IMG/VR virus record: IMGVR_UViG_3300005264_000596
Coordinates: 1-55,977 of that record
Reading direction: 5' to 3' (one strand)
Origin: a virus
Length of the DNA: 55,977 bases
The translations under genes were made by a program, and so were the position numbers. Numbering within the stretch: position 1 is the stretch's first letter; every line of letters begins with the position of its first letter. Under the pieces are notes generated by a model that was not told the DNA's origin, ran no database searches, and was given only the letters and a program-made list of their open reading frames with translations. Below are positions 1 to 55,977 of the stretch, in pieces.

Positions 1-10
1 ATATCTCCTT
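1..10 (-). promoter_or_regulatory. Ribosome binding site of a gene off the left edge
   Basis: Read on the minus strand these bases are AAGGAGATAT, a strong Shine-Dalgarno sequence. It lies just after the stop of the frameshifted tail-tip gene, so the minus-strand virion operon continues beyond the left edge. The start codon itself is outside the window. Confidence 0.5.
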
Positions 11-15
11 TTTAA

Positions 16-457
16 TTAGTATTGTAGATCTCCAAATGCTTCCCATGTATATGTGTAACTACTATTTATAGATGATAATGGAGCATTTGATATACCTGTA
101 CTATTGATATATTGTGTAGATCCTGTAGGATAAGATCTATTTGATGTAGCTGCATGATAATATAATCCATAAGTAGTATAATTTGTAGATGATGTACCTA
201 AAGAATTAGTAGTAGTATATGTACTAACTCCTCCAACCTAAATTAAGTGTAAGTGTAGTTACAGATCCTGCATGTGATCCAGTCGCATATTTAGTTGTAG
301 TTCCTGCAGGGATTCCTCCAACGCCAGCAGCATCTATTGCTGCTATAATGTCTGATACGCTTTGGTTTCCCCCTACTGTTACACCTTGCGATTCTAACTC
401 ATCAATGATTCCTGTTAATTTTGCACCTTGACCTATTATATTTGCATGTTTAGCCAT
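16..457 (-). pseudogene. Tail-tip or fibre protein interrupted by a frameshift
   Basis: The gene starts at 457 with MAKHANIIGQGAKL and reads to a TAG at 224-226 after 77 residues, ending TLNLGWRS. The NLG(F/W) segment normally sits in the middle of phage tail-tip proteins of this kind. From about position 237 a second frame stays open to a TAA at 16-18. It encodes a Ser/Thr/Tyr-rich tail ending in YTWEAFGDLQY, a typical phage fibre C-terminus. The two parts joined give a protein of roughly 150 residues. The switch is near a GGTTGGAGG stretch on the minus strand with no obvious slippery site, so a true frameshift, a deletion or a base-call error are all possible. The role as a virion surface protein is inferred. 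Confidence 0.55.
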
Positions 458-524
458 GATTTATATTCCTCCTTTAAATTAATGTTTTATACATATTAAA
501 ATATAATTATTTTAATAAATTTTA

Positions 525-1325
525 TTATATGCTAGTTTTAGTTACATATACAGTAATCGGAACATCAATACTTTCAGTAGTATCAGATGTAATAGTTACT
601 GAGCCATCTACATATGAAGCACTCCAATCACCATCTTTATCACCTTCTGGTTGAACATCAACTTTACAATTATTTTCTTTAATAAATGCATCATTTACTG
701 TAAGTTGAGTTGTAGAAGCTAAAAATGTAGCTGATATAGCTTTAAACATAGCTTTTTCTGCTATTAGATTTGTTAATGTTGTAGCTAAATTTGGATCGTT
801 ACCTAAAGCTAAAGCTATTTCATTTAAAGTATCTAAAGTTCCAGGAGCAGAATCTACTACACTAGCTATTTTTGCATCTATTTCTGATTCACTTAAAGCT
901 CCATCGATCATCGATACTGGATGTGATGATGGATGTACATAGTTCTCAGAATTAGATAATTTATATTTATCATCCCAGCTAAATGCAGGATATGGATAAA
1001 ATACTGATTCTAAACTATCATAAACTAATATAACTCTTCCGCTTAATCCATCAGCTGGAACATTTACTATAGGACTAACTGAAATAACTATTGGAATTGC
1101 AGCACTACCATCAACAGATACAGTGCTATTTCCAGTATTAGCTGATACAAAATTAGCACGTATTATATCTCCATTATCACCATCGAATGTTCCATCAGTA
1201 TTAATTGTATAATTATTTGTCCCTGAAGTTTCTAAATATCTTACTCCAGGCATAACATCACTATCAAGTTTCTCATCTAGCAATGTATCTCTAATAGGGA
1301 TTAGATCACCTACATTATAACTCAT
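525..1325 (-). CDS. Tail fibre protein
   Basis: This 266-residue protein has in its middle the stretch DSAPGTLDTLNEIALALG followed by NDPNLATTLTN, a signature of many T-even-like tail-fibre proteins. Just before it is a HPSSHP motif of the kind found in metal-binding fibre repeats. The C-terminal third is beta-rich and Thr/Val-rich, as in fibre tips. No signal peptide is visible. The gene overlaps the end of the upstream gene by 11 nt, so the two are probably translated together. It likely forms part of the host-binding or baseplate-attached fibre; receptor and exact position cannot be read from sequence. Confidence 0.7.
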   Translation of the reverse strand: MSYNVGDLIPIRDTLLDEKLDSDVMPGVRYLETSGTNNYTINTDGTFDGDNGDIIRANFVSANTGNSTVSVDGSAAIPIVISVSPIVNVPADGLSGRVILVYDSLESVFYPYPAFSWDDKYKLSNSENYVHPSSHPVSMIDGALSESEIDAKIASVVDSAPGTLDTLNEIALALGNDPNLATTLTNLIAEKAMFKAISATFLASTTQLTVNDAFIKENNCKVDVQPEGDKDGDWSASYVDGSVTITSDTTESIDVPITVYVTKTSI

Positions 1326-2049
1326 TTGTACTCACCACCTCTAAAAATATATTGCCACTCTTGACAACAATTTTATATTTTTGTCCAGGAATATCTTGAT
1401 CTTCAATTATAACATCAGATACGATATTAGTATCATTCCATCTATCTTTGTCCATTTGTGTAACATGAACAATATTATCATTAATATGATCATCAATAAT
1501 ATTTTTTTCATTTTGTGTTGTATGAATTTCAGTATTATTCATATGGGCATTAGATCTATATTTAAGGTGTGAAGGACTATTACTTAATTGCTCATCTCCA
1601 ACACTTGCTAAAGATATCATAGATCCATCTATATAATCATATATTTCTGGAGCATGAATATTTTTAAGTAATAATAAATCATAACTCCAATCACTATGCC
1701 AAGGTTCACTTTCTAAATTAATTATAGTATGACCATCTAGTTCATATTCTATTCCTAATGTTTTATATATACCTCCAATATAAACTTGAAGTAAATCATT
1801 TTCATTAGTTGCATTAAATTCTGGTATAATTATTTCAATAGAATTTGTATCTTGCCCAATTAGACTATTTTGCCTATATGATTTAATCATAAAATTAGAT
1901 GCTGCTTGTCCAACTTGGATATTTGTAGCTCCATCTGTTGATTTGACATATATTGCACCAGCATCCATGTCTACAATAAGTTCTCTAGGTTTAGCTATAC
2001 TTTCTAGATCATATGGTAATGTCAAAACAGCTAATCTAGTATCTATCAT
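1315..2049 (-). CDS. Baseplate or fibre-associated virion protein
   Basis: The protein has 244 residues. An N-terminal stretch (MIDTRLAVLTLPYDLES) is followed at about residues 80-130 by a beta-rich module with YIGGIYKT, a Tyr-containing hairpin and a Trp-rich end. The same module occurs three times in the 970-residue structural protein at 42696-45608. Near residue 185 is HVTQMDKDRWN, which resembles the H-x-T-x-x-x-x-x-x-W-N motif common in phage fibre and baseplate proteins. It lies in one minus-strand operon with the tail fibre gene. A structural role at the tail end is inferred from these motifs and context. Confidence 0.6.
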   Translation of the reverse strand: MIDTRLAVLTLPYDLESIAKPRELIVDMDAGAIYVKSTDGATNIQVGQAASNFMIKSYRQNSLIGQDTNSIEIIIPEFNATNENDLLQVYIGGIYKTLGIEYELDGHTIINLESEPWHSDWSYDLLLLKNIHAPEIYDYIDGSMISLASVGDEQLSNSPSHLKYRSNAHMNNTEIHTTQNEKNIIDDHINDNIVHVTQMDKDRWNDTNIVSDVIIEDQDIPGQKYKIVVKSGNIFLEVVSTNEL

Positions 2050-2096
2050 TATGAATACCTCCTTTACTTTAATTTTTAATTATATGTTAAATATAT

Positions 2097-5000
2097 CTAT
2101 ATTAGTTCTTGTCTAGGCATAGGATTAATTGCTGTAACACTAGCATCTATTTCTATGACTTGAGTATCTGATAATGACAACACAGATCTATCTAATCTAC
2201 CATGTGTAAAATATATTTTAGAATTAATACTAGATAAACTTATCATAAGATTAATATAATTTATAGTATTATTAGGTATTTCTTCACGTTTAGAATGTAA
2301 TCTAATCCATCTTTTTTGTGGTATATCTTTTAATAAAGTATTACCATCAGAATCATGTAATGTAGTTATATCATACATACTAGTTTTAGTATTATTAAAT
2401 CCAACAATTTTAATAGTATCTTCTTCAGCATCATTAGGTATATCAAGCCATACATAAATTCCACTACTAAAAGCATCATTAGAAACTAATGTAAATAATT
2501 CTTTATATATTATATTAATTTTACCAATATCATTTGTTTTAGTAATGCCTGTAATATCCTCAGATGATTCAAATGGTGTAAATTCTATAACATTTAAATT
2601 TGCATATTCGGCACCATCTAATCCATGTATGATTATATCATTTGAAGCTATTTGTGGTCTATTTATAAATTTTTCTAAAGAATGTTCAACCAATGCATAA
2701 TTATAAAAATGAGATGTATCTAATACATCTATATCTTCTAACCAATGTTTACTCAATACTTCATATTGAATTTGTTTTTCACTAAACATTGAATTTTTCA
2801 TATTTGGTTCTATATCTGTAATAATGGTATCCTCTATTCCATGCAATAATTTTAAACTATCATATGGTAATCGTCTATTATACAAACACCAAATATCCGT
2901 AGCATCACAGTAAAGATCGAATACATCATCTCTGTAATCAATATTTTTAATCAAAGTTACATTATCTAATGTTTGAATATCATAAGTAACAGCAAATCCT
3001 ATACTTGATAATTTTTTAAACCATTTTTCTGATATTCTTTTTCCATTAATAAATAATGATACGCTTTTAGAAGTTATAGGAAATCCTAATATATCTCTAT
3101 TATCGAATACTATTAAGTTATTATCTGGTAAATGAGGTATATATGTTTCAGATATAGGCTCTGGTAAATAAAACACATCAACAGTATCCCCAACATTTAA
3201 TTTATATTCTAATAAAAGATAATGCTTTGGTATTGGAAGATCTTCCCTTGTAGGGATATACGTATTATGAATAACATCTAGCCTTCTACCATTTACATAC
3301 ACTAAATAATGATCAGGATTTTTACAATATAAAAATTCATTATCTAAATAAATATAATGGATATTAGCATCATAATCTACAGGAGTGAATTGCATTCTTC
3401 TAAATTGTCTAGAAGATACCATTTTGATTTGTTTACCATAATAAAATGGATCTAATTCATATGATATCATATTATTATCTTCATCAATAATATTATAATC
3501 AACTTTATATTGTCTACAAATATTATCATTTAAATTAAAATCATGATATTTTGGAGTGATTGAATAAAATATTCTATCTGATTTATTTATAGTACATCCA
3601 TCGCCTCTAATAATACCAGGTTCATCTATTCGTATATCAATTGTTTTATTAAATATATTTAAAAAGAATTCTATATCAACTACATCAGTATCATTCAATT
3701 CAGAAGAATCAAAAATAATTGTAAAGTGTTCAGCATATTCATTAATATATGCTGGTGTATATAATAATCCATTAAAATATATAATTGCTTTATTATTTAA
3801 TGATTCTTTTATATCTTTGGATACATTGATTTCGTAATATCCATCCTCTCTCAATACTCCTATTTCTTTAATTTCTGATCCAGAATAAGATATAATCTTA
3901 TTTTTTATATGATTATTAAAATAATCATCAAGTAATTCACTATTATAATTAAACACATCAGAAAATAATTTTTCCATATTTTCTTCATAATTTAAAGATG
4001 TATCTTGTACCATATTAAATATCTCAAAAATTTTATCAGCATATATTTTTCTAGTACTAAATTTATCTAGATTATATCTAGATAACTTATATGCATTATC
4101 AATAGAATCCCATGTTTTTGTATTATGAAATAACTTAAATATATATGAATCTTCAAATGGTTGTAAATCTCCCATATCATTAAAAATCTTAACTACATCA
4201 TTAGGGTTTAATAGATAATTATCTTTAAATACTAAATAATTTTCCTTCCAAAATCTATGTCCATCAAATTCTGGAAAAGGATCCTCCATAATACTTGCAG
4301 GTCCTTCTGCATAATATATATGCTCTCTAATATTATTTATAAATGATACATTATTAATTATTAATGGCATCATTTCATATTCTTCATTAGTATATACCAT
4401 TCCATTATGCATTATAAATATAGTATTATCAGTATATTCATTTGAATATTCCACATTCATATTAAATAATAAAGTTCTAATATTAGAAAATTCTCTACGT
4501 CTATTATAAATAGATTTAATTTTAATATAATAAATTTCTGAATTAACTGAATATATTTTTAATAAATTAGATTCAGAATATTCTGAATCTGTATTAAATA
4601 GATTTTCTGTAATATTAATATTTATTATATTATTAGTATATGAAAAAGATAAACTATTATTATTTAAATTAATCCCTGTGATATTATTGCCAGATGATTT
4701 TATTTCTAATATTAACCCATCATTAAATTCCATTGGAACTTTTGGAATTCTTATATTTTCTATAGAAGCTACAGGTGTTGATGTATTTTCTAAACCAATA
4801 TAGAAATCATATTTATAAAAATTAGGAATTTCTAAATACATATATCTGTCATCTGATATAACTCTTATTTTTTTAGGGTCTATTACTTCATCATCTATAA
4901 ATAATAAAAATGGATTAATATCTCCAGAATTAATTAAATCAGATAATAACCCATCAAATGGTTTTCTAAAACTTCCTCTTTTGATATCATATATATTATT

Positions 5001-5192
5001 AACTTTAAGAAGTAATTCTTCTGTAGAATATGTTTTTTCTAAATATTTATATTCTCCAGAAGTTACTTCAGTTATATTTAAATCAAATAATTGTGGAATA
5101 TTATATTTTTGAGTATTTAATAGATTATCATAACTATGCATTTTTAAATTCGTTATTAATTTTTTTGCAAGTTGTCTATCGTAATTAATCAT
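2097..5192 (-). CDS. Large virion structural protein, probably tail or baseplate
   Basis: This 1031-residue protein is rich in Asn, Ile, Tyr and Asp and has no transmembrane segment or enzyme motif that I recognise. It has several beta-hairpin-like segments centred on a Gly: IYFNGLLYTPAY, VYVNGRRLDV, LFINGKRISE and MHNGMVYTNEEY. These resemble the GG modules in the 244- and 970-residue structural proteins. The C-terminal 150 residues look like a jelly-roll or carbohydrate-binding fold (YVWLDIPN, IRLHSKRE), but that is weak. Its size, beta richness and place in a virion operon suggest a tail or baseplate component. I cannot name it further. Confidence 0.55.
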   Translation of the reverse strand: MINYDRQLAKKLITNLKMHSYDNLLNTQKYNIPQLFDLNITEVTSGEYKYLEKTYSTEELLLKVNNIYDIKRGSFRKPFDGLLSDLINSGDINPFLLFIDDEVIDPKKIRVISDDRYMYLEIPNFYKYDFYIGLENTSTPVASIENIRIPKVPMEFNDGLILEIKSSGNNITGINLNNNSLSFSYTNNIININITENLFNTDSEYSESNLLKIYSVNSEIYYIKIKSIYNRRREFSNIRTLLFNMNVEYSNEYTDNTIFIMHNGMVYTNEEYEMMPLIINNVSFINNIREHIYYAEGPASIMEDPFPEFDGHRFWKENYLVFKDNYLLNPNDVVKIFNDMGDLQPFEDSYIFKLFHNTKTWDSIDNAYKLSRYNLDKFSTRKIYADKIFEIFNMVQDTSLNYEENMEKLFSDVFNYNSELLDDYFNNHIKNKIISYSGSEIKEIGVLREDGYYEINVSKDIKESLNNKAIIYFNGLLYTPAYINEYAEHFTIIFDSSELNDTDVVDIEFFLNIFNKTIDIRIDEPGIIRGDGCTINKSDRIFYSITPKYHDFNLNDNICRQYKVDYNIIDEDNNMISYELDPFYYGKQIKMVSSRQFRRMQFTPVDYDANIHYIYLDNEFLYCKNPDHYLVYVNGRRLDVIHNTYIPTREDLPIPKHYLLLEYKLNVGDTVDVFYLPEPISETYIPHLPDNNLIVFDNRDILGFPITSKSVSLFINGKRISEKWFKKLSSIGFAVTYDIQTLDNVTLIKNIDYRDDVFDLYCDATDIWCLYNRRLPYDSLKLLHGIEDTIITDIEPNMKNSMFSEKQIQYEVLSKHWLEDIDVLDTSHFYNYALVEHSLEKFINRPQIASNDIIIHGLDGAEYANLNVIEFTPFESSEDITGITKTNDIGKINIIYKELFTLVSNDAFSSGIYVWLDIPNDAEEDTIKIVGFNNTKTSMYDITTLHDSDGNTLLKDIPQKRWIRLHSKREEIPNNTINYINLMISLSSINSKIYFTHGRLDRSVLSLSDTQVIEIDASVTAINPMPRQELI

Positions 5193-5211
5193 TTAAATAC
5201 CATCCTTTTTT

Positions 5212-6165
5212 TTAATTAAATGTAGCTTCACCTATAGACATAATAGTTCTAGTAAAATCTACTAAACGAGAACCAACTATTTTCTCTATAGTTTTCTGAT
5301 TATTGATATATGCACCTACATATACATCTGTTAGCATTGTTGCAAAAGTTGGAAACATTTCCAATCCAAATATTGTGCAATGATGATACATATGAACCCA
5401 TTTATCAGTAAATGCTTGTGTATCTAGATTAGATAATTTTAATATTTTATTTAAACCATCTATAAATGTTTTAAAATTAGTATATAAATCTTCTTCATAT
5501 ATATTCATTACTGATATTTGAGAATCTGCAATATTTGATATCTTTTTAGGGATATTGATAGCAGATGATGAATTTGGATCTAATTGTAATACATTTATTG
5601 TATAGAATCTAGCTGATAAATACATTATCTTAGCTTTCATTTGTTCATCTACAGAAACTTTGTATAATAAATCCATAATATTAGTAAATAATCTAGCATA
5701 AGCTTCTGTTCCGTTAGCAGTTAAAGATGAGTTATTTATTAACCTTCTTGGATCCATTACATATAAATAATTTGTCATTGCTGATAATATTCTACTAATA
5801 AAAACATCTATTCCATTTTGTGTATATACAACCCATTCTCCGTTATCATTTCTTATAATATCTGATATGTCTATGAATATTTTTATTGCATTATCATTTC
5901 TTGCATCTCTTCCAGCAAAAGCTTTAAAACTCTTAGGAGCAGGTTTAGCTGGTTGACTTACTAATATTATATTATTATTATTTAACACATTAACTATAGC
6001 ACTACTTTTTTGTCTTTTCTTTACAGAATATATTATATCTTTAAAATTATCATCTGTTTTATCCACTCTAGGATATTTCATCATAATCTCATATATTATA
6101 CTATCATAATCTGATTTAGAATATATATACGATTCTCTAAATGATTTGGCATTTGTTCTATTCAT
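5212..6165 (-). CDS. Unknown protein at the head of the left virion operon
   Basis: The protein has 317 residues and starts MNRTNAKSFRESYIYSKSDY. It is mostly alpha-helical by composition, with no membrane segment or known catalytic motif. A clear ribosome binding site (AGGAGG, minus strand) precedes the start, and the gene is the first of the left minus-strand operon, 19 nt before the 1031-residue structural gene. Its 114-nt upstream region is shared with the divergent nuclease gene and does not contain the 20-nt promoter motif seen elsewhere in the window. A virion or assembly role is suggested by context only. Confidence 0.45.
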   Translation of the reverse strand: MNRTNAKSFRESYIYSKSDYDSIIYEIMMKYPRVDKTDDNFKDIIYSVKKRQKSSAIVNVLNNNNIILVSQPAKPAPKSFKAFAGRDARNDNAIKIFIDISDIIRNDNGEWVVYTQNGIDVFISRILSAMTNYLYVMDPRRLINNSSLTANGTEAYARLFTNIMDLLYKVSVDEQMKAKIMYLSARFYTINVLQLDPNSSSAINIPKKISNIADSQISVMNIYEEDLYTNFKTFIDGLNKILKLSNLDTQAFTDKWVHMYHHCTIFGLEMFPTFATMLTDVYVGAYINNQKTIEKIVGSRLVDFTRTIMSIGEATFN

Positions 6166-6279
6166 TTTTATCCTCCTATTTTTTTTATATTATAATTATT
6201 ATTATTATGTTCAATATATAAAAAAGTACACTATGCTTAACAAATATGTATACAATAATATATTAAGGAGAATATAAAA

Positions 6280-7002
6280 ATGAATATATTAAATAATATT
6301 ACAGTTAAACCAGATATTGCTAATACACATTATGAATTTAATAATAATAAAGTCCCAAGAGTTACTCATATATTATCGAGTATGCTTCATGAAGATAGTT
6401 TGATGTTCTGGGCTAATTCACTTGGGTGGAAAAGACAAAGTTATTCTAAGACATTAAAAAAGGCTGCATCAATTGGAACTTTTGTACATGAATATATAGA
6501 GTCATTTTTAAGAGGAAATGAAATTGATTTAGAAGTAGTTCCTATTGAATTAAGAGAAGAGGTATCATATGGATTTAAAAGTTTTATATTATGGTATAAA
6601 AAATTAATTAAAAATAATGAAATAGAAATTATTAATATGGAACAGCAATTAATATGTGAATGGTATGGAGGAACATATGATTTATTAATAAAAATTAATG
6701 GTAAAGTATATCTTGTAGATTATAAAACGTCAAAGCATATAGGATATCGATATTATATGCAGCTTAGTGTATATAAAGATTTATTAGAAAGAGATATTAA
6801 AATAGATGGAATTATAGTATTACAAGTAAGTAAAGAATCTATAGGTTATAATGAATATATCTTATATTCAGATAATCCTCTACATGCTGAATATATGAAT
6901 AGTTGTGTACAGACATTTAGAGGTTTAGTTTATTCATATTATGGAAGATTACACTTAGAACAAGAAGCTAATAATATAAATTTCAAGCAATTAAATTATT
7001 AA
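6280..7002 (+). CDS. RecB/Cas4-type PD-(D/E)XK nuclease
   Basis: The protein has 240 residues. At about 130-155 it shows GGTYDLL, then YLVDYKTSK, then the helix YYMQLSVYKDLL. This is the D-x(n)-(D/E)-x-K core plus the QxxxY helix of RecB-family nucleases. The N-terminal PRVTHILSSM and HEYIESFLRG parts match the same family of phage exonucleases. No Cys cluster for an iron-sulfur centre is seen, so it is not a classical Cas4. It is followed by the Mre11-like nuclease and the replicative helicase, which suggests DNA end processing in recombination or in host DNA breakdown. It is the first gene of the rightward replication block. Confidence 0.75.
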   Translation: MNILNNITVKPDIANTHYEFNNNKVPRVTHILSSMLHEDSLMFWANSLGWKRQSYSKTLKKAASIGTFVHEYIESFLRGNEIDLEVVPIELREEVSYGFKSFILWYKKLIKNNEIEIINMEQQLICEWYGGTYDLLIKINGKVYLVDYKTSKHIGYRYYMQLSVYKDLLERDIKIDGIIVLQVSKESIGYNEYILYSDNPLHAEYMNSCVQTFRGLVYSYYGRLHLEQEANNINFKQLNY

Positions 7003-7017
7003 TATTAGGAGGATTTT

Positions 7018-7491
7018 ATGATATTAAAAGTATATAAAAAATATATAAATTCTCTAAAAAGTAATATGATATATAAATATATATTAAAAAAATTATTATT
7101 TATGTATTCATATCTATATAAAACAAATATTTCTTATGTTGATATTAATATAGTATCTATGATATTTAATTTAAGTATTCTGACAAATAAATCTAATATT
7201 GATATACATGCAGATATAAGAGAAAACAATAGTATAAGAAGTGTTAATATAGATATGGGAGATTATAATTGTATAATTAAAGAGAATATGTATAATACAT
7301 ATTCTATATCTATAAATTATAATATAAATGATTATATTCAAATAATAAATAATTATTGCATGTCTTGTGAGAATACTAATATACTTACATGTAATGATAT
7401 ATTCAAATATAATTTAAAGCATAATAATTATATTTTAAGTTTACAAATTAATAGAGAATTAATGTATATATTAAGAATGATATTAAAATAA
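7018..7491 (+). CDS. Small unknown protein in the replication block
   Basis: The protein has 157 residues and is very rich in Ile, Asn and Tyr, with a basic N-terminus (MILKVYKKYINSLKSNMIYK). I see no membrane helix, zinc site or enzyme motif. A GGAGG site precedes the start, and it sits 15 nt after the RecB-like nuclease and 14 nt before the Mre11-like gene, so it is almost surely in the same transcript. It does not resemble another protein in this window clearly enough to call it a paralogue. Its role is unknown. Confidence 0.5.
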   Translation: MILKVYKKYINSLKSNMIYKYILKKLLFMYSYLYKTNISYVDINIVSMIFNLSILTNKSNIDIHADIRENNSIRSVNIDMGDYNCIIKENMYNTYSISINYNINDYIQIINNYCMSCENTNILTCNDIFKYNLKHNNYILSLQINRELMYILRMILK

Positions 7492-7505
7492 AAAGGAGAT
7501 GGATA

Positions 7506-8726
7506 ATGCTAGATTGCCCATTTAATATAGTAGATAAAAATGATGGTATAGAAAGATCTATTAATGAAATATCGTATAGAAAACAAATAAAAAGATTACC
7601 AATTATTCATGTATCTATTGCAGATTTACATTTCGGAGCAATGGATCCAAAATATCAATATGACATTCTTTATAATCAATTTATTTCAGTTATAGATACA
7701 ATTCATTTCGATTTGTTAACTATAAATGGTGATATATTTCATCATAAATTTATGTCTAATTCTGATGTAGTATTATATGCAATGAAGTTTATAGATGATA
7801 TATGTAACGTATGCAGAAATAAACAAAATAATCCTACAATTATAATTCTTAGTGGAACTAAATCACATGATGCTGGACAATTAAAATTATTTTACCACTA
7901 TATAACAGATAAGAGTATTGATATACGTATAGTAGAACAAGTTAAATTTGAATATGCTCAAGGAGCTAAAATATTATGTATTCCTGAGTTATATGATATG
8001 GGTCAAGATTATTATAATTTCTATTTAAATCAGTTTTATGATTTAAGTATAATGCATGGAGTTTTAGATGGTGCTATCTATCAAGCAGAGTCACAAGAGT
8101 CTGGTTTACACTCTTCAAGAGCACCGTCATTTAAAATGAGTGATTTTCAGCATAATCAAGGATATATATCTGCTGGGCATATCCACACCCCAGGATGTCT
8201 TAAAAAACATTTTTATTATAATGGATCTCCATTAAGATGGCAATTTGGAGAAGAACAAGATAAAGGGTTTATGATATTTCTATATGATCTTGATTCTGGA
8301 AGTTATACTATGCAATTTATACCAGTACAATCTAAAATATATAATACAATAAATATAGATAATCTATTGGACCAAGACCCATTAAAATCTACACTATATA
8401 TAGATAAATATAAGAAGGAAAATAACATAGATTTTTTAAGACTAAAAGTGACTGATTTGTCTTCTGAAGATCGTTTGAGTAATATAGATATAATAAAAAA
8501 ATACTACCGAAACAACACTTTAGTAAAAATAAATATTGACCGTAAAATAAGTCAACAAATTAATCTTAAAGAAGTTGAAGAGGAAAATAAAGAATTAGAA
8601 GAATATTCCTTTTTGTTAGATAATTCATATACTTCTCATGAAAAATTAGTTATGTATATCAATCATGAAAAAAAATATGAATATATTACGTTAGATGAAT
8701 ATAAAAAATTATTAAACGACATATGA
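7506..8726 (+). CDS. SbcD/Mre11-like metallophosphoesterase nuclease (T4 gp47 type)
   Basis: The 406 residues follow the calcineurin-like phosphoesterase order: SIADLHFG (about residue 38), TINGDIFHH (about 77), ILSGTKSHD (about 118), IMHGVLDG (about 185) and ISAGHIHTP (about 221). These supply the metal-binding Asp and His residues of Mre11/SbcD. The motif usually read GNHD is GTKSHD here, with a two-residue insertion. The C-terminal part has charged helices typical of the region that binds the Rad50/SbcC partner, but no SbcC/gp46 gene is in this window. It probably resects DNA ends during recombination-dependent replication. Confidence 0.85.
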   Translation: MLDCPFNIVDKNDGIERSINEISYRKQIKRLPIIHVSIADLHFGAMDPKYQYDILYNQFISVIDTIHFDLLTINGDIFHHKFMSNSDVVLYAMKFIDDICNVCRNKQNNPTIIILSGTKSHDAGQLKLFYHYITDKSIDIRIVEQVKFEYAQGAKILCIPELYDMGQDYYNFYLNQFYDLSIMHGVLDGAIYQAESQESGLHSSRAPSFKMSDFQHNQGYISAGHIHTPGCLKKHFYYNGSPLRWQFGEEQDKGFMIFLYDLDSGSYTMQFIPVQSKIYNTINIDNLLDQDPLKSTLYIDKYKKENNIDFLRLKVTDLSSEDRLSNIDIIKKYYRNNTLVKINIDRKISQQINLKEVEEENKELEEYSFLLDNSYTSHEKLVMYINHEKKYEYITLDEYKKLLNDI

Positions 8727-8741
8727 TAGGATGGTATAATT

Positions 8742-9434
8742 ATGATATCTATAGATAGACGAGACAAATATAAACAGATGGGCAAATCTCAAATTAATAA
8801 ATCAAATAAAGTCATTGATATAAATTTTGATCTAGAGTCTTTAAATTTAATGTGTTTATATATCGTATCTGAGAACGCTTCAGTTAGACGTTCACATTTA
8901 ATAAATATGAGAAATTTATTTAATGCATTAAATATGAATGCATATATAAATGATGAGTCAAAAATTGATAGAGTTCGTTTTATAACAAAAGGATTAGATG
9001 CTCGGTTAGATGCTAATTTGAAAAATCCATATTTAATTATAAAATATATTAATGGTGGATTAATGGATGATAATATTATTGATCTAGATAATCTTAATCA
9101 TAAACTTTCTAATGAAGAAATATTATGGATAGATAAAACTATTTCAGACTCATTAAACTATAGTTTTATGTATAATAATATTAAGAATATGAGAAATATT
9201 ATAACAAAATTTGAGTCTGAGGATTATAGTAGTAAATCAGAAGCTGTTAATGAATATAAAGAATTTATTAAGCAATCAAACAACAGTATTAGACAAACTA
9301 GAATAGAAGATAAATCAGAAGCAATATTTTCATTAATACTGGAATGCAAGGACTTAATGAGATGTTTGGTGGAGGTCTATATAGTGGTAGAACATATATG
9401 TTTTTTGGATTATCTGGTGGTGGAAAATCTATAA
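8742..9434 (+). CDS. DnaB-like replicative helicase, N-terminal part (frame 1)
   Basis: The 230-residue frame is followed within 100 nt by the ATPase half of a DnaB/gp41-like helicase in another frame. The first 195 or so residues are helical, as in the N-terminal collar domain of such helicases, and lead into the linker (RQTRIEDKSEAIFS). After about 9330 the frame becomes Cys/Val-rich and unlike a protein domain, while the second frame reads IFINTGMQGLNEMFGGG, the expected beginning of the RecA fold. The real product is therefore probably one protein of about 555 residues made by joining the frames near 9314-9341. The real end of this part is near 9330 rather than 9434. Confidence 0.6.
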   Translation: MISIDRRDKYKQMGKSQINKSNKVIDINFDLESLNLMCLYIVSENASVRRSHLINMRNLFNALNMNAYINDESKIDRVRFITKGLDARLDANLKNPYLIIKYINGGLMDDNIIDLDNLNHKLSNEEILWIDKTISDSLNYSFMYNNIKNMRNIITKFESEDYSSKSEAVNEYKEFIKQSNNSIRQTRIEDKSEAIFSLILECKDLMRCLVEVYIVVEHICFLDYLVVENL

Positions 9435-10411
9435 CACTATTACAATTAGCATACCAAATAAAGAAATATAATAAAAAAATAAAAACAAAAGATCCAAGTA
9501 AAAGACCATGCATTGTATTGTTAACACAAGAAAATACAGTGAAAGAGTCAGTTGAAAGATTATTTAATATGACAGTTACTCAAGAAAATATTAGAAATTT
9601 CGATGCAGATGAAGTATATAGAAGATTAAAGCAAGACGGAGAATTATACCTTAATGATGAGTCTCCAATTGATATAATTATTAAATATAAACCAAGTAAG
9701 TCTATTGACACTACTTATATGTATACACTAGTAGAAGACTTAGAGGATGAAGGATATGAATGTATATTATTCATTCATGATTATATTAAGCATATCAGAT
9801 CTGCTTATGCACAATCTGATATTAGATTAGAGTTAGGACAAGTTGCAATGGAATATAAAACATTTGCAGCATTGAAAGATGTTCCTTTCTTAGGAGTATC
9901 ACAATTAAATAGGGATGGTGCACGTACTATAGACGCTGCCGCTGAAAATAATAAATCAGACTTAACAAGACTTTTAGGTAGATCAAATGTTGGTGAGTCT
10001 ATGTTAATGATTGAAAATTTAGATTGGGCGGGTATAATTAATATAGAGAGAGATTATAATGGAATTTTGCATATGGTATATAAGAGAATTAAAATTAGAT
10101 ATAAATCGTCTCAAAGAGATTATATATGTCAACCATTTAAACCTGATAGTACAATAGCATTAATGGAAGATTTATTCTTAGACATACCTATATTTAAAGA
10201 GTCATTAGCTATGCCTAGAGAGGGTATAATGAAACAAGGAATGGCTACTATTAATAGAAGAATTGTATCAAATGGAAATAGAAATGATATTAATGATATA
10301 TTAAAAACTACAGAAAAAACAAAGTCAGTTAGAAATATATTTGAAGGATTTTCTAGTAGTAAATCTTTAGTAAAATCTAATTTATTTGAACCGTTTAAAA
10401 TTACTGGATAA
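9344..10411 (+). CDS. DnaB-like replicative helicase, ATPase domain (frame 2)
   Basis: This is the motor half of the replicative DNA helicase. The frame is open from 9314; the first ATG is at 9344, but no ribosome binding site precedes it, so separate translation is doubtful. Residues 1-30 read MQGLNEMFGGGLYSGRTY, then the Walker A loop GLSGGGKS. LLTQEN, the Walker B-like CILFIHDYIKHI and LGVSQLNRDGAR (the sensor Gln region of DnaB) follow in order. The arginine-rich RIKIRYKSSQR near 250 fits the C-terminal hexamer interface. It would unwind DNA at the phage replication fork. A bidirectional terminator follows directly. Confidence 0.75.
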   Translation: MQGLNEMFGGGLYSGRTYMFFGLSGGGKSITLLQLAYQIKKYNKKIKTKDPSKRPCIVLLTQENTVKESVERLFNMTVTQENIRNFDADEVYRRLKQDGELYLNDESPIDIIIKYKPSKSIDTTYMYTLVEDLEDEGYECILFIHDYIKHIRSAYAQSDIRLELGQVAMEYKTFAALKDVPFLGVSQLNRDGARTIDAAAENNKSDLTRLLGRSNVGESMLMIENLDWAGIINIERDYNGILHMVYKRIKIRYKSSQRDYICQPFKPDSTIALMEDLFLDIPIFKESLAMPREGIMKQGMATINRRIVSNGNRNDINDILKTTEKTKSVRNIFEGFSSSKSLVKSNLFEPFKITG

Positions 10412-10416
10412 AAATA

Positions 10417-10442
10417 AGAGTATACCATATTAGGTATACTCT
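10417..10442. terminator. Bidirectional terminator, copy 1 of 3
   Basis: A perfect 10-bp stem AGAGTATACC / GGTATACTCT with a 6-nt loop lies between convergent genes and is flanked by T-rich tracts on both strands. Near-identical hairpins lie at 23157-23182 and 42660-42685, each also between convergent genes. Confidence 0.85.
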
Positions 10443-10445
10443 CTT

Positions 10446-10868
10446 TTATTTTGATTTTAAATAATTTTTATTTATATTTAAATATTCTTCTTCTGCATTA
10501 AGTATTCTACCTATTATATTTATATTATCTGGATGTATTAATTTAACTTTTCTAAAATTAAATTCTTTAGTATTGTTAATATTATTCATAATCATTATTA
10601 AAAAATAATAATCAGTATATCCATATATATCATATGCTAGTAATCTAGGCTTATATAAATATTTATTATATTCTATTTCAGTTAAATTTACTTCTATAGC
10701 ATTATCATTCAATTCATCTATATAATCATATATTACATTGTTTATTGATAAAAATAAATTTTTATTATCTGTTATATTATCTTGTATAGATGATTTAGCA
10801 TAAGAAATATCTATATTTTTTCCAGCATTAATAAAACTTGATATTGTATATGTCTGTGATGGTTTCAT
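10446..10868 (-). CDS. Baseplate wedge protein, gp53-like
   Basis: The protein has 140 residues. The central segment YLYKPRLLAYDIYGYTDYYFLI matches the pattern of T4 gp53-like baseplate wedge subunits, in which a (Y)RPxLLSYxLYG(T)xxYWxLI stretch is the most conserved part. The protein is close to the expected size and has no membrane segment. It ends in a basic KNYLKSK. It overlaps no gene and starts 2 nt after the stop of the 130-residue protein, so the two are probably co-translated. This pair forms a second minus-strand virion island. Confidence 0.65.
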   Translation of the reverse strand: MKPSQTYTISSFINAGKNIDISYAKSSIQDNITDNKNLFLSINNVIYDYIDELNDNAIEVNLTEIEYNKYLYKPRLLAYDIYGYTDYYFLIMIMNNINNTKEFNFRKVKLIHPDNINIIGRILNAEEEYLNINKNYLKSK

Positions 10869-10870
10869 CT

Positions 10871-11263
10871 TTAATACCTCCCTAGTACCTTAATATGATT
10901 AATATCATCTTCAATAAATGTAATAATTATTTTTTTACCTTTTAATACAATATCAGTTTCATTTACTTCTGAGGTAAACGTTCTTCGTATATGACTAGGT
11001 AAATCTATCATTAAATAATTAATTGTAGTTATACTATTTTTAGTCATTATATCTGATTTATTTTTATTTATTAAATTAGATTTAGATAATCTAGTATTCA
11101 TTTCTATTTCTTTACCTTGTGGTATGTTTGGCATTAATATAGGAATTTGACATTTTAATTTTCCTGTTGAATTAATGTGAAAATCTTCAATAATTACTGC
11201 AATATGTGTTGCACTTAAATTTAAATTTTTTACAAATATCATATTAAACCTCCTTGGTAACAT
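10871..11263 (-). CDS. Small virion-associated protein, probable baseplate component
   Basis: The protein has 130 residues with a beta-rich pattern. Its end, GKKIIITFIEDDINHIKVLGRY, resembles the last strands of small OB-fold-like phage baseplate proteins that finish in a GD-I-N-x-x-x-I-x-G-R motif. The middle has PSHIRRTF. It is paired with the gp53-like gene and read first in that two-gene unit. A good ribosome binding site (AGGAGG on the minus strand) is present. Function is inferred from context and from the C-terminal pattern. Confidence 0.5.
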   Translation of the reverse strand: MLPRRFNMIFVKNLNLSATHIAVIIEDFHINSTGKLKCQIPILMPNIPQGKEIEMNTRLSKSNLINKNKSDIMTKNSITTINYLMIDLPSHIRRTFTSEVNETDIVLKGKKIIITFIEDDINHIKVLGRY

Positions 11264-11317
11264 ATTATTAATACAATGTTATACTATATAAAATAATATA
11301 AAGGGGATGATTATGTA

Positions 11318-11623
11318 ATGGCTACAATTATATGTGAATCATGCGGGAAAGTTGACATCATATCGGAAGGTTCTAATTATTATTTTGTAAAAAATAATAT
11401 AAAAATGTTTAAAGACGAATATGCAAATACTCATATTCTTTGTTCGAATTGTGTTCCAAAAACATTTAAAGATGGACGAAATAATGTATTAGCAAATTTA
11501 AGTATATTTGATAAGAGACATTGGAGTGAATATGGCGATATGAATAAAATATTAGAGGTATCTAAATTAGATAGTGGTAAATTTATAAATGCTAAAGATT
11601 ATTTTAAAGAAGAATTAAAATGA
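11318..11623 (+). CDS. Small zinc-ribbon protein
   Basis: The protein has 101 residues. CESCGK near the N-terminus and CSNC about 40 residues later form a CxxC...CxxC zinc ribbon. The C-terminal half is helical and charged. Its stop overlaps the start of the SF1 helicase gene by 4 nt (ATGA), so the two are translationally coupled. It could be a DNA-binding helper of the helicase or a transcription factor; the sequence does not decide. Confidence 0.6.
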   Translation: MATIICESCGKVDIISEGSNYYFVKNNIKMFKDEYANTHILCSNCVPKTFKDGRNNVLANLSIFDKRHWSEYGDMNKILEVSKLDSGKFINAKDYFKEELK

Positions 11624-12816
11624 TAGATTTTAATAAAAAGCAAAAACATATTATAGATTTAGGTGTAAATCATTTACGTTCAAATACTGGTCCTCAAGTA
11701 TTTGAATTTACTGGTCTTGCTGGTACTGGTAAATCTACTGTAATATATGAAATATTACGCCGTAGTGGTATATCAATGGATAGAGTCGTACCAATGGCAT
11801 ATATAGGTCAAGCCGCAATAAACATGAGATTAAAAGGTTTGCTCAATGCTAAGACTATACATTCACATATATATGAGCCTATAGAAATTCCTATAACAGA
11901 TAGTAAAGGAAATATTATAATGGATCCATATTTTAATAGACCAAAATATAGATTAGAATTTATACCAAAAGAAGTTCATGGCGATGTTATGTTTATTGAT
12001 GAGGCTGGTAGTGTACCATATCATATGAAAAAAGAAATAGAAGATCATGGTATCAAGATAATAGCTACAGGAGATATTGCTCAGTTGCCACCAGTTATGG
12101 ATAAACCAGCATATCTTACTAATCCTAATATTATTCAGTTGGATGAAATTATGAGACAAGATGCAGGATCTAATATATTATATATTGCAGATAGAGCTAG
12201 ACGAGGATTACCAATACATAAAGGAAACTATGGCAATGTATTAGTAATAGAACAAGAAGATCTAAATGATGCAATGCTTATGAATGCTGAAACTATTATT
12301 GTAGGAAAGAATAAAACTAGAGATAAATATAATAATCATATAAGAAGAAATATATTAAATATCAAATCATCATATCCAGTTATTGGAGATAAATTAGTAT
12401 GTAGAAAAAATAATTGGAAAGTTGGTATAGATGGAATAAACTTAGCTAATGGTCTAACAGGAAGTGTTATAAATAATCCTAATGTTAGAAATTATGATAA
12501 AGATATTATAAACATTAATTTCAAACCATATATGCTTAATAACTCATTTGATAATCTAGATATAAATTATAAATATCTTACTAGTCCTCATAGTATACGT
12601 CAACAATTAAAAAATAGTAAATATATGAGAGGAGAACAATTCGAATATGGATATGCATTAACTACACATCTTGCACAAGGTAGTGAATATAATAATGGTA
12701 TTTATATAGAAGAATATCTTCATCCAAGTATTCAAAAAAATCTTAATTATACTGGTATTACTAGATTTAAAAAATCTATGATATATGTATTACAACCAAG
12801 AAAAAAGTTTTATTAG
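11620..12816 (+). CDS. SF1 DNA helicase, Dda/RecD-like
   Basis: The protein has 398 residues. Motif I FTGLAGTGKST lies at about 29-39, motif II MFIDEAG at about 125, motif III GDIAQLPPV at about 150 and the UvrD-like C-terminal motifs THLAQGSEY and YTGITRFKK at about 348-388. The order and length match T4 Dda-type and short RecD2-type 5'-3' helicases. There is no N-terminal nuclease. It probably helps start replication or recombination on the phage chromosome. It is coupled to the small zinc-ribbon gene before it and is followed by the promoter of the WG-repeat gene. Confidence 0.85.
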   Translation: MIDFNKKQKHIIDLGVNHLRSNTGPQVFEFTGLAGTGKSTVIYEILRRSGISMDRVVPMAYIGQAAINMRLKGLLNAKTIHSHIYEPIEIPITDSKGNIIMDPYFNRPKYRLEFIPKEVHGDVMFIDEAGSVPYHMKKEIEDHGIKIIATGDIAQLPPVMDKPAYLTNPNIIQLDEIMRQDAGSNILYIADRARRGLPIHKGNYGNVLVIEQEDLNDAMLMNAETIIVGKNKTRDKYNNHIRRNILNIKSSYPVIGDKLVCRKNNWKVGIDGINLANGLTGSVINNPNVRNYDKDIININFKPYMLNNSFDNLDINYKYLTSPHSIRQQLKNSKYMRGEQFEYGYALTTHLAQGSEYNNGIYIEEYLHPSIQKNLNYTGITRFKKSMIYVLQPRKKFY

Positions 12817-12840
12817 TATTTGTAATATCTCTTATCTTTA

Positions 12841-12883
12841 ATTATATATTATAATAATGAAGAATAATATATTGTATATTATT
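12841..12883 (+). promoter_or_regulatory. Phage promoter motif with leader hairpin (WG-repeat gene)
   Basis: The motif ATTATATATTATAATAATGA is at 12841-12860. It is followed at 12863-12883 by a hairpin AATAATATA-TTG-TATATTATT and then an AAAAGGAG ribosome binding site. The whole 85-nt leader is nearly identical to that at 53410-53495. Promoter function is inferred from recurrence. Confidence 0.7.
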
Positions 12884-12910
12884 TATATATTTTAAAAGGA
12901 GATGGGTAAG

Positions 12911-14122
12911 ATGATGATTGGTAATTGGATATATGATGAACATAGTGATATGAAAAACAAATATGGATATAAATATATTAGTAGTTATAATAATAATGTA
13001 GCTATAGCTACATTATTAAATGATAAAGAATTTCATATAGGGATTAATGGTAAACCCTTATATAAAGAGAAATATGATAAAGTATTTATGTATAATAATG
13101 GTATAGCTATAGCTATGTTAGATAATAAAATGTTTCACATAAATCTTAAAGGTAAACCAATATATAAAGAAAGATATGATGAAATTTATAATCATGATAA
13201 TAGAAATACTGCTAGGGTTAAATTAAATAATAAATGGTTTCATATAGATCTTAATGGTAAACCATTATATGAAGAAAGATATGATTATGTAAGAGATTAT
13301 AAAGATGGTATAGCTGAAGTTCAATTAAATAATAAATGGTTTCATATAGATCTTAAAAGTAAACCAATATATGAAGAAAGATATGATGAAGTGAATACAT
13401 TTAATGAAAATAATATAACTATTGTTAAATTAAATGGTAAATGGTTTCATATAAATCTTAAGGGCAAGCCAATATCTAATTATAGATATGATTGGATTGG
13501 TGAATATAAAAATAATATAGCTCAAGTTAAATTGAATGATAAAAAATTCTATATAGATGTTAATGATAAACCAATATCTGAAGATAGATATGATGAAATT
13601 TATAAATATAAAGATGGTGTAGCTAGAGCTGAAATGGACAATAAAGAATTTCATATAGGTCTTGATGGTAGACCATTATATGAAGAAAGATATGATTACG
13701 TAAGTGAATATAAAGATGGTATAGCCAAAGTTAGATTAGATGGCAAATGGTTTCATATAGATCTTAAAGGTAAGCCTTTATATGAAAAAAGATATGATTA
13801 TTTAAGTAATTTTAAAAATGGTATAGCTATAGCTATGCTAGGTTATAAGCAATTTCATATAAACCTTAAAGGTAAACCATTATATAAAGAAAGATATAAT
13901 GAAGTGAGTACATTTAATGAAAATGGTATGCCAACAGCTATTGCATCATTAGATAATAAGTTCTTTCATATAAACCTTAAAGGTAAACCATTATATAAAG
14001 AAAGATATGATAGTGTAAGTGAATATAATAAAAATGGTATAGCTAAAGTTAGATTAAATAATAAAACATTTAGTATAGTCTATAATGGTAAACCATTATT
14101 TAGAGGAGATATTATGGAATAG
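12911..14122 (+). CDS. WG-repeat protein 1
   Basis: The 403-residue protein is made almost entirely of about eleven repeats of 34-37 residues, each built around K-W-F-H-I-D-L-K-G-K-P-L-Y-E-E-R-Y-D followed by an acidic turn and G-I-A-x-A-x-L. This matches the WG beta-repeat family, which forms long beta-solenoid or propeller-like surfaces. There is no signal peptide or enzyme domain. I chose the ATG at 12911 because the one at 12902 directly abuts the ribosome binding site. The repeats are very similar even at DNA level, suggesting recent expansion or gene conversion. Two related loci lie at 52709-53406 and 54478-55698. A binding role is likely; the partner is unknown. Confidence 0.85.
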   Translation: MMIGNWIYDEHSDMKNKYGYKYISSYNNNVAIATLLNDKEFHIGINGKPLYKEKYDKVFMYNNGIAIAMLDNKMFHINLKGKPIYKERYDEIYNHDNRNTARVKLNNKWFHIDLNGKPLYEERYDYVRDYKDGIAEVQLNNKWFHIDLKSKPIYEERYDEVNTFNENNITIVKLNGKWFHINLKGKPISNYRYDWIGEYKNNIAQVKLNDKKFYIDVNDKPISEDRYDEIYKYKDGVARAEMDNKEFHIGLDGRPLYEERYDYVSEYKDGIAKVRLDGKWFHIDLKGKPLYEKRYDYLSNFKNGIAIAMLGYKQFHINLKGKPLYKERYNEVSTFNENGMPTAIASLDNKFFHINLKGKPLYKERYDSVSEYNKNGIAKVRLNNKTFSIVYNGKPLFRGDIME

Positions 14123-14136
14123 ACTTTTGTCTATTC
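14117..14136 (+). terminator. Terminator overlapping the WG-repeat stop codon
   Basis: An 8-bp stem GAATAGAC / GTCTATTC with a TTTT loop is followed by TATA and a run of eight T. The stop codon TAG lies inside the left arm. A promoter motif starts 14 nt later, forming a compact terminator-promoter cassette like those at 52603 and 53636. Confidence 0.8.
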
Positions 14137-14149
14137 TATATTTTTTTTA

Positions 14150-14192
14150 ATTATATATTATATTAATGAAGATAAAGTAATTGTACTTTATC
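14150..14192 (+). promoter_or_regulatory. Phage promoter motif with leader hairpin
   Basis: ATTATATATTATATTAATGA at 14150-14169 is followed by the hairpin GATAAAGTA-ATTG-TACTTTATC at 14171-14192. The same motif and hairpin, with nearly the same spacing to an AGAGGAGTG ribosome binding site, precede dUTPase at 53675-53717. Confidence 0.75.
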
Positions 14193-14220
14193 AGTATATT
14201 AAAACAGAGGAGTGATATAA

Positions 14221-14526
14221 ATGGAAAATGAATTAAAAATGCCTTTTGAAATCGTAGAAAAAACACCCAGTAATATGGATTATTTAATCCTATATATTGG
14301 TGAAATGGATGGTGAAGAAGTTAAGTCATTTGAGATTATTGAAGGTCGTGAAAAAGCTTATGAATTTATTAAATCTATATTAGAATTTATAGATATAGAA
14401 GAATCTAAAGTTATTTCAGAAATAATGACATTAGAAGAAGCAGGCTCAGTAAAAGATTTTATGATAAGTATGAGAGAGTATTTTCCTAATGATACTTTTG
14501 ATACTAGTGAATATTTTGAAGGTTAG
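14221..14526 (+). CDS. Small acidic unknown protein
   Basis: The protein has 101 residues, is acidic, and starts MENELKMPFEIVEKTPSN. No membrane segment, zinc site or catalytic motif is visible. It is the first gene of a cluster of small proteins (14221-16164) behind a strong promoter cassette. Genes in such a position in phages are often host-takeover factors, but nothing in the sequence proves that here. Confidence 0.55.
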   Translation: MENELKMPFEIVEKTPSNMDYLILYIGEMDGEEVKSFEIIEGREKAYEFIKSILEFIDIEESKVISEIMTLEEAGSVKDFMISMREYFPNDTFDTSEYFEG

Positions 14527-14541
14527 AAGGGTGATGTAAAA

Positions 14542-14877
14542 ATGGGAAGAAATAGTGAACGCAAAATAACATTTAATAGTAGATCGATGACTAATGATAA
14601 TAGAGTTAGTTATTCTAAAGATGTAACTAAAGAAGAATATAATATGTTACTTAAAGAAGCATTAGATTCGTCATTATTAAAAGTACCATCTGAATTGGAC
14701 AATGACCATCTTTATACTATGAAAGGTGATTATAATTTAGGAGATGGTATAGTAATTACATTTAATAAATTTATTAACAAAGAAGAATATACAGAAATGA
14801 TAAATGCTATAAATGAATCATTATATCCTGATGATATAAATAAAGGATTAGGAGGTAATACAAATGGCAAAAAATAA
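14542..14877 (+). CDS. Small unknown protein
   Basis: The protein has 111 residues. The N-terminus is Ser/Asn/Arg-rich (MGRNSERKITFNSRSMTNDN) and probably unstructured; the rest alternates helix-like and strand-like stretches (GDGIVITFNKFINKEEYTEM). It overlaps the next gene by 14 nt, so the two are probably co-translated. No family recognised. Confidence 0.5.
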   Translation: MGRNSERKITFNSRSMTNDNRVSYSKDVTKEEYNMLLKEALDSSLLKVPSELDNDHLYTMKGDYNLGDGIVITFNKFINKEEYTEMINAINESLYPDDINKGLGGNTNGKK

Positions 14878-15331
14878 TAAAAGAAATACTGGTAGAAGTC
14901 ATAACTATTTTGAATTTGAAAAAAATAAAAATGGTGAAAACTTCATGAAGAATAAGAATGCTAAAGATTTTATGTATGCTGCTGAGAGATTATTTAGAGA
15001 ATTAGCAAAAGGTAAAATAGACGTTGTATATTATAATGAGTATTTTTCTGATCCTTTATTAATAGAAGCTTGTATACTTAAAGCTGATGAATTGTATAGG
15101 TTACATTTTATTTCATACATGGGAGTTAAAAATCTTATAGAATCAAATCAGATAAAAAGAATACAATTTGATTTAGATTTATACTCTAGTATAGCTGAAG
15201 ATCACAGACTTAAATCAGAATTATATTATATTCTACTATCTGGATTTGGTGATTATAAATACAATGGAGCTCGTGCAGAATACATGATATCTATGGTAGC
15301 TGCCTTACAGCCATATAAATATAATATTTAA
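14864..15331 (+). CDS. Small unknown helical protein
   Basis: The protein has 155 residues, with a basic, Asn-rich N-terminus (MAKNNKRNTGRSHNYFEFEK) followed by a mainly helical body that includes AAERLFRELAKGKID and EYMISMVAAL. No enzyme motif or membrane segment. A GGAGGT site inside the preceding gene supplies the ribosome binding site. It belongs to the cluster of small genes between the first WG-repeat gene and the topoisomerase operon. Function unknown. Confidence 0.5.
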   Translation: MAKNNKRNTGRSHNYFEFEKNKNGENFMKNKNAKDFMYAAERLFRELAKGKIDVVYYNEYFSDPLLIEACILKADELYRLHFISYMGVKNLIESNQIKRIQFDLDLYSSIAEDHRLKSELYYILLSGFGDYKYNGARAEYMISMVAALQPYKYNI

Positions 15332-15374
15332 CTTTGAACTATATAAGTAAAGTGAATTTTAAGGAGGGATAATT

Positions 15375-15728
15375 ATTGAAAAAATTGAACTAATCCCGTC
15401 ACGCCATTTTACTAAAAGATTAAAAAATAGGATGGGTATAAGTAAGCGTAAGGCTAAAGAATATTTAAATAAGGCACAACTTGATGGTATCTTCTTAGAT
15501 GATACCATCAATTATAAATACCTACATAGGTATTTATATAAGCACATTGATAATGATGAATATGATTTAATATTATATAATAGATTTATTATTATATATA
15601 GTAAATTAACATTAGTTGGAGTAACATTATTATATTTACCCAACAAATATCATAAGTATGAGGATTTAATAAAAAAGAATAGGGAGAGGTGTGTATGCTA
15701 TGAAGAAAATATCGATAGATGCATTTAA
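15375..15728 (+). CDS. Small basic phage protein with a probable ATT start
   Basis: Read from the first ATG (15432) the protein is 98 residues, but the frame is open upstream and encodes EKIELIPSRHFTKRLKNRMG before GISKRKAKEYLNKA. The joined segment fits a small phage protein family with the pattern H-x-x-x-R-(F/L)-K-x-R-x-G-I-S-K-x-K-A. An AAGGAGGG site at 15361-15368 sits 6 nt before an in-frame ATT at 15375; the only TTG nearby is out of frame and soon stops. I therefore start it at 15375, giving 117 residues. The family's function is unknown to me. Confidence 0.55.
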   Translation: MEKIELIPSRHFTKRLKNRMGISKRKAKEYLNKAQLDGIFLDDTINYKYLHRYLYKHIDNDEYDLILYNRFIIIYSKLTLVGVTLLYLPNKYHKYEDLIKKNRERCVCYEENIDRCI

Positions 15729-16164
15729 AGCATTGTTGGATTTATCAGACAAAGAATTTGTTAAGTGTAGTGCTTTTATGGATAATGGTAGAGTATTTGG
15801 GAATTCCCAAGATAGTGTAATACTATTTGATGATGCTAATGAAATGGTTTATTCAATTGATAGACCTAATTATGCAAAGAGTACTGATGTACCATTAATA
15901 TCTAGTGGGGATTATGAATTTATTCAATATCTAGATATCCATATAGAAGATATTGAAAAATTTAAATCTATATTAGTTAAGTTAGATAATGAAGGAATTA
16001 TTAATTCTTTACAATTGTTTAACTTGAGAGTATCATATAGAATATATACATTAGATGAAGCCAATGCGGCATTAGAAGATCTTGTTAATACAAATGTAGT
16101 TATTGAAGATAGTAATGAATATAACAATTTATTAACTTTGATAAAAACACATTGTAAAAAATAA
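15700..16164 (+). CDS. Unknown protein of the small-gene cluster
   Basis: The protein has 154 residues from the ATG at 15700; a GTG at 15691 would add three residues. It starts MKKISIDAFKALLDLSDKEF and is acidic and mostly helical in the second half. A GGGAGAGG sequence precedes it. It overlaps the end of the preceding gene by 29 nt, so translation is likely coupled. No known domain or catalytic motif is visible. It is the last gene before the strongly structured leader at 16194. Confidence 0.5.
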   Translation: MKKISIDAFKALLDLSDKEFVKCSAFMDNGRVFGNSQDSVILFDDANEMVYSIDRPNYAKSTDVPLISSGDYEFIQYLDIHIEDIEKFKSILVKLDNEGIINSLQLFNLRVSYRIYTLDEANAALEDLVNTNVVIEDSNEYNNLLTLIKTHCKK

Positions 16165-16193
16165 TATAAAATAATATATTAAACATAAAAGTA

Positions 16194-16273
16194 ATTATAT
16201 ATTATATTAATGATTAAAATGAGTTATGTGTTCTTGGCCGATGTACAGGGTACCAAGAATACAATTCATTTTA
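16194..16273 (+). promoter_or_regulatory. Promoter motif followed by a 21-bp leader hairpin
   Basis: ATTATATATTATATTAATGA at 16194-16213 is followed at once by a long stem. TAAAATGAGTT (16215-16225) pairs with AATTCATTTTA (16263-16273), and GTGTTCTTGG (16228-16237) pairs with CCAAGAATAC (16253-16262). The 15-nt loop contains the self-complementary TGTACA. It precedes the zinc-ribbon/Met-Gly-Gln gene by about 70 nt. Confidence 0.75.
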
Positions 16274-16340
16274 GTAGTATATAATGTATGGCAAATTGTT
16301 GTCATACAGAATTTGTTAATTTAAATTAGGAGGAGTTAAT

Positions 16341-17156
16341 ATGAACAACTACAACAACTACAACAACTATGCATTACAATATGCTAATCAACAAAAACCA
16401 TCAATGGTTCAATTAAGTGAAGAGGAAATTAAAATTCTAGAAAATTCTAGAAAAGATGATTTTTCAATTAAGTTAAGTAAAATTGATCAGATCAGATCTA
16501 AATGTCCTCATCGTCGTAATGGAGAGTATACACTTCATGCAAATAATGATGGCTCACATACATGTACTATTTGTGGAGAAACATTTGAATTAGTAGACTT
16601 GACAAAAGAAGAAGTAGAAATCAAAGTAAATGAGTTAATTGATATCTTACAAAGTGTTAAAACTTTTTACATGGATATCCCTACAAATATTTTAAATGAT
16701 TATATGCTTATCATTGAAATGTTAAAGAAAACTCCAAAGTTATACGAATTTGCTGTAGAGAACTTCCAAAGATATGATGTTGGAATTCACAATAACAGAC
16801 ACGTTGGTAATAACGGATTTGCTGCTTTAGGTAACATTTTAGGTGGAGGAATGGGATTCCCTAATATGCCAATGAACAATCCAGGTGGTATGAATAATGG
16901 AATGATGATGGGACAACAATATGGTGGAATGCCAATGGGACAACAATATGGTGGAATGCCAATGGGACAACAATATGGTGGAATGCCAATGGGACAACAA
17001 AATAATGCATTCTATCAAAATAATGGTGGAGATCCTACTAGACAAATGAATACAGGATATATGCCACAGCAAAACCAAGCTCCACAAGCACCAACTCCAC
17101 AAGCACCAGCTCCACAAGCAGATACACCAACATCTACAAAGCAATTTAATGAATAA
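16341..17156 (+). CDS. Zinc-ribbon protein with Met/Gly/Gln-rich low-complexity tail
   Basis: The protein has 271 residues. It starts with a repeated Asn-Tyr stretch (MNNYNNYNNY), followed by a zinc-binding region with CPHRR and CTICGE (about 56-80) and a helical domain (about 85-150). The last 110 residues are low complexity: three perfect copies of MGQQYGGMP and then a Pro/Gln/Ala tail. The fold class suggests binding of nucleic acid or polymerase, and the tail resembles those that drive self-association. The structured leader and promoter suggest high expression. I know no named homologue; the role is open. Confidence 0.65.
   Translation: MNNYNNYNNYALQYANQQKPSMVQLSEEEIKILENSRKDDFSIKLSKIDQIRSKCPHRRNGEYTLHANNDGSHTCTICGETFELVDLTKEEVEIKVNELIDILQSVKTFYMDIPTNILNDYMLIIEMLKKTPKLYEFAVENFQRYDVGIHNNRHVGNNGFAALGNILGGGMGFPNMPMNNPGGMNNGMMMGQQYGGMPMGQQYGGMPMGQQYGGMPMGQQNNAFYQNNGGDPTRQMNTGYMPQQNQAPQAPTPQAPAPQADTPTSTKQFNE
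16908..17000 (+). repeat. 27-nt coding tandem repeat
   Basis: Three perfect 27-nt units start at 16908, 16935 and 16962, with a partial fourth. Each encodes MGQQYGGMP in the tail of the zinc-ribbon protein. The unit is a multiple of three, so copy number can change without breaking the frame. Confidence 0.9.
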
Positions 17157-17184
17157 GATTTTATAAGTTATATAACACATATAT

Positions 17185-17212
17185 AGAGTGTAGGGGTAAA
17201 TCTCTACACTCT
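17185..17212 (+). terminator. Terminator after the zinc-ribbon gene
   Basis: The stem AGAGTGTAG / CTACACTCT, extended by G-U pairs towards the loop, is followed by TTTTAATG. It separates the zinc-ribbon gene from the topoisomerase operon. Confidence 0.65.
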
Positions 17213-17272
17213 TTTAATGTTATTAATAAATATTTTTTGGTAAATTGTAATATAATTTTAAGGAGAGGTGTT

Positions 17273-19648
17273 ATGAACAAAAAGAAAATCAATAAAGAAA
17301 TGATTTCTAAAATTAAAAATTATGGAAATCAAATTAAATCAATAACTAAATTTGTAGATATTGTACGCCAAACGCCTGCAAGATATATTGGAGCTACAGG
17401 GAATACTGGTTACAAAAATATGTTTAGAGAAATATTTCAGAATTCTATGGATGAATTAATGAAAAAGAATTCTCCATGTGATAGAATTAAAGTATCATTT
17501 GATGATAGAACTTTAACAGCAATAGTGGAAGATAATGGTAGAGGTATTCCATTTGATAAAATTATTAAAATATTTACAGATGATAAAACATCTTCAAATT
17601 ATGAAAAGGTTAAAGGAGAATATTCTTCAGGTACTCATGGTACAGGTTCTACTATTGCTAATGCTTTATGTGAATATTTTAAAGTAGAAAGTTTTATTTT
17701 AGGAGAAGCTCGTGAAGTAGTATTTAAAGATTTTGAACCTGAAACAAAAAAGCCTGTAGTAATTAAAAATGTCGGAAATAAACAAGGTACTCGTATAACG
17801 TTTATACCATCTATGGATGTAATGGGAACTATTAATGTTACGCATAAAGAATTAATTAGTGCAGTAAAAGCTTTATTACCAGTATCTGATGTAGGGTCTG
17901 TAATCGAATTTAATTATATTGATATGGAAGGTAATAAAGGTAGACAAATACTTAAAAATACTGATGGCATTTTAAGTATAATAATAAGAGAAACAAAAAC
18001 TCCATTAATGAACCCTATTAGTATTCAAGGTGATGATGGTGAAACTAAAGTAGACATATTATTTACTTATGATATTGATGAAATGTCTGGTGAGAGTATT
18101 ATATCATACAGTAACATGACTCATACTGCACAAGGAGGAATTCATGAAGAAGGATTTCTTATGGGTATTAAAAAATATTTTAAAGATTATATGAATAATA
18201 TATATTTAAAGACTGCAAGAAATAAATTAATAGCAACTAATAATGATGTAACAGCTGGATTAAAAGCTGTTGTAAATATATCTGTATTACATCCACAGTT
18301 TGGTGGACAATCTAAAGATATATTAAGAGAAGCAATAGACAAACCAGGTGTACAGACAAGGTTAATTGGTCCTTATTTGCGTGATTATGTTTATGATGCT
18401 TTAGTTGATTGGGGTAATAAAAATCCAAAAGATCTAAATAAAGTATGCAAATATTTTAAGGATATAATAAATCTTAGATTAAAAAATGAGAAAAATAAAA
18501 TAAATATAAATAAACAATATAAAGCATCATCAATTACAGGTATGCCAGCTAAGTATGAAAAACCATCAGATATGTCTAGAGATGATTTAGAATTTATAGT
18601 ATTTGAGGGAGATTCTGCAGCAGGTGGTGCTAGATTAAATAGATCATCAAATCAAGGATTACTACCACTTAGAGGTAAAATTATTAATGCATTTGGTGCT
18701 CCTAAAAGCAAAGTATTAAAAAATGAAGAAGTTGCTTCTATAATAAAAATTTTAGGAGCAGGTTATGGTAAGTCTTTCGATATAAACAAATGTAAATTTA
18801 AAAAGGTTATATTTATGACAGATGCCGATTCAGATGGTGCTCATATAGCAGTACTATTATTATCATTCTTTATATTATATATGCCAGATTTAATTAAACA
18901 TGGTAGATTATATAAAGCTGTTCCACCTTTATATGGAGTACCTAAAGCTAAGGGTAAAGGACTACAATATTTTACTAATAAAAGAGAATTCTTTATATAT
19001 CTTCAGAAAAGTTTCTCTTCAAAAAATGTAATAGCAAATTATAATAAAACTGTTTTAAGTAAAAATGATATAATAGAATTATTATATAAAAATGATGAAT
19101 ATGTATATGAAGTAAAAACAATAGCAGATAGATATGCTGTAGATCCACATATGCTGGAACTTATTATATTAAATAGAGATAAAGACTTTAAATTTATTAA
19201 GAAACTAATTACGAAAAAATATCGTTTTATGAATGTAGAAAAGAAGAACAACAATATTTTAATTAGTGGTTTAATAGATCAAAAATATCAGTATATCGTT
19301 TTAGGTGATACACTTATAAATGATGCTGCAAATATTGTACATTATATAGATAAAGTAAATGGTAAAATCATTAAATACTATATAAATGGCAAATTACAGA
19401 CATTATATGATATCATGCAGGCATTTGAAAAAGAAACGCCTAAAGGATTAAAACGATTTAAAGGTTTAGGAGAAATGTCAGGTAGACAATTAGGTGAAAG
19501 TACATTAACTCCTGAAGGAAATAGAACTCTAATACGATATACTTTTGATGATGCTAAAGAAGAGATAGCTATGATAAGACATCTCGAATCAAATAAAGCT
19601 AAGCTTATTGAAAACATAGGTAGAGTTTCACGTTCAGAATTGATATAG
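17273..19648 (+). CDS. Type II DNA topoisomerase subunit B (GyrB/ParE-like)
   Basis: The protein has 791 residues from the ATG at 17273, preceded by GGAGAGG. The GHKL ATPase part shows EIFQNSMDELM, VEDNGRGIP and SSGTHGTGST (about 47-130). The TOPRIM metal site is VFEGDSAAGG (about 444) and MTDADSDG (about 515). The C-terminus RFKGLGEMSGRQL is the usual end of GyrB/ParE. Length is close to bacterial GyrB. With the A subunit next door it forms an ATP-dependent enzyme that passes one duplex through another, relaxing or decatenating replicating phage DNA. Gyrase, topo IV and T4-like topoisomerase cannot be told apart from this alone. Confidence 0.93.
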   Translation: MNKKKINKEMISKIKNYGNQIKSITKFVDIVRQTPARYIGATGNTGYKNMFREIFQNSMDELMKKNSPCDRIKVSFDDRTLTAIVEDNGRGIPFDKIIKIFTDDKTSSNYEKVKGEYSSGTHGTGSTIANALCEYFKVESFILGEAREVVFKDFEPETKKPVVIKNVGNKQGTRITFIPSMDVMGTINVTHKELISAVKALLPVSDVGSVIEFNYIDMEGNKGRQILKNTDGILSIIIRETKTPLMNPISIQGDDGETKVDILFTYDIDEMSGESIISYSNMTHTAQGGIHEEGFLMGIKKYFKDYMNNIYLKTARNKLIATNNDVTAGLKAVVNISVLHPQFGGQSKDILREAIDKPGVQTRLIGPYLRDYVYDALVDWGNKNPKDLNKVCKYFKDIINLRLKNEKNKININKQYKASSITGMPAKYEKPSDMSRDDLEFIVFEGDSAAGGARLNRSSNQGLLPLRGKIINAFGAPKSKVLKNEEVASIIKILGAGYGKSFDINKCKFKKVIFMTDADSDGAHIAVLLLSFFILYMPDLIKHGRLYKAVPPLYGVPKAKGKGLQYFTNKREFFIYLQKSFSSKNVIANYNKTVLSKNDIIELLYKNDEYVYEVKTIADRYAVDPHMLELIILNRDKDFKFIKKLITKKYRFMNVEKKNNNILISGLIDQKYQYIVLGDTLINDAANIVHYIDKVNGKIIKYYINGKLQTLYDIMQAFEKETPKGLKRFKGLGEMSGRQLGESTLTPEGNRTLIRYTFDDAKEEIAMIRHLESNKAKLIENIGRVSRSELI

Positions 19649-19657
19649 GGAGGATAT

Positions 19658-19882
19658 ATGTCAAATATAATAGAAGTTTCAGCATTAGAACAATATAAAA
19701 AAGATAGTATAGAATATGCTATTATGGTAAATAGAATACGATCAATTGTAGATGTACGAGATGGATTAAAAACAATCCATCGTCGTATACTAACAGGAAT
19801 GTATTATGATATACCTGCATCAAGAACTAGGTATGTTAAGTCTGCTGAGATTGTAGGAGCAGTCATGGGAAATTATCATCCT
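19658..19882 (+). CDS. Type II topoisomerase subunit A, exon 1
   Basis: Exon 1 gives 75 residues: MSNIIEVSALEQYKK, then VNRIRSIVDVRDGLKTIHRRIL and SAEIVGAVMGNYHP. These are the start of GyrA/ParC, whose next residues are always HGD. The exon ends at ...CATCCT (19877-19882), with the conserved U before the 5' splice site. Without splicing, translation would run eight codons into the intron and stop, giving an 85-residue fragment without the catalytic tyrosine. It starts 9 nt after the B-subunit stop. Confidence 0.92.
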
Positions 19883-20118
19883 AAACAACCATTGGGATGC
19901 GTTATAGTAATATAGCGAAAAGAAAAACCTTGTGAATTGCTGGGAAATGCTAAGGATTATTTAACTACAACGTAACTAGTAATAGTAAGCGTGAATGTTA
20001 TCGAAAGATAGAAAAAATAAATAATATGGTATAAGAAGAAATTCTAAGTATCTGAACAATGCATAATCAGCATCAAAGTTTAATAATTAAAATTATGATA
20101 GGATAAAGGAGGTATATT

Positions 20119-20427
20119 ATGAATATCCCTTATCCGTATTTAACAAATGAAATTTGGAGAAAAATATCAGTCGCACATATTGGATCCAATAATTCGTGGA
20201 AACATTTAAATAGACCATTAAAAATCAATCCACGAATAAATAATAGAATTACAAAAACACAAGCTATAAATATATTAGAATTGTTATGTGATACAAATTA
20301 TACACATAAAAAAATATCTAGTATAGCTCAATGTAGTGTTAATGTAGTATCTGATATATCTAAAAGTAAAACATGGAAATACTTAAATCCAAATAATAAA
20401 TATAATTTAAAAACCTATCATAAATAA
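20119..20427 (+). CDS. Intron-encoded DNA-binding protein, homing endonuclease remnant
   Basis: The protein has 102 residues and an AGGAGG ribosome binding site. Residues about 47-92 (ITKTQAINILELLCD ... ISSIAQCSVNVVSDISKSKTWKYL) match the helix-turn-helix module at the C-terminus of HNH homing endonucleases, which often ends in a (R/K)GKTWKxI pattern. No HNH, LAGLIDADG or GIY-YIG nuclease motif is present. It is either a worn-down endonuclease or a stand-alone DNA-binding or maturase-like protein. It lies inside the intron, upstream of the R element. Confidence 0.6.
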   Translation: MNIPYPYLTNEIWRKISVAHIGSNNSWKHLNRPLKINPRINNRITKTQAINILELLCDTNYTHKKISSIAQCSVNVVSDISKSKTWKYLNPNNKYNLKTYHK

Positions 20428-20567
20428 AAATTATTAAAAATGTTCAACGACTATCGAAAGCCATTTACTAGATAAATAGAAATATTTCTAGTTAGAATAA
20501 TAATATATTAATTTATATTAAAGTGAGTAGAGTACACTCTAAGTAGAGTGGAAGTGCAAGGCATCCT

Positions 20568-20675
20568 ACCTAACCTTTAAAATGGTTAAAGGATGAAGAT
20601 ATAGTCTCGACATCTAGGTAAACCTAACCTTTAAAATGGTTAAAGGATGAAGATATAGTCTCGACATCTAGGTAA
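20568..20675 (+). repeat. 54-nt perfect tandem duplication in the intron core
   Basis: Two identical 54-nt units, 20568-20621 and 20622-20675, each carry the P8 hairpin, the AAGATATAGTC S element and the first arm of P9. Only one copy is needed for a working intron core. Confidence 0.92.
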
Positions 20676-20691
20676 TACCTAGAGAAGTTCA

Positions 20692-20869
20692 TAAAAGAAC
20701 TATAAAGGAATAACGAACCTTTATGAAGATACGCATGGAGATGTAGCAATATATGGTGCATTTAAACCAATGGCAAACTGTAAAAGAACTATAAAGGAAT
20801 AACGAACCTTTATGAAGATACGCATGGAGATGTAGCAATATATGGTGCATTTAAACCAATGGCAAACTG
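20692..20869 (+). repeat. 89-nt perfect tandem duplication covering the 3' splice site
   Basis: Two identical 89-nt units, 20692-20780 and 20781-20869, each hold intron P9-region hairpins, the 3' splice site GATACG|CATGGAG and the first 47 nt of exon 2. Joining exon 1 to the first copy gives 22 codons and then a stop; joining it to the second gives the full protein. Confidence 0.92.
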
Positions 20870-22967
20870 GTTTGAAATAAAAGAACCTTTAATAGATCCT
20901 CAAGGTAATTTTGGAAATTATTTAGGCTCTAGTGCAGCAGCTTCACGATATACAGAATCTAAATTATCTAAATATGCAATTGATACAATAATTTCTGATT
21001 TGCAAGATACAAAGAATTCTGTAGATTGGATTCCTAATTATAATGATACTAAGCTACAACCAGAATATATGCCTGTTGCTATACCTAATTTATTAATTAA
21101 TGGAGCATTTGGTATAGGATTTGGTATTAAGAGTGTTATACCGAAACACAATCTTGCAGAAGTTATAGATGCTACAATTAATTTAATTAAACATCCTAAT
21201 GCAAGTGTAGTATTAATACCAGATCAATGTATGAAAGTAGATATAATAGATACTAACTTTAAGAAAATATCTAATACAGGATATGGTAGATTTATGGTTA
21301 GATCAATTATTGATATTGAGGATTATACTAGTAGTAGGCAAGCTCTTGTTATAAAATCTACTCCAGATATGGTATATTTTGATTCCATTAAAAGTAGTAT
21401 TGAAAATCTTATAGAAAAAGGAAAGCTTAAAGGTATATCAGATTTAATCAATGAATCTAAAGAAGATCAAATGAGATATCTTATAGTGTTAAAACGTGGG
21501 GTGGATGCTAATTATATTAGAGAAATTTTATATAAGAATACAAGACTTCAGCATTCTACTACAGTATCATTTGAAGTTCTAGTGGGAAATCAACCAACTA
21601 GATTATCTTATAAAGAATATTTAAAATATTTTATAAACTTTAGAAGACTTACTAAGTTTAGAGTATATAGTAATAAACTTCAAGCAATTAGAACTAAACA
21701 TCATAAGCTTGGAGCTTATGTTAAAGCTCTTGATTCAGGTGAGATAGATAATATTTTAAAAATGATAAGAAAGCAGACTACTATAGATGATTATAAGATT
21801 ATAGAATATTTAATTAAGAAATTAAATATTACAGATCTACAAGCTAATTTTATAATTAATGCTCCAAATAAATCATTATCAAAAGGATATCTTAAAAAAT
21901 ATAAAGAAGATATGAAAATGTTAACGAATCAAATAAAAGAATTTGAAAATAAAATTTTAGATGAGACTCACGTGGATAGAGAGATTATTGATGAGTTAAA
22001 ATATTTCAAAAAGAAATATGGAAAGCCTAGACTATGTAATGTAATAGATCCTGCACAAATCAATAATATACCTAAAGGTGATTTTAAAATTATTATTACA
22101 GAAAATAATAATATTAAAAAGATTGCTGAGAATACAAAAGGTATAGGAACTTTCAAAGGAGATTCTCCTAAGTTTATAATCCATGGATGTAATTCAAAAG
22201 ATATATTATTATTTGATAATAGTGGTAGAGTTATTAAATTGCCTATACACAAGATTCCAATAAGTAGAAATAATGATAATGGAATAGATATAAGATTATT
22301 AGATAAGAATTTTACATCTGAAATTATATCTGCGATGTACTTACCTAAATTAATAGAATTAAGTAAAGATTTGAAAAAGCATTTTATTATTACTGTTACA
22401 CAATCTGGATTAATTAAACGTATGGACTTAGATGATTTTATCAATACTCCACCAAGTGGAATATTTTATATAAGACTAAGTACAAATGATAGAGTAATAG
22501 GTGTTGATATATGTAATACGAATTCAGATGTTATCGTTAATAGTATCCAAAAAGCTTTACGTATGTCTATAAAAGATATACCACATCAAAAACGATCTAG
22601 TAAAGGAATGCGTTCTATGCCTGTAGGAGTATCGATACACAATATGTCTATAGTTTCTAATAAAAATACAGATATAATTGTAGTTACTGAAAAGGGTAGA
22701 GTTAATAGATTATCTAATGTAGCTTTAAAAGTATCTACTAGAAATAGATCAGGTAGTAATGTAATAAATCTTAAATCAAATGATACTATTCATACTATAC
22801 TATCTGTAAATTCGAATGATAACATAGAAGTAAAAACAGCTAATGGTATTAATATAATTTCAGTTACAGATATAAATCAAGGAAGTAGTGTATCTGTAGG
22901 GAAAAAGATTATAAATCTTAAAAATGATACTATCATTAGAGTAAAAAAGTATATTAAGGAGGATTAG
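20823..22967 (+). CDS. Type II topoisomerase subunit A, exon 2
   Basis: Exon 2 starts with HGDVAIYGAFKPMANWF, continuing the HPHGD motif, and gives a spliced protein of about 789 residues. The catalytic tyrosine is in AASRYTE (residue about 118 of the spliced protein). QPTRLSYKEYLKYFINFRR and the coiled-coil LKKYKEDMKMLTNQIKE follow in GyrA/ParC order. The C-terminal part has blade-like repeats (DNSGRVIKLP, TQSGLIKRM, TEKGRVNRLS) of a GyrA beta-pinwheel. It cuts and rejoins the gate duplex together with the B subunit. The upstream exon-2 copy is a decoy. Confidence 0.92.
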   Translation, partial: HGDVAIYGAFKPMANWFEIKEPLIDPQGNFGNYLGSSAAASRYTESKLSKYAIDTIISDLQDTKNSVDWIPNYNDTKLQPEYMPVAIPNLLINGAFGIGFGIKSVIPKHNLAEVIDATINLIKHPNASVVLIPDQCMKVDIIDTNFKKISNTGYGRFMVRSIIDIEDYTSSRQALVIKSTPDMVYFDSIKSSIENLIEKGKLKGISDLINESKEDQMRYLIVLKRGVDANYIREILYKNTRLQHSTTVSFEVLVGNQPTRLSYKEYLKYFINFRRLTKFRVYSNKLQAIRTKHHKLGAYVKALDSGEIDNILKMIRKQTTIDDYKIIEYLIKKLNITDLQANFIINAPNKSLSKGYLKKYKEDMKMLTNQIKEFENKILDETHVDREIIDELKYFKKKYGKPRLCNVIDPAQINNIPKGDFKIIITENNNIKKIAENTKGIGTFKGDSPKFIIHGCNSKDILLFDNSGRVIKLPIHKIPISRNNDNGIDIRLLDKNFTSEIISAMYLPKLIELSKDLKKHFIITVTQSGLIKRMDLDDFINTPPSGIFYIRLSTNDRVIGVDICNTNSDVIVNSIQKALRMSIKDIPHQKRSSKGMRSMPVGVSIHNMSIVSNKNTDIIVVTEKGRVNRLSNVALKVSTRNRSGSNVINLKSNDTIHTILSVNSNDNIEVKTANGINIISVTDINQGSSVSVGKKIINLKNDTIIRVKKYIKED

Positions 22968-22973
22968 ATTTTT

Positions 22974-23147
22974 ATGGCTAACGATAAAGATATAACTAGG
23001 GCATTTAACAAAGGTGTTCGTCAAGGCAAATATAGAATGAAGAATGATATTCTTAAAGAAATAAAATCATTAAATTTTGTTGGAGAAAAGAGATATAAAG
23101 ATGTTTATGAATTAGTTAATAAAATTTATGATGAAACAACTTATTAA
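22974..23147 (+). CDS. Small basic unknown protein
   Basis: A 57-residue protein, MANDKDITRAFNKGVRQGKY..., lies 6 nt after the topoisomerase A stop. AAGGAGG at 22957-22963 is its ribosome binding site. It is basic and helical, with no known motif. It is the last gene before a bidirectional terminator, so it belongs to the topoisomerase operon. Confidence 0.6.
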   Translation: MANDKDITRAFNKGVRQGKYRMKNDILKEIKSLNFVGEKRYKDVYELVNKIYDETTY

Positions 23148-23156
23148 AAATAAAAG

Positions 23157-23182
23157 AGAGTATACCTATTATGGTATACTCT
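23157..23182. terminator. Bidirectional terminator, copy 2 of 3
   Basis: The same AGAGTATACC / GGTATACTCT stem as at 10417 and 42660, here with loop TATTAT, again between convergent genes. Confidence 0.85.
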
Positions 23183-23189
23183 TTATTTA

Positions 23190-24539
23190 TTATTTTTTTT
23201 TAAGATTATTGACAGCTTTGTCTAAATAATCATAAGATTTTTCTTTAACAAATGCTTCTCTGATATCTCCACCAAATGATTTATACAAAAATAGAGATAA
23301 TGCTTTATTAAATGAATCTGGATCTAATTTTTTAGACACATTAAAATTATCATATTTATTTAATGTTTTCTTTAAACCATCTATATCTTCTTTCATTGCT
23401 TTACGCATTTTAGGATCCATATTTTCTTTATCTAATTCTTTTTCTAGCATTTCTATTTGGTTATTTATTCTAGCAATTGTTTTTGGATGAGTTTGTATTG
23501 GATGTAATAATAATGATATTGTATCATTAGTTATATTTGACAATAAATATATACCTGGTGCATTATTTCTAATAAATTCTGAACTTTTTAGACCTTTAGA
23601 ACCATGTTCCAGTTTTTCTAATGAAGAACCTATTTCTGCTCCATATCCATATAAAGTAGCAAAGTTATCAGCTAATTGTTCATCTCTATATGATGCTCCT
23701 ATTGAGAATATACTAAATATATTTATCTTGTTAAATGCTTTAACAAGTGCTAATGGTATACTAACTGGTAAGCTTAATATACTAAATAAATTTGTAACTG
23801 TACTCATGATATTAAGCATTTCAAAAGATACACTACGAATTAAATTAAAACCTCCAATTGTTATTCCTAGAATTGATGATACAACTTTATTTTTTCTTAA
23901 TAATTTATCTAATGGATCAATTATATATTGAACAAAATTAGACATAGACGATAATGATAATAATAATTCTTCAATACTAAGATCTAATGCTATTTTTTGA
24001 AGAGAATACATTATATACATTAAGCTGGTAAGTACTTGAGATGTTACACTAAATAATGAATTATTATAATATGATGTAGAGAATGAATGGCCAATTTCAT
24101 GTAATATGATTGCCAATACTTCCCTATCTGTAAATCTTTTATCTAATAATATTCCTGAAGTTATATATGTTTTAACAATATATATATTCTTTTCAAATTT
24201 AAATCCTACATTAGATTTTTTAATACTTAGTTTCTTATTAGTATTAAACACATCTAATCTATTAGAAATTGGAAATGTAAATGCATTAAATAATTGATCT
24301 GGAACAATATTTAATGCAAATGTATGAAATCCAAATTCTTTTTCTACAGCTCTATTAAATTTGATAGTGTTGCTAAATGAAGATGCTTGTACTGATTTAA
24401 GTATTGTTATTTCTTTTCGTATTTCTGTTATTAATCTCTGCATTTCTTTTATACCTGGTGTTTCTCCAAAATATGCTTCGTTAATAACTTGATTTTCTTT
24501 AATAATTTCTCTAATTTTATTACTATTATATATTCCCAT
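23190..24539 (-). CDS. M48-like zinc metallopeptidase with hydrophobic central region
   Basis: The protein has 449 residues. LAIILHEIGHSFS at about 143-155 is an HExxH zinc motif, and SYRDEQLADNFATLYGYG at about 280 supplies the downstream Glu helix of M48 peptidases. HPKTIARINNQIEML matches the family's C-terminal HP-x-x-x-x-R-I helix. Between them (about 165-265) are several hydrophobic stretches that could be membrane segments. The C-terminus is a charged helix. M48 enzymes are usually membrane proteases; here it may act on the envelope or on phage proteins. It is a lone minus-strand gene between plus-strand operons. Confidence 0.7.
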   Translation of the reverse strand: MGIYNSNKIREIIKENQVINEAYFGETPGIKEMQRLITEIRKEITILKSVQASSFSNTIKFNRAVEKEFGFHTFALNIVPDQLFNAFTFPISNRLDVFNTNKKLSIKKSNVGFKFEKNIYIVKTYITSGILLDKRFTDREVLAIILHEIGHSFSTSYYNNSLFSVTSQVLTSLMYIMYSLQKIALDLSIEELLLSLSSMSNFVQYIIDPLDKLLRKNKVVSSILGITIGGFNLIRSVSFEMLNIMSTVTNLFSILSLPVSIPLALVKAFNKINIFSIFSIGASYRDEQLADNFATLYGYGAEIGSSLEKLEHGSKGLKSSEFIRNNAPGIYLLSNITNDTISLLLHPIQTHPKTIARINNQIEMLEKELDKENMDPKMRKAMKEDIDGLKKTLNKYDNFNVSKKLDPDSFNKALSLFLYKSFGGDIREAFVKEKSYDYLDKAVNNLKKK

Positions 24540-24590
24540 GGGTTTCCTCCTATAATATATTAACGCATTTATTACTTATATGTTTAAATA

Positions 24591-25784
24591 ATGGCTAAAA
24601 CAAAAAAAGATATAGAAGTTATTAAGAAAAAATTATATCCTAAAATGAAAAATAATATTAATTCTAGCACGATAAGTAAATTCAAAAGAAATATGGGAAA
24701 ATTTATAGAAGAACGTTATGTCCAATTATATGATATTGCACCATTTGATAGGATACCATTTAGTGAAGATGATGCTCAAGAATTTTTTAAACTATTAAAA
24801 ATAGATGAAGATGAGGTAAGAAATATTATAGAACAAACTTATTATGGTAAAGTTGCTAATTTTAATCCACTTGCAGCTAAAGATCCATTTACTATACTAT
24901 GTTTATCATTTTTAAGATATCTTATATTAGTAGATAAGAATAAAAAGAATATTGAACTTGGATTAATATTTTTAACATTTTCTGGAAAATTTTACCCAAG
25001 TGTACATTATGGCAGTTACCCTGTGGTACAACCATCAGAATATAGACATATAATGGAATTTGTTATCAATAATGATCTTTCAGATAATTATGATATTAAA
25101 AAAGAAGGTTCTGTTATCGGTGCAGTAAAATCTATAGGTAATACATGGATGGAAACATATAAAGATAGAATAAAAGATTTTGATGATGAAGATATTGTTT
25201 ATCTAATTCAACAACTAAGAGATAGAATTAAATCATTTATGAAAAATATAGCTGAGCTTTATTATGAAAGATATAATAGTAAAGATAAATATATGACATA
25301 TGATAGTGATGATTTAAGTGAAGATAATTATCATATGGCAGATAATGATTCATTTGTAATGGGTCGTGCTATAGAAAAAACAATGAATACATTAACAACA
25401 ACTAAAGTAGATTATGCTAGATGTAAAACTAGTGCAAGTGGAAGAATACGAACAGATGAATTAAAAAGTATAATTGAAACTATACTAGATGAAGATAAAA
25501 ATCTTCCATTAATAAAAGAATTAATAATGCTATTGATAGTTGAATTTTTTAATGAGTCTAAAGAAAAAGATTTATCTAGTATAAATTTTATCAGTACTTC
25601 TATTACATCTAAACCTAATACTAAAAATGAAAATATAATAAGAGAAAAAGAAATACTAGATACATTACTAGATGAGAACTCAAATGCATATAGAAAGCGT
25701 AAATCACGTTTAGCAACAAAGCTTGCATATCATAAAGCTTTGTTATATTATATCGTTTTAACGATTCATGCATCATCTAAGTAA
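24591..25784 (+). CDS. Unknown protein upstream of the beta-like gene
   Basis: The protein has 397 residues. It has a basic N-terminus (MAKTKKDIEVIKKKLYPKM), a helical body and, at about 275-295, YARCKTSASGRIRTDEL. The end is again helical (RLATKLAYHKALLYYIVL). I see no zinc site, membrane segment or NTP-binding loop. It precedes the 243-residue RNA polymerase beta-like gene by 51 nt and probably shares its transcript. A role as an RNA polymerase-associated or virion protein is possible but not shown. Confidence 0.45.
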   Translation: MAKTKKDIEVIKKKLYPKMKNNINSSTISKFKRNMGKFIEERYVQLYDIAPFDRIPFSEDDAQEFFKLLKIDEDEVRNIIEQTYYGKVANFNPLAAKDPFTILCLSFLRYLILVDKNKKNIELGLIFLTFSGKFYPSVHYGSYPVVQPSEYRHIMEFVINNDLSDNYDIKKEGSVIGAVKSIGNTWMETYKDRIKDFDDEDIVYLIQQLRDRIKSFMKNIAELYYERYNSKDKYMTYDSDDLSEDNYHMADNDSFVMGRAIEKTMNTLTTTKVDYARCKTSASGRIRTDELKSIIETILDEDKNLPLIKELIMLLIVEFFNESKEKDLSSINFISTSITSKPNTKNENIIREKEILDTLLDENSNAYRKRKSRLATKLAYHKALLYYIVLTIHASSK

Positions 25785-25835
25785 TACTATTATAATGGTC
25801 TGAAGACACTATAATTATATAGAGAGGAGATAATT

Positions 25836-26567
25836 ATGGCAATAACTGCTACTGCAAGAAAAAAGGCAGAAGAACTTATTTATAAAGTAATGGATGCATT
25901 AGATTCAACTAAATCTAATAGTGATCACTATAAACAAATTTTTTCAAAAATGTCTGATATTCAATTTGAAAAATTATTTAAACAAGAATTTCCTTTAAGA
26001 TTTCATGAAAGACCTTTTGAAATAGAACCAACAGAAAAGGATACTAGAAAAGCTTTACAAATCTTAGGAGTACCTAAATTAGAAAAAGTAAGTATGCCTT
26101 ATTTATATGAAAATAAAGATGGTGTTCCTGTACAGTCTAAAGAATGCCAAGTTGGATATATTCATATTAAAAAGACTCAACAATTTTTAACTAAGAAAAA
26201 TAGTATATCAACAAATATAGATCTTCGTGATGTTAAAACTGGAGCTCTTTTAAATGCTGATAAAAAAGGTAAAACATCTGATAGAGAAGCAGAAGCTTTA
26301 GTTACATTAGGATTAAATCAAACACTTAAAGAATTTACAGGATTTAGAGCAGATGCAATGAATTCTAAGAATCAAGCATATAATATGATTAATACTACTG
26401 GTAAACTTAATTTAGATGAAATCACTACAGAAGCTGATGATTCAGTAAGTAAAGAATTATATGATTCTTATATGTTAGGTAGTATGATAAAAACTAATAT
26501 AATAACAGATTCTTATTTATTACCGTATTATTCTAAGAATAAAAAGAAAGATATAAGTAGAAAGTAA
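25836..26567 (+). CDS. RNA polymerase beta subunit, C-terminal-like protein (second copy)
   Basis: The protein has 243 residues. QVGYIHIKKTQQFLTKK, SISTNIDLRDVKTG, then KKGKTSDREAEALVTLGLNQ and TLKEFTGFRADAMN follow the order of the bacterial RpoB C-terminus (VGYMYMLKL, the region after the K-H-A-R-S-T-G block, GQRFGEMEVWALEAYGA and TLQEML). The final YMLGSMIKTNII fits the last RpoB helix (FNVLLKEIRSLGINI). The conserved GGQRFGEME is altered to a KGKTSDREAE reading. The 741-residue beta C-terminal protein at 32051 has its own such end, so this looks like part of a second phage RNA polymerase, such as a virion enzyme. Moderate confidence. Confidence 0.5.
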   Translation: MAITATARKKAEELIYKVMDALDSTKSNSDHYKQIFSKMSDIQFEKLFKQEFPLRFHERPFEIEPTEKDTRKALQILGVPKLEKVSMPYLYENKDGVPVQSKECQVGYIHIKKTQQFLTKKNSISTNIDLRDVKTGALLNADKKGKTSDREAEALVTLGLNQTLKEFTGFRADAMNSKNQAYNMINTTGKLNLDEITTEADDSVSKELYDSYMLGSMIKTNIITDSYLLPYYSKNKKKDISRK

Positions 26568-26602
26568 TAATTGTATTAACATAAATAAAAGGAGGTAATA
26601 TT

Positions 26603-26716
26603 ATGAGTGATAAAATTGGTATTATTAACGAGGTTGGAGATTTAGGAATCGGATTTGATGTAATAACAGAAGAAGAACAAGAAAAGATTAAAGAAAATAA
26701 AGAAGAAAAAAAATAA
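26603..26716 (+). CDS. Very small acidic protein
   Basis: A 37-residue protein, MSDKIGIINEVGDLGIGFDV followed by a charged Glu/Lys tail. AAAGGAGGT provides a strong ribosome binding site 7 nt before the ATG, and a terminator follows 11 nt after the stop. No family recognised. Confidence 0.55.
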   Translation: MSDKIGIINEVGDLGIGFDVITEEEQEKIKENKEEKK

Positions 26717-26727
26717 TATATTACTTT

Positions 26728-26754
26728 AACTATACCATTTTTAATGGTATAGTT
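26728..26754 (+). terminator. Terminator
   Basis: A 12-bp perfect stem AACTATACCATT / AATGGTATAGTT with a 3-nt loop is followed by TTTCTTTTT. It ends the beta-like gene unit; a tandem promoter follows. Confidence 0.85.
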
Positions 26755-26764
26755 TTTCTTTTTA

Positions 26765-26784
26765 ATTATATATTATAATAACGA
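26765..26784 (+). promoter_or_regulatory. Phage promoter motif, upstream member of a tandem pair
   Basis: ATTATATATTATAATAACGA differs from the others by C in place of T in the final TGA block. It lies 32 nt before a second copy, the only tandem pair in the window. Confidence 0.55.
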
Positions 26785-26796
26785 AAAAATATTTTA

Positions 26797-26839
26797 GTTA
26801 TATATTATACTAATGAAGATAAATTAATTAAACTTTATC
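26797..26839 (+). promoter_or_regulatory. Phage promoter motif with leader hairpin, downstream member
   Basis: GTTATATATTATACTAATGA at 26797-26816 is followed by a hairpin with arms GATAAA / TTTATC (26818-26839) and an AT-palindromic loop. An AAAAGGAG ribosome binding site for the 31-residue membrane protein follows. Confidence 0.65.
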
Positions 26840-26861
26840 GTATATTAAAAGGAGTGATTAG

Positions 26862-26957
26862 ATGAGTAAATTTTGTATGATATTTTTAAGTATCGGATTA
26901 GCACCAATTATTATATTAGAATTGGTATTATTAAAAATTAGTTTAAATAAAAACTAA
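26862..26957 (+). CDS. Tiny single-pass membrane protein
   Basis: A 31-residue protein, MSKFCMIFLSIGLAPIIILE... ending in KISLNKN. Almost the whole length is one hydrophobic helix with a basic tail, so the N-terminus probably faces out. AAAAGGAGTG precedes the start by 6 nt. It lies directly upstream of the membrane-anchored transglycosylase and could help lysis (a mini-holin or spanin-like partner), which is a guess from position. A similar 42-residue membrane protein is encoded at 53504. Confidence 0.55.
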   Translation: MSKFCMIFLSIGLAPIIILELVLLKISLNKN

Positions 26958-26973
26958 AGGAGGAACACATTTT

Positions 26974-27981
26974 ATGAGTATAGAAAAAGATTTTGACAAA
27001 TTAACAAAAAAGAAAAAAGAAAAGAAAAAAGATGAAGATATACATCCATTTAATCGTAAAATAATGAACCCTATTAAAACTTCAGATATCAAAAATACTG
27101 ATTTATTAGAAGGTGAAATAGTTTATGATGCTTCAAATGTATTATTAAACGATGCGAAAAACGAGATCGAATATGGATCTGTTGATGAGGTAGAATCTAT
27201 AATGTTTACAATGACTAAAAAATGGTTAATAGTAATATTAATAATTACATTTTTATTAGGATTTAGTTTAGGTATTATTAGTAGTAAAATTAATAATATG
27301 AACAATTTATTAGATCAATATCAAATCAATGCAGATAATAATAAAGCCATGATAGATACTAATAAAAAATTATCTAACGAGTTATCTTTAAAGGAAAATT
27401 ATATAAATGAATTAAATAGTTCTATTTCTAAATATGATTATGAAAATAAATCATTAGAAACAGAACTAGAAAAGAGAGATGTAATAATCTCTCTTTTTTC
27501 TCAAAGAGAAGAATTGCATGATAAATATAATTATGCTATTATAACTAATGAAAGAACAGATTTAACATATGGTCAAATAGCATTTGCTGAACAAGAAATG
27601 ATAAGTAGAAATATGGATCCAAATTTAATATTAGAATTATTTAAACTAGAATCTAATTTTGATGAAACAGCTACAAGTAATTTTTCAACAGCTAGAGGAT
27701 ACGGTCAATTTTTAGGATCTACTGCAAAATGGATATGGGAAGAATGTTTAGAAAATGGACCATATAATCATAACATGGCTTTTGATGGATATGTTAATAT
27801 TGAGATGACAGCAGAGTATTTAGGATTAAATCTACAAACATATAATGGAGATATAAGAAAAACATTAGTAGCTTATAATGGCAATGAGATAGGTAATCGT
27901 TATTATGAAATAATTGATAAGAATATGATGCAAGATGTTGGTTACGGTTTAGATACTGTAGAAGTTGCATATAATAATTAG
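26974..27981 (+). CDS. Membrane-anchored lytic transglycosylase (SLT domain)
   Basis: The protein has 335 residues. A charged N-terminal region of about 85 residues is followed by one transmembrane helix (KKWLIVILIITFLLGFSLGI, about 87-106), a coiled coil (about 110-170) and a C-terminal SLT/lysozyme-like domain: LFKLESNFDETATSN (with catalytic Glu), ARGYGQFLGSTAKW and ... TLVAYNGNEIG. This is the usual order of Slt/GEWL-type domains. It cleaves peptidoglycan; orientation suggests the enzyme lies outside the membrane. It may act in lysis or be part of a virion entry complex. A terminator-like hairpin lies within the gene at 27471. Confidence 0.85.
   Translation: MSIEKDFDKLTKKKKEKKKDEDIHPFNRKIMNPIKTSDIKNTDLLEGEIVYDASNVLLNDAKNEIEYGSVDEVESIMFTMTKKWLIVILIITFLLGFSLGIISSKINNMNNLLDQYQINADNNKAMIDTNKKLSNELSLKENYINELNSSISKYDYENKSLETELEKRDVIISLFSQREELHDKYNYAIITNERTDLTYGQIAFAEQEMISRNMDPNLILELFKLESNFDETATSNFSTARGYGQFLGSTAKWIWEECLENGPYNHNMAFDGYVNIEMTAEYLGLNLQTYNGDIRKTLVAYNGNEIGNRYYEIIDKNMMQDVGYGLDTVEVAYNN
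27471..27496 (+). terminator. Terminator-like hairpin inside the transglycosylase gene
   Basis: AAAGAGAGAT / ATCTCTCTTT with a GTAATA loop is followed by three more T. It lies in the coding sequence between the coiled coil and the SLT domain. It may lower expression of the distal part or be a chance result of codon choice. Confidence 0.45.
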
Positions 27982-27991
27982 GAGGCGTATT

Positions 27992-28429
27992 TTGAATTAT
28001 AAAGAAAAATTTATAAAAATGAATCAATATATGAAAGATGAAGAATTCCCAGATACATTAAATGAATTTTGTGAATTTATAATACAACAAAATTCTGCTA
28101 TGGCTAATAAATTCTTTACAGCTCATCCTGAAGTTACTAGAGAGTTTCTTAAATATTTTAAACCTGCTAAAGGTAAAATATTTTATAGAGGAGGATTTCC
28201 TAATTTAGATAGAAAAATTTTATCTGCGAGTGAAAATAAAAATGTAGCATTAAACTTTGCTATACATGGTAATAACTATACAGATCCAGAATATAAGAAA
28301 TATAAAGGAAATAGAGAATTTCATGAGATGAAAGCTATGAAATATTATAAACCAATATGGAGTGTATCTAATGAAGAAGAAGTATTTTTATGGCTACCTC
28401 AAATAATTAGTACACAACAAATTATATAG
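27992..28429 (+). CDS. Possible small ADP-ribosyltransferase
   Basis: The protein has 145 residues from a TTG start at 27992; GGAGG at 27981-27985 is 6 nt upstream, while the ATG in frame further upstream lies inside the preceding gene. GKIFYRGGFP (Arg about 65), then LSASENKNVALNFA (about 75-88), then SNEEEVFLW (about 126-134) follow the R-S-E order of mono-ADP-ribosyltransferases: R, S-x-S with a helix, and E-x-E/EE-V-(L/F). The protein is at the small end for the family. T4 uses such enzymes to modify host RNA polymerase and other proteins. The target here is unknown, and the assignment rests on motif order alone. Confidence 0.5.
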   Translation: MNYKEKFIKMNQYMKDEEFPDTLNEFCEFIIQQNSAMANKFFTAHPEVTREFLKYFKPAKGKIFYRGGFPNLDRKILSASENKNVALNFAIHGNNYTDPEYKKYKGNREFHEMKAMKYYKPIWSVSNEEEVFLWLPQIISTQQII

Positions 28430-28478
28430 ATAATTGAATCTGTATAAGATAATAAACATATAGTTAATATATAATATA

Positions 28479-28522
28479 AATATATATTATATTAATGAAG
28501 AGAGGTTAATTTGTTTTAACCT
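28479..28522 (+). promoter_or_regulatory. Phage promoter motif with leader hairpin (tubulin gene)
   Basis: AATATATATTATATTAATGA at 28479-28498 is followed by the hairpin AGGTTAA / TTAACCT (28503-28522) and an AAGGAGGAA ribosome binding site. It drives the tubulin homologue. Confidence 0.7.
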
Positions 28523-28557
28523 AATTGTAATTTATATTATAAGGAGGAATTTTAATT

Positions 28558-29709
28558 ATGGCAAAATTTATAGGAATAGGTGCATGCGGAAATAAAGCTG
28601 TTGCACATTTAGTAACTGAAGGAATTATAGATAAAAAGAATGCACTTTTGATCAATACAACACTAAAAGATATACCTGAAGGTTTTAAAGAATCTGCTGT
28701 AAGGGTAGGATCAGGAAGAGGTGGATGTGGAAAAGAAAGAAATAAAGGAAAAGAATTATTTTTAGATGCAATTGAAAACGATAAGATTGATTACTTGGAA
28801 GATTTCGTAGATATTGATGATACTGTATATATTGTTACTTCTACAGAAGGTGGTTCAGGTTCAGGTGGAGCACCATTAGTAGCTGCATATTATAGTGAAG
28901 TATTTAAAGTAAATACTCATATAATAGCTATTACAGGATTTGAAGATGATGCTAGAGGTATGGCTAATACAATTGAATTCTTTAAAGAAATGGATGATAA
29001 ATTTATTGTTCATACTATATCTAATAAGAAATTTTTAAGTGATGCTAGAGGAAATGAATTAAAGGCTGAAAAAATGGCTAATACTCATTTGAAGCACATT
29101 GTATCATTATTGTTAGGACAAGTTATAAAAGACTCAGAACAAAATATAGATGAAACAGATTTATACAAAGTTGTTAATACACCTGGATATTGTTCTATTG
29201 AATATGGTAATATTGATAATGGTATAAAAAATCAAGATATGTTTAATAATCTTATGTATGAAATGATTGATAATACTAAATCTATTAATATGGATAATCC
29301 ATCATGTAAAAGAATGGCTATCATATTAGATGTATCTGAACGTAATAGAGGATATATTGATTTTGGATTTACAGCAATTAAAGAAAGATTAGGATTTCCT
29401 TATGAATTATTTTATCATATTCAAGATGAATCTAATTCAGACTTTATTGGTATTATAGCATCAGGTGGAGATATGCCTATTAATGAATTAGAAGCAGTTT
29501 ATAGTAGATATACAGATGCTAATAGTAAAGTAAAAAGAAATAAAGATTCTTTCTTTGATAAGATTAGCGAGATAAATACATCTACTGATTTTAACACATA
29601 TGAAAGAAAAACAGCTACAAAAGATATAAGTTCTAAAAATAAATCAGCATTTCTAAATAAATTTAGAAATAGCACTATTGAAGTAAAAGAAAAAACAAAT
29701 AAATATTAA
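28558..29709 (+). CDS. Phage tubulin/FtsZ-like GTPase (TubZ/PhuZ type)
   Basis: The protein has 383 residues. FIGIGACGNKAVAHLV at the N-terminus is the first nucleotide loop. TSTEGGSGSGGAPLVA at about 98-113 is the tubulin signature loop (GGGTGSG in FtsZ, here EGGSGSGG). The spacing and length fit TubZ/PhuZ-type tubulins more than cellular FtsZ; the last 50 residues are charged and end in KEKTNKY, as in phage tubulins with a tail. Such proteins form dynamic filaments that position phage DNA or a replication compartment. It has its own promoter and leads a two-gene unit with the 302-residue protein. Confidence 0.85.
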   Translation: MAKFIGIGACGNKAVAHLVTEGIIDKKNALLINTTLKDIPEGFKESAVRVGSGRGGCGKERNKGKELFLDAIENDKIDYLEDFVDIDDTVYIVTSTEGGSGSGGAPLVAAYYSEVFKVNTHIIAITGFEDDARGMANTIEFFKEMDDKFIVHTISNKKFLSDARGNELKAEKMANTHLKHIVSLLLGQVIKDSEQNIDETDLYKVVNTPGYCSIEYGNIDNGIKNQDMFNNLMYEMIDNTKSINMDNPSCKRMAIILDVSERNRGYIDFGFTAIKERLGFPYELFYHIQDESNSDFIGIIASGGDMPINELEAVYSRYTDANSKVKRNKDSFFDKISEINTSTDFNTYERKTATKDISSKNKSAFLNKFRNSTIEVKEKTNKY

Positions 29710-29724
29710 TGAAGGGAGATTATT

Positions 29725-30633
29725 ATGGGTGGATTTAATAACTTAAAAAACCAAATAAATTCAGCTAAAGAAGTTACAAATAATTATGATATTAAACAAG
29801 ATTATAGTTTAGCGAATAACCCTGCATTTAGTATAGATTATGCTAAAGATATAATTATTCATCATCTAGATGAATTAGATGATGAAAAATTATATTCATT
29901 TATTAAGAAAGCCTACCCATTGTTATTGGCTGATATTTTTGAGAAAGATGAAAAATCTTATCTGGAAATACTCATCAATAAACGAGTGTTAGGACAGCTT
30001 ATATATGTATTAAATGATATTTCAGAAATATCATATAACGAGCATATATATTGTAATAAATTAGCATATGACTACATGACTATGGTTGATTCATCTGATG
30101 AAACTATGAAGTTATTATTATCATTATCTAAGATAGTAAATAAAAAAGATATAATGCATCTTAATGCTATAGGTATTAAAGAAAAGGATGCTGCATTGTT
30201 GGCATTATCGAGATTTAGTTCTTTTGAAAGCTTCGTTAATGTTAGGAGATTAAACCATACGATAATGATGTTACCAGTTAATGAAATGTCTACTCAGACA
30301 ATTATTTATATATATGAAAAGTTATTTGATAGATTTAGTGAATTGTTTGAATACACTATGTTTGATTATTATGACAGGGATACACTTCATAACATGTCCA
30401 GCGGATCAAGTGAAATATATTCTAATATATCACTTGCTATATTTATAATATTGGAAAATTTAGAATCAAGTGTTATACGTAAAATATTAATAAATTATGC
30501 TGGTAATTATAGAATAAGCGGAGAAGATAATAGAATTAGATTTTCAATTAAATCTCTTTCTATTGCAGATAATCCTAGAATATTAAAAGTAGTAGATAAT
30601 TTAGAATTAAATGAAATGATAATAATACCATAA
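29725..30633 (+). CDS. Unknown protein paired with the tubulin homologue
   Basis: The protein has 302 residues and starts MGGFNNLKNQINSAKEVTNN. It is mainly helical with no membrane segment, zinc site or NTP loop. It starts 15 nt after the tubulin stop, has a GGGAG ribosome binding site, and ends at a terminator, so the two form a closed transcription unit. An adaptor or regulator of the filament is the simplest reading of the pairing, but nothing in the sequence shows a DNA-binding domain like TubR. Function not known. Confidence 0.55.
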   Translation: MGGFNNLKNQINSAKEVTNNYDIKQDYSLANNPAFSIDYAKDIIIHHLDELDDEKLYSFIKKAYPLLLADIFEKDEKSYLEILINKRVLGQLIYVLNDISEISYNEHIYCNKLAYDYMTMVDSSDETMKLLLSLSKIVNKKDIMHLNAIGIKEKDAALLALSRFSSFESFVNVRRLNHTIMMLPVNEMSTQTIIYIYEKLFDRFSELFEYTMFDYYDRDTLHNMSSGSSEIYSNISLAIFIILENLESSVIRKILINYAGNYRISGEDNRIRFSIKSLSIADNPRILKVVDNLELNEMIIIP

Positions 30634-30638
30634 AAATT

Positions 30639-30667
30639 ATTAGTGGGATTTAATATATCCCACTAAT
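30639..30667 (+). terminator. Terminator after the tubulin unit
   Basis: An 11-bp stem ATTAGTGGGAT / ATCCCACTAAT with a 7-nt loop is followed by TTTATTTTTTTA. It closes the tubulin plus partner unit. Confidence 0.85.
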
Positions 30668-30731
30668 TTTATTTTTTTATGTCATCTATAACTATATAAT
30701 AAGATAAGTATAAGAATAAAAGGAGTGAAAA

Positions 30732-31970
30732 ATGTCAATATTAGCTAAATCATTTAGAGAACAAGTAAAGAAATCAAAAGATTTTGCAATGATTTCAGAA
30801 GCCGAGTCTAATGTAGGATATTCTACTGGATTTTTATCTTTTGATTTCAGAAACGGTGCAGTTGTATATGGTGTTAATGATAAGGGAGAAAGTGCTCCAT
30901 ATCATTCAGTAGGAATTACAGATGGCTCTATGGTAATGGTAATAGGACGCTCTGGATCTGGTAAAACAACATGGGTTGTGCAAACTGCAGCAAATATAAT
31001 TAAACCTTTTAAAACATCATGTATTTATCATGATGATATTGAAGGTGGATTATCTCATGCTAGAAAATTAAAATTAACTAAAATACCACCAAGTGAAATA
31101 AAACAAAAATATATTCATAGAAATAAAGGAATTACTGGAGAGAATTTTTATGAAAGATTAACAATGATCCATGATATTAAAATATCTAATTATGATGATT
31201 ATTCATACAATACAGGAAAATTTAATGAGTCAGGAGAGCCTATAATAAAATTAGAACCAACTCCATATATACTAGATTCATTAGCATTATTAATGCCTGC
31301 AAAATATACTGCAGAAGAAACAATATCAGGTCAGATGTCAGCTACAGCAGCAGCAAAATTAAATTCTATGATATTTAAAAGAGCAATTCCTATGTGTAAA
31401 TCTGCAAATATTATTTTATTAATAATTAATCATATTAATACTGCAATAGATATAGGATTTGCAAAGAGTACAGCACAAGTATCTTATTTAAAACAAAATG
31501 AAGCTCTTCCAGGTGGAAAGGCTAGTGTATATCTTTCTAATCTATTAATTAAATTTAGTGATCATAGTAAACTTAAAGAAGACTCACCATTTGGTTTTAC
31601 TGGAACTTTAGTAGATCTAATTCTTGTAAAGTCTAGGGTAAATAGAGCAAATCAAGTAGCAACTTTAATGTTTAATCAAGAAGAAGGATTTGATCCTGAG
31701 TTATCCTTATTCATTATGCTTAAGCAACATAAGAAAATTAACGGTGCTGGACGATGGTTATATATTGGTGACCATAAAGATATTAAATTTTCTCAAAGAG
31801 ATTTTAAAGAAGAATTAAAGAAAAATAAAGATTTACAAAAAATATTTATGGAAGAATGTATGATAATACTTAAATCATATTTAGCTGATGATCCTGGTAT
31901 GTTAGCAATGCAACAAGGTAAACAGGATGATTATGATCTTACAAGAGATATGTTACTCACTATTAATTAA
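30732..31970 (+). CDS. RecA/UvsX-like recombinase
   Basis: The protein has 412 residues. VIGRSGSGKTTWVVQTAANI at about 72-92 is the Walker A region. ILDSLALLMP at about 178 is the Walker B region (hydrophobic strand ending in Asp-Ser-Leu, as in RecA and UvsX). NIILLIINHINT fits the next strand with the sensor Asn, and NEALPGGKASVYLSNLLIKF matches the RecA region that follows loop L2. It would drive strand exchange and recombination-dependent replication with the Mre11-like nuclease at 7506. Expressed as a single gene just downstream of a terminator. Confidence 0.85.
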   Translation: MSILAKSFREQVKKSKDFAMISEAESNVGYSTGFLSFDFRNGAVVYGVNDKGESAPYHSVGITDGSMVMVIGRSGSGKTTWVVQTAANIIKPFKTSCIYHDDIEGGLSHARKLKLTKIPPSEIKQKYIHRNKGITGENFYERLTMIHDIKISNYDDYSYNTGKFNESGEPIIKLEPTPYILDSLALLMPAKYTAEETISGQMSATAAAKLNSMIFKRAIPMCKSANIILLIINHINTAIDIGFAKSTAQVSYLKQNEALPGGKASVYLSNLLIKFSDHSKLKEDSPFGFTGTLVDLILVKSRVNRANQVATLMFNQEEGFDPELSLFIMLKQHKKINGAGRWLYIGDHKDIKFSQRDFKEELKKNKDLQKIFMEECMIILKSYLADDPGMLAMQQGKQDDYDLTRDMLLTIN

Positions 31971-31977
31971 TAAAATA

Positions 31978-32022
31978 AGTATATATTATAATAATAGTAA
32001 TGAATAACTCATTACTATTATT
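31978..32022 (+). promoter_or_regulatory. Promoter motif fused to a 14-bp leader hairpin (beta C-terminal gene)
   Basis: AGTATATATTATAATAATAG at 31978-31997 runs directly into the hairpin AATAATAGTAATGA / TCATTACTATTATT (31990-32022, loop ATAAC). This is the strongest leader stem after that at 16215. The ATG inside it (32000) is in frame with the gene but has no ribosome binding site. Confidence 0.65.
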
Positions 32023-32050
32023 AAATATTTTAAAGAGAGGAGTAACAATA

Positions 32051-34276
32051 ATGGCTTTGAATAGAATAAGCGACTTAAAAGAAATAACTAAAAATATTAA
32101 AAAATTAGAACACATAGGTGGTGTAGACCTTACACAACCTTTTTGTGGAACAAATTCATCATCAAGAAAAATAATGTATTCATCTCAACTTGAACAAGTA
32201 CTACCATTGATGCACTCAGAAACAGCTGATATAAGTACTGGTTATACAAATGAATTTGGAAGATATTCATCTTCCATATTACAATCAGATGATGACTATG
32301 AGGTAATACTTAAAATACCAAAATATGATCATATAAAATATTTAAGATATATATTAGTAGTAAAATCTACAAAGACTAATAAGTATAAATTAATAGAAAA
32401 AATAGATTATGATCAAACAACAGAATCTTATGGTTATTTAATAAATAATGATTATATTGATAAATTAGAAATAGGTAGTATTATTCCTAAAGGTACAATC
32501 ATTAGAAAGAGTACATCATTTGATGAATATATGAATAGAAAAGATGGAGTGAATATGAGGATAGCATATTTATCACCTCATAAAACTACTGAAGATGGTA
32601 TAATAGTTAGTGATGTTGCTGCAAAGAAATTAGCATCACCTCTTATTACAACTATATCTATTGTAATAAATGATAATGATATACCATTAAATCTTCATGG
32701 TGATAATAATATATATAAAATAATCCCAGATATAGGTGAAGAAATTAAAAATGGATTATTATGTGCAGTAAGACGAACAAAGAATGAAGAAAGATTATTC
32801 ACTCAATCATATGATAGATTAAGAGAAATAATGATTTCTGATGATAAATCTATTATAAATGGAAAAGTAATTGATATTGAAGTATTTTGTAATAATCCAG
32901 ATGCATTAAATAAATCATATTATAATTCTCAATTAAAATATTATTATGATAAATCAATTACATTTCATGAAAATGTTTATAAAAAATTAAAAGATATATG
33001 CGAAGATCCTTTGAATGAAATTGATTATAAATTAAAGAAATTCTATTTCAATAGTAAGAGAATAACACAAGGATATAAATGGACAAAAAATAAAGTATTT
33101 TCAAATATAATTTTAGAAGTTACAGTTATTGAAGAAGATGTAATGAAAGCTGGAGATAAACTAACTAATAGATTTGGTGGAAAAGGTGTAGCATCTGAAA
33201 TAAGACCACAACATTTAATGCCTAGATTAGATAATGGTGAATATATAGATTTAATATTTAATGTATTCAGTACACATAATAGAGAAAATCCTGGGCAACT
33301 AATTGTAAATAGTTTAACTTTTATTAGTAGTAGATTTATAGAATATCTAAGATCAGAAATGTATAATGATGATAAATCACCTGGACATAATCCATCATAC
33401 CATGATTTATTAGAAGAGTATTTAAATTTTATATACCATATTTCACCAAAGCAATCTAATTATATCAGAGAGTATACTCAAAACATTCATCCAGATGAAA
33501 TAAAATTATTTCTAGATATTATATTAAATAATGATATAATAAAATTAGTAATTGAACCGATTAGTGAAAATGTTAGCCTTCAAGATATAGAAAAATTATA
33601 TGATGAATATCCATTCATATGGAATTCACCATATGAATTAACTGTTCCTATCACTGATAGTAAGGGTGAAATTAGATATGTTAAAGCATTAAATAAATTA
33701 TATGCTGGTAGACAATATATTTATAGACTTAAACAATATGCAAAAGATAAATTTAGTTCAACTAGTTTATCTGCAACTAATATTAAAGATGCACCAACAA
33801 AAAGTAAAGCAAGTAAAGATCATAAATATCCATATACAAAAACACCAATTAGATTTGGTGAAATGGAAACTGGTGATATGGAGCATTTAGATATATTAAA
33901 TGTAGTTAAAAATTTAATGATACATTCCAAATCTCCAAAAGCAAGAAAGCACACTAAAGATTTATATACAGGAGATCCATTTAATGTAAATATTGATATT
34001 GATCCTAATGATAGTAATAGAAGTGTAGAAATAGTAAATGTATATTTAAAAACTATCGGATTAAAAATAATATTTAAATCTATTGCTAAAAAATATTTTA
34101 CACCATTTGAAATATCACCATTTGATATTTTAAATACGGAAAGTCATCTTTATCAACCATTTGAAATAGAAGATGGAGCAAATGATTCAGAAGATTATAT
34201 TAATATCATTGCAATAAAAGATGATATTAATGACACACAATCACCATTTATGATAATGCCATTTACTACGATATAA
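32051..34276 (+). CDS. Phage RNA polymerase beta subunit, C-terminal half
   Basis: The protein has 741 residues from the ATG at 32051, behind AGAGAGGAG. NSSSRKIMYSSQLEQVLPLM followed by DISTGYTNEFG matches RpoB ANRALMGSNMQRQAVPLL ... GTGME. HKTTEDGIIVSDVAAKKL matches GYNYEDAIIISE. KAGDKLTNRFGGKGV (about 367-381) is the RpoB double-psi barrel with its two catalytic-site lysines, and FNVFSTHNRENPGQL follows as in RpoB. IRFGEMETGDMEHL at about 599 matches GQRFGEMEVWAL. The protein begins where the product at 37982 ends, so beta is split in two. It would transcribe phage genes in a multisubunit enzyme. Confidence 0.85.
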   Translation: MALNRISDLKEITKNIKKLEHIGGVDLTQPFCGTNSSSRKIMYSSQLEQVLPLMHSETADISTGYTNEFGRYSSSILQSDDDYEVILKIPKYDHIKYLRYILVVKSTKTNKYKLIEKIDYDQTTESYGYLINNDYIDKLEIGSIIPKGTIIRKSTSFDEYMNRKDGVNMRIAYLSPHKTTEDGIIVSDVAAKKLASPLITTISIVINDNDIPLNLHGDNNIYKIIPDIGEEIKNGLLCAVRRTKNEERLFTQSYDRLREIMISDDKSIINGKVIDIEVFCNNPDALNKSYYNSQLKYYYDKSITFHENVYKKLKDICEDPLNEIDYKLKKFYFNSKRITQGYKWTKNKVFSNIILEVTVIEEDVMKAGDKLTNRFGGKGVASEIRPQHLMPRLDNGEYIDLIFNVFSTHNRENPGQLIVNSLTFISSRFIEYLRSEMYNDDKSPGHNPSYHDLLEEYLNFIYHISPKQSNYIREYTQNIHPDEIKLFLDIILNNDIIKLVIEPISENVSLQDIEKLYDEYPFIWNSPYELTVPITDSKGEIRYVKALNKLYAGRQYIYRLKQYAKDKFSSTSLSATNIKDAPTKSKASKDHKYPYTKTPIRFGEMETGDMEHLDILNVVKNLMIHSKSPKARKHTKDLYTGDPFNVNIDIDPNDSNRSVEIVNVYLKTIGLKIIFKSIAKKYFTPFEISPFDILNTESHLYQPFEIEDGANDSEDYINIIAIKDDINDTQSPFMIMPFTTI

Positions 34277-34287
34277 AATATAAATAA

Positions 34288-34307
34288 ACTATATATTATA
34301 TTAATGA
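34288..34307 (+). promoter_or_regulatory. Phage promoter motif (DNA ligase gene)
   Basis: ATCTATATATTATATTAATGA-type motif, reading ACTATATATTATATTAATGA. It is followed immediately by the GAGGAGG ribosome binding site and an ATG at 34322, leaving no room for a leader hairpin. Confidence 0.65.
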
Positions 34308-34321
34308 GAGGAGGTGTATTT

Positions 34322-36604
34322 ATGGAAGTTAACAGAAGATTAGAACATATAAAGATATATTTATTAAAGAAAGATTTAACAGTTATCAATGATGATACTA
34401 AACAATATTTAAATAAGATATCACTTAAATATCTTACTAAGATGGATCTATCAAATATTGAAGTAAGTAATTTAAAACTGATATTAGAAATATCTAATAT
34501 TTTATATAACAATTCGAATTTAGATATGTTGCCACTTGATGATGGAGTATATGATTTATTATTAGAATTATATAGAACGTATAATTCTAATATTCCAATC
34601 GGTGCAGAAAATATCCAATTCGATAGTTCTGAACAGATAATAGAATCAGAAATTCAATGTCCATTCAGTATAATGAAAACTAATGGCATGTTATATACTA
34701 AAGAAATATTAGGAACATCTTATCCATCTCAAATATTAACTAAACCTTTTGAGTATGATAATGATGCAACAGTATTATCAAAAAGATTACTTAACACTCA
34801 TCATAATTATCCAAAACTTGTTGGAACATTGGATAAATGTAAATTTACTTTAAATGAACAAGCTAGAGAAAAAGGTGTAGTAGACGATCCAACAGTTAAA
34901 ATATTTGAGAGGGATTTTATTAATAAACATATTAATAATGGTATAATAGATCCAAATAATATTAAATTAGTTGCTATGCTTAAATATGATGGGATATCAG
35001 TAGAAGCTGATGTATCTAATAGAGTGTTATCTGCTCGTACTAGAGGTAAAGATAGTAATGCAGCAGATCTAACACCAATATTATATAATTATGCTTTTCC
35101 TGAAGCTTTAAAATATGTACCAGATAAAGATATATTTGGTATGAAATTTGAAGCAATAATAACTTATGAAGATCTTATAGAATTTAATAGGAGAAGAGAT
35201 GATAAAATATCTAATTATAAAAATGCTAGAACTGCTATCATAGGGTTATTTGGTTCTGGTAATGCAAATAGCTATAAGGATTTAATTACACTAGTTCCTT
35301 TAGCAACATCACTTGATATCGACAAGATAACTGAAATAGAATTTATGAATAAATATTATTCTACTAAAGAATCTTTAAGATCTACAGTGATAGAAGGAAA
35401 CTATATAAATGTGTTATTCCAAGTAAAAAGATTTGTAGAAGAGGCAGAATATATGAGAGATTTTATGCCTTTCATGTATGATGGTGTAGTAATAAGTTAT
35501 ACAGATGAAAAAGTTATAAATAAATTAGGACGAAAAAATAATGTAGATCAATTTTCTATAGCTATTAAATTTAATCCTATGAAAAAGAATACTATATTTA
35601 GAGGATATTCTTATACAGTAGGACAAGATGGTTCTATTACTCCTATGATTCATTATGATCCAGTAGAATTCTATGGCACAGTTCATACAAAGAGTAGTGG
35701 ACATTCTTACAATAGATTTAAAGAATTAAATTTAAGACTTGGAGATATGCTAGATATAGAATATGTTAATGATGTAATGCCATATGTTAATAAACCAGAT
35801 AATTCATATAATGCTAAAAATAAAAATGAAGTTATTAAATTCATTAAAAGATGTCCAATATGTAATACTGTACTGGTATCTAGTGTATCTGGTAAAAGTA
35901 TGATATGTAGTAATTATAATTGTGAAGGTAGGAAACTTGCTCGTATGGTTAACATGATGTCTAAATTAAATCTTAAAGATTTTGGTGAAGCAAATTTAAA
36001 AGAAATAAATCAATATTCTTTAAATGATTTATTAAATATCACTATGGATGATTTAGATAAGACTAATTTAGGACCACTAATGAAGACTAAGTTATTAGAA
36101 AGAATCAATGATATAAAGTATAAAGAGATTAAAGATTATGAAATAATTGGATCAATTGGATTTACTAATATAGGTAGACGAAATTGGAAAATTATATTAA
36201 ACAAAATTTCAATAGAAGATATAATCAATTTATCAGATGATAACCTTAAAAATTTACTAGTTAACATAAAAGGAATTGGGTCAAGTAAAGCCGATACTAT
36301 TATCGAAGAACGAGTATATTTTAAAGATGATTTAAATACTATATCTAAAATGAATAATGTTATTAGATCACTAGGTCAACAATCTGGAAAGTCTGTTAGG
36401 TTTACAGGAGTACGAAATAAAAAATTAATTGATACATTAAATAATTTAGGTTTCGATGCTACTGATGGAAGTGTGACTAAAACTACAGATATATTAATTG
36501 TACCTTACGATGGATTTACTAGTTCTAAAACAAAGAAAGTCAGTAACAAATGTATTATAGTAGCTATAGATGATATTATTAATCATCCACATGACTATAT
36601 ATAA
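34322..36604 (+). CDS. NAD-dependent DNA ligase (LigA-like)
   Basis: The protein has 760 residues from the ATG at 34322. DDGVYDLLLELYRTY at about 72-86 is the NAD-binding Ia domain (DAEYDxLxxEL in LigA). KYDGISVEADV at about 221 holds the catalytic lysine (KxDG), and FMYDGVVISY follows in the OB-facing part. The Cys4 zinc finger is CPICNTV...CSNYNC (about 512-535), helix-hairpin-helix motifs lie near 575-665 (LVNIKGIGSSKAD), and a BRCT domain ends the protein (VRFTGVRNKKL). The spacing between the Ia domain and the catalytic lysine is longer than in E. coli. It seals nicks in replicating phage DNA. Confidence 0.92.
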   Translation: MEVNRRLEHIKIYLLKKDLTVINDDTKQYLNKISLKYLTKMDLSNIEVSNLKLILEISNILYNNSNLDMLPLDDGVYDLLLELYRTYNSNIPIGAENIQFDSSEQIIESEIQCPFSIMKTNGMLYTKEILGTSYPSQILTKPFEYDNDATVLSKRLLNTHHNYPKLVGTLDKCKFTLNEQAREKGVVDDPTVKIFERDFINKHINNGIIDPNNIKLVAMLKYDGISVEADVSNRVLSARTRGKDSNAADLTPILYNYAFPEALKYVPDKDIFGMKFEAIITYEDLIEFNRRRDDKISNYKNARTAIIGLFGSGNANSYKDLITLVPLATSLDIDKITEIEFMNKYYSTKESLRSTVIEGNYINVLFQVKRFVEEAEYMRDFMPFMYDGVVISYTDEKVINKLGRKNNVDQFSIAIKFNPMKKNTIFRGYSYTVGQDGSITPMIHYDPVEFYGTVHTKSSGHSYNRFKELNLRLGDMLDIEYVNDVMPYVNKPDNSYNAKNKNEVIKFIKRCPICNTVLVSSVSGKSMICSNYNCEGRKLARMVNMMSKLNLKDFGEANLKEINQYSLNDLLNITMDDLDKTNLGPLMKTKLLERINDIKYKEIKDYEIIGSIGFTNIGRRNWKIILNKISIEDIINLSDDNLKNLLVNIKGIGSSKADTIIEERVYFKDDLNTISKMNNVIRSLGQQSGKSVRFTGVRNKKLIDTLNNLGFDATDGSVTKTTDILIVPYDGFTSSKTKKVSNKCIIVAIDDIINHPHDYI

Positions 36605-36633
36605 AATAATATATATTCATAAACATTAATTTA

Positions 36634-36653
36634 GTTATATATTATATTAATGT
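36634..36653 (+). promoter_or_regulatory. Phage promoter motif
   Basis: GTTATATATTATATTAATGT, with T in place of A at the last base. The 193-residue gene starts 39 nt after it; no convincing leader hairpin. Confidence 0.6.
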
Positions 36654-36692
36654 AAAGTAAACAATGTTGAAAACTATAAGGAGGAATTTAAA

Positions 36693-37274
36693 ATGAAATT
36701 TAATGAATCAGCAATACCAGCAAACTATTCAGAAATAGTAAAGAGAGAAAAATATGCAATTCCATCACAATTTGCAGAGGTTATTTTTACAATTGGATTT
36801 AAAGCAGCAGCAAACTTTCTATCTATTGTTAAGACTAAAACTAAAACAGCTTTAAAAATTGATGATGTTGATGGTAATTTTATATTGGCATTTGTAACTA
36901 ACTATCATGCTAATGATGATACAAGCATGCCTGGAAATTATTCATTAGAAGTTACTTTTGATATAGATGATATTGAAAGTGCTAAAGTATTTGAAATGAG
37001 TGATGCTACATTCAAAAAGGTTTTAAAATCAGAAGCATTAAGTGAAGCAAGAATGAACTTTAAATCTTCAGAAGATTTAATTAAAACTTTTAAGTATGCA
37101 TTTAAGAGTTTACTTGATTGGTTAAAAATAAATGAAGGAGAAATTGAACACGGTGCGTTTGTAGCAGTTTCTGGATCTGAAGATGATGAAAAAGTTTATT
37201 CAGTAGTTCCAGATGGTGTAATAAAAAGATTAATTAAAGATGATGGAACAATGTCGTCTGATGTAATTAAATAA
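36693..37274 (+). CDS. Unknown single-gene-operon protein
   Basis: The protein has 193 residues, MKFNESAIPANYSEIVKREK... It mixes strands (AEVIFTIGF, YSLEVTFDIDDIE) and helices and is acidic towards the end (SGSEDDEKVYSVVPDG). It has its own promoter motif, an AGGAGG ribosome binding site and a strong terminator, so it is expressed alone, probably at high level. No membrane, zinc or catalytic motif is visible. A nucleic-acid-binding or structural role is possible, but I see no specific support. Confidence 0.55.
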   Translation: MKFNESAIPANYSEIVKREKYAIPSQFAEVIFTIGFKAAANFLSIVKTKTKTALKIDDVDGNFILAFVTNYHANDDTSMPGNYSLEVTFDIDDIESAKVFEMSDATFKKVLKSEALSEARMNFKSSEDLIKTFKYAFKSLLDWLKINEGEIEHGAFVAVSGSEDDEKVYSVVPDGVIKRLIKDDGTMSSDVIK

Positions 37275-37285
37275 TATATTTATAA

Positions 37286-37312
37286 ATCATATAGGGTTAT
37301 CCCTATATGATT
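37286..37312 (+). terminator. Terminator
   Basis: A 12-bp stem AATCATATAGGG / CCCTATATGATT with a TTAT loop is followed by TTATTTTTTT. It isolates the 193-residue gene from the next operon. Confidence 0.88.
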
Positions 37313-37333
37313 TTATTTTTTTAAGAAAGGAAA

Positions 37334-37966
37334 ATGATTATATTTATGATAAAAATAAATAAAGCTAAAGCAAATAACACAATATTTAATGTTATAACTG
37401 CTAATGATTATTTTAAAAATTCAGAATTGCATGAAGATGATATTGCTATAATTGATGGCAATACTTTCTATCCTAAAAGAAATAGTAATGATAGAATAGA
37501 AAACAAACCAGGATTTTATGATTATGGTCCATTTATACAATTCATAGATCCTATCACAGATAAAGATAAACAAGAATTAAATACAAATAATATAATAGAT
37601 TTTAATGGAAGCGATATTAAATCCATTATTGAAAGCAGTAATAAGTTAAAAGATATGGAAAAATTGATACTTACATCTGATGGAGATATCACTAGACCTT
37701 TAATAAGTGATCATGACACTCCTGAGATGAAATTATTGAAAGAAGCTATAATATCAAAGAATATCGATATTAGAAACTATAAAAGTAGATTCGGTTCAAA
37801 TTTTGATAATGATAAAAAATTATTATATGATGATCATATATCTATGTATAAATTAAAACAAATTTGTAATAATTTAGATATAGCTGTATCTATCGTATTA
37901 GAGAATAAAAATAGTGATGTGGTTAATCCTATGAAATCAGTATTGAAAGCAGAACTATTAGATTAG
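37334..37966 (+). CDS. Unknown protein upstream of the beta N-terminal gene
   Basis: The protein has 210 residues from the ATG at 37334, which is very close to the AAAGG site; an ATG at 37346 (MIKINKAKANN) is the other candidate and gives 206 residues. It is acidic with Ile/Asp/Asn-rich segments and a helical second half (DKKLLYDDHISMYKLKQI). It sits 15 nt upstream of the beta N-terminal gene and probably shares its mRNA. No family recognised. Confidence 0.5.
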   Translation: MIIFMIKINKAKANNTIFNVITANDYFKNSELHEDDIAIIDGNTFYPKRNSNDRIENKPGFYDYGPFIQFIDPITDKDKQELNTNNIIDFNGSDIKSIIESSNKLKDMEKLILTSDGDITRPLISDHDTPEMKLLKEAIISKNIDIRNYKSRFGSNFDNDKKLLYDDHISMYKLKQICNNLDIAVSIVLENKNSDVVNPMKSVLKAELLD

Positions 37967-37981
37967 GAGGCAATATAATAT

Positions 37982-39937
37982 ATGATGAATCAATCAGAAT
38001 TAATATCCAATTTTATAAATAATGATAGAGAAAGATTCAATCCAAATCTATTAGAATATAATGATTACGATACAATTAATGCTGTATTAGATGGGATAGC
38101 ATCTTGCCAAAGAGATAATCTTTTTACTTTTAAAATGTTAAGTCATTATACTATAGAGGATCCAGAATATATAAATGAATATTTGAAAAAATATGATGAC
38201 TATAATAGAAGTAAATCTAGTAAAAAGAATAAAGAAAATAAGTATGAATATATATCTCTTAAAGATACTGATATAATTCTATTAGTTGTAAAATATTATT
38301 TAGAAGTTAAAGGTGCCAAGAAGATAATAGAAATGCCTATAGCTATTCCAAAGATAATGGAAAAATATTATTTTAAATTAAATGGTATATGGTATTACCC
38401 AATGCAACAAATAGTTGATGGTTCTACATATAATCATACAACTAAAAAGAAAAAAGATAGAGGAACAGTTTCTTTAAAACTATTTATGCCATTGAGAATA
38501 AACAGGCAAATAGTAAAAATAAAAACAGTTAATGGTATATCACTAGAATCAACTATTTATAAATTAAATATATTTAAGAAGAGTTTTTATGCAAATATAT
38601 TCACTTTAGCTAAATATGGCTTATTAAATGGAATTAAATATCTAGGATATGCTGATGCTGTAATCTTTACTCAAGAATTACCAGAAGATGATACATTATA
38701 TATTTTCAAGAAAAGGGATTTTTATATATGTGTCCCTAAAATATTATTTGATAATGACAATGCTTTACAATCATTAGTAGTTTCATTATTAAAATCTATA
38801 AATAGATTAAAATATTATAATGAAATATTTATTCATGATTTTTGGTTAAAAAGTATTTCCCATGAAATAAATGGAAAGTATAGTCCAGAAAAAGGAATGC
38901 AATTTTGTGAATCATTAGAAGGTACATATGGTGTAGCTACTAGAAAAATGTTACGTTTAGATATGGAAGATAAAATAGATATATATGCATTAATTAGATG
39001 GATAACTAGAGAATTTAGTAATCTTATGACTAAAAATAATTTAGATATAAATAATAAACGATTACGCAAAGTAGAGTATATTGCAAGTATATATACTGAA
39101 AAATTATATAGATCAATAATCCGTATAACAGGACGTAAAAAAGATTTAGATTTATCAGCTTTAGAAACAGCTATAAAAATAAAACCAATGCATATAATAA
39201 GAGGATTAACAAAATTACAAGTAATATCTTATAGAAATTGTGTAAATGATTTTGATATATTAAATACTCTTAAATATACATTTAAAGGTCCTAATGGTAT
39301 TGGTAACAACACAGATAGAATATCTAAAGAATATAGACAAGTTCATATATCTCATATGGGAAAATTAGATATAAATTCATCTGGTAATACAGACCCAGGA
39401 TTAACAGGAAGAATAGCACCATATGCTGATATTAAAGATGATATGTATTTTGATTCAGATTATAAAGAACCAAATACATGGAGAGCAGAATTCAGTAAAC
39501 TAATGAAAATATATAATGATGAAAGAGGCTTCAAAGAAATAATACAATTTAAAAAATCAGCAGATGCTGATTTTGATTTAGATTATCACAATAAGATGAA
39601 AGAAGAATTATCTTATGAAAATAATAAAATGAAACCTGTATTGGACATTATCAATATGGATGATACAATTTATAGAGATCCATTTACAATATTAGGAGGA
39701 GATATTATGGTAAGAAAATATGTATATTTTCAATTCTCTAAAGAGCAATTAGATAATTCAATTAAAACAGAATTAAAATTAGGGAAAAAATATATTCCTG
39801 GAAAAGTTATTATTAAAGGTAAACCATATATGTTTACTGAAATAACTAGTACTACTAATTCTAAGTATAAGGATGCTAGAATTATAGCTCAAGGATATTC
39901 AGATGAAATGAATTACAATGAACCATATTGTGATTAA
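37982..39937 (+). CDS. Phage RNA polymerase beta subunit, N-terminal half
   Basis: The protein has 651 residues. KKIIEMPIAIPKIMEKYYFK and LNGIWYYPMQQIVDGSTYN at about 109-150 match the RpoB region with IPLMTxxGTFIINGxExVVVSQ. RISKEYRQVHISHMGKLDIN and DPGLTGRIAPYADIK at about 446-485 match the RpoB block [25 protein letters not shown]. The protein stops soon after, where the 741-residue half begins. The two genes are about 3.7 kb apart in the opposite of protein order, so this is a true split, as in phiKZ-, PBS1- and AR9-type phages. A second start with its own AGGAGG lies at 39707. Confidence 0.8.
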   Translation: MMNQSELISNFINNDRERFNPNLLEYNDYDTINAVLDGIASCQRDNLFTFKMLSHYTIEDPEYINEYLKKYDDYNRSKSSKKNKENKYEYISLKDTDIILLVVKYYLEVKGAKKIIEMPIAIPKIMEKYYFKLNGIWYYPMQQIVDGSTYNHTTKKKKDRGTVSLKLFMPLRINRQIVKIKTVNGISLESTIYKLNIFKKSFYANIFTLAKYGLLNGIKYLGYADAVIFTQELPEDDTLYIFKKRDFYICVPKILFDNDNALQSLVVSLLKSINRLKYYNEIFIHDFWLKSISHEINGKYSPEKGMQFCESLEGTYGVATRKMLRLDMEDKIDIYALIRWITREFSNLMTKNNLDINNKRLRKVEYIASIYTEKLYRSIIRITGRKKDLDLSALETAIKIKPMHIIRGLTKLQVISYRNCVNDFDILNTLKYTFKGPNGIGNNTDRISKEYRQVHISHMGKLDINSSGNTDPGLTGRIAPYADIKDDMYFDSDYKEPNTWRAEFSKLMKIYNDERGFKEIIQFKKSADADFDLDYHNKMKEELSYENNKMKPVLDIINMDDTIYRDPFTILGGDIMVRKYVYFQFSKEQLDNSIKTELKLGKKYIPGKVIIKGKPYMFTEITSTTNSKYKDARIIAQGYSDEMNYNEPYCD

Positions 39938-39976
39938 TAACTATATAATAATTAAATTATATGAGGAGGTACTGTT

Positions 39977-40294
39977 ATGAAAGAATTATATACTCCGTTT
40001 ATTATTCAAAATATAGGTTCATGTCCATATTGTGGAAGTTATAATATAACACTTGTAGAAAAAGATGTAGATATAACTGAAATAAAATTAGATGGAACTT
40101 TGGGTAAATCAATTAATATTTCTACTGAAGCAAGAGTATACTGTAGTGAATGTTTAAAAGAATCACCATTTATTAGAAAAGGTTTTCATATAATTCCTAT
40201 TACTACAAAGAAAGAAAAGGAATTAGAAATTATACGAGATGAAAAAGAAAAAAAAATTGAAAGTAAATTAGGTGATAATCCATTCTCTAAATGA
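39977..40294 (+). CDS. Small zinc-ribbon protein
   Basis: The protein has 105 residues. CPYCGSYN near residue 17 and CSECLKE near 57 make a CxxC...CxxC zinc ribbon; the C-terminus is a charged helix (KKEKELEIIRDEKEKKIE). It follows the beta N-terminal gene by 39 nt and has an AGGAGGT site. Zinc ribbons next to phage polymerase genes often bind RNA polymerase or nucleic acid, but no partner can be named. The terminator after it overlaps the stop codon. Confidence 0.6.
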   Translation: MKELYTPFIIQNIGSCPYCGSYNITLVEKDVDITEIKLDGTLGKSINISTEARVYCSECLKESPFIRKGFHIIPITTKKEKELEIIRDEKEKKIESKLGDNPFSK

Positions 40295-40303
40295 GAATGG
40301 ATT
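40277..40303 (+). terminator. Terminator overlapping the zinc-ribbon stop codon
   Basis: The stem AATCCATTCTC / GAGAATGGATT with a TAAAT loop is followed by ACTTTTTCTT. The TGA stop straddles the loop and right arm. Confidence 0.75.
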
Positions 40304-40336
40304 ACTTTTTCTTAAGTAATTTAAGGAGGTTAATAA

Positions 40337-40819
40337 ATGTCTAACAAATATACTTCATTTGTAAAAAATGAAGACATAATTTTAGGATTCATTAAAACAG
40401 CAGAATATGATAATTATTTAGATATAAATGATAGTGATGATGATCTGCAGGATATTAAAAATATCTTAATATATGATAATAGACGAATGAAATTTAATAA
40501 GATTATTAAGATGAAAGAAATAAATATAGATTCAATAGAATACAAAAATAAAGCAATAAAAGGTATTACTGAAAATGATGATGAATCTATCATAATATAT
40601 ACTCTTAATATAAATAAAGAAATTATTGATAGAGAAAGATTACGAATTTTACGTAATCTTAAAGATTATTATTTAAACCACAATTTCTATGATGCTACAG
40701 TATTTGTAGGGAAAGATAAAATAAATAATAGTTTTATTTATAATAATACTGCAGGTAGAGATTTTTTAGAGGTATGTAAAAGTGTTACTAAAAGAAGGAG
40801 AGGTATAAATTATGTATAA
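40337..40819 (+). CDS. Unknown protein, first of a coupled four-gene run
   Basis: The protein has 160 residues and starts MSNKYTSFVKNEDIILGFIK. It is acidic in the first half (NDSDDDLQDIKN) and ends strongly basic (KSVTKRRRGINYV). No catalytic motif or membrane segment. It overlaps the next gene by 8 nt; the four genes from here to thymidylate kinase all overlap by 7-8 nt, so they are probably translated in step. Confidence 0.5.
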   Translation: MSNKYTSFVKNEDIILGFIKTAEYDNYLDINDSDDDLQDIKNILIYDNRRMKFNKIIKMKEINIDSIEYKNKAIKGITENDDESIIIYTLNINKEIIDRERLRILRNLKDYYLNHNFYDATVFVGKDKINNSFIYNNTAGRDFLEVCKSVTKRRRGINYV

Positions 40820-41438
40820 TGAATTATTAACTTTTGGAGAGATATTATTTCGACAAGCTTCATCTAAATCTATCAATACACGAATTCCAGAATATATAAA
40901 TGAATGGATATTTAATAGTACAGATGTAGATATTTTTAAAATGGATTATATTTATGTACCTTTAGAGCACGCTAAAGTTTTATTTATAGATGGTTTAGAA
41001 GAACTTACTGAAAAGGTTATTATTAATTTAGAAGTTCCAATAGATTTTAATATAGATACTGTAATATTAATAGATACTTATCCAATGTCTGATGATGATT
41101 ATATTACTCAATTAGAAATACTTATGAGTATATATAAAATTATATTAAATAATAAGTTACCAAATATACATTCAGACATACTACAATGTATTAATAAGTA
41201 TGCTCCATTAGTTATAGCATATAATAATATAATAAATATATATTCGAATGATATTGAATTGTTTAACTTAAATAAAAGTGCTATAAAAATAGTACAAAAA
41301 ATTGGTGAGAGATTTAATATGGATAAAGATGATATCCCTTATGTTATAAGTGCAAGTCAAAATGATACATTGACAGGATTATTGGATCATGGTAGATTAT
41401 ATAACATATTACGAAATAAAGAGGAATTAGATGTATAA
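40812..41438 (+). CDS. Unknown protein of the thymidylate kinase operon
   Basis: The protein has 208 residues and starts MYNELLTFGEILFRQASSKS. It is rich in Ile and Asp with strand-like segments (VDIFKMDYIYVPL, VIINLEVPIDFNIDTVILID). No zinc site, P-loop or membrane segment. The start is inside the end of the previous gene, behind AGGAGAGG, and its end overlaps the following zinc protein. Function unknown. Confidence 0.5.
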   Translation: MYNELLTFGEILFRQASSKSINTRIPEYINEWIFNSTDVDIFKMDYIYVPLEHAKVLFIDGLEELTEKVIINLEVPIDFNIDTVILIDTYPMSDDDYITQLEILMSIYKIILNNKLPNIHSDILQCINKYAPLVIAYNNIINIYSNDIELFNLNKSAIKIVQKIGERFNMDKDDIPYVISASQNDTLTGLLDHGRLYNILRNKEELDV

Positions 41439-41748
41439 TCCTATTGAAATATTAAGGGAAGATTATTGTCCAATTTGTAGATCTAAAAGATCTGTAGAGG
41501 CTTATACATTTAATGATAAACCAATACTATATACACTACTTCTAGATAAAATAGAGAGTAATAATATTAATAAGAAAATATTAAATTTAGATTTTAATAT
41601 CTCTTATTTATCATGTAAGAAGTGTAAAGTAAAAACAGATTTACCTAGATATTCTGATAGACACTTACCTTATATACCATTATTAGATGATGGATATGAA
41701 TTATTTATGATAAAATTTAAATTAGATAAAGGAGTTATAGAATGGTAA
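41431..41748 (+). CDS. Small zinc-finger protein
   Basis: The protein has 105 residues. CPICRSKRSV at about residue 13 and CKKCKVKT at about 67 form two CxxC pairs spaced like a zinc ribbon. The ends are hydrophobic and beta-like (DGYELFMIKFKL). It overlaps the upstream gene by 8 nt and the thymidylate kinase gene by 7 nt. A nucleic-acid-binding role is plausible. Confidence 0.55.
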   Translation: MYNPIEILREDYCPICRSKRSVEAYTFNDKPILYTLLLDKIESNNINKKILNLDFNISYLSCKKCKVKTDLPRYSDRHLPYIPLLDDGYELFMIKFKLDKGVIEW

Positions 41749-42650
41749 AATATGTATTTATTAAAAAAGATAAAGCATTTCAAAAAATATTAAATAGGTT
41801 ATTATCTTTAATGAGAAAAAATGAAGAACTTGAATTGAGCATGCTTAAAACTGATATGTATACTAAACTAAGCAATTTGGAAAGGGAATGTATTAATAAT
41901 TTTATAATGAAAGATAATATTGATATTTATGTATATGATTATTATGATATAGGAGTAATAAATGGAATTATTAATAAATTATTTCATATATTTAAAAAAT
42001 ATGAAATACCTGAAGGAAAGTTTATTGTGCTAGAAGGAACAGATGGAATTGGTAAGAGCACATTATTAGAATCTATTAAGGATTTACCTTTCGAAGTATT
42101 ATTAACTAGAGAACCAGGTGGAACTGAAATAGGTGAAAAAATAAGAAAAATTATTTTAGATAATAATAATTTTAATATGTCTGATATAACAGAATTATTC
42201 TTATATTTCGCCAGTCGATCTCAACATGTGGAAGAATTTATAGTACCATGTAGAGAGGCTGGTATCAATATTCTAAGTTCTAGGTATATGGATTCTTCAT
42301 ATGCATATCAATTAGATGGTAGAAGTTTACCTAAAATATATTTAGATACATTAGCTGATATAATATTTGATATGGAAAAATTAAGTGTACCATCTTTAGT
42401 TATATCAGGATATGTAGATAATATAGATATAGTAAATGATAGAATAGATAAATCTAATAGAGAATTAGATAGATTAGAATTATCTGGTGATGTATTTTTA
42501 GATAAAACTAATCAATATTTTAAAGATATGGATGTACTTAGTAATCCATATATGATAAGATATAATATAAATTATCTAAATTGTAATAATAATAAAGAAA
42601 CTGTTATAAATGAATTTAAAGAATTTATATATAATCATATTAAAAAATAA
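41742..42650 (+). CDS. tmk: Thymidylate kinase with N-terminal extension
   Basis: The protein has 302 residues. KFIVLEGTDGIGKSTLL at about 92-108 is the P-loop of dTMP kinase. TREPGGTEIGEKIR at about 123 is the family's DR-type loop, and ASRSQHVEEFI followed by SSRYMDSSYAYQ gives the nucleotide-binding block. The Asp-Arg region VNDRIDKSNRELDRLE closes the pocket. The first 90 residues form a helical extension that normal TMK lacks. It converts dTMP to dTDP, feeding dTTP synthesis with ThyX and dUTPase at the right end. Confidence 0.88.
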   Translation: MVKYVFIKKDKAFQKILNRLLSLMRKNEELELSMLKTDMYTKLSNLERECINNFIMKDNIDIYVYDYYDIGVINGIINKLFHIFKKYEIPEGKFIVLEGTDGIGKSTLLESIKDLPFEVLLTREPGGTEIGEKIRKIILDNNNFNMSDITELFLYFASRSQHVEEFIVPCREAGINILSSRYMDSSYAYQLDGRSLPKIYLDTLADIIFDMEKLSVPSLVISGYVDNIDIVNDRIDKSNRELDRLELSGDVFLDKTNQYFKDMDVLSNPYMIRYNINYLNCNNNKETVINEFKEFIYNHIKK

Positions 42651-42659
42651 AATAAATAA

Positions 42660-42685
42660 AGAGTATACCTATTATGGTATACTCT
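42660..42685. terminator. Bidirectional terminator, copy 3 of 3
   Basis: The same AGAGTATACC / GGTATACTCT hairpin, with the same TATTAT loop as at 23157, between convergent genes and flanked by T/A tracts. Confidence 0.85.
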
Positions 42686-42695
42686 CTTTTATTTT

Positions 42696-45608
42696 TTATT
42701 CTTCATATGAATTTATTGTTACTGAATCTCTTACACTAACAGTCTCTTCTTTATCTAATTTTACTTTAATATAATTTATACTATCAGCAAAATGAAATCC
42801 ATAATTTTGAAAATGCTTATCATGTATTAACAAATCACTTATTCCATCTATAATCATAATTTTATTATCTAATCTATCATCTAGTTTATATACAATATTT
42901 ATAGATAATAATTCTGTTTTATATGACTTAAAGAAATCAATTACTTTATATACATAGCCTTTAAGTAGTTCACTAGATAAACTAGGTATACCAGTAAATA
43001 AGAATTCAAAATTCGATGTATCTATATAATTATCTAAAGAAAATAATATCTCAGTAATAGTTTCAGAAATAATATTTGTTTTATTATTTCCTGAGAGTGT
43101 TCTTATATATTCTATATGTTGAAATAATACAGGATCTGATGCTTCTAAGTATCTAGAATAAGTACCAGCAAAAGTACCATCTGGTAAAACAAATATACTA
43201 TTATTCAATTCTGTAACCATTAAAGCATCATATATTTTTTTATATATTCTATACGTTCTAATATCATTAGCATTTACTAATTGATCTGATATGTGATCAT
43301 ATATGTTTTTATTTCTGATAAAAACATCCATTAAAGTTTCAAATGATGATATTGCAGCATCAGGTATTTGAAAATCTTGTATACCTACATCTTCAAATGT
43401 ATAATTATTTTGTCTTAGATATTCTTCTAGTGCTGGTAAATCTGCATCAAAATTGAATCCTTTTATAGTTAATACCTTACTTGTAGTATCCATTATTGAA
43501 TCTGTTATTCCTATATTTTCATACATAAGTACATATAAATATGATATAATGTCTATAAGTTTAAAATATTTATCTTGATTTATATATCTAACTTTTAATA
43601 TTAAATTATTTTCTAAATCTTTATTTGATTTAATGAAATTAAACATATAGCATAATTCAAAACTTAAATTATTCATATCATATATAGTATCTATAGATAG
43701 ATATTTAGATTTAACAATATTAAACTCTTGATCTAAAATAGTTCTTTTAATATCATCATGATCACTATCACCATCCCAATAAGGATCTTGATTGACAATT
43801 TCATCATAATCTAAATGGAATGATGGATTTCTCATATAATCATCAACAGATGATGTTATTGGTACTTTAACAAATTTTAAATCATAATTAGCTTGTAAAT
43901 CTTCTCCAGATTCATTATATCCAGGAATAGTTATTTGAATATTACTATTCTCTTCAGTAAATGTTTCTGATTGTCTTTTTACTTCTATATCTTTAATTAT
44001 AAATATATCATATGCTACACCTTCTTGCCATACTGCAGTTTCTTGTTTATAAATATTTATACCATCTACATTATATTCAACACCTTGTGTTTGAAGAAGT
44101 CCACCAATAAATAATAATATATTATCTCCTACAGTATAATCAGATATATTTATATTAATAGCATCTTGTTCAGTTTCTAAGACACCATTTTGATTTCGAA
44201 CCATAGCTCCTTTAATCATAACCATATCATAATCTTTTCCTAATTCCCAATTAGAATTATCTAATTTAATAATTTTATTACTTAGAATAGTATAATCTAC
44301 ATCTAATGTTTGATAAACACCACCTTTGAAAAATAATATAGTATCTCCATAAATATAATTAGATAATTCTATATTTATTTCTGTTTGGTTAATCCCTATT
44401 GTACCATAATCTAAATAGATATAAGCATTCTCTGGTATGATAATTTCATATGTCCAATCAGCTTCCCATAATCCTTCATCTGTTTTAGATATAACACCTT
44501 GATCTAACTCATACTCAATATATCTAGTTTTAAACAATCCACCAATAAATAATAATATATTATCTCCAATAATAACATTAGAATAATTACCATCAACAAC
44601 TTTTCTATCTTTTAATAAATAATATTTAAATAATTCAATATTATTAAATCCAAATAATGAGCATATATCTACAAGATTTTTTGTTGTAGATTTAAATGCT
44701 AATAATGTATTTAAATTTTTAAGCATAGCTATTTGAAACTTTCTTGGTATAGAATCAAAATAATCTATACCATGAGATTCGAATAAATAGCGTATTGTGT
44801 TGTCATCAAATAGATCACGTTTAATTAATAATTCAGGAGTATTTAATATTACATCTACCATTGCTTGAATCTTAATAAATAATTCAATAAAATTATCATA
44901 ATAATCTGAACCATATTTAAAAGCTTCAGAATATATTGTTTTTAGAGTATACACTCTATTTAATTCTATCTTATTTTTATACATAACACCTATTGAACCA
45001 TATTGTATTGGCGGTATGTATAGTAAAGCAAATTTTTGTGCCTTCCTAGATTTGTATACATCAATTCTAGAATTTTTTAAATAAATTAAATATTTTTTAT
45101 CTGGATATTGATACATAATATTTTCAATAATCCCAAGAGCATCTAATATATCTATTTCAGCATTAGTCATTTCATGTAGATATTTTGTAGTATCTACATC
45201 TGTTACATTTTCAAATATTTTTATACCATCATCACCAATATTTGGTAATCCTGCAAGCATCCTATAATAATTATTTAATTCTTTATAATTATCAATATAA
45301 TATTTACGTTGGGCATCCAATGCCATATCCCTAAATTGTAATGGTATTTTATTTTTATCTGATATACATAAATCTATTATACTTGGATTAATAGATATAC
45401 TTGATAATACTTCATAATTATATTCTAGCATATTGAAAGTAACTGTTTGTTCTACACATGAAACTAATAAATCTCCATTTTTGATAGATTCTAATGTTTC
45501 ATTATTATTTGCAATTGTTTCATTTTTTAATACTGTTCCTTTTATTAATATCTTTAAATTCTCTAATAGTATATCTATCATCATATTATTAGTTTGAATA
45601 GATTGCAT
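42696..45608 (-). CDS. Large tail or baseplate structural protein
   Basis: The protein has 970 residues and no membrane segment. Between about 340 and 560 it carries three copies of a beta module with GDNILLFIGGLFKT-like cores, each with a conserved Tyr and ending in a short W-x-x-x-x-x-Y-(D/E)-(I/M) strand. A fourth copy is in the 244-residue protein at 1315-2049. The N- and C-terminal parts are helical. These features, the size and minus-strand orientation like the other virion genes suggest a tail or baseplate component. It stands alone, separated from the left virion block by about 36 kb in this window. Confidence 0.55.
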   Translation of the reverse strand: MQSIQTNNMMIDILLENLKILIKGTVLKNETIANNNETLESIKNGDLLVSCVEQTVTFNMLEYNYEVLSSISINPSIIDLCISDKNKIPLQFRDMALDAQRKYYIDNYKELNNYYRMLAGLPNIGDDGIKIFENVTDVDTTKYLHEMTNAEIDILDALGIIENIMYQYPDKKYLIYLKNSRIDVYKSRKAQKFALLYIPPIQYGSIGVMYKNKIELNRVYTLKTIYSEAFKYGSDYYDNFIELFIKIQAMVDVILNTPELLIKRDLFDDNTIRYLFESHGIDYFDSIPRKFQIAMLKNLNTLLAFKSTTKNLVDICSLFGFNNIELFKYYLLKDRKVVDGNYSNVIIGDNILLFIGGLFKTRYIEYELDQGVISKTDEGLWEADWTYEIIIPENAYIYLDYGTIGINQTEINIELSNYIYGDTILFFKGGVYQTLDVDYTILSNKIIKLDNSNWELGKDYDMVMIKGAMVRNQNGVLETEQDAININISDYTVGDNILLFIGGLLQTQGVEYNVDGINIYKQETAVWQEGVAYDIFIIKDIEVKRQSETFTEENSNIQITIPGYNESGEDLQANYDLKFVKVPITSSVDDYMRNPSFHLDYDEIVNQDPYWDGDSDHDDIKRTILDQEFNIVKSKYLSIDTIYDMNNLSFELCYMFNFIKSNKDLENNLILKVRYINQDKYFKLIDIISYLYVLMYENIGITDSIMDTTSKVLTIKGFNFDADLPALEEYLRQNNYTFEDVGIQDFQIPDAAISSFETLMDVFIRNKNIYDHISDQLVNANDIRTYRIYKKIYDALMVTELNNSIFVLPDGTFAGTYSRYLEASDPVLFQHIEYIRTLSGNNKTNIISETITEILFSLDNYIDTSNFEFLFTGIPSLSSELLKGYVYKVIDFFKSYKTELLSINIVYKLDDRLDNKIMIIDGISDLLIHDKHFQNYGFHFADSINYIKVKLDKEETVSVRDSVTINSYEE

Positions 45609-45681
45609 TTATCACACCTCCAAAGTTTAACATATATTTATTATATATATGTACATATATTATTTAAAAAGGAGGGATTAT

Positions 45682-46368
45682 ATGAAATCATATAATAGAG
45701 AACAATCAAGTAATATCCCAGGATTAGATTATGAATTACAATCAAATAATCCAGTAGTTTCATCACCATTGAGTCCATATGAATTGCCTTTCTATCAAAC
45801 AAGAGAAGATCTATTAGATATTGATGTTTATAAAAGATTTTTAGTTAATGCTGAAAAAAGATTTAGACAATCTAATACTTATACATTATATAAATCTAGA
45901 TTAATAGATTTAGGTTTAGACAGATGTCAAGTTCATGGTAATATAAATGCCGAAATGGCTACAATTGAAATGCACCATAATGTATTAACTTTATTTGATA
46001 TAACTTACATCATTGCTGAACACATACTTAATACAACAGGATTTATAAGTACTTTTGATTTAGTGTATGCTCTTAAAAAAGTCCATGTTGAAAATAAAGT
46101 TCAATTAGTTATGTTATCATTAACTCCACATCAGCTATATCATAATTCAGAAGGATTATACATACATCCTAGTATGTGTTTTGGTAATTGGATGGAATTT
46201 TTAAAAGAATATAAATATGGAATTAGTATAGACATTGCTAATAAAGTGATAGAATATTTAGAATTATCTATGGATATAGATAAGACATATGATTCTGGTA
46301 TATTAGATTTAGTAGATAAATTAAAAGACTGGAGTGTATATAATGAACGTAGTGGTAAATTCTATTAA
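45682..46368 (+). CDS. HNH-like phage protein
   Basis: The protein has 228 residues from the ATG at 45682 behind AAGGAGGG. DRCQVHGNINAEMATIEMHH and then HNVLTLFDITYIIAEHIL (about 90-130) resemble an HNH core, with HG, ...EMHH and a following helix. LTPHQLYHNSEGLYIHPSM adds further histidines. The last 14 residues (DWSVYNERSGKFY) recur, out of gene context, at 47093-47140. A nuclease or DNA-binding function is plausible but unproven because the metal-ligand pattern is not standard. It starts a three-gene run with the P-loop kinase. Confidence 0.5.
   Translation: MKSYNREQSSNIPGLDYELQSNNPVVSSPLSPYELPFYQTREDLLDIDVYKRFLVNAEKRFRQSNTYTLYKSRLIDLGLDRCQVHGNINAEMATIEMHHNVLTLFDITYIIAEHILNTTGFISTFDLVYALKKVHVENKVQLVMLSLTPHQLYHNSEGLYIHPSMCFGNWMEFLKEYKYGISIDIANKVIEYLELSMDIDKTYDSGILDLVDKLKDWSVYNERSGKFY
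46321..46368 (+). repeat. 48-nt direct repeat, first copy
   Basis: This copy forms the last codons of the HNH-like gene, encoding LKDWSVYNERSGKFY and its stop. The second copy at 47093-47140 differs at four positions. Confidence 0.85.
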
Positions 46369-46388
46369 TAATTAAAGGAAGGAATATT

Positions 46389-47096
46389 ATGAGAAATAAA
46401 TTATTCACTGGTATATTAAATAATGATGAAATTAAAATTGATTCTGAGGGTAGAATAGTTCATAACGAACATAATATTATTCTAGAATATTTATATAGTA
46501 TAGTATCTAAAGATACTATATATTATAATAGTGAGTTATTTAGAAAAACTAAGAATATATTATTTGTAACAGGATTGTCTGGTTCTGGCAAAACTACAAT
46601 ATCTTTTATTATGGCAGACAAACTTGCAAATACAGTTGTATTAGAATTAGATTATTTATTGCATATGTTTACAGGACAATATCAGTATATGCATAGAATT
46701 GAAGAAGTAAATCAGTATGGATATGAAATAATGGAGAAATACGGAAAAAATATAAAAAATAAAATAGATAATGCTGATAATGCTGAAATTGATAAAGCAT
46801 TTGAAAAATTTATTAATTGGTTTATTAAAAATTATTCAGATGATAAACATAATTTTATTATAGAAGGTATTTATATATATCGTTTAGATTATATAAAAAC
46901 TCTTAAAAAATATCCTATAATGGTTATTATGAAAAGTACTATTGAATCTGCATGGAAATCATATTTAAGTAAACGTGAAAGAAGAATGGATATTAATCTT
47001 TTTATTGAGTATATATCGCCATCGTATGTTAAATGGTATGCCAAAGAAACAAAAGTATTTAAAGAGTTTGTTAAAAAATTACAAAAATTAAGTTAA
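46389..47096 (+). CDS. P-loop kinase-like protein
   Basis: The protein has 235 residues. NILFVTGLSGSGKTTISFIM at about 56-76 is a Walker A loop of the small-kinase type. VVLELDYLLHMFT follows with an acidic residue after a strand, and HNFIIEGIYIY gives the Walker B-like strand. The C-terminal helix (SYLSKRERRMD) could be the lid. This resembles nucleoside or polynucleotide kinase-like ATPases of phages; the substrate is not clear. No nuclease or phosphatase domain is fused. It follows the HNH-like gene by 20 nt. Confidence 0.6.
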   Translation: MRNKLFTGILNNDEIKIDSEGRIVHNEHNIILEYLYSIVSKDTIYYNSELFRKTKNILFVTGLSGSGKTTISFIMADKLANTVVLELDYLLHMFTGQYQYMHRIEEVNQYGYEIMEKYGKNIKNKIDNADNAEIDKAFEKFINWFIKNYSDDKHNFIIEGIYIYRLDYIKTLKKYPIMVIMKSTIESAWKSYLSKRERRMDINLFIEYISPSYVKWYAKETKVFKEFVKKLQKLS

Positions 47097-47140
47097 AAGA
47101 CTGGGGTGTGTATAATGAACGTAGTGGTAAATTTTTTTAA
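47093..47140 (+). repeat. 48-nt direct repeat, second copy
   Basis: It overlaps the stop of the P-loop kinase gene and the start of the next gene. In the original frame it still encodes LKDWGVYNERSGKFF and a stop. The ATG of the downstream membrane protein (47115) lies in another frame of this copy. Confidence 0.85.
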
Positions 47141-47585
47141 AGTAATTATCGAGTTTATATCAGAAGATGGATATCTAATTTTTAATTTTGGATTATTTAT
47201 ATTATTAATGGTTATAATATCAAAAGTTCAAGATATTAATAAATATATTGATATTATTTTGGATTATAAATATACTAAATTAGCTATGAATACAGATATA
47301 GAACAATCTTCTAAATCAATAGAATATTTGAATAATCATATTGAAAATATATTTAATGATTATATAGTAACATCATCTGATTTATTAACTAATATGATAA
47401 TAAGTGAAGAAAAAGAACAACGTATTATGAAAGAGGTTACATCTCTTGTAACTAGTAATATGTCTAAATCGTTTGTATTGAAATTATCTACAATTATTCC
47501 TATGGAAGCAATTTCGGAATATGTATCAACTAAAGTATATATATTAATTACATCATATGTATTAGATAATAATTCATCTAAATAA
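47115..47585 (+). CDS. Membrane-anchored unknown protein
   Basis: The protein has 156 residues from the ATG at 47115 (a GTG at 47106 is the other option). The N-terminal region MNVVVNFFKVIIEFISEDG and LIFNFGLFILLMVIISKV suggests one membrane helix, followed by a helical coiled-coil-prone part. Its start codon is inside a 48-nt repeat copied from the end of the HNH-like gene, where the same bases are read in another frame. The ribosome binding site is weak (GGGGTG). Function unknown. Confidence 0.5.
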   Translation: MNVVVNFFKVIIEFISEDGYLIFNFGLFILLMVIISKVQDINKYIDIILDYKYTKLAMNTDIEQSSKSIEYLNNHIENIFNDYIVTSSDLLTNMIISEEKEQRIMKEVTSLVTSNMSKSFVLKLSTIIPMEAISEYVSTKVYILITSYVLDNNSSK

Positions 47586-47587
47586 TT

Positions 47588-47615
47588 AAAATATGCCTTT
47601 TAACGGGCATATTTT
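47588..47615 (+). terminator. Terminator
   Basis: The stem AAAATATGCC / GGCATATTTT with an 8-nt loop is followed by ATTTTTG. It lies just behind the membrane-protein gene. Confidence 0.7.
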
Positions 47616-47700
47616 ATTTTTGTTTGCATCTTATAAGAAAATATCTATTAATGGGTAATAGACAAAATAGACTATTCTTATTATATCAATTTAGGTAGTT

Positions 47701-47743
47701 ATACAGTTGTAATAATTTTTATAACTGTATATTATAATAATGA
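47701..47743 (+). promoter_or_regulatory. Promoter motif overlapped by an inverted repeat
   Basis: The inverted repeat ATACAGTT (47701-47708) and AACTGTAT (47723-47730) overlaps the motif ACTGTATATTATAATAATGA (47724-47743), the only copy with G in the TATATATTATA core. The arrangement looks like an operator over a promoter, though it could also be a hairpin. Confidence 0.5.
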
Positions 47744-47790
47744 TATAAGGATTATGTATTATAAAAAATGAAAGAAAGGGAGTGAAATGT

Positions 47791-48042
47791 ATGAGTAATT
47801 TTATTGAGAGAGGAATTGTTAATTTAAAACTACAAATGGGAATTAGATTAAAAGAAAGTGAATTTAGAACTATGATAGATAATGCAATCATTAGAGATGA
47901 AAATATGTATTCTTCTGATTGTATTAAATATGTAGGAAAAGCTAAAAAAGGTGACTATGCATCAAGGATGCATGCTGCACACAATTATATGGTAGCTATG
48001 GATAATGCTTTTGAAGAACAATGGAGAGATTCTGATAAATAG
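47791..48042 (+). CDS. Small unknown protein
   Basis: The protein has 83 residues from the ATG at 47791, behind AAGGGAGTG; a GTG three codons upstream is the alternative. It starts MSNFIERGIVNLKLQMGIRL and has a short charged helix with DYASRMHAAHNYMVAMDNA. No known motif. It is the first gene after the promoter with the overlapping inverted repeat and is followed by a 19-codon ORF. Confidence 0.55.
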   Translation: MSNFIERGIVNLKLQMGIRLKESEFRTMIDNAIIRDENMYSSDCIKYVGKAKKGDYASRMHAAHNYMVAMDNAFEEQWRDSDK

Positions 48043-48061
48043 AAGGAGATAATAATTTATT

Positions 48062-48121
48062 ATGATAAATTACAATATACTATCTAATTATGAAGATCGG
48101 AGAGAAAATGACAATTTATAA
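48062..48121 (+). CDS. Possible 19-residue ORF
   Basis: MINYNILSNYEDRRENDNL follows AAGGAGATAAT at a good distance, directly after the 83-residue gene. It could be a real micro-peptide or a chance ORF at the end of the transcript; only the ribosome binding site supports it. Confidence 0.3.
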   Translation: MINYNILSNYEDRRENDNL

Positions 48122-48140
48122 TACAAATTTATATATTAAA

Positions 48141-48164
48141 AAGAGTATTATATATAATACTCTT
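48141..48164 (+). terminator. Terminator
   Basis: A perfect 24-nt palindrome, AAGAGTATTATA / TATAATACTCTT, is followed by eight T. It closes the 47791 unit and directly precedes the G-rich island. Confidence 0.85.
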
Positions 48165-48227
48165 TTTTTTATTGTTAATAATAAAATATTATGGTATTAA
48201 CACTATAAGTAATATATAAATTATATA

Positions 48228-48307
48228 TGAGATACTGTTATACAGAGATGCAGGTATACAAAGGTACAGTGGTGCTGGTATGCAGGGATACAGTTATGCG
48301 GGGACAC
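48228..48307 (+). repeat. Ten degenerate 8-nt tandem units
   Basis: Ten consecutive octamers, mostly ending in ATAC, ATGC, GTAC or ACAC: TGAGATAC, TGTTATAC, AGAGATGC, AGGTATAC, AAAGGTAC, AGTGGTGC, TGGTATGC, AGGGATAC, AGTTATGC, GGGGACAC. The consensus is about AGKKATRC. The period is strict with no insertions. The period is not a multiple of three, which argues against coding origin. Confidence 0.75.
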
Positions 48308-48475
48308 ATATGGTAATATATAGAAGAGACATGGTTTTGGGCCGTAGGCAAAGAACAGATAACTAGATGATAACAGAATAGCTAGAGTCGGTAGAGAAGC
48401 AGGGGGGTTTGGGGGGTTTGCAAAACCCACCAAGATAGGAGGAGAGGGGATTCTAAGGGGAGAGGAGGATTTTAT
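48308..48475 (+). other. G- and purine-rich non-coding island
   Basis: The whole gap from 48165 to 48537 holds no convincing gene. After the octamer array, this stretch is far richer in G than anything else in the window. It contains GGGGGGTTTGGGGGGTTT near 48403-48420, a small hairpin GGGTTT-GCA-AAACCC, and purine runs such as GGAGGAGAGGGGATT. A minus-strand ORF across it is Pro/Cys-rich and lacks a ribosome binding site. It could be an origin, a packaging or termini-related site, a quadruplex-forming element or a non-coding RNA gene. Confidence 0.6.
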
Positions 48476-48537
48476 TCATCATAATTGATTAACATCTATT
48501 TAGAAAATATAATTTATAATAGAAAGGAGTTTCAATT

Positions 48538-48810
48538 ATGAGTAATATTGATTTTGTAATAAAAAAAGATCACAAAGGACGAGGTTGGATTATTAAAATA
48601 AAAAATAGAGAGTATTCCAAACATAGTCACTTTAGAACAAAACAAGGTTGTTATAAACTTATGAAATTAATAATCAATAATAAACTACCCAAAGATTCAT
48701 ACTTTCAAGAAGCTGCTCATAGAATACTCTATGAAGAAGAATTTGCCAATTTAATAAATAAAGATAAACAAAAATATTATAATAAAAAAATAAAGAGACA
48801 TATGGCTTAA
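48538..48810 (+). CDS. Small basic protein
   Basis: The protein has 90 residues, MSNIDFVIKKDHKGRGWIIK..., is basic and Lys-rich throughout, and ends KIKRHMA. GAAAGGAG gives the ribosome binding site. The basic charge suggests nucleic-acid binding, but no domain is recognised. Its last codons form one arm of a terminator shared with the convergent gene, and both proteins end in RHMA. Confidence 0.55.
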   Translation: MSNIDFVIKKDHKGRGWIIKIKNREYSKHSHFRTKQGCYKLMKLIINNKLPKDSYFQEAAHRILYEEEFANLINKDKQKYYNKKIKRHMA

Positions 48811-48821
48811 GCCATATGTCT
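48796..48821. terminator. Palindromic terminator encoding the ends of two convergent genes
   Basis: A perfect 11-bp stem AGACATATGGC / GCCATATGTCT with loop TTAA. Each strand has a TAA in the loop, and the two stop codons overlap (48808-48810 plus, 48807-48809 minus). T-runs flank both sides. Confidence 0.88.
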
Positions 48822-49010
48822 TTTCTTTAATTCAAATAATAAACTCATATCATCATATACAGTATCATACATATCTTCAGATATTTCTCCAGAATCAAGA
48901 TCTTCAAAAATCTTAGCAGATCTATCACTAAAATTATCTGTACAAATATTTAATGATATTAATTTTTGTTCTAATTCATTTATATCTGATTTTAATTCAA
49001 TAATACTCAT
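48807..49010 (-). CDS. Small acidic coiled-coil protein
   Basis: The protein has 67 residues, MSIIELKSDINELEQKLISL..., with a leucine-rich coiled-coil N-terminus and an acidic second half, ending LKKRHMA. Its start overlaps nothing; GGAGG on the minus strand precedes it. It lies 11 nt after the 267-residue zinc-ribbon gene in the same direction and probably shares that transcript. Function unknown. Confidence 0.55.
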   Translation of the reverse strand: MSIIELKSDINELEQKLISLNICTDNFSDRSAKIFEDLDSGEISEDMYDTVYDDMSLLFELKKRHMA

Positions 49011-49021
49011 AATGTCCTCCT

Positions 49022-49825
49022 TTATTGTATACCTCTAAATGATTTTTCTCTTTCTATTATATCTTCAATTAAAGATTTACTTTGCTCTGGATATTTTTTA
49101 TCAAATATATCTATTATATTTTTATCATTAAATCTTTGTATAATAGAAATCAATGTAGAAGTTTCTACTGCCTTTAATCTAAATGATAAACTATCTAAAA
49201 TTTCTTCTGTCATAACAGCATATAAATTTCTAATATTATCTTCACCAAATCCAAAAATTATATTAGTATTTGGATCAATCCATACATCTTCATTTATATG
49301 AGTATTATGACTCTTGTTTATATATAAATGTGAATGAATATCAATATACTTATTTCTTTCTGGATATTTAATCATAGTAGCTGCTAACTCTTTAGCTTTA
49401 TAAAAATGACCAGCAGGAAATATTGCATACAAATATACACCATTAATAGATTTAAATCCAATATTATTTATCTCATAATTATTATTATTAATATCTTCAA
49501 TATAATTATTATACCATAATTTAAATCCATTAAATGATATTTGCTTTTCATTTAAATAATTTATTAATAATGCTCCTTTGAATAGACTATTTTCTATTAT
49601 ATTATTTGTAAAATTTGCAGATATAATATTACTATACTCTCCTTCATAATCATCATCTGCTAATTGTTCTTCATAATAGCTTAAGCTATTAAATTCATTA
49701 TGTTTCTTAACACTTCTGCATAATGGACATCTCTTAGGATCTGGAAATCCACTATTATTATAAAATTTTTTATCCTTTCTACTAAATGTAAAATTTAATC
49801 CACACTTACATTTTAATGTGCTCAT
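49022..49825 (-). CDS. Zinc-ribbon protein of unknown function
   Basis: The protein has 267 residues. The first 40 residues, with CKCG and then KKFYNNSGFPDPKRCPLC, match the probable zinc-ribbon domain (F-Y-x-x-x-G-(F/L)-x-x-P-x-R-C-x-x-C-R). The rest includes IDIHSHLYINKSHNTH, which is His-rich and metal-site-like, and an acidic helical end. The gene has its own promoter motif on the minus strand at 49913-49932. It could be a zinc-dependent enzyme or a binding protein; no catalytic family is clear. Confidence 0.55.
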   Translation of the reverse strand: MSTLKCKCGLNFTFSRKDKKFYNNSGFPDPKRCPLCRSVKKHNEFNSLSYYEEQLADDDYEGEYSNIISANFTNNIIENSLFKGALLINYLNEKQISFNGFKLWYNNYIEDINNNNYEINNIGFKSINGVYLYAIFPAGHFYKAKELAATMIKYPERNKYIDIHSHLYINKSHNTHINEDVWIDPNTNIIFGFGEDNIRNLYAVMTEEILDSLSFRLKAVETSTLISIIQRFNDKNIIDIFDKKYPEQSKSLIEDIIEREKSFRGIQ

Positions 49826-49912
49826 ACTTATTCCTCCTTTAAAATATAATTAAAATATCATTTATATATAAATAATAGTTATATTAAATACTATCTATAT
49901 AAATAATTAGTT

Positions 49913-49932
49913 TCATTATTATAATATATGAT
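49913..49932 (-). promoter_or_regulatory. Phage promoter motif on the minus strand
   Basis: Read on the minus strand this is ATCATATATTATAATAATGA, identical to the motif at 52642. It points at the zinc-ribbon gene ending at 49825 and is the only minus-strand copy in the window. The remaining bases of the 176-nt gap are AT-rich with no other feature that I see. Confidence 0.65.
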
Positions 49933-50001
49933 CATAATAATATATAAATACAGTATAGCAAACTATTAATTAATAAATATAAAAGGAGGAATTATTTACT
50001 T

Positions 50002-50769
50002 ATGAAATTTATTAAATTCGTAATTAGCTGGATGAGATACATATTAGATTTTAATCTGATAAGTGAATATCGTAAATATGGTGAATATACTTATAAGAAA
50101 ATTGAATTGTTAAATATACGAGAAAATGATGATATTAAACTATCTAAAATGTTTAGTCATACTAAAGGATATGATTTTGATAATCATTTATTAAAATTAC
50201 AGAAAATAAATAATATTAATTTAGAAAATATGTTTGAAAATTATGATTCTTTAGAAGAATTTACAGATAGATATTTAGAACAGATACTACAATATTCTAA
50301 TCCTCTGTACCATATTGAAAATATTGATATAAAAGACAATGTAGATAATATGGATATATCTATAACTATAGATACAGCTATAGATACTTATGTATTTTTA
50401 GAAATATTAAATAATATTAGTTATAAATTATTTAATTTCACATTTGATTATACCATAAATGCATCTATATTGTATGAAAGAATATCATATGATATAATTA
50501 TCAATTCTAATATTAATCCATCAAAAGATATTACACTATTTTTAATTAATATAAATCGTCAAATAGAATTAAATATATCTAATATATTTAATACTGGTAA
50601 TTCTAAAAGAAAAGAATTATTTTTAGAATATATTAATAAATTTAATAGTGATAATATAAGTAATAGATTAGAATTATTAAAATCACATAATATTGAAGAA
50701 ATAACAAATCTTTATAATTCGAATCAATCGAATATAAAAACAATACAAAATTTTATTACAAATGTATAA
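50002..50769 (+). CDS. Unknown protein upstream of thyX
   Basis: The protein has 255 residues, MKFIKFVISWMRYILDFNLI..., with a hydrophobic, slightly amphipathic N-terminus that may touch the membrane. The rest is rich in Ile, Asn and Asp without a known motif. AAAAGGAGG precedes the start. It is 23 nt upstream of ThyX and probably co-transcribed. Function unknown. Confidence 0.45.
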   Translation: MKFIKFVISWMRYILDFNLISEYRKYGEYTYKKIELLNIRENDDIKLSKMFSHTKGYDFDNHLLKLQKINNINLENMFENYDSLEEFTDRYLEQILQYSNPLYHIENIDIKDNVDNMDISITIDTAIDTYVFLEILNNISYKLFNFTFDYTINASILYERISYDIIINSNINPSKDITLFLININRQIELNISNIFNTGNSKRKELFLEYINKFNSDNISNRLELLKSHNIEEITNLYNSNQSNIKTIQNFITNV

Positions 50770-50792
50770 TTTGTAAAAAGGGGGATAATACA

Positions 50793-51920
50793 ATGACAAA
50801 AGTTAATGTAATCTATGAAAATGCTATGGTCGATATATGCCATGATGCAAGTAAGCTATGCTATAAGAGTAAACCAGAAAAAACACATATAGACAAATTA
50901 AAGTATATTGAGAAAAAAGTAAAAGCTGGCCACGAATCTATCTTGGAACATAGTAATATTATTATATTAGTGACTATTGATGATAGTGATAGAAATTTAA
51001 TTGATTTTATGGAAGTTATGGCTTCTAGCAGACATTTAAATTATAAAATGAAATCAGAAAATGATGTTATCAGTATATTAATTGGAGGTAGTGTTTTAGC
51101 ATATAAACAAATTATTAGAAATATTAAAAATTCTAATAATGTTATAGTAAGAAAATTATTAAATGAATTAGCAACTTGTACATGGAAAGAATTCTTCTAT
51201 GATTTAATTATAGCTGGAATTATGAATCCAAATGAATTTATAGATTCTGAAATAGATAATGGTAAAAAATGCTTATCTCTTAAAGTTGAAGATACAGATG
51301 TCGTAGAATTTACTAATATTGATCCTGTGCAAACAATATTAAATAAAATAAATAAAATTAGTGCTATATATCATGATCGAATTGATATGTTTGAATATGA
51401 TGATATTTTAGATTTAGTAACTATAACAGTATATTTTAAATCTGTAGCTAGAATAATAACACAACAAATTACTAGACATAGAAATGCTATTTCTCAACAA
51501 TCACAAAGATATGTAGAAGAAAAGAATTCATTATTTTTATCACCATTTAGATTTGAAGAAAAGAAAATGGAATTAGATAATATTGATGATATAGAAAATA
51601 ATATTATGTCTACTTATAATAGTTTATTAGATCAAGGAGTTAAAAAAGAAGATGCAAGATATTATTTACCTCAAGGAATAGAATCATCATTATATATGAC
51701 ATTTACTTATAGATCATTTTTTCATTTTCTTAAAGTTCGTACAGATTCTCATGCTCAAACAGAAGTAAGAGAAATTGCTAAAGCTTTAGAATTTACATTT
51801 GATAATTTTGTTAAAGGGATAGATTTAAGTAATGAATATTATTTATATTTAGATCCTAAGTATATATTAGCTGGAGAATTAGAATATAATGTTGAAAAAT
51901 ATATAAATAATATAGAATAA
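50793..51920 (+). CDS. thyX: Flavin-dependent thymidylate synthase ThyX with insertion
   Basis: The protein has 375 residues; ThyX is usually 210-250. GHESILEHSNIIILV at about 49 is the N-terminal conserved block. ITQQITRHRNAISQQSQRYVE at about 222-242 is the ThyX motif (RHR plus a Ser and a final R-Y), although the spacing looks one residue shorter than the common RHR-x7-S. DARYYLPQGIESSLYMTFTY and FFHFLKVRTDSHAQTEVRE give the substrate-binding C-terminal blocks. About 120 extra residues lie between the first block and the motif. It makes dTMP from dUMP using FADH2 and folate, in line with the nearby dUTPase and the thymidylate kinase gene. Confidence 0.88.
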   Translation: MTKVNVIYENAMVDICHDASKLCYKSKPEKTHIDKLKYIEKKVKAGHESILEHSNIIILVTIDDSDRNLIDFMEVMASSRHLNYKMKSENDVISILIGGSVLAYKQIIRNIKNSNNVIVRKLLNELATCTWKEFFYDLIIAGIMNPNEFIDSEIDNGKKCLSLKVEDTDVVEFTNIDPVQTILNKINKISAIYHDRIDMFEYDDILDLVTITVYFKSVARIITQQITRHRNAISQQSQRYVEEKNSLFLSPFRFEEKKMELDNIDDIENNIMSTYNSLLDQGVKKEDARYYLPQGIESSLYMTFTYRSFFHFLKVRTDSHAQTEVREIAKALEFTFDNFVKGIDLSNEYYLYLDPKYILAGELEYNVEKYINNIE

Positions 51921-51997
51921 TAAAAATTCTCTATAATTATAGAACAACTTTATAATAAGGTAAATTTTTGTTTTATAATAAAAGGGAGGAGTATTTT

Positions 51998-52612
51998 ATG
52001 TTTAATTGGAGAAAAACTTCATATAAATTTAATATTACATTATTTATATTTTTTATTAATATAGTATATTTATTAAATTTATTTTTTAATATAAATTATG
52101 CTTTATCAATTACTATTTTAATACCTGTATTTATTTATTTTTCTAGGATACATTTAATGTATGTGATTAATTATAATAAAGATAAATTAACTGGTACATA
52201 TAATAAAAAAATTATATATAAATTAAATGAAATATTATTAATTAAAAATAAAAAAGCTACTGTAGTTTTATTAGATATAGATAATTTCATGAGTATTAAA
52301 AATATGTATGGACAAGAAGTCAGTAATAATATATTAAAAGATATTTCTAATATATTAAATAATGTTATTAGAGATAATGATATTATTATTAGATGGGGAG
52401 ATAGTGAATTTGTAATATTTTATAATAGAATAATGGATATTGATATTATAAAACGAAGACTTTCTAAAACTATATATGATTATTTTAGAGAAAAAGACAT
52501 AGATCTATTTATCAATATAGGAGTATCTGAATATTTTAAAGATGGTATAAATATTGAAAAATTAGTTAATGCCGCTAATGAAGACATAGAAAAGAATAAT
52601 ATTATAGAATAG
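51998..52612 (+). CDS. Membrane GGDEF-domain protein
   Basis: The protein has 204 residues from the ATG at 51998 behind AAAGGGAGGAG. Two transmembrane helices (about 11-32 and 34-56) are followed by a GGDEF-fold domain: DKLTGTYNKKIIYKLNE at about 61, VVLLDIDNFMSIKNMYGQEVSNN (metal-binding Asp) at about 85-108, then DIIIRWGDSEFVIFY at about 127. The active-site signature is GDSEF in place of GGDEF, so activity may be altered or lost. The C-terminal INIGVSEYF fits the last strand of the domain. GGDEF proteins usually make or bind cyclic di-GMP; a phage copy with its own membrane anchor is unusual. Confidence 0.75.
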   Translation: MFNWRKTSYKFNITLFIFFINIVYLLNLFFNINYALSITILIPVFIYFSRIHLMYVINYNKDKLTGTYNKKIIYKLNEILLIKNKKATVVLLDIDNFMSIKNMYGQEVSNNILKDISNILNNVIRDNDIIIRWGDSEFVIFYNRIMDIDIIKRRLSKTIYDYFREKDIDLFINIGVSEYFKDGINIEKLVNAANEDIEKNNIIE

Positions 52613-52630
52613 GGTTATACCTATTCTATA
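52603..52630 (+). terminator. Terminator overlapping the GGDEF stop codon
   Basis: The stem TATAGAATAGG / CCTATTCTATA with a 6-nt loop is followed by eight T. The stop codon TAG is in the left arm. The same stem with another loop recurs at 53636. Confidence 0.85.
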
Positions 52631-52641
52631 TTTTTTTTATA

Positions 52642-52686
52642 ATCATATATTATAATAATGAGAATAAAGTAATTGTATACTTTATT
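52642..52686 (+). promoter_or_regulatory. Phage promoter motif with leader hairpin (broken WG gene)
   Basis: ATCATATATTATAATAATGA at 52642-52661 is followed by the hairpin AATAAAGTA / TACTTTATT (52663-52686) and an AAGGAGATG ribosome binding site. It starts 11 nt after the previous terminator. Confidence 0.7.
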
Positions 52687-52708
52687 AAATATTATAAGGA
52701 GATGTAAT

Positions 52709-53406
52709 ATGAAAAAGAAAGAAAGATATAAACGTATAACTGAGTATGGAGAAAACGGTATAGCTAAGGCTACATTGGGAGGTAAAGAATTTCATGTAGA
52801 TTCTAATGATAAATTATTATATACAAAAGTATATGATTGGGTAAGTGAATATAAAGATGGTGTAGCTAGTGTAGAGATAGATAATAAGTACTTTCATATA
52901 GATCTTAAAGGTAAGCCATTATATAAAGAAAGATATGATTTAGCAAGTATATATGAGTATGGTATATCCGTTGTTCAATTAGATAAGAAAATGTTTCATA
53001 TAAATCTTAAAGGTGAACCATTGTATAAAGAAAGATATGAATGGGCTTATATGTATAATAATGGTTTAGCTGTAGTTAAATTAGATGGTAAATGGTTTCA
53101 TATAGATCTTAAAGGTAATTAAGTAATTTTAAAAACGGTATATCTATAGCTATGCTAGATTATAAACAATTTCATATAGATAAAAATGGTAAACCACTAT
53201 ATGAAGAAAGATATGAATTTGTGGGGAGATATTTTAATGGTATAGCTAGAGCTAAATTAGATACTAAATTCTTTCATATAAATAAAAATGGTAAACCATT
53301 ATATAAAGAAAGATATGATGACATATATAATTATGAAAATGGTATAGCTATAGTTATATTAGATAATGAATATCTTCATATAGATCTTAACGGTAAATTA
53401 TTATAA
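52709..53406 (+). pseudogene. WG-repeat protein 2, broken by a 28-nt deletion
   Basis: The gene starts MKKKERYKRITEYGENGIAK and has three full repeats and a cut fourth, stopping at 53122 after FHIDLKGN. The sequence after it continues the same repeat protein in another frame (SNFKNGISIAMLDYKQFHID...) to a stop at 53406. Compared with the equivalent repeat in WG protein 1 (about 13774), 28 nt are missing between GGTAA and TTAAGTAA. This removes part of one repeat and shifts the frame. An ATG at 53152 could allow translation of the rear part, but without a ribosome binding site. Confidence 0.75.
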
Positions 53407-53432
53407 ATAATTTGTAATATCTCTTATCTTTA

Positions 53433-53476
53433 ATTATATATTATAATAATGAAAGAATAATATATTGTATATTATT
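53433..53476 (+). promoter_or_regulatory. Phage promoter motif with leader hairpin
   Basis: ATTATATATTATAATAATGA at 53433-53452 is followed by the hairpin AATAATATA-TTG-TATATTATT (53456-53476) and AAAAGGAG. The region from 53410 to 53495 copies the leader of WG protein 1 almost base for base. Confidence 0.7.
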
Positions 53477-53503
53477 TATATATTTTAAAAGGAGATAAAT
53501 AAT

Positions 53504-53632
53504 ATGATAGAAATAATACAAATAATAATAACTAAAATGATAATACCTTTTATATTATCAAGTTTACTATTTCTAATGATAATAATAATATTGGAAGGAA
53601 TAAAAGTTAATATAGAAAGACATAGGAAATAA
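53504..53632 (+). CDS. Tiny single-pass membrane protein
   Basis: A 42-residue protein, MIEIIQIIITKMIIPFILSS... ending in NIERHRK. One long hydrophobic helix is followed by a basic tail. AAAAGGAGATAA gives the ribosome binding site. It uses the same leader as WG protein 1 and lies between the broken WG gene and dUTPase. It resembles the 31-residue membrane protein at 26862 in layout, not in sequence. Function unknown. Confidence 0.6.
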   Translation: MIEIIQIIITKMIIPFILSSLLFLMIIIILEGIKVNIERHRK

Positions 53633-53635
53633 TAT

Positions 53636-53665
53636 TATAGAATAGGGTTAATATCCTATTCTATA
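53636..53665 (+). terminator. Terminator
   Basis: The stem TATAGAATAGG / CCTATTCTATA with an 8-nt loop is followed by a run of eight T. It uses the same stem as the terminator at 52603 and leads straight into the dUTPase promoter. Confidence 0.85.
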
Positions 53666-53674
53666 TTTTTTTTA

Positions 53675-53717
53675 ATTATATATTATATTAATGAAGATAA
53701 AGTAATTGTACTTTATC
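53675..53717 (+). promoter_or_regulatory. Phage promoter motif with leader hairpin (dUTPase)
   Basis: ATTATATATTATATTAATGA at 53675-53694 and the hairpin GATAAAGTA-ATTG-TACTTTATC at 53696-53717 are identical to those at 14150-14192. The AGAGGAGTGG ribosome binding site follows. Confidence 0.75.
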
Positions 53718-53747
53718 ATTATATTAAAACAGAGGAGTGGTATAAAA

Positions 53748-54455
53748 ATGAAATATAAAGAAATGTATTTAAATGTTAAACCAAAAGATATTATTAAAGA
53801 AAATTCATTATTAGTATCTAATAGTGCGGAGCCATGTATAATTTGTGGCGAACCTACAAAATTTATAGATTTTTGTTTTATAGATTTTTGTGGAGAATGT
53901 CGAATATGTAGCGAAGAATGTTCAAAAGAATTTAATAATATGGTTAATAAATATGAGAAAACTATTGAATATAATAATAGGTCTTTTTCAAAAATTAGTT
54001 TAGAGCAATTTAAAAAGGATAATTGTGATAATGCATTATATAAAGAAATCTATGATGCTATTGTTTTACCAGTGCGTGCAACAAATTTATCTGCAGGATA
54101 TGATTTTTATAGTCCAGATGAATATGTATTAAAAGCAAAAGAAACTATTAAAATTCCTACAGGTATTAAAGTTCAAATGATGGATGATGAATGGCTTGGT
54201 ATTTATATTAGAAGTAGTCTTGGATTTAAATATAATGTTAGATTAAAAAATTCTACTGGTATTATAGATGCAGATTATATAAATGCTAAAAATGAAGGAC
54301 ATATATGGATAGCTCTTTGTAATCATGGAGATAAAGATTTAGTAATTAAAAAAGGAGAGCCATTCGCTCAAGGTATTTTTCAAAAATACTTTTTAACACA
54401 AGATGACATGCCAAAAAAAGATAATAGAATTGGTGGAATTGGATCTACTAATTAA
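53748..54455 (+). CDS. dut: dUTPase with N-terminal zinc-finger extension
   Basis: The protein has 235 residues from the ATG at 53748. The first 100 residues hold a Cys-rich cluster (CIICGEP, then CGECRICSEEC) not present in ordinary dUTPases. The trimeric dUTPase motifs follow: LSAGYDFYS (motif 1), YIRSSLGFK (2), GIIDADYI (3), KKGEPFAQGIF (4) and the C-terminal RIGGIGSTN (5). It hydrolyses dUTP to dUMP, keeping uracil out of DNA and supplying ThyX. The zinc-binding extension may target it to a complex. It starts the last transcription unit, together with WG protein 3. Confidence 0.9.
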   Translation: MKYKEMYLNVKPKDIIKENSLLVSNSAEPCIICGEPTKFIDFCFIDFCGECRICSEECSKEFNNMVNKYEKTIEYNNRSFSKISLEQFKKDNCDNALYKEIYDAIVLPVRATNLSAGYDFYSPDEYVLKAKETIKIPTGIKVQMMDDEWLGIYIRSSLGFKYNVRLKNSTGIIDADYINAKNEGHIWIALCNHGDKDLVIKKGEPFAQGIFQKYFLTQDDMPKKDNRIGGIGSTN

Positions 54456-54477
54456 TATTTTAAAGGAGATTGATAAT

Positions 54478-55698
54478 ATGAAAAATAATAATGGAGTAGC
54501 AATAGCTTATTTAGGAAACAAACAATTTCATATGGATCTTAATGGTAAACCACTATATGAAGAAAGATATGATGGGGTGGGTAAATTTCATGATGGTGTG
54601 GCTATAGCTATGTTAGGATATAAACAATTCCATATAGGACTTAATGGTAAACCGATATATGAAGAGAGATATGATAAAGTTTATGTATTTAATAGTAATT
54701 ATGCTATAGCTGTATTAGGTGATAAATACTTTCATATAGATCTTAAAGGTAAACCATTATATGAAGAAAGATATGACTGGGTGAGTGTTTATAAAAATAA
54801 TATAGCTATAGCTAAATTAGATGGTAAAGAGTTTCATATAGACCTTAATGGTAAACCATTATATAAAGAAAGATATCACCAAATAAGTGATTATGAAGAT
54901 GGTATAGCAACAGCATATCTAGATAATAAAATGTTTCATATAGATCTTAATGGTAAACCATTATATAAAAGAAAATATGACAAAGTATATAGATATAAAA
55001 ATAATTTAGCTGTTGTTAAATTAGGGAATAAAGAATTTTATATAGATATTAAAGGTAATCCAATATCATTTAGAAGATATGATGAAGCATATAATTATAA
55101 AGATGGTATAGCGGTAGTTAGATTAAATGGTAAAGAATTTCATATAGACCTTAATGGTAAACCTATATATGAAGAAAGATATGATAAAATATATAAACAT
55201 TCAAATGGTACTGCTATAGTATTATCTGACAATAAATATTTTCATATAAGTTTAGATGGTAAGCCTTTATATAAAAGAAAATATGATGAAGTATTTGAAT
55301 TTGAAAATGATATAGCTATAGTTGTATTAGATAATAAATGGTTTCATATAGGGTTAGACGGTGAGCCATTATATAAAGAAAGATATGATGAAGTATTTAC
55401 TTATTCTAATAATGTAACCGTAGCTAGATTAGGAAATAAACAATTCCATATAGGTCTTGATGGTAAACCTTTATATGAAGAAAGATATGATCTAATTTAT
55501 AATCATAATGATAGAAATACTGCTATAGTTAAATTAGATGGTAAAGAGTTTCATATAGATCTTAAAGGAAAACCTTTATATGAAGAAAGATATGATCAAG
55601 TAAGTAATTATGAAGATGGAGTATCATTAGCTATCTTAGGAACTAAGATTTTTAATATAGATCTTAAAGGTAATATTGTAGAAAGTTTAAAGGCTTGA
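54478..55698 (+). CDS. WG-repeat protein 3
   Basis: The protein has 406 residues from the ATG at 54478 behind AAAGGAG. It consists of about twelve repeats of 33-36 residues with the core KxFHIDLNGKPLYEERYD, matching WG protein 1 and the broken copy. Repeats are alike at the DNA level. There is no signal peptide, membrane segment or enzyme domain. It follows dUTPase by 22 nt and is followed at 55700 by the next gene, so the three genes probably share one mRNA. A protein- or surface-binding scaffold is the likely role; the ligand is unknown. Confidence 0.85.
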   Translation: MKNNNGVAIAYLGNKQFHMDLNGKPLYEERYDGVGKFHDGVAIAMLGYKQFHIGLNGKPIYEERYDKVYVFNSNYAIAVLGDKYFHIDLKGKPLYEERYDWVSVYKNNIAIAKLDGKEFHIDLNGKPLYKERYHQISDYEDGIATAYLDNKMFHIDLNGKPLYKRKYDKVYRYKNNLAVVKLGNKEFYIDIKGNPISFRRYDEAYNYKDGIAVVRLNGKEFHIDLNGKPIYEERYDKIYKHSNGTAIVLSDNKYFHISLDGKPLYKRKYDEVFEFENDIAIVVLDNKWFHIGLDGEPLYKERYDEVFTYSNNVTVARLGNKQFHIGLDGKPLYEERYDLIYNHNDRNTAIVKLDGKEFHIDLKGKPLYEERYDQVSNYEDGVSLAILGTKIFNIDLKGNIVESLKA

Positions 55699-55699
55699 T

Positions 55700-55977
55700 A
55701 TGAGAGTTATAACAATACAAAGTTATGAAATATTTGATGAGTTTTTAAAAAATGATATAGTTTATGTTGATAAAGATAAGAGTCAATATAATACTGAATT
55801 AAAACATAGTTATGATAAAATGCAAAGTTTAATGAAAGAAAAAATAAATTTTGATGGATTACCTTTTTGGGGGTTTCATTTAGTTGAAAATTTATCACCA
55901 CCTACTGATATGTCTTGGAAATATTATGATTGTAAAGGTTCACGTTCTGTGCAAGATGGTGTATTATTTGAACTTGA
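55700..55977 (+). CDS. DUF3841-like protein, cut by the right edge
   Basis: The start MRVITIQSYEIFDEFLKNDI, then YVDKDKSQY, and PFWGFHLVEN match the beginning of the DUF3841 family, whose members start M-(R/K)-(L/V)-(W/I)-T-I-Q and have a (Y/F)-x-x-W-G/A-(F/W)-H stretch some 55-70 residues later. Only 92 residues are seen. The ATG overlaps the preceding TGA region (TGATATGA), so it is translated with WG protein 3. The function of this family is not known to me. Confidence 0.6.
   Translation, partial: MRVITIQSYEIFDEFLKNDIVYVDKDKSQYNTELKHSYDKMQSLMKEKINFDGLPFWGFHLVENLSPPTDMSWKYYDCKGSRSVQDGVLFEL

Follow-up and report, generated by a model that had tools for sequence, protein, structure and literature searches.

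The island studied here is 247 bases of non-coding DNA, a row of ten octamers followed by a purine-rich tail, situated between a small early gene and the predicted late promoter of the next gene. It belongs to a virus record of 55,977 bases with a G+C content of 24.5%, listed with the IMG/VR linear records; this whole stretch is referred to below as the window. The features of the locus are as follows.

47722-47745, plus strand: early (virion RNA polymerase-type) promoter of the upstream small gene, TAACTGTATATTATAATAATGATA (23.5 bits with the phage's own promoter profile; fits the AR9 early consensus)
47791-48042, plus strand: upstream small early gene, an ORF of 83 aa from ATG, no family
48141-48171, plus strand: terminator-like hairpin and T-run closing the early operon, AAGAGTATTATATATAATACTCTTTTTTTT (seen in the sequence)
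48230-48309, plus strand: ten contiguous 8-bp direct repeats, consensus DKRTRCAG (sequence inspection and period analysis)
48310-48475, plus strand: purine-rich, C-poor tail of the island (G 35%, C 10%)
48354-48365, plus strand: weak late-promoter candidate within the island, AACA-6N-TA, AACAGATAACTA (motif match, without the T before AACA of the most enriched form)
48402-48419, plus strand: GGGGGGTTTGGGGGGTTT, i.e., G6-TTT-G6-TTT (sequence)
48411-48431, plus strand: short hairpin, GGGGGGTTT-GCA-AAACCCACC (sequence and fold prediction)
48491-48502, plus strand: predicted late (non-virion RNA polymerase) promoter of the downstream gene, AACATCTATTTA, with predicted start at 48502 (AACA-6N-TA/G motif, AR9 late consensus)
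48538-48810, plus strand: downstream gene, 90 aa, weak match to phrog_9079 (function unknown, E = 8e-4; profile search), b-b-b-a structure model

The upstream 83-aa protein produced no Pfam or PHROG match and its model is helical with low confidence, and the model of the downstream 90-aa protein reached a pLDDT of 75, with the b-b-b-a arrangement plus helices. An AP2-like fold was considered for the latter and set aside: an AP2 tandem domain was its top PDB match, yet the E-value of 2.6 is not significant and makes this a lead only. A type III toxin–antitoxin system was also discarded, the downstream protein having no ToxN-like match. The hairpin closing the early operon, which an earlier note on this DNA had called a strong terminator, does combine an AT-rich stem with a T-run, but it contains just two G-C pairs and remained below the threshold of the terminator scan.

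Genome type and transcription map

Gene products of the window include the beta subunit of a phage RNA polymerase, gyrase A and B, an NAD-dependent ligase, a PhuZ-like tubulin, and a thymidylate kinase, and the top matches of the RNA polymerase subunit were those of PBS1 and AR9, with 33% identity. In the window, 13 strong matches to an early promoter of the pattern TTATATATTAT-6N-G were found, scoring 21.9-28.6 bits (e.g., at 14148, 28477, and 53673 on the plus strand and 49934 on the minus strand); the profile was built from nine of them, and the other four were found with it. In AR9, the experimentally mapped early consensus is AAATATATATTAT-(6N)-G and the late consensus is AACA-(6N)-TA/G (PMC5312081). 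The AACA-6N-TA/G motif was observed 16 times upstream of window genes vs 4.8 expected, and spacings of 5 and 7 were not enriched there (1 vs 4.6 and 3 vs 4.1 expected, respectively). Judging from these motifs, it is well supported that the phage employs AR9-like early and late promoter classes, which extends the AR9 promoter rules to a distant relative. The three marks of AR9-like jumbo phages, namely a multisubunit phage RNA polymerase, a PhuZ-like tubulin, and the two promoter classes, were all found, and the window is a 56-kb piece of an undescribed AR9-like jumbo phage distant from the Bacillus phages AR9 and PBS1.

No early promoter was detected near the island, where the best score was 1.7 bits, and a promoter at 48199 (AACA with a 7-base spacing) was dropped because that spacing is not enriched. 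The island sits between the end of the early operon and the predicted late promoter, outside the predicted transcripts except that of the weaker candidate at 48354, and this position favours a role at the DNA level without proving it. Nucleotide skew tracks gene direction along the window, with no clear switch at the island.

Several further features of the window were observed. The genes for ThyX, dUTPase, and thymidylate kinase (50793-51920, 53706-54455, and 41742-42650) suggest thymine DNA, as opposed to the uracil DNA of AR9 and PBS1. The phage also encodes a protein with a GGDEF (diguanylate cyclase) domain (51968-52612; Pfam E = 5e-21), and the genes at 12902-14122, 52673-53406, and 54403-55698 are made up of repeats of ~34 residues, with a DNA period of 102 bases. 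The gyrA gene is seemingly interrupted at 20428-20858 by ~430 bases resembling a group I intron (Rfam RF00028, E = 0.01, under the gathering score), a stretch in which segments of 54 and 89 bases are tandemly duplicated, perfectly or nearly so.

The octamer array and the purine-rich tail

The ten units of the array are, in order, AGATACTG TTATACAG AGATGCAG GTATACAA AGGTACAG TGGTGCTG GTATGCAG GGATACAG TTATGCGG GGACACAT. From unit position 1 to 8 the octamer reads D, K, A or G (8:2), T (9/10), A or G (6:4), C (10/10), A (7/10), and G (8/10), with the pattern RYRY at positions 3-6 kept in all ten units. Base identity within the array amounted to 0.53, 0.62, 0.60, and 0.54 at lags of 8, 16, 24, and 32, vs 0.09-0.39 at the remaining lags. 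The period-8 score of 0.578 (shuffles: mean 0.265, sd 0.032) was matched by 0/5000 shuffles, and the score was equalled by 0/2000 when the best of periods 4-12 was allowed, the array being the strongest short-period signal of the window. This bears out the ten in-phase 8-nt units described earlier, whereas their designation as strict applies to the phase, with no unit shifted and no indel in 80 bp, but not to the sequence, since the units diverge from the consensus by a mean of 2.2 of 8 bases (~27%, ~22 substitutions). At unit positions 3-6 all seven substitutions are transitions, whereas transitions make up 5 of the 15 substitutions at the other positions (p = 0.005 by Fisher's test, post hoc), and the unequal decay over all unit positions (p = 0.08) is only suggestive.

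The whole island consists of 34% G, 11% C, 33% A, and 21% T, and it tops all 247-base stretches of the window both in G (or C) fraction and in purine fraction, in keeping with the claim of the earlier note that its composition is unlike the rest. Apart from the two G6 runs reported in that note (48402 and 48411), the window has no run of at least six G or C, and the short hairpin mentioned there is real. No octamers were found in the tail, which carries two AGGAGG strings, neither with a start codon at a usable distance. As also noted earlier, the island contains no credible ORF, its frames of 70 aa (TTG start, minus strand) and 29 aa (plus strand) both being devoid of a ribosome-binding site. 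Coding in any frame, including that of an 8-residue peptide repeat, was rejected, as identity at lag 24 did not rise above that at lag 16 and no start had a ribosome-binding site. Rfam covariance models gave no match to the island, and its folding was no better than that of shuffles (z -1.0 on the plus and -0.8 on the minus strand).

Counterparts in relatives and databases

A DNA search with the island in phages, plasmids, and eight related contigs revealed short, chance-level matches only, those in the eight contigs (G002 among them) spanning just 14-22 bases. The octamer pattern was essentially missing in ten related records, and the G6TTTG6TTT string appeared in 28 viral contigs, in every case in an unrelated context. 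No close relatives came from scans with the single proteins of the neighbouring genes or with PhuZ. At the family level, a scan with the AR9 gp260-like protein returned 36 loci, the nearest being G001 (53% identity) and G002 (46%), and the scan of bacterial genomes with this protein returned no relatives. In G001 (locus L037), homologs of 42696-45608, 45649-46368, and 47106-47585 are found in the same order, after which gene content diverges, and the island is absent from the corresponding place; the G002 locus (L071) stops short of that position. A homolog of the downstream 90-aa protein in G005 has a leader without the island. The search in related phages proposed in the earlier note therefore recovered the element in neither the nearest relative, the eight contigs, nor the ten records; this is no proof of absence, because very near relatives may be left out of the collections. 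From these observations the island emerges as non-coding, real, and unusual, a candidate cis element without known homolog.

Other short-period stretches were observed in relatives. In G002, a degenerate non-coding array of 4.6 kb (29% G, 10% C) occupies L102:13690-18350 (contig IMGVR_UViG_3300035520_000350, ~52.7-57.4 kb) and comprises ~840 units of WNGTN at a spacing of 5, roughly one unit in seven being 6 bases long (mean ~5.17; autocorrelation peaks at 5, 10, 21, 26, 31, and 36). This array, which is placed between convergent genes with terminators within and at its end, was absent from all other loci examined and is more striking than the island of the window. In the nearest relative, G001, ~100 non-coding bases with a period of ~7.4 adjoin a tRNA-Cys gene (L085:11980-12090; contig IMGVR_UViG_3300029305_001599).

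Possible roles of the island and parallels in known systems

We favour, with a rough probability of 0.4, the reading in which the array is a DNA site for a ribbon-helix-helix (RHH)-like protein that binds side by side, i.e., an operator, an origin, or a segregation site. What is established here is that the array exists, holds its phase, has a constrained core, and lies outside the predicted transcripts; that a protein binds it, which class this protein belongs to, and what role the site plays are inferred. The island would be a cis-acting DNA site rather than a gene, with the ten 8-bp direct repeats as its working part; on these contiguous octamers a small DNA-binding protein would assemble as dimers, side by side and cooperatively. 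Situated between early operon and late promoter, the loaded row would then function as an operator, in replication start, or in segregation; the tail with its G6 runs would be flanking DNA only and otherwise lies outside the model. The phase kept over 80 bp through ~22 substitutions and the preserved RYRY core, with transitions only, point to a protein-binding site, and the placement after the hairpin of the early operon and just before the predicted late promoter, as well as the lack of an RNA family and a stable fold, point to DNA as the level of action. The RHH class is preferred to helix-turn-helix proteins because gap-free spacing of 7-8 bp, under one helical turn, is typical of RHH proteins; the ten units in phase go beyond the at least four contiguous 7-8 bp repeats taken to characterize an RHH site. 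The met boxes of MetJ are 8 bp as well.

No RHH protein was found among the proteins of the window, nor next to the array, where the models of both neighbouring proteins (one of low confidence) are not RHH. The RHH_1 profile had no match in the window (56 kb of the genome) or in nine related phages, and the ParA profile gave nothing above the cut-off in the same set. The iteron-like origin proposed in the earlier note can be retained in so far as a protein-binding array is the best reading, with indirect support from its placement, its core, and the parA/RHH parallels presented below, but there is no initiator gene beside the array, as would mark an iteron origin.

Neutral slippage stays a serious rival because the array is not conserved in relatives. 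The island could be an inert, lineage-specific spacer, in which an octamer born by slippage is now decaying beside low-complexity purine-rich sequence, an outcome we regard as possible if somewhat unlikely. It would agree with the lack of the array from the equivalent position of the nearest relative and from related contigs, with the other, unrelated-looking non-coding short-period stretches of relatives, with the occurrence of ATRCAG octamer microsatellites in many viral contigs, and with a difference in decay among positions of only p = 0.08. Transitions alone in the four-base core and 80 bp without an indel speak against such decay, as does the extreme bias of G over C, which reaches into the non-repeated tail. 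Should the island prove inert, it would show that short-period G-rich arrays arise readily in AR9-type genomes.

We are more doubtful of an action as RNA, whereby the octamers would be bound by an RNA-binding protein within a non-coding transcript or a long leader of the downstream late gene. High G+C within an AT-rich genome, the strong excess of purines on the strand carrying the adjacent genes, an interval to the downstream gene devoid of a terminator, and the late-promoter candidate at 48354 are consistent with this, but neither promoter class precedes the array, the G005 homolog of the downstream gene lacks the island, and the Rfam and folding results leave a structured form of the non-coding RNA suggested in the earlier note unsupported. 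GGA motifs were not enriched (8 vs 9.5 expected), which removes a CsrA sponge from consideration. A quadruplex-forming regulatory element on the G6 runs, also envisaged earlier, appears very unlikely: the local G4Hunter score of 2.0 is the maximum of the window (1.2 elsewhere), but neither strand of the island carries a canonical motif (four G3+ runs with loops of N1-7 or even N1-12), a pattern appearing solely when loops of up to 30 are allowed or when two-tier G2 is accepted, and the second G6 run is paired in the hairpin. Lowest of all we place a local assembly error or chimera, a caveat raised in the earlier note, since both flanks fit the phage genome, the late promoter motif follows directly, and the island has no match to other DNA.

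Regarding the proposed protein-binding array, a scan of IMG/VR for the octamer core (query DDATRCAG x3) returned 32 stretches, mostly simple microsatellites or other contexts. In two related contigs (L174 and L184), parA is preceded at 24 nt by four NNATACAG-like octamers and followed by RHH genes (PF21432, E = 3.9e-9 for one of them), and in a third (L188) octamers lie ~130 nt from a 67-aa weakly RHH-like gene (PF19839, E = 0.007); these RHH-linked contigs came out of a search for the octamer motif itself. The ATACAG octamers before the parA/RHH genes (L184:7686-9513 and L174) represent a candidate partition operator or centromere. They share the 8-bp period and the NNATACAG core with the array of the window, but comprise four units only, 24 nt before parA in an unrelated virus, their role also being that of a candidate, and the likeness is to be read as analogy and not as homology.

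We are not aware of any site described for replication, segregation, or packaging in AR9-type jumbo phages, and a brief literature search (titles and abstracts) was silent on the matter, so a discrete array between early and late transcription units offers a concrete candidate. AR9 and PBS1 have the genome type and promoter classes in common with the window, whereas the octamer array was not found in AR9. The G002 array resembles the island as a G-rich, C-poor, non-coding, degenerate short-period repeat of a related jumbo phage, but differs in period (~5.17), motif (WNGTN), unit number (~840), and genomic place, and we do not propose homology between them. It seems improbable, though conceivable, that such non-coding degenerate arrays (8 x 10 here, ~7.4 in G001, ~5.17 x 840 in G002) represent a cis element that recurs in AR9-like jumbo phages and evolves fast, every lineage having its own motif matched to its own binding protein, for genome segregation, replication start, or packaging.

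Among plasmids, the RHH protein Omega/ParB of pSM19035 has a centromere and operator of 7-10 contiguous 7-bp repeats per site (PMC9499535). Like the units of the array, these heptads are short, non-palindromic, and contiguous and lie at promoters in non-coding DNA, but they follow WATCACW in mixed orientation, whereas the array has 8-bp units of another sequence, all direct, and no nearby parA/RHH gene. Plasmid TP228 has a centromere, parH, whose degenerate boxes are coated by ParG (PMC7308502); parH and the island both consist of degenerate short units in an array, those of parH being coated by RHH dimers and separated by AT-rich spacers, whereas the octamers are G-rich and contiguous.
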